Of a stretch of DNA of 41,215 nucleotides, positions 1 through 41,215 are shown piece by piece. The first letter of the stretch is position 1, and each line of letters starts with the position of its first letter. The position numbers and the translations under genes are program-made. The stretch is from Actinomycetota bacterium. GTDB lineage: Bacteria > Actinomycetota > Acidimicrobiia > Acidimicrobiales > MedAcidi-G1. The DNA is taken from contig PBLL01000037.1 of NCBI GenBank assembly GCA_002721755.1, positions 1 through 41,215 of the forward strand, given 5' to 3'. The notes below the pieces were generated by a model that did no database searches, was not told where the DNA came from, and saw only the letters and a program-made list of their open reading frames with translations.

Positions 1-1251
1 AGCAAGACGGACTATTGCTTCCGATATTTCATCTCCTCTGATGAACTCTAAAACAACCTCTTCGTCTGGAAGTCGAAGCTGTATATCAGCTCTCAAAGCT
101 TGCATATTTAAAATCGGACGTCTATCAACGCGAACAATTAAGTCACCCACTTCAAGCCCAGCTTTATAAGCCGGTGAATCCTCCTGTACCTCAAGTAGTA
201 ACGCACCCGCCCTTCCATCTGTGGGTGTCTCCCCAAGGATTCCTAAGAAAGCGGTTCCTATGGGTTCACCTGAAATTAGACGTTTCGCGACGAGTAAAAC
301 AGTGTCGCTGGGAATGGCAAAGCCGACTCCGACGTTCGCAGACAAAAATCCCTCTGTCCTGATGGAGGTATTCATCCCTATGACATGTCCATTCCTGTCT
401 GCTAGTGGTCCTCCAGAGTTACCTGGATTAATTGGTGCGTCAGTTTGTATCATTGCCACTCCTGCACATTCAGCGCTCATCGGTCCAGCAATTTCACAAC
501 CATAAGAAGGTTCCACTCGCCCAATGGCACTCACTATTCCTGCTGTGACTGTTTGGTTCAGCTCGAAAGGACTTCCCACAGCTACTGCTAGTTGTCCCAC
601 TCTCAAATTTTGGCTCGAAGCAAATCTTGCTGGCGTCAAACTATTATCAACATCATCAAGTTCTATGACTGCTACATCTCTCCTGATGTCCGAACCGACA
701 ATCCGAGCTTCTACCATTCTCCCGCTAGGAAGCAAAACCTGAATTGTTTCAGAATCTCCTAAAACGTGGGCATTGGTTACTACCCTTCTATCATCGTCCA
801 AAGATATTCCCGACCCTTGACCTGTTTCAGAGCGGACAATTACTACTGAACGAGAGACTGTGTCGGCTACTGCGACCACAGGCTCTGTTTCAGAGTTCAG
901 TACGGTCATTTCGGCGATTATTGCTGCAACCTCACTTTCTGTTAAGTCTCCAGAGTTGTTAACAAGTGCTTCCATCAACTCTTGGACTACATCAATTTGA
1001 TTTGAAGCCATATTGATTGAAGAGGTTTCATCATCTCCGTTTATAACCCAACCGAAAATAAATGCTCCGGTTAAGAGGACGATGAATAAAGCAGCTCCGA
1101 GAAATAAGAATCCGATTTTTCTCATCTGTTTTTGATCTGAAAGAACGGGAGAAGGTAGCAGATCGGGAAATGTCTGTTCGTTCTTCTCTGAAGTAAGTAG
1201 CTGTGTTTCCTTTGCTGTCTCTTCTACTGGCGGTTCCAGATCTTCTTCCAT
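1..1251 (-). CDS. htrA: HtrA/DegP-type membrane-anchored serine protease, C-terminus cut by window
   Basis: A trypsin-like periplasmic/extracytoplasmic protease that degrades or refolds damaged envelope proteins. I read 417 codons in frame up to the window edge. There is an acidic cytoplasmic N-terminus, one membrane segment at about residues 45-70, then a protease domain with His162 (TNAHV), Asp192 (RRDVAVI) and Ser279 (GNSGGPL), all three catalytic residues present. A PDZ domain starts near residue 335 and runs off the window. Single-anchor topology is typical of actinobacterial HtrA/PepD proteins. It is the third gene after a response regulator and histidine kinase, with a 41-base gap, which suggests envelope-stress control by that pair. 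ATG at 1251 is preceded by TAGATT at 6 bases, a possible leaderless promoter. Only the last part of the PDZ domain should be missing. Confidence 0.93.
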   Translation of the reverse strand, partial: MEEDLEPPVEETAKETQLLTSEKNEQTFPDLLPSPVLSDQKQMRKIGFLFLGAALFIVLLTGAFIFGWVINGDDETSSINMASNQIDVVQELMEALVNNSGDLTESEVAAIIAEMTVLNSETEPVVAVADTVSRSVVIVRSETGQGSGISLDDDRRVVTNAHVLGDSETIQVLLPSGRMVEARIVGSDIRRDVAVIELDDVDNSLTPARFASSQNLRVGQLAVAVGSPFELNQTVTAGIVSAIGRVEPSYGCEIAGPMSAECAGVAMIQTDAPINPGNSGGPLADRNGHVIGMNTSIRTEGFLSANVGVGFAIPSDTVLLVAKRLISGEPIGTAFLGILGETPTDGRAGALLLEVQEDSPAYKAGLEVGDLIVRVDRRPILNMQALRADIQLRLPDEEVVLEFIRGDEISEAIVRLA

Positions 1252-1257
1252 TAGATA

Positions 1258-1263
1258 AATCTA
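1258..1263 (-). promoter_or_regulatory. Candidate -10 hexamer of htrA (leaderless)
   Basis: TAGATT on the minus strand ends 6 bases before the htrA ATG, and I see no Shine-Dalgarno site there. This spacing would put the transcript start at or next to the start codon, giving htrA its own promoter inside the kinase-htrA gap. Motif match only. Confidence 0.4.
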
Positions 1264-1292
1264 TTATCTCTTAAGTGAAAACAACTCAAAAA

Positions 1293-2444
1293 TCACTCTT
1301 TTAACAATCTGGGAAGCCAAATTGTAAAAGTGGAACCGACACCTTTTGTAGACCGTACAGTCGTTCTACCACCATGGCTTTCAGCAATTGTTTTTACTAT
1401 CGCCAGACCTAAGCCAGAGCGCCCAGCTTCTCTTGCCGAAACTTGATCAGCTTTCCAAAATCGATCAAAAACTTTTTCAGAATCTTCAGGTTCTAATCCT
1501 GGTCCTTCATCGCGAACCGATATCCAAACCATCTCTTTGTCACTTCCCGCCTGCACAAAAATACTTTTCCCTTTACCAGACACTCGAATGGAATTACTTA
1601 AAATATTTGCAAATGCACGTCGAAGTGCTGACTGGTCACCAACGACTTCTAAGTTCGAGTCACATTCAAGTTCAAGTAAAACTTCTGATGACTTTGCTTC
1701 TGCTTGGAAATCCTCAACTGTGTTAACAACTAGTTCCTCTAAATCTAAATTCACGCGCTGCAAATCAGGACGTTCATGCTGAGCGAAAAGCAATAGGTCG
1801 TCTACTAACTTTCCCATGCGGTCTGCTGCCCGGCTTGCCACTTCGCTGGCTGCGATAAAGTCCTCAACTGTTGACTCTGGATCTGCAATTACAACCTCCA
1901 GATTTGCTTTCAAAACAGCTAAAGGGTTTCTCAATTCATGAGCTGCTTCTTCAAGGAATTCACGTTGATTTAGAAATGCCTTATCAAGCCTTGAAAGCAT
2001 GTCATCAAAAGTGTCCGCTAAACCACGAATTTCATCTGCAGGTCCTCTTAGGTCAATCCTTTTTGACAAATCTGTAGCTGAAATTTCGCGCGCTGCGAAA
2101 GAAATGTGTTTTATAGGTTTCAAAACTATTCCAGCTGCATACCAGCCAACCAAAAGGCTTATTATTAATAACCCAGCCAAAGCGAGAAAAATATAGTCCC
2201 TCAATTTTTCAACAGCGTTTTGATTGACTTTTTCTTCAAAAGAAACAAGCTCCTCTGTGCTGAAATCGTCTCTTTCTATTTCAATATTTTGTTGTGTCAT
2301 TTCCGAGTCTGAAAGCGACTGTGAAAACGAAAGATAAATAACACCCAGAACTACTGAAGCTAAACCGAATAGAAGAATGGAATAAAGCAAGGCGATCTTT
2401 GTTCTTATGCCTCCCAGCTTTTGTAATTTTTTAGTTAAATCCAA
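1293..2444 (-). CDS. Membrane sensor histidine kinase
   Basis: Sensor of a two-component system (383 aa), acting at the cytoplasmic membrane. Two membrane segments (about 14-40 and 83-108) flank a short extracytoplasmic loop of about 40 residues. A HAMP linker follows (about 105-160), then a HisKA domain with phospho-acceptor His169 (AAHELRNPL). The HATPase domain has the N box (ANILSNS, about 279-285), G1 (DEGPGL, about 312-317) and G2 (GRSGLGLAIVK, about 341-351). The start is TTG at 2442-2444, supported by AAGGA seven bases upstream, and it lies 3 bases after the regulator stop, so translation is probably coupled. The loop is too small for a large ligand domain, so the signal may be membrane-borne. 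The subfamily (MtrB/PrrB/CssS-like) cannot be settled by eye. Confidence 0.93.
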   Translation of the reverse strand: MDLTKKLQKLGGIRTKIALLYSILLFGLASVVLGVIYLSFSQSLSDSEMTQQNIEIERDDFSTEELVSFEEKVNQNAVEKLRDYIFLALAGLLIISLLVGWYAAGIVLKPIKHISFAAREISATDLSKRIDLRGPADEIRGLADTFDDMLSRLDKAFLNQREFLEEAAHELRNPLAVLKANLEVVIADPESTVEDFIAASEVASRAADRMGKLVDDLLLFAQHERPDLQRVNLDLEELVVNTVEDFQAEAKSSEVLLELECDSNLEVVGDQSALRRAFANILSNSIRVSGKGKSIFVQAGSDKEMVWISVRDEGPGLEPEDSEKVFDRFWKADQVSAREAGRSGLGLAIVKTIAESHGGRTTVRSTKGVGSTFTIWLPRLLKE

Positions 2445-2447
2445 GAT

Positions 2448-3158
2448 CTAATCCTTGTTTCCAAAAGTTCCTTCAAACGGCTCTTCGAGTAGTCGATATC
2501 CACTACCGATAACCGTTTCAATCAAATCAACCTCATCATCGATTGATACTTTTCGTCTAAGAGTGCCAACTGTTACTCTGACGGTATTTGTAACCGGATC
2601 TGCATGTTCGTCCCAGACATGATCCAACAATTCTGATTGGGAAATCACTTGACCTGGTTTGGACATAAAATAACGAAGCAAGGTGAATTCTTTCGAAGTC
2701 AGTTCCAGGAAACGCTCGCCTCGTTTAGCTTGTTGTCTAGAAGTGTCAATAGACAAAGGACCTATTTTAATAATCGAGCCTGTTTGACCAGAGTCACGCC
2801 TCAAAAGAGATCGGATTCTTGCTGCAAGTTCATCGAAAGAAAAAGGTTTTACTAAATAGTCATCTGCGCCCACATCTAAACCTTGGATTCGATCTTCAAT
2901 GGAGTCTCTGGCAGTTAGCATCAATACCCGTGGTGAAACTCCTTGGTAAGAGGAAGTCCTGAGGGAATCACATACTTCTATTCCATCTAAACCAGGCATG
3001 TTCAAATCTAAACAAACCAAGTCGTATGGGTTCCAAGATGCTTTTGCTAATGCTTCCTCGCCACTTGTAGCAGTATCAACGGCGTAACCTTCCTGCTTGA
3101 GTCCGCGTTCTAAAGCCTTTACTAAATCTGGTTCATCATCAACTACTAAAATTCGCAC
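2448..3158 (-). CDS. OmpR/PhoB-family response regulator
   Basis: DNA-binding partner of the downstream histidine kinase (236 aa). The receiver domain (1-120) has acidic pocket Asp7/Asp8, phospho-acceptor Asp51 (CLDLNMPG), the conserved Thr in MLTARD and the Lys in YLVKPF. The C-terminal winged helix (about 135-228) has the OmpR-type pattern (LTSKEFTLLRYF, TNTVRVTVGTLRRKV, GSGYRL). The start is GTG. It lies 51 bases after smc and has its own candidate -10 (TAGCGT) exactly 6 bases before the GTG, so it may be a leaderless transcript carrying regulator, kinase and htrA. A direct role in htrA expression is inferred from gene order. Confidence 0.94.
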   Translation of the reverse strand: MRILVVDDEPDLVKALERGLKQEGYAVDTATSGEEALAKASWNPYDLVCLDLNMPGLDGIEVCDSLRTSSYQGVSPRVLMLTARDSIEDRIQGLDVGADDYLVKPFSFDELAARIRSLLRRDSGQTGSIIKIGPLSIDTSRQQAKRGERFLELTSKEFTLLRYFMSKPGQVISQSELLDHVWDEHADPVTNTVRVTVGTLRRKVSIDDEVDLIETVIGSGYRLLEEPFEGTFGNKD

Positions 3159-3164
3159 ACTTTG

Positions 3165-3170
3165 ACGCTA
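3165..3170 (-). promoter_or_regulatory. Candidate -10 hexamer of the regulator-kinase-htrA operon (leaderless)
   Basis: TAGCGT on the minus strand followed by 6 bases and the GTG start of the response regulator. No Shine-Dalgarno site is visible in between. The -35 match is weak. Confidence 0.42.
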
Positions 3171-3209
3171 CCTTGGCTAAGAAATCTGAGGTAATTGGAG
3201 GTCCGATTT

Positions 3210-6200
3210 CTAACTCGCCAACATTCCCAGGCGTTCTGCTGAACGAGTTGCCTCTACCTTTTCGCTAACTACTTTTGACGAACCTCCTGAAGCCATGGAA
3301 ACTCCATATAGGCAATCTGCTGCTTCCATGGTTCTCTTCTGGTGAGTGACAATTAGTAGTTGTGACTCATCGCGGAATTGATCAACTAGCCCAAGGAAAC
3401 GGACAAGGTTTGCGTCATCTAACGCAGCTTCTACTTCATCCATTACATAGAAAGGCGAAGGTCGGCTTCGGAAAACTGCAAAGAGGAAAGCGAGTGCTGT
3501 CAAAGATCTTTCACCTCCAGAAAGTAATGAGAGTTTCTTAACATTCTTTCCTGATGGTCGAGCTTCAATTTCTATTCCTGTGTCTAAAAGGTTTTCCGGG
3601 TCGGTTAAAGCAAGTTTTCCATTTCCGCCTGGGAACAAAACTTCAAATAAGTCAGAGAAGTTAGTTGAAACTTCTGCAAAAGCTGCAGCGAAAACTTCTT
3701 TGATCTCTATATCAATTGAACGAATGACTTTGCGGAGTTCTTTTCTAGTTGATCGGACATCTTCAAGTTGTTCTTCAAGGAATTCATAACGTTCTTTTAG
3801 GTCATCGAATTCATAAAGCGCAAGAGGATTAATCGGCCCTATGAGCTTAAGTTCCCTCTCCAGTTCAGCTATTCGTTCGGATACTGTTATTCCCTCTGAC
3901 AATTCAGGACTGGGAAGTTCACCGATGGATTCTGGTTCTCTCTCAAATTCGGATCGTATCGTCTCGGTCAAATTTTCTAACTTCAACCTAGTTTCGGCTC
4001 TTTCTATCTCTAGACGTCCCTGTTCTTCTCTTAAAGCTCTTACCTGATCTTCTCTTTTTCTCCTTGATGAGCGAAGTTCATCTAGTTGTGAAGTAATTTT
4101 TCGCACACGATCTGACTGATCTTTACGGTGGTTTCTCAGCTCCGTTAAACGACGTTCGATTATTTCAGTTCTCAAGTCAAGAGAATCGACTAAAAAAGAA
4201 GTAGCTTTCTCTTTCTTTTCGATTGTTTCGCTTCGCTCTACCACACCTGTTCTTTCTCCTGAAAGCCTTTGTAAGCGGATGTCGAGTTCATTAACTCTGT
4301 CTTTCACGACAGCTAATCTTCCTTTGATGTCCGCAGACCTAACTTCGTGTTCAGTGCGTCTTGCTGCAGTTTCAGCAGATCTGCTTTCAAGTTGATTTCG
4401 CTCATCTGCCATTCTTTGCGCTGCTTGTACTGATGTTTTCTCAGCTTCCTCCAGTTCTTGTAGGTGAATTTGTAGTTCTGTAATCTGACGCATCTCTTCT
4501 TTAATTCTTTGTTCATTTTCACGAATCCGGTCATCTAAAGTCTCGTTTTCGATGCCGGTAGCTTTTTGTTCGACTCTCACTTTCTGAACTGCTTCAGACA
4601 ATGAAGCCTCTTTGCGTTTGCACTCCTCAAGTTGTTGCTGTTTCTCAAGTAAATCTTTTTCAGACAAATCGATTCGTGATTCGAATTGATTAAAGGAAAG
4701 TTGTTTTTCTTGTGCTTCCTTCTCTTCAGATGAAAGTCGACTTTCGGCATCTTTCAAAATGTCCTTTATGTTTGCTTGATCTTTCTGACCTATTCGCCAA
4801 CCCAGAGAACCAAACCTGTCGCCGTGTTTGTTCACGATAGTGATACTCGGGTTTTTCTTGAGAATCTCAACTATGGATCTGAGATCGCCTTCTTGAACAA
4901 TCACATCTGCGAGGAGGCGGTCAAGGAACGGATTAAGAGAGTCATTCGTTGAAGTAACATGCCTACGGAGAGGTTCGCCAAAATCTGTGATTTCTGGGTT
5001 TCTGAAGTTTGTATCAACTGTGACTACAGACACTGATCTATTTTCTATTTGCATACCGTTCAGTGCTTCTATCGCATTTTCAGTCGTGTCGAAAACAACC
5101 GTGGAAAGCAGATCGCCAGTCGCGGCTTCAAAGGCTTTCTCATAGCCAGTTTCGATATCAAGAAGATCTGACAAAATTCCTAGAATCCCATCAGGATTGG
5201 TTGAAAGTTCCATTACTGGTGTTTCAATGATTCTGTTAACAGCTTGATTCAGGGCCTCAATTTCTGCTTTTGTTCCTCGCAAACTTGCTTTCGCATCAGC
5301 TAATTCTTCCCACGCAGAATTTCGATTTTCTCTTTGCTTCTGTATCTCTTGGCTTAATTGATTAATTTCTCCTTTTATCTCAACACCCTCAAGTTTGTTA
5401 TTACTTAGTTCACCATCCAGCGAACTGGCTTCTTCAACAAGTTGTATTTCTGAGTTTTTTACTTCGTCAGATCTTTTTTGGAATCGTTTTTTTTCAAACT
5501 CTTTTTGATCAACTGAAGCTTTTAGAACACCTAACTCACCTCGTATTTCTGAAGCTCGACCACCCACCACGGGAACTCCATCTGCCCAATCTGTTTCAAA
5601 AGTTGACCAATCGTCAGCTAGTTCTTGTTCAGTTTTCTTTAAAGCGTCAATCTCCGGGAGTAGGCAATTTTGTTCCTCAAGTAAACTTTCTTCTTCTTTT
5701 TTTGCTTTAACAAGCTCAACTTCCAATCCGGCAACCACTTCGGAAGAGACCAACGAGTCGCGATCTCGTTCGATGCCTTTTTGCCGTTCCATTAGAACTG
5801 CCTTCAAACCGCGTGCCCGTTCTTTAAGAGCTTCAAATCGAACCAGTTGATCTCCTAAATCATCTTCTCCTCTTGCTGTCAATTCACTTTCAGCCATTGA
5901 TATTTCAGTTTCAAATCGTTTCAGTTCATTGACACTTAGGGTTTCTTGTCTTGCCAAATCTGATCTTTTCTCTGATTCCTGTGATGCTAAATTTTTCAAC
6001 TCTTTGAATTCTTTGGAATAGCGGAATAAACGCAAATTCTTTAGCTCTTCCAGAAAATTTCCATGTTTTCTTGCTGCCTCTGCCTGTCTTTCTAGTGGCC
6101 GCAGCTGTCTTTTAACTTCACGTTGCATGTCGCCTAGTCGATCAAGATTGGAACCTGTTGAATCAAGTCTTCTTTCGGCTTTTTCTTTTCTCTTTCTGAA

Positions 6201-6707
6201 TTTCAAAATTCCGGCGGCGTCTTCAATAATTGATCGACGGTCTTCTTCTCGTGCATTCAACACTGCGTCTATTTGACCCTGTGAAATAATTACATGTTGT
6301 TGCCTGCCTACACCGACGTCTGAAAGCAACTCTTGAATGTCTAGCAACCTGCAGGGAGAGCCATTTAGTGAATATTCGCTTTCTCCGTTTCTGAACAGAG
6401 TTCTGGTTACAGTTATCTCCGGAAAATCTAAAGCAAGACTGTTGTCGGAGTTATCAATTGTTAAAGAGACCTCTGCTCTTCCCAGTGCACTTCGATCGGT
6501 CGTGCCTGCGAAAATAACGTCATCCATTCTTTGCGACCTGACTGCACTTGGGGCTTGTGCTCCAAGAACCCATGCAACGGCGTCTACAACGTTGGATTTT
6601 CCACTTCCGTTTGGTCCTACTACAACAGTTACACCCGTCTCAAGATCTAGTGTCGCTGCATCAGCAAAAGATTTGAATCCTTTTATAGTTAGACGTTTTA
6701 AGAACAC
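3210..6707 (-). CDS. smc: Chromosome segregation/condensation protein SMC
   Basis: ATPase of the SMC-ScpAB condensin complex that organises and segregates the chromosome. At 1165 aa it has the usual length for bacterial SMC. The N-terminal head has Walker A GPNGSGKSN (31-39). Two long coiled coils surround a hinge at about residues 505-650. The C-terminal head has signature LLSGGERSL (from about 1061) and Walker B with MDEVEAALDD (1090-1099 region). The start is GTG at 6705-6707; an in-frame stop just upstream excludes an earlier start. TATGGT lies 6 bases before the GTG, so the transcript may be leaderless. No scpA or scpB is in the window. The rnc-fpg-smc order is the common bacterial arrangement. 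Confidence 0.98.
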   Translation of the reverse strand: MFLKRLTIKGFKSFADAATLDLETGVTVVVGPNGSGKSNVVDAVAWVLGAQAPSAVRSQRMDDVIFAGTTDRSALGRAEVSLTIDNSDNSLALDFPEITVTRTLFRNGESEYSLNGSPCRLLDIQELLSDVGVGRQQHVIISQGQIDAVLNAREEDRRSIIEDAAGILKFRKRKEKAERRLDSTGSNLDRLGDMQREVKRQLRPLERQAEAARKHGNFLEELKNLRLFRYSKEFKELKNLASQESEKRSDLARQETLSVNELKRFETEISMAESELTARGEDDLGDQLVRFEALKERARGLKAVLMERQKGIERDRDSLVSSEVVAGLEVELVKAKKEEESLLEEQNCLLPEIDALKKTEQELADDWSTFETDWADGVPVVGGRASEIRGELGVLKASVDQKEFEKKRFQKRSDEVKNSEIQLVEEASSLDGELSNNKLEGVEIKGEINQLSQEIQKQRENRNSAWEELADAKASLRGTKAEIEALNQAVNRIIETPVMELSTNPDGILGILSDLLDIETGYEKAFEAATGDLLSTVVFDTTENAIEALNGMQIENRSVSVVTVDTNFRNPEITDFGEPLRRHVTSTNDSLNPFLDRLLADVIVQEGDLRSIVEILKKNPSITIVNKHGDRFGSLGWRIGQKDQANIKDILKDAESRLSSEEKEAQEKQLSFNQFESRIDLSEKDLLEKQQQLEECKRKEASLSEAVQKVRVEQKATGIENETLDDRIRENEQRIKEEMRQITELQIHLQELEEAEKTSVQAAQRMADERNQLESRSAETAARRTEHEVRSADIKGRLAVVKDRVNELDIRLQRLSGERTGVVERSETIEKKEKATSFLVDSLDLRTEIIERRLTELRNHRKDQSDRVRKITSQLDELRSSRRKREDQVRALREEQGRLEIERAETRLKLENLTETIRSEFEREPESIGELPSPELSEGITVSERIAELERELKLIGPINPLALYEFDDLKERYEFLEEQLEDVRSTRKELRKVIRSIDIEIKEVFAAAFAEVSTNFSDLFEVLFPGGNGKLALTDPENLLDTGIEIEARPSGKNVKKLSLLSGGERSLTALAFLFAVFRSRPSPFYVMDEVEAALDDANLVRFLGLVDQFRDESQLLIVTHQKRTMEAADCLYGVSMASGGSSKVVSEKVEATRSAERLGMLAS

Positions 6708-6713
6708 TTAAAG

Positions 6714-6719
6714 ACCATA
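6714..6719 (-). promoter_or_regulatory. Candidate -10 hexamer of smc (leaderless)
   Basis: TATGGT on the minus strand, 6 bases upstream of the smc GTG, in the 74-base gap after the fpg-like gene. It closely matches the TANNNT actinobacterial -10 pattern, and no Shine-Dalgarno site lies between it and the start. Confidence 0.45.
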
Positions 6720-6781
6720 GTCAGTAAGCAAAGCCTCTTGGATTCATTCAAAAAAAATTTTGAATTTCATTTAGTGCAAAA

Positions 6782-7648
6782 TCAAACCTGTGTTTCACAG
6801 AAGAAAGTCCAGCGTCCTTTGTGCTTAACCTTCTGTACCGGTTTCTTGCTTGTTGGGCTAAACAGACCTTCTCTACCGTAAACCGCTAGATGTTCAGCAA
6901 AACCACCCGGTTCTCCAAAAACATCCAGAAATTCTCTTTCCTCAATAGAGGTACCACGATATTTGACTGCCTCCACGATCACTTCAACTATTGACCGGTA
7001 AAGCCGCCTGACTTCCTGAATCGATAAAGAATCGCTTTGCCTGTCGTGTCTCAACCCTGCGTGAAAAAGAATTTCGTCGCTGTAAACATCACCGACACCT
7101 ACCACCACTGAGTCATCAAATAAAAGAGATTTCAAATCGGTTGACTCTCCTTCTCTTAGCACTCGTTTAGCGAATTCCGTCCAAGGTTCTGGCTCTAAAG
7201 CAGGATCCATTCCTAGGAATTTAAATTCTGGAAATTTCTCCTCAATGAAGTCTGGGTCCTCTAGGTCCTCTAAAGAAAAGACGCTAACTTTCGACTCTTC
7301 TTTCGGGTCTACAATCCTTAACTGCCCCCCTACTGTGAAAGTGATTTTAAGAACTGTGTCTTTGTCTGTCGCGTCTTTAGTAGCGTGTCTTCTTATCGAT
7401 GCTCCCGTCCCGATTTTTATGAAAAGGATCTTCTTTTTGTCCAATTCTGTGAAAATGTAGAGACCTTTTCTCTCCACTAAACCCAGTTTGGTGCCTACAA
7501 GTTCTGCATTGAAGGCCTTTTTGTTTTTTGAACCTTCAATGACAGACGTCGAAGAAACTTCCACTGCTTTTATCTTTTTCCCTGCTATTTCACGGTCAAG
7601 GTCACGCCGAATCGTTTCAATTTCTGGGAGTTCTAAAGGGAGAGTCAA
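6782..7648 (-). CDS. Diverged Fpg/Nei (MutM)-family protein, probably altered catalysis and no zinc finger
   Basis: Homologue of formamidopyrimidine-DNA glycosylases (288 aa, normal length 270-290), which remove oxidised purines. Fold landmarks are present: ELPEIETIRR at the N-terminus, a VERKGLY beta-hairpin with the DNA-contacting Lys, the helix-two-turn-helix GVGDVYSDEILFHAG, and VYGREG followed by GRWTFFC near the C-terminus. The catalytic set is unusual. Canonical proteins begin Met-Pro-Glu with the Pro as nucleophile; here the start reads M-T-L-P-L-E-L-P-E, so Leu5 aligns with that Pro. Of four zinc-ligand cysteines only Cys284 remains. HLGMSG is replaced by KIGTGA. The TTG start has AAGGA upstream, overlaps the rnc stop, and an upstream in-frame TAA leaves no other usual start. 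It may be a damage-binding protein or a recruited function. Confidence 0.85.
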   Translation of the reverse strand: MTLPLELPEIETIRRDLDREIAGKKIKAVEVSSTSVIEGSKNKKAFNAELVGTKLGLVERKGLYIFTELDKKKILFIKIGTGASIRRHATKDATDKDTVLKITFTVGGQLRIVDPKEESKVSVFSLEDLEDPDFIEEKFPEFKFLGMDPALEPEPWTEFAKRVLREGESTDLKSLLFDDSVVVGVGDVYSDEILFHAGLRHDRQSDSLSIQEVRRLYRSIVEVIVEAVKYRGTSIEEREFLDVFGEPGGFAEHLAVYGREGLFSPTSKKPVQKVKHKGRWTFFCETQV

Positions 7649-8409
7649 TTTTTTTCCTTTTTCTCTTTAAATTCAAAAAAACTGTATGCGAGGTTTGCAG
7701 CTGCTTGTTCTGCCTTCTTCTTGGAAGCTCCACAAACAGGACCAAAACTTTGGTCTCCTATCTTGACAGTTGCGTAAAAGCTTTTCTCATGGTCAGGTCC
7801 ATCCGTTTCAATGAAATAAAAAGGAGTAGGTTCTGAAATTTGCACTGTTAACTCCTGCAAACGAGTTTTGTAATCAGTTGATCCTGGTTCTATTGCCGTC
7901 AAACCAATTTTCTCAGAAAATAACTTGTCTACAATCAATTTTGCTTTCTCTATTCCTCCATCCAGAAAAACTGCACCCAAAAGAGCCTCAAAGGAATCCG
8001 CGAGGATGGAACCTTTTTGACGACCCCCAGCTGATTCTTCAGCTGCACTTAAAGCTACTATCTCACCAAGGTGAATTCCTTTAGCAATTTCTGCTAATGC
8101 AGGTGAGCTGACCACCTCGGATCTGATTTTTGCAAGATCACCTTCTGGTTTATCTGGATAATCTTCAAAAATCTTTTTTGCCACCAGTAATCCCAATACT
8201 GCATCCCCTAGAAATTCAAGACGCTCATTAGAATCTGCCCCATTCTCTGAGCACCAAGATCTGTGTCTTAAAGCATCAGAGAGAATCTCGACATCACGGA
8301 ATGTATATCCGATCCCTTCTTCGAGTTTCAGTCGAATCTCTTCCTCGAAGACCGGCTGGTTCCCGATTTCTGAATTAATTGAAACGAGAGACGACATAGT
8401 CAACCGCAT
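7645..8409 (-). CDS. rnc: Ribonuclease III
   Basis: Double-strand RNA endonuclease for rRNA processing and RNA turnover (254 aa). The catalytic domain carries signature NERLEFLGDAVL (61-72) with metal ligands Glu65 and Asp69, and the second acidic pair Asp138/Glu141 in LADSFEALLGAV. A dsRNA-binding domain occupies about 178-250 and ends with KKKAEQAAANLAY. The N-terminus is about 20 residues longer than the E. coli enzyme. ATG at 8409 overlaps the end of acpP by 35 bases and has AGGA upstream; an alternative ATG at 8397 would shorten it by four residues. Its stop overlaps the start of the fpg-like gene by 4 bases, so the two are translationally coupled. Confidence 0.97.
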   Translation of the reverse strand: MRLTMSSLVSINSEIGNQPVFEEEIRLKLEEGIGYTFRDVEILSDALRHRSWCSENGADSNERLEFLGDAVLGLLVAKKIFEDYPDKPEGDLAKIRSEVVSSPALAEIAKGIHLGEIVALSAAEESAGGRQKGSILADSFEALLGAVFLDGGIEKAKLIVDKLFSEKIGLTAIEPGSTDYKTRLQELTVQISEPTPFYFIETDGPDHEKSFYATVKIGDQSFGPVCGASKKKAEQAAANLAYSFFEFKEKKEKN

Positions 8410-8665
8410 CTCGCACCGTCCTAAGGTCTTCTAGATCGTCATCATCGATCCTGAAGCCGACAGAACGTTCACTTAATTCCTCTTCTAAAGCTTCCACCAA
8501 TTCAATCAAGGCAAGGGAATCTGCTCCAAGGTCATCTGCAAATGCAGCGCCCTCTGCAATACCAGCAGGGTCTATTTCTAGAATGTCTGCTAAACGTTCT
8601 CTTACCAGGTCTAAGACCTCGTCACGTTCTATTGGGGCGCCTTCCATATGGGTTTCTGCAGGCAC
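8375..8665 (-). CDS. acpP: Acyl carrier protein
   Basis: Carries growing acyl chains on a 4'-phosphopantetheine arm during fatty acid synthesis. The attachment serine is Ser50 in DLGADSLALIEL, followed by the acidic recognition helix. At 96 aa it is longer than the usual 77-80, with extra residues at the N-terminus and an acidic insertion (DDDDLED) before the last helix. The start is GTG with AAGGAG five bases upstream; an in-frame ATG six codons on is a possible alternative. It is followed by rnc with overlap and preceded by a candidate promoter at 8709. The plsX-acpP-rnc order groups acyl-phosphate synthesis with the carrier. Confidence 0.95.
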   Translation of the reverse strand: MPAETHMEGAPIERDEVLDLVRERLADILEIDPAGIAEGAAFADDLGADSLALIELVEALEEELSERSVGFRIDDDDLEDLRTVRDAVDYVVSRFN

Positions 8666-8708
8666 ATGAGCTCCTTGGTTCGGGCTGATTTTCTTTCAGC
8701 GTGAACTC

Positions 8709-8714
8709 ATCCTA
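8709..8714 (-). promoter_or_regulatory. Candidate -10 hexamer of acpP-rnc
   Basis: TAGGAT on the minus strand inside the 103-base plsX-acpP gap. It would give a leader of roughly 35 bases containing the AAGGAG ribosome site. The -35 match is weak. An AT-only stretch lies just upstream (8741-8768). Confidence 0.4.
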
Positions 8715-8744
8715 GCCGAGTGATGACTTTTAAGCTTTAGTAGT

Positions 8745-8762
8745 TAAATATATTAATATTTA
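8745..8762. repeat. AT-only inverted repeat after plsX
   Basis: TAAATAT and ATATTTA, perfect 7-base arms with a 4-base loop, sit 7 bases past the plsX stop. The hairpin has no G-C pairs, so it would be a weak terminator. It could equally be an AT-rich upstream element for the acpP promoter. Confidence 0.3.
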
Positions 8763-8768
8763 TTGAAA

Positions 8769-9767
8769 TTAGCTGAAAGATGATTTTAAGCTGCTCACTA
8801 TCTCTGATTCAGCCATTTCTGCTGCAACCTGAATTGCGTTTTCGATAGCCAAAGAGCCGGATGAGCCGTGACTGATGATGCAGACCCCTTTCACTCCGAG
8901 CAGCATCGCCCCACCGTATGTATCTGGATGAAAGATTTTTATTAATTCATCGAATTCAGTACCTAATGTCTGAAAAGCTGCGGTTGATTCTTCACTCGAA
9001 GTCATTTTTTCAAAAATTGCTGAAAAGAGTATCTTCATTGTTCCCTCTATGGTTTTCAGGGCCACATTTCCTGTGAAACCATCTGTTACGACCACATCAG
9101 CCGCATCGGTAAGCAGATCTCTTCCTTCTATGTTTCCGATAAACGAACCGCCATTGAATTCAGCTGTAGAAAAATTTTCGAACGAGTCTTTAATCAACGG
9201 ACTACCCTTGCCAGGTTCTTCTCCTATGGAAAGAAGTGCTACACGTGGGTTTTTTATACCGAGCCTATGTTGAGCGAACACTGAACCCATTTGCCCAAAT
9301 TGAAGAAGCCACTCTGCATTGCACTCCGCATTAGCTCCTGAGTCAAGTAAAACTGTGGGAGTCGTTCCAGGCGATGGAAGCAAAGTTGCAATAGCTGGAC
9401 GAGCAATGTTTTTTATACGTCCCATCCGCAGAAGGGCACTTGCCATCGTCGCTCCGGTGTTACCTGCACTTACCATTGAACCAGCCGCCCCGTCACGCAC
9501 TGCTTCAGCCGCCCGTACCAAAGAGGAGTCTTTCATCTGTCGAACGCTTGACCCAGGCTCGGCATCCATTTCGATGACTTCCGAAGCTGGCAAGATGGGA
9601 ATTTCTGTAAGGTCTTCAAGAACTTCGGGTTTTCCAACTAGAAGAACAGGTATTCCGTGTTCGTCAACAGCCTTTTGCGCTCCGGCGATTATCTCGTCTG
9701 GGGCATTGTCACCGCCCATGGCATCAACAGCAACAGGTAACAATTGAAATGTCCTAGCCCTTGACAA
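8769..9767 (-). CDS. plsX: Phosphate acyltransferase PlsX
   Basis: Converts acyl-ACP to acyl-phosphate, the first committed step toward phosphatidic acid with PlsY. It is 332 aa, normal for the family. The N-terminus VAVDAMGGDNAP is the PlsX hallmark, and internal GNTGA, DSGANAECN and DGFTGNVALK segments fit the family. The start is uncertain: TTG at 9767 lacks a clear ribosome site, while an in-frame TTG seven codons later has AGGAC upstream. It lies between rpmF and acpP, the classic rpmF-plsX arrangement, and an inverted repeat precedes it. Confidence 0.96.
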   Translation of the reverse strand: MSRARTFQLLPVAVDAMGGDNAPDEIIAGAQKAVDEHGIPVLLVGKPEVLEDLTEIPILPASEVIEMDAEPGSSVRQMKDSSLVRAAEAVRDGAAGSMVSAGNTGATMASALLRMGRIKNIARPAIATLLPSPGTTPTVLLDSGANAECNAEWLLQFGQMGSVFAQHRLGIKNPRVALLSIGEEPGKGSPLIKDSFENFSTAEFNGGSFIGNIEGRDLLTDAADVVVTDGFTGNVALKTIEGTMKILFSAIFEKMTSSEESTAAFQTLGTEFDELIKIFHPDTYGGAMLLGVKGVCIISHGSSGSLAIENAIQVAAEMAESEIVSSLKSSFS

Positions 9768-9773
9768 ATAATT

Positions 9774-9799
9774 TTGTGAAACCGTGGTCTAATTCACAA
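9774..9799. repeat. Inverted repeat upstream of plsX
   Basis: TTGTGAA and TTCACAA form perfect 7-base arms around a 12-base centre, directly upstream of the plsX start and just past the rpmF stop. It could be an operator for lipid-synthesis control or a weak hairpin after rpmF. There is no poly-T run, so a classical terminator is unlikely. Confidence 0.35.
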
Positions 9800-9802
9800 T
9801 TT

Positions 9803-9982
9803 TTAATCAACGTCAATAACCTGTCTTCCGGCATACCAACCACAATTTGAGCAAATCCGATGGGGTCTCTTGACGGATGCGCATCGCGGACAGACACTCC
9901 GAGCTGATTGTCTGATAGGCCAAGCTGACGCTCTTCTGCTTCTGCCTTTAGCCTTAGAGGTTTTTTTCTTTGGGACAGCCAT
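9803..9982 (-). CDS. rpmF: 50S ribosomal protein L32
   Basis: Small zinc-ribbon protein of the large ribosomal subunit. The 59-residue product begins MAVPKKKTSK, the standard bL32 start, and keeps all four zinc cysteines (Cys31, Cys34, Cys44, Cys47) in CPRC and CSNC. This is the zinc-dependent form, not the cysteine-free paralogue made under zinc starvation. ATG at 9982 has AAGGA about 10 bases upstream. It sits between the DUF177 gene and plsX, as in many bacteria. Confidence 0.97.
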   Translation of the reverse strand: MAVPKKKTSKAKGRSRRASAWPIRQSARSVCPRCASVKRPHRICSNCGWYAGRQVIDVD

Positions 9983-10095
9983 TACTGCTTTTCCTTGAAT
10001 TTAGATTTTTGTCCTACTTTTAGGAGCAAACTTAGGCTAGCGCAACCTCGGGTGAACTGATACCAGTTTCAATATTCTATTTAATCAGTTCAGAT
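9983..10095 (-). promoter_or_regulatory. DUF177-rpmF gap with candidate promoter elements
   Basis: This 113-base gap holds GCTAGCCT with a TAGCCT -10-like hexamer (minus strand, 10034-10039). A TTCACC element lies upstream at a spacing that is not ideal. A leader with AAGGA precedes rpmF. A separate rpmF-plsX promoter is plausible but only from motif matches. Confidence 0.3.
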
Positions 10096-10638
10096 TCATG
10101 ATTCTTTTAATCTGTCGAGAACAGCCCAACGAGGATCACCTTTTTGATCTTCCTCAGAACTAAGAACCTCTTCTGTTACTGGGAAATTCTCTGGTTCAGA
10201 ACCTTTACAGTCAGGATCGCAGAGTGGAGATAAAGGTAAGGCCAAAAGTGTGGCGTCTCTAATCAAAGGTTCCAAATCAAGGTCAACCTCACCTAACAGA
10301 TAAACATCTGTTTTTACACTTCCTTCGATTTTCTCATTATTAAAACGACTTCCTTCTCCGACAAAGCGTTCATTTATTTCTAATTTCAATTCACCTTCAA
10401 CTGGCTCGAGGCATCTGCGACATTCCCCTGTCCACTCTGCTGAAAGAAAGCCCTCTACTTCGATTTCATTTCCAAGCGACACCAAACTTAGGGCGCTTTC
10501 AACTCTCCCATCATTAATTTTTGAAAGACCCACTTTGAGACCATCTAGTAGAAAGGTGGAGGAGATCTCTCTTGGTTTCGAACCACCGCGACGAATTACA
10601 TTTAAAGGTATTCGCAGATTTTCTGTTTCAGAATCCAC
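10096..10638 (-). CDS. DUF177/YceD-family protein
   Basis: Member of the YceD/DUF177 family encoded next to rpmF in most bacteria; the family is linked to 23S rRNA or 50S maturation, but its exact role is not settled. The 180-residue protein has the conserved paired cysteines ECRRCLEP and CDPDCKG, a likely metal-binding site, and an acidic C-terminus. The start is GTG at 10636-10638, sharing one base with the stop of the upstream gene (TAGTG), so translation is coupled. Confidence 0.9.
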   Translation of the reverse strand: MDSETENLRIPLNVIRRGGSKPREISSTFLLDGLKVGLSKINDGRVESALSLVSLGNEIEVEGFLSAEWTGECRRCLEPVEGELKLEINERFVGEGSRFNNEKIEGSVKTDVYLLGEVDLDLEPLIRDATLLALPLSPLCDPDCKGSEPENFPVTEEVLSSEEDQKGDPRWAVLDRLKES

Positions 10639-11246
10639 TAGAGGTCAGAGTCGTCTTGATCGAAAAGAAAAACTTGCGAATCTGAATCCAGAGACTCTTT
10701 TGCTTCTATTTCCTCTGCGTGTATTCTCTCTTTTTCTCTATCTAATTCTGTCTCTTGAAGGCGAAGGCGACCTGCAGTCACGGCATCTTTTGTCGTTGCT
10801 AGAATTCTTTCGAAGTTCGCGAGTTTTTGGTCACAATATTCTTCAGTCTGCCTGCGCATACGCATTGTTTCCTCTCGTGCAGCTTCAACCATCTGACGTG
10901 CTCTCGTCTCAGCATTTCTCACAACTTCCGTTCTTTGCACGAGTCTTTCAGCTCTAGCTCTTGCCAGTTCAAGTATTTCATCTCCTTCACGTCTAACTTT
11001 TGTCAAGAACTCTTCACGTTCTTTCAAAAGCCATCTTGCTGCTCTTACTTCTTCTGGGAGTCTTGAAATAGCCTCATCTACCATTGCTAGAAGTTCGTCT
11101 TGGTTGACCATCGATGAGGAAGATAAAGGCATTGGTCTAGCCGAAGCCACTAGTTCTCTGATCTGACGGAAAATGGCCTCCACCTGAGGAGGTCTATAAG
11201 GATCCGGGGTTGTGGGTGTCGGATCTGGAAAAACTGAGTCGTTCAA
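10638..11246 (-). CDS. sepIVA: SepIVA/DivIVA-like coiled-coil protein
   Basis: A 202-residue coiled-coil protein probably involved in septation or cell-envelope growth. After a Pro/Thr-rich N-terminus (to about 20), residues 22-60 form a short helical segment. Residues 65-170 are a charged helix rich in Glu, Arg and Ala (repeating ARxxAxR patterns, also seen in DivIVA and ATP-synthase b-type sequences). The tail is acidic. No membrane segment is visible. Mycobacterial SepIVA occupies the equivalent position, directly before DUF177-rnc-fpg-smc, which supports the call. The start is TTG, two bases after the coaD stop. Sequence alone would only justify coiled-coil protein. Confidence 0.72.
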   Translation of the reverse strand: MNDSVFPDPTPTTPDPYRPPQVEAIFRQIRELVASARPMPLSSSSMVNQDELLAMVDEAISRLPEEVRAARWLLKEREEFLTKVRREGDEILELARARAERLVQRTEVVRNAETRARQMVEAAREETMRMRRQTEEYCDQKLANFERILATTKDAVTAGRLRLQETELDREKERIHAEEIEAKESLDSDSQVFLFDQDDSDL

Positions 11247-11248
11247 GA

Positions 11249-11722
11249 TTAAAACTTTTCTTCTAGATGTTTTTGCACTAGTTCAGGAACCATTTGGGAC
11301 ACATCTCCCCCCAATCTTATTACCTCACGTATGAGTCTTGAAGCCAAAAATGAACTTCGTGAGGCTGAAGGAAGGAAAAGGGTTTGCACGCCAGAAAGGG
11401 CGGTGTTCATCTGTGCCATTTGCAATTCTGATTCGAAATCAGAAACGGCTCTTAGTCCTTTAATTATAAAATCTGCTCCTACTTCCGTTGCTAGATCGAC
11501 TACCAGTCCATTGAACTTTGTCGTCCGAACGTTAGAAAGGTGTTTGAGACTTTCTCCTATTAAAAACATCCGTTCTTCGAGATCGAATAATCCATCTCCT
11601 TTTGATGGATTTACTAACGCCGCAACAACGACTTCGTCAAAAAGCTCCGAAGCTATTTCCGCTAGCTCAACATGACCGTTGTGTATAGGATCAAAGGAAC
11701 CTGGATATAAGACGCAAGCCAT
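11249..11722 (-). CDS. coaD: Phosphopantetheine adenylyltransferase
   Basis: Transfers AMP from ATP to 4'-phosphopantetheine, the penultimate step of CoA synthesis. The nucleotidyltransferase signature GSFDPIHNGH is at residues 8-17; GLRAVSDFE and SSFLASRLIREV are further family blocks. I chose ATG at 11722 because AGGGGG lies 9 bases upstream and the product MACVLYPGSFDP matches the usual start, giving 157 aa. An upstream extension to 11752 would add ten atypical residues. It is followed after two bases by the sepIVA-like gene. Confidence 0.96.
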   Translation of the reverse strand: MACVLYPGSFDPIHNGHVELAEIASELFDEVVVAALVNPSKGDGLFDLEERMFLIGESLKHLSNVRTTKFNGLVVDLATEVGADFIIKGLRAVSDFESELQMAQMNTALSGVQTLFLPSASRSSFLASRLIREVIRLGGDVSQMVPELVQKHLEEKF

Positions 11723-11779
11723 TTCAATACACCCCCTGGCATTCACTGCCAAATCGTTGATAAAAAACTATTAAGTGCA

Positions 11780-12310
11780 TCATTTATTTGGGTTAATTAT
11801 TACTACCACGCTACTCCCATACTGACGAATGGAGTCAACATGCCAGTTAGGACCTGGATCTATTTTCCTATTTGACTCTATTACTAAGGTTTTGGGCTTC
11901 TTCTCAGTGAGTATGTTCAGAAGTTCTGACCAATTTTCAAAGTCATAAGGAGGGTCTAAAAGCACCAAATCCCATGATTCTGAGCTTTTCTGCAACCATT
12001 TCAATGCGCTTCCTTTAATAACTTGTGCTTTATTCTCAAGTCCAGACTTTTTTAGGTTCTCCTTTACCAGTTCCAAACTTTCAGGAGAATTGTCAACAAA
12101 TGTTGCTTTTTTTGCTCCGCGTGAAAGAGCTTCTATACCCAGGGCTCCTGTACCTGCAAAGAGATCCAGAACTTCAGACTCTTGGATTGCGGATCGACTG
12201 TGTAGAGAATTGAAAATCGACTCTCTAGCCCTGTCAGAAGTTGGTCTTATGCCAGTCCCTTCTGGTGTCAATAAACGAATTCCTCCTGCTGTTCCAGCTA
12301 TAACTCTCAT
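11780..12310 (-). CDS. rsmD: 16S rRNA (guanine966-N2)-methyltransferase
   Basis: Methylates G966 of 16S rRNA using S-adenosylmethionine. The 176-residue protein starts MRVIAGTAGG and continues with the RPTSDRARESIFN block typical of RsmD. It has SAM motif I DLFAGTGALGIE (49-60) and catalytic motif DPPY (119-122). It stands between a GNAT gene and coaD; the rsmD-coaD pair is widespread. No strong ribosome site precedes the ATG. Confidence 0.95.
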   Translation of the reverse strand: MRVIAGTAGGIRLLTPEGTGIRPTSDRARESIFNSLHSRSAIQESEVLDLFAGTGALGIEALSRGAKKATFVDNSPESLELVKENLKKSGLENKAQVIKGSALKWLQKSSESWDLVLLDPPYDFENWSELLNILTEKKPKTLVIESNRKIDPGPNWHVDSIRQYGSSVVVIINPNK

Positions 12311-12356
12311 AGGTCAAACTTTTAGGGACCTCAAGTGGAAAGCGTTTCTTGTTTTT

Positions 12357-12986
12357 TTATTCAAATGAGGGCTCCCTCCACATAAGCGGAACTGTTGGAC
12401 CACCTTTTAAGGTCACTTCACCTGTGACACTAAATCCGTGCCTTTCATAAAGTGACACATTTTCTGGATTGCTGGATTCCAGGTAGGCGGGTAATTTTTC
12501 TTTGTCGCAAATTTCTGTTATTGCTCTGATCAGATTAGAAGCTATTCCTCTACCGCGCGCTTCAGTTCGTGTGCCTATGAACGCGAGATACCAATGTGGG
12601 GTATCTGGCTTAGCTTCAATCAGAACTTCCAGATGGGCGAGCCTGTCGGTCAGCCATTGTTCTCCCAGAAGAGCAACTGCAGCTGAGATTGCGGCATTAT
12701 AAGAGGTTTCACTTTGAATTTTTTTTTCAGGTGACTCCCAAAGTGCAGCCGAAAATTTTTCATCAGTCCCTGTGGGAACTAACAACTGGTCAGCATCAGA
12801 TCGTGACGCTAGACGATTAGCAAAAAATGCTGAAAGCAAGAGAGGTCTTCTTTCTTCATCTTCAAACAAATATGATATGACAGGGTCCTCCATAAACGCC
12901 TCTGTTAGGCAAGCAGTCGCATCCGGATATTGTTTTGGATGAGCGACTTCAACTCTCATTTCCCTCATCTCTTGACTTCCTTTCAT
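12357..12986 (-). CDS. GNAT-family N-acetyltransferase
   Basis: A predicted acetyl-CoA-dependent acetyltransferase of unknown substrate (209 aa). The acetyl-CoA loop is in the C-terminal half, GTRTEARGRGIASNLIRA (about 142-159), followed by YLESSNPENVSLYERHGF, the usual GNAT ending. The N-terminal half (CLTEAFMEDPVISYLF) resembles acetyltransferases associated with multidrug or small-molecule modification in actinobacteria. ATG overlaps the recG stop by four bases (ATGA), so it is translated with recG. It is an insertion relative to the usual recG-rsmD neighbourhood. Confidence 0.85.
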   Translation of the reverse strand: MKGSQEMREMRVEVAHPKQYPDATACLTEAFMEDPVISYLFEDEERRPLLLSAFFANRLASRSDADQLLVPTGTDEKFSAALWESPEKKIQSETSYNAAISAAVALLGEQWLTDRLAHLEVLIEAKPDTPHWYLAFIGTRTEARGRGIASNLIRAITEICDKEKLPAYLESSNPENVSLYERHGFSVTGEVTLKGGPTVPLMWREPSFE

Positions 12987-15106
12987 GACTTCAGAAGATA
13001 GTCTGCCTCTGATTCACCTAAGAAAAGTGTCACTTCTTCACTCAACTCCTTATTTGAAGTTAAATCTCTTTCTGCAAGAACTCCTGATGCTTCTGTTCTT
13101 GCAATTTCAACCCATTCTTTGTCTCGTCGAAGTGAAGCCAGACGCAGATCATTTCTACCTTTCTGTCTCTCTCCCATTACTGTCCCTTCACCTCTGAGTT
13201 CTAAGTCAACCTCAGCAAGTTCAAATCCATCAGTGGTTCTCACCATGGCTTTTATTCTCTCCTCTGCTTCTTTTGTAGTGGCGTCACCTACGAGTAAACA
13301 TTGACTCGGATGCTCGCCTCTTCCAACTCGACCCCGGAGTTGATGCAATTGAGCTATTCCAAAGCGAGCAGCATCCAAAATGACCACAATAGAAGCGTTT
13401 GGGACGTCCACTCCGACTTCTATGACCGTCGTGGCCACCAATACATCGATTTCCCCTAAACGGAATGACCTCATTGTTTCTTCCTTGTCTTCCTTGTCGA
13501 GGCGTCCATGGAGTAAACCGAGATTTAAATCTTTTAAAGGACCCTGACTAAGATCATTGAAGACTTCTTCTGCTGAATGGACTTGCAATTTTTCAGAATC
13601 CTCTATCAGAGGACAAACAACATATGCTTGTCGTCCGGAATCAACTTCATCTTTTACACTTTTCCAAACCAGTGTGTCGTCGGCTTCCCATCTCGTGCTT
13701 ATCGGAATTCGCCCTGGGGGTAACTCATCCAGAACAGAAACATCAAGATCCCCATAAACGGTCATTGCTGCTGTTCTTGGAATGGGAGTTGCTGTCATAA
13801 CCAAAATATCTGGAATCCTTTCGTCTTTATTTTTTTCTTTTAAAGCTGCACGCTGTTCAACCCCAAACCTGTGCTGTTCATCTATCACTACAGCTCCCAA
13901 TGAATTGAAAGAAACACTTTCCTGAATTAGCGAATGTGTCCCAATTATAAAATCAACGGTTCCATCTTCTAATCCGCGGCTGATTCTTTTTCGCTCAACA
14001 GTTGATGTTCGGTTTGTCAAAATGTCTACCTGCAAAGGTCTATCGCCAAGAAGAGTGGTCGAGTCTGGAACAATCAACTCTTCCAAAAGTTTTGAAATAC
14101 CTAAATAATGTTGCTCTGCTAAAACTTCGGTAGGGGCCATCAAGGCACCCTGATGACCTCCCTGAACAGCCTTTAGAATCGTAAAAACTGCAACAATGGT
14201 TTTCCCGGAACCGACATCCCCCTGAAGTAGACGGTGCATCGGTGTTTCCTTTTGTAAGTCTTTTCCAATTTCATCCATTACTTGCTTTTGAGAATTTGTT
14301 AAGTCGAAGGGAAGCCTCTCCAAAAAGACCTCAATTAAACCCTCTTCATTTGAATGGATAATTCCAATAGAGTTTTTCTCGATAAATTTTTTTCGTTGCA
14401 ACAACTCAAGTTGAATCCTGAAAAGCTCATCAAAAACAAGCCTTCGCCTTGCTTCAGCCACTTCGTTCATTGAATCAGGCCTGTGAATGCCCTTGTAGGC
14501 CGACGAGCGATCCACCAGTCTGTATCTTTTAAGAATTTCTGAGGGAACCGGATCCGCGAAACCTCTGACTTTCATAACTCTTCTAAGAGCTTCAGCAACA
14601 AGACGATCCACATCCCAGCTGTGAAGTTTGGCTATTCCCGACTGAGGATAAACCGCAACAATTCTGCCTGTTCTATCTCCGACAAGATCGACAATTGGGT
14701 TTGTCATCTGCAACTTTCCTTGATAAATATCCGCTTTACCGAAAACAACAGCGTCTTTGCCCTCTTTTAATTGTTTTTGCCTCCAAGGTTGATTGAAAAA
14801 AACTAATTTAAGAGAAGCTGTTGTGTCAGAAGCAGTGACTTCAACAAGAGTTTTTCTGGAACGCATCTTCCTACTTCTAACTTTTTCAATATTTACTAGG
14901 ACCATTCCTTCCTCACCTGATTGGAGAGAATCTACGGTTGCCTCTTTACTCCGATCTATATAACGGCGTGGGTAGTAACTTATTAAATCAAGAATTGTAT
15001 TTATGCCGACTTTGCTTAGGGATGCAGATGTTTGTTCCCCGACACCATGGAGATCAGTAAGAGCACGATTCTCCAATTCTTTTAGAGAAACGCCGGGGTC
15101 CGACAC
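12983..15106 (-). CDS. recG: ATP-dependent DNA helicase RecG
   Basis: Branch-migrating helicase that remodels stalled replication forks and Holliday junctions. It is 707 aa, typical length. The N-terminal wedge/OB domain covers about 15-150. The helicase core has Walker A GDVGSGKT (296-303), DEQH (409-412), TATPIPRT, and C-terminal lobe motifs with VIEVGVDVPNA and QLRGRVGRG. The TRG region GFELAEVDLELRGEG is present. The start is GTG at 15106 with GGAG five bases upstream, nine bases past the fakA-like stop. Confidence 0.98.
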   Translation of the reverse strand: MSDPGVSLKELENRALTDLHGVGEQTSASLSKVGINTILDLISYYPRRYIDRSKEATVDSLQSGEEGMVLVNIEKVRSRKMRSRKTLVEVTASDTTASLKLVFFNQPWRQKQLKEGKDAVVFGKADIYQGKLQMTNPIVDLVGDRTGRIVAVYPQSGIAKLHSWDVDRLVAEALRRVMKVRGFADPVPSEILKRYRLVDRSSAYKGIHRPDSMNEVAEARRRLVFDELFRIQLELLQRKKFIEKNSIGIIHSNEEGLIEVFLERLPFDLTNSQKQVMDEIGKDLQKETPMHRLLQGDVGSGKTIVAVFTILKAVQGGHQGALMAPTEVLAEQHYLGISKLLEELIVPDSTTLLGDRPLQVDILTNRTSTVERKRISRGLEDGTVDFIIGTHSLIQESVSFNSLGAVVIDEQHRFGVEQRAALKEKNKDERIPDILVMTATPIPRTAAMTVYGDLDVSVLDELPPGRIPISTRWEADDTLVWKSVKDEVDSGRQAYVVCPLIEDSEKLQVHSAEEVFNDLSQGPLKDLNLGLLHGRLDKEDKEETMRSFRLGEIDVLVATTVIEVGVDVPNASIVVILDAARFGIAQLHQLRGRVGRGEHPSQCLLVGDATTKEAEERIKAMVRTTDGFELAEVDLELRGEGTVMGERQKGRNDLRLASLRRDKEWVEIARTEASGVLAERDLTSNKELSEEVTLFLGESEADYLLKS

Positions 15107-15114
15107 TTGGTCTC

Positions 15115-16761
15115 CTATTCGATACCTATGTAGTAGGGATACAAGGGCTGTCCACCTTCGTGCACTTCAACCTCAAGTTCTCCGTATTCATCTCTAATCC
15201 ACGAAACTATTTGATCGGTTTCATGCGGATTGGAATCTTCTCCTGATACAAGAGTCAAGATCTCATGTTCGTCTGCGATCATCTCAGTTAGAAGATTTTT
15301 AACTGCTTCAGTAATTGTCTTAGCAACAACTATTACTTTTCCTTTTCTTAAGCCTAGAAAATCTCCCTTCTTGATCTCTGCTACGTCGGTGGAAGATTCT
15401 CTTACCGCGGTGGTTATTTCTCCGGATTCGACAGCGTGCGAAGCTTGAGTCATGCCTGCCTGATTTTTTTCTGAGGTTGCTTCAGGGTCATAACCTAAAA
15501 GAGAAGCAAAACCTTCTGTAACGTTGTTTGTTTCAACTACGCAAACAGACTTTGAAGTCTGTGAGTCAACCTGCTTGGCCACTGCAACAATATTTGGGTT
15601 GTTAGGCAAGATGATCACATGTGCCGACGAAGTTGCCTCTACAGCCTCTAGGAGGTCTGCGGTAGATGGGTTCATCGACTGCCCACCGTTGACTATGCGG
15701 GTAGCGCCAAGGGATCTAAAAATTTCACTTATTCCATCACCGTTAGCTACTGCTATGACAGAACACCCAATCGGATCATTTAGTTCGTGACTATGGTCGT
15801 GAAGGTTCCCAGCAACTTCCTCAAATAAGTCGGTCACCCTAATGTCATAAGGCTTTCCGATCGAAATCCCAGCTTCGACCGCTGCTCCAATGTCATTTGT
15901 GTGTACGTGACAATTCCAAATATTTTCACCACCAACTACAACTATTGAATCACCAATTTCTGACCAAGCTTTTTTGAAATCAGGAATCAGATCGTCTGCC
16001 GCTTCCAAAAAATACATCACCTCATATCTAGTTCCACTAGAACTTGCATGATCATGAACATCCAGAATTAATGAATCCACACTTGTGGAAAGAACCTCTG
16101 GTTCAGGTATTGGAGTGTCATTTATTACATACAGAAGTGAGTCCATCAAAAGCAGGAACCCACTTCCGCCTGCATCCACTACTCCCGCTTTGGCTAAAAC
16201 TGGTAGAAGATCCGGTGTTGAGTCCAAAGAACTTTTTGCGGCATCGCGTCCTGCTTGCACCACTGACAGGAGGTTACTGTTTTCTTCTGCATGATTTTTA
16301 ACAACTTCCGCAGTCTCTCTCACTACAGTCAGAATCGTTCCTTCAACGGGATTTCCTACAGCCTCATAAGCCGCTGTTGACGCAGCGCTGAGTGCTTTAG
16401 AAAAGAGGTCCACATCGATTTCTTCACTGGAGTCACTTCTCTTTATCTCAGACACAAAACCTCTGAGTATTTGGGAAATGATCACGCCTGAGTTTCCCCT
16501 AGCGCCCATTAAAGAGCCATGAGAAACGGCTCCAATAACACTTTCTAGTTCAGGGTCTTCCCCCAAAGATTGAATTTCGTTTACTACAGAATTGAGTGTG
16601 GCTGCCATATTTGAGCCTGTGTCCCCATCTGGCACCGGGTAGACATTCAAAGAATTAAGATTTTCTTTATGATCGTTGAGAGCGTCACGGAAGCAATGCA
16701 TCAGCTCTATAAAGTTTTTAGAGTCTAAAGTTTCTATCCCCACAACTGCGATAGTACCCAC
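15115..16761 (-). CDS. fakA: DAK2/DhaL-domain fatty acid kinase FakA-like
   Basis: Homologue of FakA, the ATP-binding subunit that, with a FakB carrier, phosphorylates exogenous fatty acids for PlsX/PlsY. The 548-residue protein begins with a DhaL domain carrying NVYPVPDGDTGSNM (about 39-52; metal ligands Asp45 and Asp47) and MGARGNSGVI (85-94). A middle domain and a DegV-like C-terminal half follow. No fakB is seen in the window. The family is consistently located before recG in Gram-positive bacteria and actinobacteria. The start is GTG at 16761; a second GTG seven codons on is possible. The substrate is inferred from the family and from plsX/acpP in the same run. Confidence 0.88.
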   Translation of the reverse strand: MGTIAVVGIETLDSKNFIELMHCFRDALNDHKENLNSLNVYPVPDGDTGSNMAATLNSVVNEIQSLGEDPELESVIGAVSHGSLMGARGNSGVIISQILRGFVSEIKRSDSSEEIDVDLFSKALSAASTAAYEAVGNPVEGTILTVVRETAEVVKNHAEENSNLLSVVQAGRDAAKSSLDSTPDLLPVLAKAGVVDAGGSGFLLLMDSLLYVINDTPIPEPEVLSTSVDSLILDVHDHASSSGTRYEVMYFLEAADDLIPDFKKAWSEIGDSIVVVGGENIWNCHVHTNDIGAAVEAGISIGKPYDIRVTDLFEEVAGNLHDHSHELNDPIGCSVIAVANGDGISEIFRSLGATRIVNGGQSMNPSTADLLEAVEATSSAHVIILPNNPNIVAVAKQVDSQTSKSVCVVETNNVTEGFASLLGYDPEATSEKNQAGMTQASHAVESGEITTAVRESSTDVAEIKKGDFLGLRKGKVIVVAKTITEAVKNLLTEMIADEHEILTLVSGEDSNPHETDQIVSWIRDEYGELEVEVHEGGQPLYPYYIGIE

Positions 16762-16762
16762 T

Positions 16763-16782
16763 TAATGCACCGCTATGCATTA
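16763..16782. promoter_or_regulatory. Inverted repeat immediately before the fakA-like start
   Basis: TAATGCA and TGCATTA form perfect 7-base arms with a 6-base centre, ending one base before the GTG of the fakA-like gene. It may be a repressor operator or a leader hairpin over the start. It lies in the 140-base divergent region shared with the cold-shock-like gene. Confidence 0.38.
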
Positions 16783-16834
16783 GTTTCTTTTTTTATGTTT
16801 GGAACTGTCGAATACTCACATACGATCAGGACTA

Positions 16835-16863
16835 TTCACCAGTGTTTTTGGGTGGGCTAGGCT
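16835..16863 (+). promoter_or_regulatory. Candidate promoter of the cold-shock-like gene and pckG
   Basis: TTCACC, a 17-base spacer and TAGGCT. The leader of roughly 32 bases contains AGGAG 9 bases before the TTG start at 16902. The -35 matches four of six consensus bases and the -10 fits TANNNT. Confidence 0.45.
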
Positions 16864-16901
16864 CCCAGCAGCCTCCAAAAGTTAGATAGGAGAAATAATA
16901 G

Positions 16902-17126
16902 TTGCAAGGTGTAGTCAAGTCTTACGACCCTGGTAGTGGTGACGGCCTGATCATTCGCGATTCTGATCTCTTTGAATTTGAATTAGCAGATGGAGCTCTT
17001 GAAGGTTCGATATTTAGAATGCTTCGCCAAGGTCAACGAGTTGTTTTCGAATTAGATGAGAACAACAATGCGACAAATTTAAAACTTGGATCTGAGATTG
17101 ATATGGGTACACCTGACTTAGATTGA
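16902..17126 (+). CDS. Small cold-shock-domain-like protein
   Basis: A 74-residue protein whose start, [19 protein letters not shown], follows the cold-shock domain pattern (G-x-VK-x-Y/F ... G-x-G-x-I). It keeps a [10 protein letters not shown] strand like the last part of CspA. The nucleic-acid-binding motifs are degraded: RNP1 KGFGFI reads SGDGLI, and RNP2 VFVHF reads LFEFEL, so the aromatic stacking residues are gone. It could be a non-binding OB-fold regulator. The start is TTG with AGGAG upstream. It ends one base before pckG, so the two are cotranscribed and perhaps coupled. Confidence 0.72.
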
Positions 17127-17127
17127 T

Positions 17128-18936
17128 ATGAGTTCAGAAAACACAAGTACACAGAATCAGTCATTAAAAGAATGGGTTGCCCATTGGGAAAAGATTTTTG
17201 AACCAGATCAAACCCACTGGTGCGACGGTTCCGAAGAAGAGTACGAAAAATTTACGAAAGAGTTGGTTGACTCTGGCACTTTTATTCGACTGAATGACAA
17301 TCTGCGACCAAATAGTTTTTTAGCGCGCTCAGATCCTGATGATGTAGCACGTGTGGAAAGCGATACTTATATTGCATCAACCAAGGAAATCGACGCCGGT
17401 TCGACAAACAACTGGCGTGAACCAAATGCGTTAAAAGAAGAGATGCTTACCCATTATCAAGGTTGCATGAAAGGCAGAACTCTCTATGTAATACCTTTTT
17501 GCATGGGTCCCTTAGGTTCAACTATTTCTCATATAGGGATTCAACTCTCAGATTCTCCATATGTGGCAGCCAGTATGAAAATTATGACGCGGATGGGAAT
17601 TGAAGTACTTGATGAACTCGGTGAAGGGGATTTCGTCCCGTGTGTTCATTCTGTTGGATTTCCCCTTGGGGAAGGTCAGAAAGATGTTCCCTGGCCTTGC
17701 AACAAAGATGTTCGTTACATTTCCCACTTCCCTGAAACTCGCGAAATCTGGTCATACGGTTCCGGCTATGGAGGGAATGCCTTATTAGGAAAGAAATGTT
17801 TTGCGCTACGTATCGCTTCAACTATGGCTCGTGATGATGGTTGGCTTGCTGAACACATGCTTATTCTTGGGGTGACTCCCCCTGATGGGGAAAAACGTTA
17901 CATCGCTGCTGCTTTCCCATCTGCATGCGGTAAGACAAATATGGCAATGCTGGTTCCCACTATTCCGGGGTGGAAAGTGGAGACAATCGGAGATGATATT
18001 GCGTGGATGAAATTCTCTTCTGACGGGCAACTTCGTGCTATTAATCCTGAAGCAGGTTTTTTTGGAGTTGCTCCTGGTACTTCTAAGTCAACAAATGCCA
18101 ACGCTATGAAAACACTTTGGGGTAATGCGATTTTCACAAATGTGGCACTTGACGAAAATGGTGACGTTTGGTGGGAAAGAATGACGGTCGACAGACCTGA
18201 CTCACTTGTCGACTGGCAGGGACGCGATTGGAACGCTGAGTCTGGAGAACCCGCCGCTCATCCAAATGCACGCTTTACTGTTCCCGCCAGTCAATGCCCA
18301 TCCATTGCTCCTGAGTGGGAGGACCCTGAAGGAGTGCCTATCTCTGCAATAATGTTCGGGGGTCGGCGTGCCTCAAATGTTCCCCTTGTCACGCAGGCGC
18401 GAAACTGGGAGCACGGGGTTTTTCTTGGTTCCATAATGAGTTCAGAAAAGACCGCAGCTGCAGCAGGAAAAATAGGCGAAGTCCGATTTGATCCTTTTGC
18501 CATGTTGCCGTTTATGGGCTACAACGTCGGAGATTACATAAAACATTGGATAGAAATTGGCAAGGTCGACAAATCTAATAAATTGCCAGAATTATTTTGG
18601 GTTAACTGGTTCCGAAAAGATGAAAATGGAGACTTCCTCTGGCCTGGGTTTGGTGAAAACAGTCGAGTCCTTAAATGGATTTTGGATCGAATTGATGGAA
18701 ACACTCAAGCGATTGACACACCATTGGGTTTGCTACCGGAAATTGATGGCATCGACACTAAAGGCTTGGATTTAGATAGTTCCGCTATGGCGAAACTTCT
18801 AGAAGTTAATTCTGAGTCATGGAGCGAAGAAATCCCCTTGATAGAAGAACATCTGGGTTCTATCGGGGAACGACTGCCCGTCGAAATGACCTCTCAACTA
18901 AACGATTTGAAGTCACGAATAGGTTTGGGAACATAG
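17128..18936 (+). CDS. pckG: Phosphoenolpyruvate carboxykinase (GTP)
   Basis: Interconverts oxaloacetate plus GTP with phosphoenolpyruvate, CO2 and GDP; gluconeogenic or anaplerotic. The 602-residue protein is typical of the GTP-dependent class. The P-loop [13 protein letters not shown] (from 263) contains the reactive Cys267; the second metal-binding loop GDDIAW is at 288-293; [10 protein letters not shown] and the nucleotide-pocket region [12 protein letters not shown] are present. ATG lies one base after the cold-shock-like stop. It ends one base from the stop of the convergent membrane-protein gene, leaving no room for a separate terminator. Confidence 0.97.
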
Positions 18937-18937
18937 G

Positions 18938-19315
18938 TCATATTGGTCCTAAGACCATTGAACGAATCCCAAGTCCCATTAGAAAAAGTCCGGCGAACCC
19001 GTAAAGCAAATATTTTCGACTCTCAAGTTGATTACGGTAACCGTAGATTACCCCCACGCTGAGAGCTGCTGCAGCCCAATAGAGCATGTGAAACTTTGGA
19101 ACCTCAATATTCTCTGCTGATGCAGCCGCAACTCCTGAAAAAAGGTGAATAACTACCATAGTTTGAGCGATTACTGTTAACCATGAAAGCGCAGAAACAC
19201 GAAATTGTTTGTTTCTATGAGCTTGCAACGACCAGATACCGGTTGCACCATTCAGTAAAACCATTGACCATGCGACAACTTCATGTGTATTCCGAAGAGA
19301 GGCTAAGACATTCAC
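18938..19315 (-). CDS. Unknown four-helix membrane protein
   Basis: I do not recognise this 125-residue protein. It has four likely membrane segments (about 12-28, 42-66, 75-93, 103-122), short loops, and no recognisable catalytic motif. The start is GTG at 19315. It is the last gene of a four-gene operon, 12 bases after the PIG-L deacetylase gene. Conservation of this placement would be needed to suggest a function. Confidence 0.75.
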   Translation of the reverse strand: MNVLASLRNTHEVVAWSMVLLNGATGIWSLQAHRNKQFRVSALSWLTVIAQTMVVIHLFSGVAAASAENIEVPKFHMLYWAAAALSVGVIYGYRNQLESRKYLLYGFAGLFLMGLGIRSMVLGPI

Positions 19316-19327
19316 GATTCTGTTTCG

Positions 19328-20149
19328 CTAGTTAAAGAGGTTTGCTTTAAAAGGCTCATTTTCTTTTCTTGTTTCTTTTGGATTAATAAACCATTCAGTC
19401 CCGAAAAGTGTAAGGAACTGTTCGTCTGGAATCTTGAGAAAAAAAGAGTTTTCATCTATTTGACTCCGATGTGCTGAAATAGACTCTCTTTTCTTGTCGA
19501 TAAAATCAGAAACATCTATGGCGTGAGTAATTTCAATTTCGGCAGACCCGAAGGACCCTTCCTCTACTCTCTTTTTTCTCTCTTCAAGATCTTCACCAAC
19601 ACCGGCTAATCCTTCATCTGGTGTTTCTCTCATGGCAAGTTCAATTGTTTTCTTTATCGCATCCCTATTAAGGGTCGTCCATCTTACATTTTCTATTCCT
19701 ACTTGTTCAGACCAGAGAGTTCCTACGCGGTGAACCTGGATATGGTCAGGATGTCCGTAACCGCCATTGGGGTCGTAAATTACTAAAAAATCAACTTTTT
19801 CATCTTTTAAGATGTCACCGAGCCGTTTAGTGGCTTCTTCTGGATCAGCCTGCCAAAAACATTCTGGGTTAGATGTTGTAGGAGAATCCGCCATTCCACT
19901 GTCTCTGTAGTTTAGAAATTCAACTCTTTCTACTCCCAGTAGGTTTGCAGATTTTATGAGCTCTTCAGTGCGTCTCTCTTCCAGAAGTTCACCTTCTCGA
20001 AGAACTCCGGGAACAGGTTCACCCTCCTCTCCACGTGTAGCTACTACCAGAATGACACGGTGCTCTGCAACCGATAGAGCAGCCATAGTTCCAGCCGTAG
20101 AAAGTGCCTCATCATCGGGGTGAGCATGGAAAAAAACTACTGTAGCCAT
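19328..20149 (-). CDS. PIG-L/LmbE-family zinc deacetylase
   Basis: Zinc-dependent amidohydrolase of the family that deacetylates GlcNAc-type conjugates (MshB, Mca, BshB). It is 273 aa, with zinc motif HAHPDDE (8-14) and third ligand in GHPDH (132-136). It resembles the mca gene product at 35704-36585, sharing the YRDSGM-DSP block and the NPE-F--AD-EEA pattern, so they are paralogues. Its substrate is not clear: an MshB role in mycothiol synthesis is possible, but it sits in an operon with a CoA racemase and a hydrolase. ATG lies eight bases after the racemase stop. Confidence 0.9.
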   Translation of the reverse strand: MATVVFFHAHPDDEALSTAGTMAALSVAEHRVILVVATRGEEGEPVPGVLREGELLEERRTEELIKSANLLGVERVEFLNYRDSGMADSPTTSNPECFWQADPEEATKRLGDILKDEKVDFLVIYDPNGGYGHPDHIQVHRVGTLWSEQVGIENVRWTTLNRDAIKKTIELAMRETPDEGLAGVGEDLEERKKRVEEGSFGSAEIEITHAIDVSDFIDKKRESISAHRSQIDENSFFLKIPDEQFLTLFGTEWFINPKETRKENEPFKANLFN

Positions 20150-20157
20150 TGAAGTGT

Positions 20158-21300
20158 TTAAGCTATAGCACCACTGCTACGCAACTCGGCTATCTCACTT
20201 TCCTGAAAACCACACTCCATCAGAACTTCATCACTATGTTGCCCAGGATGAGCGGGCGGTCTTTCAATTTTTCCCGGGGTGCGACTAAAGCGCGGGGCTG
20301 GCGCTGGTTGAGCGACACCCGCAACTTTCACAAAAGTTTCTCTTTCCACATTGTGGGGATGTTCTATCGCCTCGTAAGCAGAAAGAACCGGAGCGTAACA
20401 AACATCGCTTCCTGCGAGCAGCTCATCCCATTCTTCTCTACTTTTTGTGGATATCAAGTCAGCCATTTTCTGTTTTAAAATTGGCCATTTTTCTCGATCG
20501 TGCTGTGCTGCAAATTCCTCTTTATCAAGTTCTAGCTTTTCCAACATTTCCTGATAGAACTGTGGTTCTATTGACCCTAGAGATATCCACTCTCCATCGG
20601 CACATTCGTAGACATCATAAAAGTGGGCTCCGGTGTCAAGTAGATTGACACCCCGTCCTTGTTGGTGGAAACCAGTTTCCATCATTCCGTAGAAAAAACT
20701 CATCAGACTGGCTGCGCCATCAACCATTGCAGCGTCGACTACTTGGCCTTCGCCGGAATTTCTAGCTTCAATTAATGCACAGACGATTCCGAAGGCAAGA
20801 TACATGCCTCCTCCGCCAAAGTCACCTACGAGATTCAAAGGTGGAACAGGTCCACTTTCTCTTCGGCCTATATGAGCCAGCACTCCTGCAAGAGAAATGT
20901 AATTTATGTCATGACCTGCGGCATCTGCATACGGTCCTTCTTGACCCCAACCGGTCATACGACCATAAACTAAAGCCGGGTTTCTCTCGAAACAGTCTTC
21001 TGGTCCAACTCCTAGCCTTTCAGTTACTCCTGGTCTGAAACCTTCGAAGAAGATGTCGGACTGCTCAACTAGCCTGAGAACTGTTTCTCGTCCCTCTGGA
21101 TTTTTTAGGTCAATTCCTACACTCTTTCTTCCGCGACTAATTATGTCATTAGGAGGAGAATTTTTATCAAAGTCTTTAACTGCTCCTGCACGATCAATGC
21201 GTATGACTTCTGCACCCATGTCAGCAAGCATCATTCCACAAAAAGGACCTGGACCTATTCCTGCTAGTTCTATGACTTTTACCCCATCTAAAGCACCCAT
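20158..21300 (-). CDS. Alpha-methylacyl-CoA racemase-like CaiB/BaiF protein
   Basis: Member of the family III CoA-transferase/racemase group (380 aa). The N-terminal LAGIGPGPFCGMMLADMGAEV block, FRPGVTERLG and GRMTGWGQEGP are typical of alpha-methylacyl-CoA racemases. The catalytic pair would be His130 (GHDINY) and Asp160 (GDFGGGG). The reaction would epimerise 2-methylacyl-CoA during branched-chain fatty acid or sterol side-chain breakdown. ATG has GAGGAG upstream. It follows the alpha/beta hydrolase gene by 21 bases. A formyl-CoA-type transferase is the alternative but less likely. Confidence 0.88.
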   Translation of the reverse strand: MGALDGVKVIELAGIGPGPFCGMMLADMGAEVIRIDRAGAVKDFDKNSPPNDIISRGRKSVGIDLKNPEGRETVLRLVEQSDIFFEGFRPGVTERLGVGPEDCFERNPALVYGRMTGWGQEGPYADAAGHDINYISLAGVLAHIGRRESGPVPPLNLVGDFGGGGMYLAFGIVCALIEARNSGEGQVVDAAMVDGAASLMSFFYGMMETGFHQQGRGVNLLDTGAHFYDVYECADGEWISLGSIEPQFYQEMLEKLELDKEEFAAQHDREKWPILKQKMADLISTKSREEWDELLAGSDVCYAPVLSAYEAIEHPHNVERETFVKVAGVAQPAPAPRFSRTPGKIERPPAHPGQHSDEVLMECGFQESEIAELRSSGAIA

Positions 21301-21321
21301 TTTGTCTCCTCTTTTTAGCTG

Positions 21322-22149
21322 CTAGTTCTCAGCATTTCTGACATGCTGAATTATCTCATTTGTAATCTCCGGCCACGAGCCTGGTGGCAAATCATGACCC
21401 CATCCTTCGATTATCACAAGTCTCGCTCCAGAAATAATTTCTGCTGTTCTTTCTCCCCCGCTTTGGTCGACCAAAGTGTCTGCGCTTCCATGCAGTACGA
21501 GTGTAGGGGTTTTAATTTTCGATATTATTTTTTCACGGTTACCGGTCGAATTCATAGCTCTCATCTGTCGTTCTTTCGCTTCGTTGTTTTTATTTGTACG
21601 TTCTGCATATCTTTCAAAAATCTTTAAACAGTATTCGTCATCATGCCATTCGGTGCTTGCCCAGATGCGTCTATCAGATAGGTCCTTTAAGGCTTGTTCT
21701 TGAGGATCAGTCGGAGCTGGTGCAAGCAGTGCCTCTAATGCTTTTCCCTTTGGTATACCGAAACCTGACTTACCGGTATTTGAAGCCATTGAAGTAAGAC
21801 TGCTGATCCTCTCCGGATGATCGGCTGCAAAAATTTGGGCGACCATACCTCCTAAAGACATCCCCACAACATGAGCTTTTTTTACTAGAAGATGATCAAG
21901 CAATCCCGCTGCATCAGATGCCATATCTGATAGCTCATAATCTTCTTCCATCGTTGATGAAAGTCCACTATCTCTTTGGTCGTAACGGATCACGTACAAT
22001 CCTTCTTCAGCCAGTTTGTTGCAAAAACCCTCTTCCCATAGAAGCAGCTGGCTGCCTAAACCATGGATCAATAAAACTGCAGGTTGGTCTGACGAACCAA
22101 AAGTCTCATAACAGATCTCCACCCCTGATGGCAAAAGAGTCTTAGGCAT
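21322..22149 (-). CDS. Alpha/beta-fold hydrolase
   Basis: A serine hydrolase of 275 aa with oxyanion segment HGLGS (29-33), nucleophile elbow GMSLGG with Ser98, acid GSADTLV with Asp224, and His252 in GWGHDLPPG. It resembles RdmC/TesA-type esterases, but the substrate is unknown. It is the first gene of an operon with the CaiB-type racemase, PIG-L deacetylase and membrane protein; a thioesterase or esterase role in acyl-chain breakdown would fit. ATG has AAGGA upstream. Confidence 0.9.
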   Translation of the reverse strand: MPKTLLPSGVEICYETFGSSDQPAVLLIHGLGSQLLLWEEGFCNKLAEEGLYVIRYDQRDSGLSSTMEEDYELSDMASDAAGLLDHLLVKKAHVVGMSLGGMVAQIFAADHPERISSLTSMASNTGKSGFGIPKGKALEALLAPAPTDPQEQALKDLSDRRIWASTEWHDDEYCLKIFERYAERTNKNNEAKERQMRAMNSTGNREKIISKIKTPTLVLHGSADTLVDQSGGERTAEIISGARLVIIEGWGHDLPPGSWPEITNEIIQHVRNAEN

Positions 22150-22178
22150 TAAATTTCCTTCAAAAACGTTTCAAATTA

Positions 22179-22184
22179 AGACTA
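22179..22184 (-). promoter_or_regulatory. Candidate -10 hexamer of the hydrolase-racemase operon
   Basis: TAGTCT on the minus strand in the 84-base divergent region, giving a leader of about 23 bases with an AAGGA ribosome site. It faces the elaA promoter candidate on the other strand. Confidence 0.4.
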
Positions 22185-22221
22185 TCTGCTGCCCTCGTTA
22201 CCGATTCAACGAAATGAGCAG

Positions 22222-22227
22222 TAGTTT
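22222..22227 (+). promoter_or_regulatory. Candidate -10 hexamer of elaA (leaderless)
   Basis: TAGTTT followed by 6 bases and GTG at 22234. No ribosome site lies in between. It fits the recurring TANNNT-N6-start arrangement of this window. Confidence 0.4.
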
Positions 22228-22233
22228 CATTGT

Positions 22234-22695
22234 GTGGGCAACATTTTTGATCAAAAATTTCATGAAATCGATTCTTCTTTTTTCTACAAAATATTACGTC
22301 TGAGAGTCGATGTTTTTGTAGTGGAGCAAAACTGTCCCTACCCAGAGCTTGATGGATTTGATCTTGCTTTAAACACAAGGCACATCTGGATCGCCAATGA
22401 GGATACGCCAGTTTCTTATCTCCGTTTGGTAAATGAGGATGAAAAAACAAACCGGATTAGTCGGGTTGTCACATCTGTTGATAACCGTGGAGAAGGTCTG
22501 GCAAAAACGTTAGTTGAGCATGTCATTAATACCACTTCTGGAAAGCTGACACTTGATGCGCAGACCTACCTTGAAAATTGGTACATGGAAATGGGTTTTG
22601 TGGCTAACGGCGAAACTTTTGAAGAGTGTTGCGGACAGGAAACAAACCCAGGAATTCTTCATGTACCCATGGTCCACGAGCGGGAAATTGATTAA
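22234..22695 (+). CDS. elaA: ElaA-type GNAT acetyltransferase
   Basis: A 153-residue acetyltransferase with the ElaA hallmark LRVDVFVVEQNCPYPELDGFD (residues 23-43), followed by a short acetyl-CoA-binding core (SRVVTSVDNRGEGLAKTLV) and LENWYMEMGF. The substrate of this family is not established. The start is GTG, apparently leaderless. It precedes uvrD2 by 29 bases and may be cotranscribed with it. Confidence 0.88.
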   Translation: MGNIFDQKFHEIDSSFFYKILRLRVDVFVVEQNCPYPELDGFDLALNTRHIWIANEDTPVSYLRLVNEDEKTNRISRVVTSVDNRGEGLAKTLVEHVINTTSGKLTLDAQTYLENWYMEMGFVANGETFEECCGQETNPGILHVPMVHEREID

Positions 22696-22724
22696 CACTC
22701 CGCTCTGGCATGTGACTGCACTTC

Positions 22725-24761
22725 GTGGATAAAGTGCGCCTTATGGGGAAAATGGGCACGAGTGAAGATTCTACTTTTTCAAGAAAACTCGAATTTGAAG
22801 ATCATGAAAATCTGCTCCTTGGTTTAGACGACTCTCAACTTCACGCCGTGACCGTGGATACTGAACCACTGGCTATTCTTGCCGGTGCAGGGTCTGGGAA
22901 AACGAGAGTTCTCACTAGAAGAATCGCTTGGCGAACAACGAAAGGTAAAGAGGATCCCAGACGTGTGTTAGCTCTTACTTTTACGCGGAAAGCAGCTAGC
23001 GAACTTCGTTCACGTCTCGGAAAACTTGGTCTCAGAGACCAGATAGCTGCAGGCACTTTTCACTCTGTCGCCTATTCGCAACTTCGCATTTACTGGCAAG
23101 ACCGAGGCATAAAGGAACCAACTCTTCTCACGAATAAAATTTCCTTCGTCACGAATCTTTTGCCTAGAGATAGGCGTTCTACGGACACTCTCGATGTTGT
23201 AGCTGAAATCGAATGGGCTAAGGCTCGACGTATTACACCAGAAACGTACTTTTCGGAAGCTGAAAAACACGGTCGTACACCGCCTCTAGCGTTGCAGGAG
23301 GTTTCGACTATCTATAAGAGTTATGAAGAACTTAAAACAGAGAGAAAATTTTTGGACTTCGATGACCTCCTTGGTTATTGCGCCAAAATTATTCGAAGTG
23401 ACAGGTCATTTGGAGATGCGCAAAAATGGCGTTTCAGGAACTTCTACGTTGATGAATTTCAGGATGTTAACCCTCTACAGTTTTCTCTTCTTTCTGCTTG
23501 GCTTGACGGAAGATCGAACCTGTGCGTAGTTGGTGACCCTAATCAAGCTATTTACGCTTGGAACGGCGCTGAAGCCGACCATTTGATTCGTTTCACAGAT
23601 CATTTCAGGGATTCATCTGTGGTGACCTTGGACAATAACTATCGAAGTACTCCTCAGATCGTTGAAACAGCTTCTTGTCTTTTGGAAAGTTCAGGAGTCG
23701 AGGCTGTCAGGGGCGATGGAGTAACTCCTTCGATTATCGGTTACCCAGATGAAGAAACTGAAGCAAAAAGTATTTCAAAAAAAGTTAGAGACCTTCACAT
23801 TCCTGGCGGAAAATGGTCCGATCAGGCAATTCTGGTTAGAACTAACGCCCAAACTGAAATTTTTACTAGTGCACTGCAAAAATCAGGAATTCCGGTCAAA
23901 ACGGTTTCAGGCAGTGGCTTACTCGACCGGAAAGATATACAAGCTGTGATTGCTGCTTTGGAAAATTCTGAAACTCCGTTAGTTCAAGAAATCGCTGATC
24001 TCGATACTTCGGAAAATCAAAGTCTCTCAGATAATGCAAGCCTGGTCACGTCCGACACTGAGAGGTCTATTGCTTTAGCTGAGGTGCAACGTCTTGGTGA
24101 GGAATACCTAGCTCTTGACCCTGAGGCTAAAAGTAATTCGTTTATCAAGTGGCTCAAATCTCAGTCTCAAAATTTGCACGAAGTGAATGATGACGCTGTT
24201 GAAATTTCTACTTTTCACCGTTCCAAGGGTCTCGAATGGTCCGTAGTTCATATTGCTGGGTTGGAACAGGGTCTTGTTCCAATAGCCCATGCTAAAGACC
24301 CCGGTGCAGTTGCTGAAGAGCGGAGACTTCTTTACGTCGCTCTCACAAGAGCGAAAGATCAAGTTTTCTGCTCTTGGGCAACCCATCGCAACTTCTCTGG
24401 CAGTAAAAGAAAAAGAGAACCTTCTCAATGGTTGTTCAACATTGAACGTGCTATTAAAAATTTGGAAAAACCTCTGACTCCTAAAGAACAACTTGAACGC
24501 GTAAAGTCTTCGAGAAAAAACAAGTCGAGAAACAAACCCCCTGAAACCCAACAACTCAAAGATCTTAAAGAGTGGAGACTTTCTATGTCGCGCGCGGCAG
24601 ATGTTCCTGCTTTCGTAATTTTCAATGATGAAACTCTTCTGGATCTTGTAGAAGTTCAACCGACCAATTTGGATGAACTCCTCAATGTAAAAGGAATCGG
24701 GCCTGTTAAAGCTGAACGTTACGGCAAAGAGATACTTGAACTGGTTTCCAAAAGCTACTAA
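22725..24761 (+). CDS. uvrD2: UvrD2-type superfamily 1 DNA helicase with HRDC domain
   Basis: ATP-dependent 3'-5' DNA helicase of the actinobacterial UvrD2 group (678 aa). Motif I GAGSGKT is at 54-60, followed by LTFTRKAASEL, GTFHS, Walker B VDEFQDVNPLQ, NYRSTPQIV, and C-terminal motifs STFHRSKGLEW and RRLLYVALTRAKD. An HRDC domain occupies about 610-675 (WRLSMSRAADVPAF ... VKGIGPVKAERYG). The cysteine cluster that links the core and HRDC in mycobacterial UvrD2 is not seen. The start is GTG at 22725; ATG codons 7 and 10 are alternatives. It converges on xthA with five bases between stops. Confidence 0.95.
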   Translation: MDKVRLMGKMGTSEDSTFSRKLEFEDHENLLLGLDDSQLHAVTVDTEPLAILAGAGSGKTRVLTRRIAWRTTKGKEDPRRVLALTFTRKAASELRSRLGKLGLRDQIAAGTFHSVAYSQLRIYWQDRGIKEPTLLTNKISFVTNLLPRDRRSTDTLDVVAEIEWAKARRITPETYFSEAEKHGRTPPLALQEVSTIYKSYEELKTERKFLDFDDLLGYCAKIIRSDRSFGDAQKWRFRNFYVDEFQDVNPLQFSLLSAWLDGRSNLCVVGDPNQAIYAWNGAEADHLIRFTDHFRDSSVVTLDNNYRSTPQIVETASCLLESSGVEAVRGDGVTPSIIGYPDEETEAKSISKKVRDLHIPGGKWSDQAILVRTNAQTEIFTSALQKSGIPVKTVSGSGLLDRKDIQAVIAALENSETPLVQEIADLDTSENQSLSDNASLVTSDTERSIALAEVQRLGEEYLALDPEAKSNSFIKWLKSQSQNLHEVNDDAVEISTFHRSKGLEWSVVHIAGLEQGLVPIAHAKDPGAVAEERRLLYVALTRAKDQVFCSWATHRNFSGSKRKREPSQWLFNIERAIKNLEKPLTPKEQLERVKSSRKNKSRNKPPETQQLKDLKEWRLSMSRAADVPAFVIFNDETLLDLVEVQPTNLDELLNVKGIGPVKAERYGKEILELVSKSY

Positions 24762-24766
24762 TTATC

Positions 24767-25678
24767 TTATTTTTTCCAGTCGAAAGAAGCAGCTAATGGA
24801 GCATGATCGCTAGGTTTCACGAATTCACCTTTGGCATCTTTATATTTTTCTATCAAATCCTTATTTTCTTCTTTAAGCATTTTCTCCGGCATGCACTCGT
24901 GGGTGTGCACTTCAACTGATTTAAGTGATTTTGTCAAAACCTTTGAAGCGAGTACAAGGTCAATTCTGAGTCCACGTTTGTCTCGGAAAGCATTTTTTGG
25001 GTACTCCCAAAAAGTATCAGACTTATCTTCTGGAAAACGTTCACAAAAAACATCTTTCATCCCTAACTCGTCTAGTTTTTTTAGTGCTCCACGCACTTCT
25101 TTTGTGATGTGAGTTTCAGGCAAATCAAATGTTTCAGTTAATGTTTTCTTGAGCTTCCAGTCAAAATTCTTATACTCCTGTTTCGGATCCCATTCGTCAA
25201 TAACAGGTCTCGGGCAAACATTGAAGTCACCAGCTGTTATTACTGGAGTTTTGTCGGGATCTGCATTTTTCTTAAGATCTTCATAAAGGCGTTTCAACCA
25301 ATCTAGTTTGTATTTGTAATGATCGTCTTTCAGTGTTCTTCCATTCGGTACATAGCAGGAAGCTATTCGAATATTCGAACAAGTAGCCCAAACTATCCGT
25401 GCGTCTGGGTCAGCGTCTCTTCCGTCATTGAATCCATCTTGCGGATTTTCTATGCCGACTTTCGAAACAATTGCCACACCATTCCATGACTTCTGTCCGT
25501 TGTGGACAGATTCATAACCCAGCTCATCAAATATAGGGCGGGCTTTCTTTGAAAAAACTTCATCAGTCATCTTTGTTTCTTGCAGGCAAACCACATCTGG
25601 CTGATTTTCTTCTATCAGCAGTTTAACTCTGTGGAGTCGAGCATTTAGACCAGCAACATTCCAGGTGACTATGTGCAT
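24767..25678 (-). CDS. xthA: Exodeoxyribonuclease III / AP endonuclease
   Basis: Cleaves DNA at abasic sites and trims 3' ends in base-excision repair. The 303-residue protein has the exonuclease-endonuclease-phosphatase set: Asn7 (TWNVAG), Glu34 (LQETK), GDFNVCP in the middle and SDHAPL with His292 at the C-terminus. It is longer than E. coli XthA (268 aa), with added Lys-rich segments. It follows the HAD gene by 17 bases, but a TAATGT hexamer seven bases before its ATG suggests a separate leaderless start. Confidence 0.95.
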   Translation of the reverse strand: MHIVTWNVAGLNARLHRVKLLIEENQPDVVCLQETKMTDEVFSKKARPIFDELGYESVHNGQKSWNGVAIVSKVGIENPQDGFNDGRDADPDARIVWATCSNIRIASCYVPNGRTLKDDHYKYKLDWLKRLYEDLKKNADPDKTPVITAGDFNVCPRPVIDEWDPKQEYKNFDWKLKKTLTETFDLPETHITKEVRGALKKLDELGMKDVFCERFPEDKSDTFWEYPKNAFRDKRGLRIDLVLASKVLTKSLKSVEVHTHECMPEKMLKEENKDLIEKYKDAKGEFVKPSDHAPLAASFDWKK

Positions 25679-25685
25679 GACGATG

Positions 25686-25691
25686 ACATTA
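25686..25691 (-). promoter_or_regulatory. Candidate -10 hexamer of xthA (leaderless)
   Basis: TAATGT on the minus strand, 7 bases before the xthA ATG and overlapping the end region of the HAD gene. Motif match only. Confidence 0.33.
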
Positions 25692-25695
25692 GCGC

Positions 25696-26319
25696 TTAAT
25701 CAGCTGGGAATCCCAGAATTTCGTATAACTCTTTAATAGCTTTCTCGGGTTCGACAACTTTTATGGTTGTCATCCCCATGGCTCGTGCTGGCTTCAAGTT
25801 GATACCAAGGTCATCAAGGAAAACGCATCTCTCTGGTTCAACGTTGAGGCGTTCACAGGCTATTTCATAGAATCTTTCTTCTGGTTTTCTGCAACCTTCA
25901 ATACTGGATTCAACCAGAATGTCGAAAATTTCCACTACCGTTTGAACGTCTTCATCTAGGTCTTGTTCTCGCATTGGGGTGATGTTATTTGTCAGCATCG
26001 CTGTCTTAAATTTTGATGCACAATTGTTCAAAGCTTCCACCATTGACGGTCTCACAGTGCCGTGAAGACCCTCCAGAATTCTTTGAGCATTCAGTTCGTG
26101 ACCAAGTGCTGATGCTTCCTCTTCGAAAAGACGAGAAAATTCCTCTGGACCAACTTCTCTACGTTCGAATTGGGCCCAGGCGTTGGTATCAGGGTTGGTT
26201 GAGTTTATTTTTCTAATAGTGTCAGGTGGTAAACCGATCTCTGCTTCATAATCTGCGAAAGCCTCAAATGGGCTGGAAAGAATAACTCCACCGAAATCAA
26301 ATAAAACTGCTTCAATCAC
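25696..26319 (-). CDS. HAD-superfamily hydrolase
   Basis: A 207-residue HAD subfamily IA protein with an alpha-helical cap. Nucleophile Asp8 is in LFDFGGV; motif II is MLTNN, motif III GCRKPEERFY, motif IV CVFLDDLGINL. The second Asp of the usual DxD phosphatase motif is replaced by Gly10 (DFG). This is seen in relatives of the N-terminal domain of soluble epoxide hydrolase, so the activity may be a phosphatase with altered chemistry. The start is GTG with TAACAT 6 bases upstream. The substrate is unknown. Confidence 0.9.
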   Translation of the reverse strand: MIEAVLFDFGGVILSSPFEAFADYEAEIGLPPDTIRKINSTNPDTNAWAQFERREVGPEEFSRLFEEEASALGHELNAQRILEGLHGTVRPSMVEALNNCASKFKTAMLTNNITPMREQDLDEDVQTVVEIFDILVESSIEGCRKPEERFYEIACERLNVEPERCVFLDDLGINLKPARAMGMTTIKVVEPEKAIKELYEILGFPAD

Positions 26320-26325
26320 GAGAGC

Positions 26326-26331
26326 ATGTTA
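26326..26331 (-). promoter_or_regulatory. Candidate -10 hexamer of the HAD gene (leaderless)
   Basis: TAACAT on the minus strand, 6 bases before the GTG at 26319, in the 63-base divergent region shared with ettA. Confidence 0.4.
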
Positions 26332-26368
26332 ATCATTTAATTTGTATCTCGGTCACTTTTATCGGCGA

Positions 26369-26374
26369 TAGCCT
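26369..26374 (+). promoter_or_regulatory. Candidate -10 hexamer of ettA (leaderless)
   Basis: TAGCCT with 8 bases to the GTG start of ettA at 26383. No Shine-Dalgarno site lies between. The -35 region has no good match. Confidence 0.42.
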
Positions 26375-26382
26375 CATTTTTC

Positions 26383-28083
26383 GTGACTGCTCAGTTCATT
26401 TACACGATGCAAAAGGTAACCCGTTTTTATCCGCCGGATAGAGAGGTACTAAAAGACATTTCACTTTCTTTTTTCCCAGGAGCGAAAATCGGGGTTTTAG
26501 GCAACAATGGTTCAGGCAAATCTTCCCTACTGTCAATAATGGCGGGGATCGACCTGGACCATGACGGCGAAGCGAGACTAACTGATGGGTTTACTGTAGG
26601 AATCCTCGAACAGGAACCAGCTTTGGACCCAAATAAGGATGTTCAAGGGAATGTGATGGATGGAATAGGAGAAGCAGCCTCTCTTTTATCGCGCTATGAG
26701 GAGATTCTTTCAAGCTGGTCGGATCCAGATGCAGATTTTGAGAAATTGGGCGAACAGCAAGCCGAAATAGAACGTCTTATCGAATCCGCAGGTGCCTGGG
26801 ATCTGCAGCGGACTATCGAGATAGCTATGGACGCTCTCCGTCTTCCTGACGGTGAGACAGACGTGAATGTGTTATCGGGAGGAGAATGTCGTCGAGTGGC
26901 GCTATGCAAACTGCTTCTTTCAAAGCCAGATTTGCTGCTTTTGGACGAACCTACAAACCATTTAGATGCTGAATCTGTTTCCTGGCTTGAAAGAACTCTT
27001 CAGGAGTATTCAGGAACAGTAGTGGCCGTGACACACGACCGGTACTTTCTTGACAACGTCGCTGGTTGGATTTTGGAGCTTGACCGTGGAAGAGGAATAC
27101 CTTATGAAGGTAACTATTCAGGTTGGCTCAGCCAAAAAAGTGCGAGGCTTGAAGCCGAAGAAAAGTCTGACTCTTCGCGCAAACGAACTCTGGAAAGAGA
27201 GCTGGAATGGATACAGATGGCCCCCAAGGCGCGTCAGGCAAAAGGGAAAGCTCGTCTGGCTTCATACGACAAACTTCTGGCTGAAGCAAATGAGTCAGAG
27301 AAACGTGACGCCGAACTTCAGATACAGATACCAGCTAATACCCGTTTAGGAGATCAGGTAATCGAAGTTGAAAATCTTCATAAGGGCTTTGAAAACCGCC
27401 TATTGATTGAAGATCTCTCTTTTTCTCTTCCTCCTGCGGGGATTGTGGGAATAGTTGGAGGCAACGGGGCCGGAAAAACAACTTTATTTAGAATGTTGGT
27501 CGCTGCTTTTGAAAATTCTGACTCTGCGCGTGATATGCCTGACTCTGGTTCGATAAAAATCGGTTCAACGGTCGAACTGGGATATGTGGACCAATCAAGG
27601 GACTCTTTAGATCCCAACCGAACTGTCTATGAGGAGATAACCGGAGACAACGAGTTCATTTCAGTAGGGAACAGAGAAGTGAACGGAAGAGCTTATGTCG
27701 CGTCTTTCAATTTTCGGGGTGCTGATCAACAGAAAAAAGTTGGAGAACTTTCAGGTGGTGAAAGAAACCGTGTCCATTTGGCAAAAGTTTTAAAGACCGG
27801 AAGCAACGTTCTGCTTCTTGATGAACCCACCAACGATCTCGACGTGGACACTCTAAGGGCTCTTGAAGCAGGTCTGGAAGCATTTCCCGGTTGTGCAGTC
27901 ATCATTAGTCATGATCGCTGGTTTCTGGACAGAGTGGCTACTCATGTACTTGCATTCGAAGGAAACTCGCATGTGAGGTGGTTTGAAGGCAACTTCAGTG
28001 ACTACGAAGAAATAAGGAAAAAAGAGTTGGGTGGCGAGAGCATTCCAACGAGGATTAAATACAAGCCTTTATCGCGAGATTAA
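26383..28083 (+). CDS. ettA: ABC-F protein EttA (energy-dependent translational throttle)
   Basis: Ribosome-associated ABC-F ATPase that gates the first peptide bond according to the ATP/ADP state. The 566-residue protein opens with QFIYTMQKVTRFYPPDREVLKDI, close to E. coli EttA. It has two ABC cassettes: Walker A GNNGSGKS (40-47), signature LSGGECRR and LLLLDEPTNHLD; then GGNGAGKTT, LSGGERNRVHLAK and LLLDEPTNDLD. The C-terminus RIKYKPLSRD is the EttA ending. The start is GTG with no ribosome site. Its stop overlaps the cysC stop by three bases on the opposite strand. Confidence 0.96.
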   Translation: MTAQFIYTMQKVTRFYPPDREVLKDISLSFFPGAKIGVLGNNGSGKSSLLSIMAGIDLDHDGEARLTDGFTVGILEQEPALDPNKDVQGNVMDGIGEAASLLSRYEEILSSWSDPDADFEKLGEQQAEIERLIESAGAWDLQRTIEIAMDALRLPDGETDVNVLSGGECRRVALCKLLLSKPDLLLLDEPTNHLDAESVSWLERTLQEYSGTVVAVTHDRYFLDNVAGWILELDRGRGIPYEGNYSGWLSQKSARLEAEEKSDSSRKRTLERELEWIQMAPKARQAKGKARLASYDKLLAEANESEKRDAELQIQIPANTRLGDQVIEVENLHKGFENRLLIEDLSFSLPPAGIVGIVGGNGAGKTTLFRMLVAAFENSDSARDMPDSGSIKIGSTVELGYVDQSRDSLDPNRTVYEEITGDNEFISVGNREVNGRAYVASFNFRGADQQKKVGELSGGERNRVHLAKVLKTGSNVLLLDEPTNDLDVDTLRALEAGLEAFPGCAVIISHDRWFLDRVATHVLAFEGNSHVRWFEGNFSDYEEIRKKELGGESIPTRIKYKPLSRD

Positions 28084-28682
28084 ATTTCTATTTCTAGAAG
28101 CTTCACGATTGATCTGGCGCAAACTTCAGGAGAGCCACTCTCAGGAGTCAATGTCAAATCCGGTCTTTCGGGTGATTCGTAAGGGTCATCTATTCCTGTA
28201 AAACCTTTGATCTCGCCTGATCTAGCTTTTTTGTATAGGCCTTTCGGATCACGCTCCTCACATATCTCGATGGGGGTATCCACAAAGATTTCAAAAAATC
28301 TTGACCCGGATCGTTTATGAAGCTCCCTCGCCCGTTGACGGTCATCTCGGTATGGACTGATTAGAGGAACTAGAGCTATTAGACCTGCGTCAGCGAAAAG
28401 ATTTGCCACTTCTGAAACTCTCCGAACGTTTTCATGGCGATCCTCAGCACTGAACTTCAGGTCTTCGTTAAGCCCAAACCTCAGATTGTCCCCATCTAAG
28501 AGATACGCAGGATAGCCAGATGCAACAATTAGCTTTTCTGTCGCTGCAGCAACAGAAGACTTTCCTGACCCTGAAAGACCCGTAAACCAGATAGTTGCAC
28601 CCTCGTAACCGAGAGAAGAGCGCCTTTCCTCTCTGCTCAAATTATTGTCGTACCAGGTTAGGTTCGTGTTTTTTTCAGACAT
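28080..28682 (-). CDS. cysC: Adenylylsulfate kinase
   Basis: Phosphorylates APS to PAPS in sulfate activation. The 200-residue protein has P-loop GLSGSGKS (35-42), the LLDGDNLRFGLN block, ISPYRDDRQRAR and FVDTPIEICEERDPKGLYKKAR, all conserved in CysC. It is separate from CysN, unlike the fused CysNC of mycobacteria. The ATG lies one base after the cysN stop. Whether PAPS goes to reduction or to sulfotransferases cannot be decided, since no cysH or sulfotransferase is in view. Confidence 0.96.
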   Translation of the reverse strand: MSEKNTNLTWYDNNLSREERRSSLGYEGATIWFTGLSGSGKSSVAAATEKLIVASGYPAYLLDGDNLRFGLNEDLKFSAEDRHENVRRVSEVANLFADAGLIALVPLISPYRDDRQRARELHKRSGSRFFEIFVDTPIEICEERDPKGLYKKARSGEIKGFTGIDDPYESPERPDLTLTPESGSPEVCARSIVKLLEIEI

Positions 28683-28683
28683 G

Positions 28684-29937
28684 TCAACCTGAACCGACGA
28701 TTATGCCAGCTGCAACAGTCGCATTTGTAACTTCGTCAATAAGTATGAAAGATCCCGTGTTACGGTTTCTCCTGTACTCATCAAAGAACAGAGGCTGAGT
28801 GCTCCTTAAGGAAACTCTTCCTATTTCGTTTAGTTTTAGGGAATCCGGCTTTTCATCACGGTGCAGAGTATTCACATCGATCCGGTACTGTATGTCGGTT
28901 GCTAACACGCGACATGATTTGGTTGTGTGTTTCAAAGCTAGTTTCATTCTGGGGACGAGTGCAGAAGATTCTGACATCCAGCAAATCATCGCTTGTAAAT
29001 CCTGACCAACAGATGGTTGGTTATTTGGACGACAGATCATGTCACCGCGTGAGATGTCTATGTCGCTGGTAAGTCTGATTGTCACCGACATCGGTCCGAA
29101 AGCTTCAGAAATTGGACCTTCATATGAATCTATTGAGGCTACTGTTGAGGTGAAACCACTAGGTAGAACTGCTACCTCATCGCCAGGTTTGAAAACACCA
29201 CCAGCTATCGTTCCTGCATACCCGCGATAATCATGGTGTTCTTCGTTTTGGGGTCGGATTACATATTGAACTGGAAAACGCGCGTCTATATGGTTCCGGT
29301 CGCTGGCAATATGGACTTCTTCAAGGTGATGTAGTAGTGATGATCCCTTGTACCAGGCCATTTTTTCGGACCTTTCCACCACGTTGTCTCCATGCAAAGC
29401 CGATATTGGTATGAATGAGAGGTCTGGGATATCGAGTTTCATAGCAAAATTTCTGAATTCTTCTTTGACTTCGTTGAATGCTTTCTCGTCGTAGTCAATT
29501 AAGTCCATCTTGTTTACACATACGACCAAGTGGGGAATTCGTAATAAAGAAGCTATGAAGGCATGTCGTCTGGACTGTTCAACTACTCCGTGTCGTGCAT
29601 CTACCAAAACTAGGACAAGATCAGCTGTGGACGCTCCAGTGACCATGTTACGTGTGTATTGGATGTGACCTGGTGTGTCAGCAATTATGAACTTTCTCTT
29701 AGGTGTTGCGAAATAGCGATAGGCAACGTCGATAGTAATTCCTTGTTCGCGTTCTGCTCTCAGGCCATCAGTTAGCAGAGCAAGGTTTGTGTATTCATTT
29801 CCCATCTGTTGTGAAGTTGCTTCGACAGATTCAAGTTGGTCTTGGAAAATTGATTTTGTGTCATACAGAAGTCTTCCTATGAGTGTGGACTTCCCATCAT
29901 CAACGCTTCCCGCTGTTGCAAAACGAAGGAACTCCAT
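28684..29937 (-). CDS. cysN: Sulfate adenylyltransferase subunit 1 (GTPase)
   Basis: GTPase subunit that drives APS formation with CysD. The 417-residue EF-Tu-like protein has GSVDDGKST (G1), DTPGHIQYTRNM (G3) and NKMDLI (G4), followed by two beta-barrel domains. It lacks a C-terminal APS kinase domain, which is encoded separately by cysC. ATG shares one base with the cysD TGA (TGATG), so translation is coupled. Confidence 0.97.
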   Translation of the reverse strand: MEFLRFATAGSVDDGKSTLIGRLLYDTKSIFQDQLESVEATSQQMGNEYTNLALLTDGLRAEREQGITIDVAYRYFATPKRKFIIADTPGHIQYTRNMVTGASTADLVLVLVDARHGVVEQSRRHAFIASLLRIPHLVVCVNKMDLIDYDEKAFNEVKEEFRNFAMKLDIPDLSFIPISALHGDNVVERSEKMAWYKGSSLLHHLEEVHIASDRNHIDARFPVQYVIRPQNEEHHDYRGYAGTIAGGVFKPGDEVAVLPSGFTSTVASIDSYEGPISEAFGPMSVTIRLTSDIDISRGDMICRPNNQPSVGQDLQAMICWMSESSALVPRMKLALKHTTKSCRVLATDIQYRIDVNTLHRDEKPDSLKLNEIGRVSLRSTQPLFFDEYRRNRNTGSFILIDEVTNATVAAGIIVGSG

Positions 29938-30851
29938 CAGAAGTATCCTTCTTTTTTGCGATCCTCCATAGCGGCTTCCGAAACTCGGTCATCTGCTCGG
30001 GTGGCACCTCTTTCCGTAATACGAGTTGCAGAAATTTCTTCAATTATTTGTTTAAGATTTTCAGCTTCTGATTCCACGGCTCCCGTGCAACTCATGTCCC
30101 CCACTGTGCGGTATCGAATTTTTCGTCTTACAAGTTCCTCATCCTCGGAACGCTTTACGAATTCTGAATCTGCTAAAAGCATCCCATCACGCAAAAAAAC
30201 ATCTCTTTCATGCGCGAAATAAACACTAGGAATCTCTATTTCCTCTCGTTCGATATATTGCCAAACATCTAACTCCGTCCAGTTGGAAATTGGAAACACA
30301 CGAATATGTTCACCCTGTCCAATTTTTCCGTTATACAAGTTCCATAATTCAGGACGTTGATTTTTTGGATCCCATTGACCAAATTCATCTCGAAATGAAT
30401 AAAACCTTTCTTTGGCTCTTGCTTTTTCCTCATCTCGACGAGCTCCACCAAATAATGCATCAAAATTGTTTTCCTCTATGGAGTCGAGCAGAGTGGTGGT
30501 TTGCAAACGGTTTCGGCTCGCCCTTGGTCCTTTCTCTTCGGTAACCCGACCTTCATCTATTGATTTTTGAACTGAAGCTACAACCAACCTGGCTTCTAGT
30601 TCCTTCACTCTGCGGTCACGAAATACAAGTACTTCGGGAAAATTATGACCCGTATCAACGTGCAAAACGGGAAAAGGCAATCTGGCTGGCCAGAAAGCTT
30701 TGGTTGCCAGATGAAGCATCACTATTGAATCCTTGCCACCTGAAAACATCAAACATGGTCGCTCAAACTCTGAGGCTACTTCACGAAAAATGTGTATAGC
30801 CTCAGATTCTAATTGATCCAGATGATTTAGTTCGTATGTGGTAATACTCAT
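29937..30851 (-). CDS. cysD: Sulfate adenylyltransferase subunit 2
   Basis: ATP-sulfurylase catalytic subunit forming APS from sulfate and ATP. The PP-loop SGGKDS is at residues 37-42 of the chosen frame, followed by HVDTGHNFPE and the C-terminal RKKEGYF ending typical of CysD. I chose ATG at 30851 (304 aa) because GGAAG lies 7 bases upstream and the start matches known CysD proteins. An in-frame GTG at 30890 would sit almost on the -10 hexamer and is unlikely. It is first of the cysDNC operon and divergent from cysQ. Confidence 0.96.
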   Translation of the reverse strand: MSITTYELNHLDQLESEAIHIFREVASEFERPCLMFSGGKDSIVMLHLATKAFWPARLPFPVLHVDTGHNFPEVLVFRDRRVKELEARLVVASVQKSIDEGRVTEEKGPRASRNRLQTTTLLDSIEENNFDALFGGARRDEEKARAKERFYSFRDEFGQWDPKNQRPELWNLYNGKIGQGEHIRVFPISNWTELDVWQYIEREEIEIPSVYFAHERDVFLRDGMLLADSEFVKRSEDEELVRRKIRYRTVGDMSCTGAVESEAENLKQIIEEISATRITERGATRADDRVSEAAMEDRKKEGYF

Positions 30852-30888
30852 TTGATTTCTTCCAGCAATACGTAAATTCTTGTACACC

Positions 30889-30894
30889 ATGCTA
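30889..30894 (-). promoter_or_regulatory. Candidate -10 hexamer of cysDNC
   Basis: TAGCAT on the minus strand, with GTGACC 18 bases further upstream as a possible -35. The predicted transcript start gives a leader of about 30 bases before the cysD ATG at 30851. Confidence 0.45.
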
Positions 30895-30906
30895 ACCCTG
30901 TCCTCC

Positions 30907-30912
30907 TAAGAT
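30907..30912 (+). promoter_or_regulatory. Candidate -10 hexamer of the cysQ operon (leaderless)
   Basis: TAAGAT with 8 bases to the TTG start of cysQ at 30921, in the 69-base divergent region with cysD. The two opposing promoters would overlap within about 25 bases. Confidence 0.4.
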
Positions 30913-30920
30913 GGTCACTC

Positions 30921-31682
30921 TTGAAGGCAAACAATGAAGACCATGATCTCGCGGAAGATCTAGCTACACGAGCAGGACTTTTACTGCTCGAAGAAAGAAA
31001 GCTCGCGCAAGATCTTGATAGTGAATCCTTGAAACGACTAGGTGATCAGAAATCTCATAGTTTCATTATGAATGAACTTGCATTATCAAGACCCGAAGAT
31101 GGTGTTCTCTCGGAAGAGGGATCTCCAAATCCGGTTCATCCAAGTCGACACACGTCAAGAAGGGTATGGATTGTAGACCCGCTGGATGGAACCAGAGAGT
31201 TTGGTGAACCACCTCGAGATGACTGGGCTGTGCATGTAGCTCTAGCCGTTGACGGATTTCCGATAGTCGGAGCAGTAGCTATCCCTGAGTTGGATCTGAC
31301 TTTTTCGACCCGTAATGGTTTTTCCGAACAGATCAAAGCGACCAAAGAGGGAGAAATTCGAATAGCTGTAAGCAGATCACGGCCGCCTTCTGAAGCTTCT
31401 CTGATCGTGGACAGTTTTGGAGGGACTTTGGTTGAGATGGGGTCAGCTGGGGCGAAAGCAATGGCTGTGGTGCGGGGTGCGGTCGATATGTATATTCATT
31501 CTGGTGGTCAATATGAGTGGGATAATTGTGCTCCGGCTGCTGTAGCTACTGCAGCCGGACTCCATGTATCTAGACTCGATGGTTCTGATTTGACCTACAA
31601 CAATCCGGATCCATGGCTCCCAGATCTTTTAATATGCACTCCTGATTTGGCTTTACCAGCTTTAGAGATTTTGAATAGTTAG
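30921..31682 (+). CDS. cysQ: CysQ-like 3'-phosphoadenosine 5'-phosphate phosphatase
   Basis: Lithium-sensitive inositol-phosphatase-fold enzyme that removes the 3' phosphate of PAP/PAPS and keeps sulfate assimilation running. The 253-residue protein has metal motif [20 protein letters not shown] (about 86-105) and C-terminal [16 protein letters not shown]. The first residues [13 protein letters not shown] match actinobacterial CysQ. The start is TTG, apparently leaderless. Being divergent from cysDNC supports the PAP/PAPS role over a generic inositol phosphatase. It is followed by nucS after four bases. Confidence 0.9.
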
Positions 31683-31686
31683 TTTT

Positions 31687-32346
31687 ATGCGTCTAGTTAT
31701 TGCTCGTTGCACAGTTGATTATGAAGGTCGACTTACTGCGCATCTCCCTGAGTCGACTCGACTGATTATGGTCAAGTCGGATGGGTGCGTGGCAATTCAT
31801 GCTGATGGAGGCGCTTACAAGCCTTTGAATTGGATGAACGCACCAAATACTCTCATCGAAGAGGAGGATGTTTGGCGGGTTTCAAATCCGAAAGGAGAAA
31901 TACTTACCATCACCCTGCACGAGGTCTTTAGCGATTTCTCTCAAGAAATGGGCGTTGACCCTGGCTTACAAAAAGATGGTGTTGAAGCTCATATTCAAGA
32001 GCTTTTAGCGGATGACCCTTCTTTTTTAATGGAAGGACTTGAACTGGTTAAACGTGAATATCCAACCGATTTAGGTCCTGTTGATCTTTTGTGTCGCACT
32101 TCAAAAGGTGAAACAATCGCTGTGGAAATTAAACGAAGGGGTGAAATAGACGGTGTGGAGCAGCTAACTAGGTATCTGGAATTTTTGAATCGGGATCCTT
32201 TGATCAAACCTGTTAAGGGTATTTTTGCCGCTCAGGAGATTCGTCCGCAAGCAAAAGTATTAGCTGAAGACCGAGGGATTAAGTGTGTGGTTGTCGACTA
32301 TGACGAGATTCGCGGAATCGAATCGAACCATTTGAGACTTTTCTAA
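31687..32346 (+). CDS. nucS: Mismatch-specific endonuclease NucS/EndoMS
   Basis: Endonuclease that cuts both strands at mismatches in the non-canonical mismatch repair of actinobacteria and archaea. It is 219 aa, with an N-terminal DNA-binding half and a C-terminal nuclease with Asp133 (GPVDLLC) and Glu147-x-Lys149 ([13 protein letters not shown]). The C-terminal end LRLF fits a beta-clamp contact. It is probably cotranscribed with cysQ and shares one base with the next gene (TAATG). Confidence 0.96.
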
Positions 32347-33554
32347 TGTTTTACGATGTTGTAGTGGTCGGAGCTGGACCCGCTGGTTCATCGGCTGCCT
32401 GCACTGTCGCTAGACAGGGTCGATCCGTTCTTATGATTGATAAGTCCGAATTCCCTCGTGATAAATGCTGTGGAGATGGTTTGACAACCATGGCGCTCAG
32501 ATTGAGCGAAAAACTTGGTTTAGATATCGGAAATTTGGACAATCTGGAAATAGTCGATGAAGCATTAGTTCACTTTCCTTATGGACGCAAAGAATCTTTT
32601 CCTCTGCCCGGTGAAGGCATCTACGCGGCGATTGCACCTAGGGCAGAATATGACCTCGCTCTAGTTGATCTAGCTCGTGGATTGAACACTGAAGTTAGTT
32701 TAGGTCACAAGTTTTCTTCAATCAGATTTGAAGAAGATAAAACATTTTTAGAAATCGAAGGCATAGGTGAAGTGGCAACTTCTTTTGTCATCGCTGCTGA
32801 TGGTGCGTGGTCGCCTGTACGCCGGGCACTGAATTTGGATGAAAATCCAAATAGAGGAGAATGGCTCGCTTTCAGGCAGTATGTTTCTGGCATTTCTTCA
32901 GAAAATAACAAGTTGCATGTTTGGTTCGAAAAAGATCTTCTACCTGGATACGCGTGGAGTTTCCCTCTCCCGAATGGGAGAGCAAATGTTGGTTTCGGCG
33001 TTTTAAAATCTCAAAATTATTCAGCATCTGAAATAGCAGATCTGGCTCGTTCTCTGTTCGAGAGGAAATCTGTTTCTGAAACTCTTGGTGGAAATCTGGA
33101 ATTAGAGGGTCGACAGACTGCTTGGCCGATTCCTGCCAGAGTTAACAAAAAGAAGCTTGCTTACGAGTCTGTTATTTTTATCGGTGATGCCGCAGCTTCT
33201 ACAGATATTCTCACAGGGGAAGGAATAGGTCAGGCGCTGTTAACAGGGATCCTCGCTGGTAAGGCAATTCAATCTTCAAATGACCCTAAAGCTGTTGTAG
33301 CTGAGTATGAAAATTCAGTTAAACGACATCTATTTGCAGACCACCGGATGTCTGTCATTCTGCAGTCGATCTTGTCTCGTCCTACCGGCGCAGAATTTGC
33401 TCTTCGTTCAGCCGCTCAAACCACTTGGACTAAACGCAATTTTGCCCGTTGGATGTTTGAGGATTACCCAAGAGCCCTTTTGTTTACACCAAAAAGATGG
33501 AAAAAGGGAGTTTTTGATTCTGAAGGCGCCTACAACCGTAAACTGGACTTATGA
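32346..33554 (+). CDS. Geranylgeranyl reductase-family FAD oxidoreductase
   Basis: A 402-residue flavoprotein with the FAD-binding motif VVGAGPAGSSAA (7-18), the KCCGDGL segment (about 41-47), and the second FAD motif FIGDAAASTDILTGEGIGQAL (about 277-297). The family saturates polyprenyl chains of lipids or menaquinone (MenJ-type), but the substrate here is not certain. Its ATG overlaps the nucS stop and its end overlaps the PAP2 gene, so the three are tightly coupled. A neighbouring lipid-phosphate phosphatase fits an isoprenoid role. Confidence 0.88.
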   Translation: MFYDVVVVGAGPAGSSAACTVARQGRSVLMIDKSEFPRDKCCGDGLTTMALRLSEKLGLDIGNLDNLEIVDEALVHFPYGRKESFPLPGEGIYAAIAPRAEYDLALVDLARGLNTEVSLGHKFSSIRFEEDKTFLEIEGIGEVATSFVIAADGAWSPVRRALNLDENPNRGEWLAFRQYVSGISSENNKLHVWFEKDLLPGYAWSFPLPNGRANVGFGVLKSQNYSASEIADLARSLFERKSVSETLGGNLELEGRQTAWPIPARVNKKKLAYESVIFIGDAAASTDILTGEGIGQALLTGILAGKAIQSSNDPKAVVAEYENSVKRHLFADHRMSVILQSILSRPTGAEFALRSAAQTTWTKRNFARWMFEDYPRALLFTPKRWKKGVFDSEGAYNRKLDL

Positions 33555-34159
33555 GCATTTCAGAGGAAAGAAACCTGATTCCTTTCCCTATCAATTCTGA
33601 CTTTGAGGACACCGAGCCGGCCACTGATCATCCTCTAGGTCCAGCTTTTGCTGCTTTCGACGAAAAGATTGACCTTGCTTGGGAACGTTTTCGTGGAAAT
33701 CCGATCCTTGACAAAACCTTTTATCTGGCTAGTGAGTTAGCTGATTTTAGTGTTCTTTGGCACATAATGGGGCTATCAAGAGGTCTGAGCGGCGGCAAAA
33801 CACAAATTGAGGCTGTTCGTTTGTCAGCAGCACTGATCGCAGAGTCAGGAATTGTCAACGGTATTTTAAAATCTCTGTTCCGTCGGGAGAGACCAGAGCA
33901 TGAGGAAGAAAGACCTCATGGATTGCGGCAACCGGTAACTTCTAGCTTTCCGTCTGGACATGCTTCCGCAGCTGTTCTCGCAGCAACCCTTCTCTCAGAA
34001 CGTTCCAAATTCAAACCTCTCTGGTATGGATTAGCTGGAATTGTTGCCACGTCAAGAATCCATGTGAGGATTCATCACGCGAGCGATGTAATTGCGGGAG
34101 CAATTGTGGGACTTGGGCTCAGCCGTGTTGTTAAAAAGTTTTTCCCTCTAACTAAGTGA
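33551..34159 (+). CDS. PAP2-family membrane phosphatase
   Basis: Lipid phosphate phosphatase of 202 aa. The three-part signature is complete: Lys107...Arg114-Pro115 (KSLFRRERP), FPSGHAS (133-139) and SRIHVRIHHASD (168-179). Several hydrophobic segments place it in the membrane. It would dephosphorylate phosphatidic acid or polyprenyl pyrophosphate; the latter fits the geranylgeranyl reductase-like neighbour. ATG overlaps that gene's stop by four bases (ATGA). Confidence 0.92.
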   Translation: MSISEERNLIPFPINSDFEDTEPATDHPLGPAFAAFDEKIDLAWERFRGNPILDKTFYLASELADFSVLWHIMGLSRGLSGGKTQIEAVRLSAALIAESGIVNGILKSLFRRERPEHEEERPHGLRQPVTSSFPSGHASAAVLAATLLSERSKFKPLWYGLAGIVATSRIHVRIHHASDVIAGAIVGLGLSRVVKKFFPLTK

Positions 34160-34168
34160 TCTAATTTA

Positions 34169-34360
34169 TCAGTTCTGGGAAACTGACTCCAGTTGGTTTT
34201 CTCCAGAGTCAAGCACTAACCGTAGGTCAAGAAGAAGATCTGCAACTTCTGAAGCAGCAATCATCTGGCGGCTTTTGGTGTCTCCAAGACCGCGATCAAT
34301 TATCGCTCTTATCTCATCGATCATCTCTTCTGTGCTGCTGCTCTGTAGTGTCTCTGTCAT
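34169..34360 (-). CDS. Small acidic protein of unknown function
   Basis: A 63-residue acidic protein with predicted helices (EEMIDEIRAIIDRG, about 11-24; EVADLLLDLRLVL, about 38-50). No known motif. ATG has AGAGG nine bases upstream and a TAAGGT -10-like element sits at 34408-34413, which support expression. It ends 10 bases from the convergent PAP2 stop. I do not recognise it. Confidence 0.62.
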   Translation of the reverse strand: MTETLQSSSTEEMIDEIRAIIDRGLGDTKSRQMIAASEVADLLLDLRLVLDSGENQLESVSQN

Positions 34361-34407
34361 TTAGTTTTCCTCTACGGATGTTCTACTTTAACTTAACTTA
34401 TTTTCAT

Positions 34408-34413
34408 ACCTTA
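34408..34413 (-). promoter_or_regulatory. Candidate -10 hexamer of the 63-residue protein gene
   Basis: TAAGGT on the minus strand in the 78-base gap after the LLM oxidoreductase gene. Weak evidence; the -35 is not clear. Confidence 0.28.
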
Positions 34414-34438
34414 CGCTGAATGTTAGACGTAAACACCT

Positions 34439-35416
34439 TCATTTATTAATCGGAGCCAAATCTCTTACAGATTGTATGACATCATCTCCTGTAAGAGGCA
34501 TTATCGCAAGTGCTGGACAAGTTACCCCAGCTTCAACATATCTTTGGATATGTTCTCGACACTGATCAGGTGTCCCATTTACTATCAATTCATCAACCAG
34601 ATGGTCTGGGATTTTTTCTAAAGCTCCTTTACGGTCTCCTGAGTCCCACTGCTCCCAGTGTTCTGACAATATTTCTTCCCTGCCGAGCCATTTGTGGAAG
34701 GCCTTGTATACCGGAACGTTCAAGTAAGCAGCCATAGCAAACTTTCCCGCCGCTAGAACCTGGTCTTTCTTATCACTTGGACAAACAAAAATTCTGGCAA
34801 CTAACTCTTTGTCAGGACCTTCATTATTCACAATTTCAGCTACTCGTGCAGCGTCATCTACAGACAGCCAGTTTATTATGGCACCATCGGCCTCTCGACC
34901 GGCTAAACGCAACATCCCTTCTCGCAAAGCTGCAAGTAACACTGGGGGCTGTACTTCAGGCACCCTCGCTAAACGAAAACCCGAAATTTCAAAAGTTTCG
35001 AATTTTTCCGAAATCTTTTCTCCTGTAAGAGCTCTGCGAAGAAACCGAATAGTGTCTCTGGCTTTTAAATATGGATCCTCGAATGGTATCCCGTTCCAAC
35101 GTTCGACAATAACGTCAGAAGATGTGCCTATACCGAGAACGAATTTGCCTGGCGCTGCGCAAGCCATTGAAGCCGCGCTTTGGGCCATTAGTGCTGGTCC
35201 TCGTGTGAAAGCTGGCAAAATCGCTGTACCAAGTCTCAGTTCTGGAGCCCAGGCAGCTGCGAGTGCCAAAGGAGTTAAGCCGTCAGTGTCATTAGCTTCT
35301 GAGGACCAAACATCTGTATAACCCAAATCAACCAACTCTCTGAAAACCTCTTTATGGTCGTCTAAACGATCTGGCAATGGAATCGTCATTCCATAGCGTG
35401 ATTTCTGTTTAACCAT
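34439..35416 (-). CDS. LLM-class (probably F420-dependent) oxidoreductase
   Basis: A 325-residue luciferase-like TIM-barrel enzyme. The opening YGMTIPLPDRLDDHKEVFRELVDLGYTDVWSSEAND, LRLGTAILPAFTRGP and FVLGIGTSSDVIVERWNG are typical of the F420-dependent branch common in actinobacteria. The substrate is unknown, and FMN cannot be excluded as cofactor. ATG has AGAGG upstream. It is divergent from the 58-residue micro-ORF. Confidence 0.88.
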   Translation of the reverse strand: MVKQKSRYGMTIPLPDRLDDHKEVFRELVDLGYTDVWSSEANDTDGLTPLALAAAWAPELRLGTAILPAFTRGPALMAQSAASMACAAPGKFVLGIGTSSDVIVERWNGIPFEDPYLKARDTIRFLRRALTGEKISEKFETFEISGFRLARVPEVQPPVLLAALREGMLRLAGREADGAIINWLSVDDAARVAEIVNNEGPDKELVARIFVCPSDKKDQVLAAGKFAMAAYLNVPVYKAFHKWLGREEILSEHWEQWDSGDRKGALEKIPDHLVDELIVNGTPDQCREHIQRYVEAGVTCPALAIMPLTGDDVIQSVRDLAPINK

Positions 35417-35477
35417 GTTTAACCTCTGTTTGTTGGGGATTTAAAAGCTGTCACACCTTGCTGCAACAATTAATAAT

Positions 35478-35654
35478 ATGAATGAACAGCTTTGTCTAAT
35501 AAAAGACATACCCACATATGTGCTTACAAAGAACTCCCATAGAAAATTCTCGGCGATTGATGAAGAAACTCGTCAAAGAAACCTGAAAGGCATAGCAGAA
35601 GCTAGAAGATTACTTGCAGAAAAACGTAGAGAGTCTGATCTTCTCGCTGCGTAA
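35478..35654 (+). CDS. 58-residue small protein of unknown function
   Basis: An open frame from ATG 35478 to TAA 35654 encodes a basic protein. The middle contains SHRKFSAIDEETRQRN and the C-terminal half is a charged helix (KGIAEARRLLAEKRRESD). Composition is protein-like rather than random, and no other gene claims this 287-base space between the LLM gene and mca. There is no ribosome site; an AT-rich stretch with AACAAT seven bases upstream might be a -10. The function is not recognised. Confidence 0.55.
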   Translation: MNEQLCLIKDIPTYVLTKNSHRKFSAIDEETRQRNLKGIAEARRLLAEKRRESDLLAA

Positions 35655-35703
35655 ATTTCTGGTTTACTAGATACTGCAAAGAGACTCGAGGTCTGATGTC
35701 TTA

Positions 35704-36585
35704 TTAAGGATTAATCCCCTCAAAAAGGTCACCTTCGAGAACATCTCTTTTTTTGTTATCAATTTTTGAAATAGCGAGAATGTAGTCGTCGTAAGGATGC
35801 ACTTCACGTGCAACTTCGTCAGGTAAACCAAACCAAAAAGTAGATTCGGGATCAACTTGAGTTTCATGCGCCAATAAGGCTTGTTTTCTTATGTGCCAGT
35901 ATTCGGAAATCTCAATTCTGGTGGAAATGAGGTGATCTCGAGACGGTCTTTTAGACCACCCTTCATAAGGTGATTCAAGTCCAAATTCTATGAACTTTGC
36001 GTGCATTGCTTCTATTCGCTCTCTCGACCAAGTCGAGAAGTAAAGTTTTAAGGGCTCCCATGCTGGGCCGTGCTCTGGGTAACGTGCTGGATCAGCCGCT
36101 GCTTCAAAAGCAGGGATAGAAAGATCGTGTACTTGTAAGTGGTCAGGGTGGTTATACCAGTCTCGCTCATCGGGATATGAAATGATGACCTGCGGTCTTA
36201 TCCTCCTGATGATCGAAACGATTTTTCCTACAGCTTCTTCAGTGTCTGCATTGGCGAAGGCTTCGGGATTTGCGTTTGCTGGAGAATCAGGCATTCCTGA
36301 GTCTCTGTAACCGAGCATTATCACTTCGTCATAACCTATTATTTCGGCTGACTTCTGAAGTTCTTCGAGTCGCACCTGAGGGAGATTCTCAATTATTTCA
36401 GGTCGATTCATAGCGGGGTTCAAAATGTCCCCTTCTTCGCCTCCTGTACAGCACACAAGGGCGCAGTAAACACCTTTTTCGTGGTACGCCGAAACCGTGG
36501 ATGCACCTTTCGATGCCTCATCATCAGGATGAGCATGAATGCTTAGAAGTCGTAGCTCGTTTTCAGGAAAAGTAGTTTTCGTCAC
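35704..36585 (-). CDS. mca: Mycothiol S-conjugate amidase
   Basis: Cleaves mycothiol S-conjugates to a mercapturic acid and GlcN-inositol, a detoxification step. The 293-residue protein has HAHPDDE (17-23), TGGEEGDILNPA, YRDSGMPDSP and NHPDHLQVHD (zinc ligand), all characteristic of Mca. Its presence implies the cell makes mycothiol, although no mshA/C/D is in the window. The start is GTG with TACGGT 6 bases upstream and no ribosome site, so the transcript appears leaderless. It is divergent from nfeD. Confidence 0.93.
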   Translation of the reverse strand: MTKTTFPENELRLLSIHAHPDDEASKGASTVSAYHEKGVYCALVCCTGGEEGDILNPAMNRPEIIENLPQVRLEELQKSAEIIGYDEVIMLGYRDSGMPDSPANANPEAFANADTEEAVGKIVSIIRRIRPQVIISYPDERDWYNHPDHLQVHDLSIPAFEAAADPARYPEHGPAWEPLKLYFSTWSRERIEAMHAKFIEFGLESPYEGWSKRPSRDHLISTRIEISEYWHIRKQALLAHETQVDPESTFWFGLPDEVAREVHPYDDYILAISKIDNKKRDVLEGDLFEGINP

Positions 36586-36591
36586 GTCGAA

Positions 36592-36597
36592 ACCGTA
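36592..36597 (-). promoter_or_regulatory. Candidate -10 hexamer of mca (leaderless)
   Basis: TACGGT on the minus strand followed by 6 bases and the GTG start of mca. Confidence 0.4.
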
Positions 36598-36629
36598 CAG
36601 GAGTTAACTCAAATTAGGCATTCAATTTC

Positions 36630-36658
36630 TGGACTATTAAAAAAAAATTAAATAAGGT
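36630..36658 (+). promoter_or_regulatory. Candidate promoter of the nfeD-stomatin operon
   Basis: TGGACT, a 17-base A-rich spacer and TAAGGT. The leader of about 20 bases holds GGAGG five bases before the TTG at 36687. Confidence 0.48.
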
Positions 36659-36686
36659 ACCGTGGTCAGCAGAATTGGAGGTCAAT

Positions 36687-37133
36687 TTGGATCCGGAAAT
36701 TTGGCAGTGGATTTGGCTCGCAGCAACTGGAATGTTTGTTTTAGGCGAATTAGCTATGCCTGGATCTTTTTTTCTCCTTCCTTTTGGAGCTGGAACTGCA
36801 GTCGCAACTATTCTGGCTTTCTCCAATGCAAACGAAAGCCTTCAATGGATTGCATTTATTGTGATCTCACTAGCATCACTCGCTGCTCTGCGACCTTTAG
36901 CTAGAAAACTTAATTCGCAAGAACAGCCTGCAAGAGTTGGATCAACCAGATTGATAGGAGAAATAGGAGTTGTAACAAAGGATCTTGGTGAAGCTTTGAC
37001 AGAAAATGGGAGCATACAAATTGGAAGAGAAGAGTGGCCCGCTGAAACTCTAGAAAAAAAGCATGTTCCTGCTGGCGCTCGTGTGAAAGTGATCCACATA
37101 GAAGGGACTCGTGTAGTAGTTGAAGTTATTTAA
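36687..37133 (+). CDS. nfeD: NfeD-family membrane protein
   Basis: Short-type NfeD protein (148 aa) that usually partners a stomatin/SPFH protein at membrane microdomains. Membrane segments at about 5-65 include PGSFFLLPFGAGTAVATIL. A C-terminal OB-fold domain (about 85-148) has the LIGEIGVV and VPAGARVKVIHIEG blocks. I chose the TTG at 36687 because GGAGG stands five bases before it; the TTG four codons earlier overlaps that site. The gene is followed by the SPFH gene after 24 bases. Confidence 0.9.
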   Translation: MDPEIWQWIWLAATGMFVLGELAMPGSFFLLPFGAGTAVATILAFSNANESLQWIAFIVISLASLAALRPLARKLNSQEQPARVGSTRLIGEIGVVTKDLGEALTENGSIQIGREEWPAETLEKKHVPAGARVKVIHIEGTRVVVEVI

Positions 37134-37157
37134 GAAAATTAAATTTTAGGAGTAGAA

Positions 37158-38135
37158 ATGGCAATCATCGCTTTATTGGTAATCGCTTTTGTTGTTTTCG
37201 TTCTAGCGGCAGCTGGAATTAAAATCGTGCGTCCTTATCAGCAAGGAATTGTTGAGCAACTAGGTAAATACAAATTGACGACTGGACCAGGTTTAAAATT
37301 AATAGTTCCGATTATTCAAAGCATGACGCGAGTTGATATGAGAGAGCAAGTCGTCGATGTGCCACCACAGGAGGTGATAACCAAAGACAATGTCACTGTT
37401 ACCGTGGATGCAGTCATCTACTATGAACCTACTGATGCTCAAAGACTTGTATACAACGTTGCGAATTTTATTCTTGCGGTCACCAAACTGGCGCAAACAA
37501 ACCTGAGGAATGTCATTGGTGACATGACTCTCGACAATGCTTTGACATCTCGTGACAATGTAAATACTTCTTTACGCCAAGTTCTTGACGATGCAACTGA
37601 TAAATGGGGAGTTCGGGTTGTAAGAGTTGAAATACAAAGGATTGACCCTCCAAGCGACGTCATGGATGCAATGCATGAACAAATGAAAGCTGAAAGAACA
37701 CGTCGAGCCGTAGTGCTGGAAGCTGATGGTGCCCGCGAAGCTGCTATAGCAATAGCAGAGGGAGAAAAACAGTCCGCAATACTTTCAGCTGAAGGTGTAA
37801 AACAGGAAGCAATTCTTACCGCTGAAGGAGAAGCTGAAGCTATCCGGGCTGTAGCTGCAGCCGATCGCTTCCGCTTTGAAACAGTTGCTGAGGGAGAAGC
37901 TGAGGCAATTCGAAGTGTCTATGCAGCAATACATGATGGAGACCCGTCACCTGATCTGATTGCAATCAAATATCTAGAAGCTCTTGGCGCTATTGCAGAC
38001 GGGCAAGCTACAAAGATTTTCATCCCAGCAGAAATGAGCGCAACTATGGGTTCTATAGGTTCAATAGCTGAACTTTTTCAAACAGACAATTCAAATGTTG
38101 AAGCAGCGAAAGAGGAAAAGGAAAACACTGAATAG
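37158..38135 (+). CDS. SPFH/band 7 (stomatin/QmcA-like) protein
   Basis: Membrane-anchored scaffold of the stomatin/prohibitin superfamily (325 aa). An N-terminal anchor (about 3-24) is followed by the band 7 domain ([35 protein letters not shown]). An Ala/Glu-rich coiled coil (about 180-260) contains repeated AEGE-x-EAI units. The nfeD-stomatin pair suggests a role in membrane microdomain integrity. ATG has AGGAG five bases upstream. It converges on the PhoU/TrkA-C gene. Confidence 0.94.
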
Positions 38136-38146
38136 TTTTAACTATT
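38131..38146. repeat. Inverted repeat spanning two convergent stop codons
   Basis: AATAGTT and AACTATT flank a central TT. The repeat contains the TAG of the stomatin gene and the TAA of the convergent PhoU/TrkA-C gene. All but two pairs are A-T, so termination strength would be low. Confidence 0.25.
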
Positions 38147-39361
38147 TATAGGTTTGAGTTCGTCTTTACCTTCATCGTCTTGAACAAGTTCCCAACCGCA
38201 TAAACGCGCAAGGAGAGTCTGACCTTCTTCCGGACCGCTGGCAATAATCTCGTCACCGTTTGATAACCGTGTCTTACCTCGAGGTTGATACAGATAGCCT
38301 CCACCTCTCCGTATAGCCAAGATGGTAAACCCTGGTTCGATATTTAAGCCAAGATCTGACAGCGAAACCCCATCCGCTGAAGAATCTGAGGCTACTGGAT
38401 ATCTAACCACCACCTCTTCTGCTTCTCCTAGAGCTATTTCTAAAATAGGGTGCAGTTCTTCTTCTTTTTCGACCAACCAAACCATTGCCTGCGCTTGATC
38501 ACCTATATCTTCTGCTGCTTCTGCTAGATGCAACAAGCCTCTGAGCTGTTCAGGTTCCAAATCTCCTAAGGCTGACCGGAGAACCCAAAGTTCTAAATGT
38601 TCCTTCATTTCGTCAAGACGATCTTCGAGGTGTCTAACTTCAGCTGCTAATCCCATATCAGCTAAAACAATTGCGCTGTATGCCAGACCCACAGCAGTTT
38701 CAGAAAGATTTTTCATCTCCACAAGTACATCAACAGCTCGGTCAAGATCAGTCAGAGCGTCATTTTCTTGAGGTTTTGGAGGTTCCCAAATTGGAGCAGC
38801 TGCCAACTCTCTCAGTCTGGTAATTCCATCTGGAGAACCTCTCAAGAATAAAACATCACCCGGAACAAGTACAGTTTCACCGTTAACATCGATTATCCAA
38901 TCATTTCCTCTTCTTATCGACATGACCCTCATGCCGGCTTGAACAGGAAGCTCGAGAAAAGATAAGACACGATTTGCCATATGCGAACCTTCGCTAACAG
39001 AAACCCTGTGAGACACCTCTTCAGCATCAGAGAGATCTGCTACCAGCTGCTGAGGAATTCCAAGTTTGTGTGTAACAATTCGCGCAATATCAACAGCATC
39101 GTTTGCGATTCTTTCAATTGCTGAAATGACTTGAAGCACTGATGACATCCCCTCTGCTTCCTTTGAACTTCTAGCAGCTAAAACACACACAGCTCTCATG
39201 TCATGGACTAAGTCACTCATGCGTTGCTCAAGCCCGTCTACCTCTTCTGCCATATCAGGGTCCCCAAAATAAACGGAGGCATAAGCAAGGTCGACCATCA
39301 ATTCAGATGTGTCTTTTGCCTCTGCGAGCATAGTTCTTAAATTACGAGGTGTTTCTTCCAT
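38138..39361 (-). CDS. Duplicated PhoU/TrkA-C domain protein, likely transporter regulator
   Basis: A soluble 407-residue protein with two copies of PhoU-like helical domain plus TrkA-C (RCK_C) domain. Copy one is about 1-90 and 118-200 (RVMSIRRGNDWIIDV, GDVLFLRGS); copy two is about 210-305 and 325-395 (FTILAIRRGGGYLYQPRG, GDEIIASGP). The helical copies share an LAYxxxxxxD start and an ERIAND/EDIGDQ core. TrkA-C domains bind ligands such as c-di-AMP or nucleotides in ion-channel control. It follows the MgtE-like transporter gene by 95 bases on the same strand, so it is probably that transporter's regulatory partner. Confidence 0.88.
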   Translation of the reverse strand: MEETPRNLRTMLAEAKDTSELMVDLAYASVYFGDPDMAEEVDGLEQRMSDLVHDMRAVCVLAARSSKEAEGMSSVLQVISAIERIANDAVDIARIVTHKLGIPQQLVADLSDAEEVSHRVSVSEGSHMANRVLSFLELPVQAGMRVMSIRRGNDWIIDVNGETVLVPGDVLFLRGSPDGITRLRELAAAPIWEPPKPQENDALTDLDRAVDVLVEMKNLSETAVGLAYSAIVLADMGLAAEVRHLEDRLDEMKEHLELWVLRSALGDLEPEQLRGLLHLAEAAEDIGDQAQAMVWLVEKEEELHPILEIALGEAEEVVVRYPVASDSSADGVSLSDLGLNIEPGFTILAIRRGGGYLYQPRGKTRLSNGDEIIASGPEEGQTLLARLCGWELVQDDEGKDELKPINS

Positions 39362-39456
39362 TAGTTACCTACTAAGTGTTGTCCAATAATCTACGCTTCG
39401 ACTCCTCATGAAGCCAAAGTTGTTCTTATTTGTTGAAAAAAATAAAAGTTGAGAGC

Positions 39457-40671
39457 TCATATCACACCCGTTAAAACCATCGCCAAAATAACTGTTAATG
39501 CGCCAACCAGATCGAGAGAAGAAGTCACAACAGGAATTCCGTAAGTGTCTGGATCTAAACCAAAGCGGAAAGAACTCATGGTCGTGTAGTAAGCAACTAC
39601 ACAGACAAATACGGTAGCAATTGACCCTGCAATAGCTGAAATAAGAACCAACTTGACTACACCTGGAGTCGACTGTCCAGCCCCTAAAGAAATCAAATGG
39701 GCGATGACTCCAGAGAAAATAAACATAGGCACCGCCATTGCAGATAAATCAATAACACCCCGCAAGCTCGACCTACTTGGTAAGGGAGAAGCATCATCCA
39801 TACCTAGGTGAAACTGGGTTGACAAACGACTGGAGAGAATCCCCCCTAGAGCTCCTGCAATTCCTAAAAAAGCTGGCAAAAGAACAAGAATTGCTTCAAC
39901 TTCCAATAAGTCCTTTAGCCTTCTCTCAACTACAAAACCTGCAATGAGATCCAAAACCACCGCAAAGCCCAAAACAGGAATAGATTGACGAAAAATTCTC
40001 CTAAAACGATCAAGAGACGTTTTGAACGAGGAAATCAAGACAACAGCTGAAACAATAGCTATAAAAAGAGCCAAACCGTTTGTGAGATCAGACCTATCAG
40101 CCAAGTATGAGGCGAGTATTAATGAGGGCACAGTTAGCAGATCACCTGTTGTAGTGACCAGAGGTGCGACCACATTGTCAAGATCCCACTCAAATTTGAC
40201 AGAACCTACTGACAAAACAATCGTTATAACTGCTAGGACAATCGAAGATAACAATCCTCCGATCACCGAAATAACTATAAAATCTGCGAGTGTCATAGCT
40301 GAACTTAAACCAAAAGCGGAAGCCGTGCCTTTAGCTAAAATCGCTAGTACTAAACTCGAAATGAGGCTGAGAGAACCGGAAGCAAGCAAATTTTGAATCA
40401 ATACGCTTTCAATCCTGTAACTCAAACCGAATGTACCCGTATGAGCAGCTGTACCTAAACGGCTTCCCATGGAGCCAAAAATGTTTCCGCGTAAGGCTAT
40501 TGCCCCTGGTAACAGCAATAAAAGACCTGGAAGTTTCGTAAGTGTGGTTTCCGCTGAGGCAAGTATTAACCCTCCACTTGAAGCCACAAGCACCCCAATA
40601 ATGAGAGCTACAAAGCGCTGTCGGGAATCAACAGCTCTCAAAGAGGGGGAAACAAACCAGCCAGTTCTCAC
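39457..40671 (-). CDS. MgtE/SLC41-type divalent cation transporter
   Basis: An integral membrane protein (404 aa) with two MgtE-type membrane repeats and no N-terminal regulatory or CBS domains, as in SLC41. The first repeat has LPGAIALRGNIFGSMGSRLG and DNVVAPLVTTTGDL (Asp in the pore); the second has LPAFLGIAGALGGILSSRLS and YGIPVVTSSLDL. About ten membrane segments are visible. It would move Mg2+ or a related divalent cation. The start is GTG; AGAGG is close upstream. The missing cytoplasmic gating domain may be supplied by the adjacent PhoU/TrkA-C protein. Confidence 0.9.
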   Translation of the reverse strand: MRTGWFVSPSLRAVDSRQRFVALIIGVLVASSGGLILASAETTLTKLPGLLLLLPGAIALRGNIFGSMGSRLGTAAHTGTFGLSYRIESVLIQNLLASGSLSLISSLVLAILAKGTASAFGLSSAMTLADFIVISVIGGLLSSIVLAVITIVLSVGSVKFEWDLDNVVAPLVTTTGDLLTVPSLILASYLADRSDLTNGLALFIAIVSAVVLISSFKTSLDRFRRIFRQSIPVLGFAVVLDLIAGFVVERRLKDLLEVEAILVLLPAFLGIAGALGGILSSRLSTQFHLGMDDASPLPSRSSLRGVIDLSAMAVPMFIFSGVIAHLISLGAGQSTPGVVKLVLISAIAGSIATVFVCVVAYYTTMSSFRFGLDPDTYGIPVVTSSLDLVGALTVILAMVLTGVI

Positions 40672-40708
40672 ACCTCTATTGTGGTAGAAGTGACCCCCCT
40701 CAAGAGTT

Positions 40709-40725
40709 ATTTAACTTAATTAAAT
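40709..40725. repeat. AT-only inverted repeat after the peptidoglycan-binding gene
   Basis: ATTTAA and TTAAAT arms with a 5-base loop in the 69-base gap between the peptidoglycan-binding gene and mgtE-like gene. Possibly a weak terminator; it has no G-C pairs. Confidence 0.2.
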
Positions 40726-40740
40726 CAACTGGTTCTATTT

Positions 40741-41215
40741 TCAGCCAACTAGACCGCTAACTAAAATGCCTACCTCAGGAGGGCAGTCACTTAGATTTCC
40801 GTCTGCAATACAAGGCTGTCCCAAAAGTTGTGCTACCAATTCGGCACCCATACCCCCAAAGGAAGGTGTAACAGAAATTGGTGGAGTTGTGACTGCGGGA
40901 ACAGTTGTAGCGGTCGAAGGCTCATCTAACTGAGGCTGTGCTGTTGTTGTGGTTGTTGTAGTTGTTGGAACGGGAGGTACTCCTTCCAAAGAAAGACCTC
41001 TTTTTTCATTTTCAGTTATATGAGCTGATCTTGTACCCGGTCCGTACCAACCGTCAGCACTCACGCCTAAAACTTTTTGCAAAATAACAACTTCATCATT
41101 TGGACCCCATTTATATGATGCCGAAAGTACGGCAATTTCGTCTATTGGAATTGTCGTAGTCGGAGCAACAGTCGTAGTCGGAGCAACAGTCGTAGTCGGA
41201 GCAACAGTCGTAGTC
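40741..41215 (-). CDS. Peptidoglycan-binding, Thr-rich exported protein, 5' end missing
   Basis: The C-terminal 157 residues of a longer protein whose start lies beyond the window. It begins with TTTVAP hexapeptide repeats, then a peptidoglycan-binding motif (EVVILQKVLGVSADGWYG, PGTRSAH), a Thr/Pro linker with a run of eight Thr, and a tail with two Cys (PCIADGNLSDCPP). The linkers suggest an exported cell-wall protein. The full frame is open to the edge; TTG at 41082 is not the real start. Confidence 0.75.
   Translation of the reverse strand, partial: TTTVAPTTTVAPTTTVAPTTTIPIDEIAVLSASYKWGPNDEVVILQKVLGVSADGWYGPGTRSAHITENEKRGLSLEGVPPVPTTTTTTTTAQPQLDEPSTATTVPAVTTPPISVTPSFGGMGAELVAQLLGQPCIADGNLSDCPPEVGILVSGLVG
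41153..41215. repeat. 18-base tandem repeat encoding TTTVAP
   Basis: The unit gtcgtagtcggagcaaca occurs three times identically (41153-41206) plus half a copy at the window end. It is a coding repeat within the peptidoglycan-binding gene, six residues per unit. The total copy number is unknown because the window ends inside it. Confidence 0.92.

Follow-up and report, generated by a model that had tools for sequence, protein, structure and literature searches.

A strongly conserved and probably non-catalytic MutM orthologue between rnc and smc in marine Acidimicrobiales

The window, i.e. the whole stretch of 41,215 nt that was analysed, carries a gene of the Fpg/MutM family within the following set of features.

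6782 to 7648, minus strand: pseudo-Fpg gene (288 aa, TTG start), orthologue of the rnc-locus MutM, predicted from its sequence to be catalytically dead
7655 to 7660, minus strand: AAAGGA, Shine-Dalgarno-like by sequence, 6 nt 5' of the TTG start
7645 to 8409, minus strand: rnc (RNase III), upstream of the pseudo-Fpg gene with a 4-nt overlap
3210 to 6707, minus strand: smc, downstream of the pseudo-Fpg gene

The TTG start falls within the rnc stop codon. Two Pfam domains of Fpg were detected in the product with scores that both exceed the cut-off (PF01149, 64.1 bits; PF06831, 63.4 bits), and the score for the NCBIfam fpg equivalog TIGR00577 was below it (177.2 vs 203.3). A previous, sequence-only reading of this DNA had recognised an Fpg/MutM homologue in an rnc-fpg-smc position, which agrees with the Pfam domains and with the two neighbours. 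The same order, with rnc upstream and smc downstream, occurs at 75/75 rnc-type Fpg loci having both flanks, a count that leaves out five further loci that stop at contig edges. Synteny and trees identify the window gene as the rnc-locus Fpg orthologue by descent: in a tree calculated with the trait columns removed and rooted by an outgroup, the 63 sequences of the pseudo-Fpg type form one clade (100/97) that is nested in the canonical rnc-locus Fpg. The AlphaFold model of the window protein (pLDDT 88.6) displays the Fpg fold and has Bst MutM as its top PDB match (TM 0.83-0.87), which is also the best PDB match by sequence, with an alignment that begins at ELPE. The fold, landmarks of which had been noticed before, is thus predicted to be kept; in the zinc-site region, strands are predicted at residues 272-276 and 279-283 with low local confidence.

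Within this fold, the positions that define the Fpg active site and zinc finger were located as follows, lost Fpg positions being numbered as in Bst MutM.

7634 to 7648, minus strand: N-terminal extension M-T-L-P-L, Leu5 lying at the position of the Fpg nucleophile Pro; the 5-residue length is fixed in the family and the sequence varies
7622 to 7633, minus strand: retained E-L-P-E, with Glu3 and Glu6 of Bst MutM
7460 to 7462, minus strand: Leu63 replacing the catalytic Lys60 (Bst), which is a Lys in 11/11 canonical orthologues and in 0/63 pseudo-Fpg sequences
7400 to 7417, minus strand: KIGTGA replacing HLGMSG, with loss of the wedge residue Met77 (Thr81)
7295 to 7303, minus strand: K-E-E replacing R-x-F, with loss of the wedge residues Arg112 and Phe114 (Lys116/Glu118)
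7088 to 7090, minus strand: Asp187 replacing Asn174 of the H2TH GxGN motif
6947 to 7054, minus strand: conserved H2TH helix block, LRHDRQSDSLSIQEVRRLYRSIVEVIVEAVKYRGTS, common to canonical and dead members of the subfamily
6797 to 6859, minus strand: relic of the zinc-finger hairpin (S264, S267, C284), with one of four Cys left and no fourth Cys

The N-terminus of the window protein reads M-T-L-P-L5-E-L-P-E, and Glu3 of Bst MutM corresponds to its Glu6. Alignment to Bst MutM bears out three observations made earlier, namely Leu5 at the nucleophile position, the change from HLGMSG to KIGTGA and the absence of three of the four zinc Cys. The remark that removing Leu5 would restore PELPE reflects a coincidence, since position 4 varies among relatives (P, A, E, D or S). 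According to the alignments, the losses extend beyond those reported, as K60, M77, R112, F114 and N174 are also gone, and the Met/Arg/Phe wedge is kept by none of the 63 pseudo-Fpg sequences and by 11/11 canonical orthologues. The protein has also turned from basic to acidic, with a pI of 5.6 for the window protein and medians of 6.0 for the dead clade, 9.1 for the canonical orthologues and 9.9 for an intact paralogue (see below); the whole-protein net charge shifts from a median of about +6 in canonical members to -3 in the dead clade.

Given these replacements, base excision and abasic-site nicking by the window protein are very probably no longer possible. In M. smegmatis Nei2, Lys51, the equivalent of Lys60, is required for both lyase and glycosylase activities and Pro2 for the lyase only (PMC11323726). 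That the protein would still be an active glycosylase or lyase of changed specificity, using as nucleophile a lysine or its displaced N-terminal amine in the manner of the NEIL3 Val, is highly improbable. Glu3 and Glu6 are retained in a fold predicted to be intact and Pro is not an absolute requirement, as NEIL3 indicates (PMC11323726), but the amine would be misplaced by a 3-residue extension, or by a Met that is not normally removed before Phe, Ile or Leu. Moreover, the Pro position varies freely across the clade (L, F, I, Y, T, H, N, A or P) and no replacement lysine is conserved at active-site positions among the 63 aligned pseudo-Fpg sequences. The loss of Lys60, of the whole wedge and of the basic character argues against both the alternative N-terminal nucleophile and the retained recognition of damage (8-oxoG) that had previously been considered.

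A reverse case was observed in family f35 (L153, L156, L157, L159, L183-L195), in which the rnc-locus Fpg of 17/17 genomes has no Pro codon and begins with [ATG/GTG]-GAG or GAA, i.e. Met-Glu-Leu-Pro-Glu, with K60, the M/R/F wedge, N174 and the four Cys intact (completely verified in L153, L156, L157 and L159). In five of these loci a stop codon immediately precedes the GTG, so that Met is the first residue. A Met preceding Glu is not normally removed, and the sequences suggest that the amine of the initiator Met may serve as nucleophile in place of Pro.

The same pseudo-Fpg form was found in eight genomes of the same genus and in nearly all of 28 other genomes of the family, with an N-terminus M-x-x-x-x-ELPE, in which the 5-residue extension is again of fixed length, and a C-terminus ...C[DE]TQV. 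These relatives comprise Acidimicrobiales MAGs, the single-cell genomes AG-414-N20 and AG-410-I20, and MedAcidi-G2B. The same-genus matches begin at the 5' end of the gene in eight genomes and span the full-length gene in seven; three matches are partial (a C-terminal fragment in G029, the first 82 residues in G004 and a copy lacking the C-terminal end in G027). It is extremely improbable that the gene is decaying, misassembled or assigned a wrong start, even with a TTG start and a genome that is 78% complete. The eight same-genus genomes matching from the 5' end, together with the single-cell genomes, rule out a frameshift or assembly error at 7630-7648. No ATG, GTG or TTG that would yield Met-Pro-Glu was found upstream of ELPE or internally in the window gene. 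Decay is ruled out by the absence of internal stops, a dN/dS of ca. 0.05 and a form shared across the family. The view that the gene does not decay randomly is therefore upheld, and a changed function is very probable in light of the same family-wide conservation, dN/dS and synteny.

The genome that contains the window also encodes an intact Fpg paralogue (G000:C19:12442-13263, L001), with catalytic residues and zinc site present, that belongs to a clade distinct from the rnc-locus Fpg (support 100/100). Within the genus, dN/dS of the pseudo-Fpg gene is ca. 0.05 (median 0.04-0.05), falling to ca. 0.03 in the H2TH half with the N-terminal half less constrained, vs 0.08-0.14 for the intact paralogue; these values were calculated by the Nei-Gojobori method (NG86) on unsaturated pairs, dS being saturated in many pairs. 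When the same genomes are compared pairwise, the copies of the pseudo-Fpg gene are 87-92% identical and those of the intact paralogue 71-79%. The pseudo-Fpg gene is thus under stronger purifying selection than the intact Fpg copy of the same genomes. This paralogue occurs in nearly all genomes of the family and was not found in G027 and G029, nor in genus g2 (G009, G014, G018, G022, G026, G030, G034), so that excision "covered by the paralogue" is not universal. Besides the dead Fpg, the only other match in genus g2 is another Fpg/Nei-type gene, the product of which starts with MPEILEIE in L068-L070, and on which 8-oxoG repair may rest in these organisms.

On the tree, a single change accounts for K60 and the wedge triad, compared with two for the zinc site and at least four for Pro, all counts being minima. 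The tree thus places the loss of the catalytic core before the changes of the zinc finger and of Pro. Locus L038 (G041) keeps Pro, Lys and the zinc finger and has T for M77, S for F114 and A for N174; it is possibly an intermediate towards the dead form. Two sequences within the dead clade, L147 and L148 (Candidatus Poriferisocius and a relative), present four zinc Cys, their zinc finger being either retained or regained.

In two other families of the phylum, f29 and f41, the rnc-type Fpg has lost K60, the wedge and N174 largely or completely, with the zinc site kept and Pro mostly so; L170 still has the Lys and Arg. These sequences form a separate clade (98/89), which implies at least two losses of the catalytic core. 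The tree count of four core changes includes L038 and the Met-to-Ile change of L177, neither of which is counted as dead. In three f41 loci (L165, L171, L173), a second Fpg/Nei-type gene sits between rnc and the dead rnc-type Fpg and forms a tandem with the latter; the product of this second gene (VPELPELDVL...) keeps the Lys and four Cys.

A motif located in the C-terminal H2TH helices, GLRxDR..SxQ[ED]VRRLYR, is common to both dead lineages and to their canonical orthologues, and is absent from the other actinobacterial Fpg that were read (L175-L182) and from the intact paralogue. The helix at residues 207-232 is the most conserved segment among canonical as well as among dead members; its entropy in the dead clade is 0.87 bits, below the 1.1-1.8 of the other segments.

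These data favour, with a probability of ca. 0.6, a conserved pseudo-glycosylase of a marine Acidimicrobiales lineage that is kept for a non-catalytic role, as a candidate scaffold or adaptor for a protein partner. The ancestral rnc-locus Fpg would have had two functions, excision and a binding surface on the C-terminal H2TH helices; other Fpg/Nei enzymes would then have taken over excision, the catalytic side being lost and the helical surface kept, and the present protein would bind its partner via these helices. Candidate partners are the co-transcribed RNase III or SMC, which are suggested by their position as operon neighbours, or the repair or replication machinery. Mycobacterial Nei2 does not need its lyase activity to function in psoralen repair (PMC11323726), and this in vivo work without a Pro-dependent lyase offers a precedent for a non-catalytic role in the Fpg/Nei family. 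On the other side, helix conservation may be partly structural, and weak DNA binding is possible according to the alignments, as Glu3 is kept in 55/63 pseudo-Fpg sequences and some DNA-contact positions (Tyr242, Lys/Arg258) persist.

A protein that binds DNA and flags lesions without catalysis, as alkyltransferase-like (ATL) proteins do, with the H2TH domain and a zincless hairpin contacting damaged or distorted DNA and recruiting another pathway, is unlikely, even though part of the evidence points in this direction. Across the pseudo-Fpg clade, Gly171, Gly173 and Tyr176 of the H2TH motif are invariant, position 258 is Lys or Arg in 63/63 sequences and position 242 is aromatic in 63/63. That a dead repair enzyme can serve to flag lesions has a precedent in the ATL proteins (PMC10779285). 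In Nei2, E3 is required in vivo with P2 being dispensable (PMC11323726), and E3 is the residue kept in 55/63 pseudo-Fpg sequences. However, ATLs lose the nucleophile only and keep all base-flipping features (PMC10779285), whereas the base-everting wedge is wholly gone here. Structures show the inserted Arg and Phe kinking DNA and keeping the lesion extrahelical (PMC5422863), and the loss of both residues argues against an ATL-style role, where base flipping persists. The phosphate-binding Asn174, lost in the window protein and mostly D or P across the clade, and the drop in net charge also stand against it.

The cleft of the window protein is remodelled to acidic or small residues, which, together with strong constraint and the shared operon with rnc, could suggest that it is reused for another ligand or nucleic acid (RNA, nucleotides). 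This reading is quite improbable, since the remodelled positions are mostly variable within the dead clade, unlike what would be expected of a new ligand site.

More broadly, and tentatively, the scaffold interpretation may extend to the rnc-locus Fpg subfamily of Actinomycetota as a whole, which could have an undescribed non-catalytic function of the H2TH helices that two or more lineages kept independently after the glycosylase was lost. If true, MutM at the rnc locus would take part structurally in a core complex (SMC, RNase III or replication). As the active site disappeared twice independently from proteins that retained the same helix, the question of important non-catalytic roles of DNA glycosylases becomes a testable one. 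In the open literature searched, neither conserved dead DNA glycosylases as a described bacterial group nor work on formamidopyrimidine glycosylase in Acidimicrobiia was found. Domain searches see "MutM" in these proteins, and automated annotation could thus credit marine bacteria with a repair activity that is very probably absent.

When compared to known systems, the window protein resembles Fpg/MutM (Bst MutM 3JR5/1R2Y, Lactococcus, E. coli Fpg) over the whole fold (TM 0.79-0.88, about 26-30% identity), in its ELPE motif and H2TH domain and in the rnc-fpg position found in actinobacteria, but differs in being acidic rather than basic and in having no Pro1, Lys60, Met77/Arg112/Phe114, Asn174 or zinc site. 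The canonical rnc-locus Fpg of other Acidimicrobiales (L037, L042, L145, ...) are direct orthologues with about 45% identity and the same helix motif and synteny, yet they keep MPELPE, the K, MRF and N residues and the four Cys. The second Fpg of the same genome (L001) belongs to the same family but to a separate clade, with intact sites and faster evolution than the window gene. Zinc ligands are also lost in NEIL1 and plant Fpg, in which the zincless finger coexists with a retained N-terminal Pro and activity; in the window protein, a beta hairpin is predicted with low local confidence. NEIL3 likewise has a residue other than Pro at the nucleophile position, but its Val2 becomes N-terminal when Met is removed and is active (PMC11323726), while the window protein has an internal residue 5 at this position and lacks the remainder of the site. 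Mycobacterial Nei2 is similar in functioning in vivo without the lyase activity of an N-terminal Pro (PMC11323726) and differs in keeping its catalytic residues. ATL proteins, in turn, are conserved and catalytically dead homologues of a repair enzyme, as the window protein would be, but retain the base-flipping apparatus (PMC10779285).
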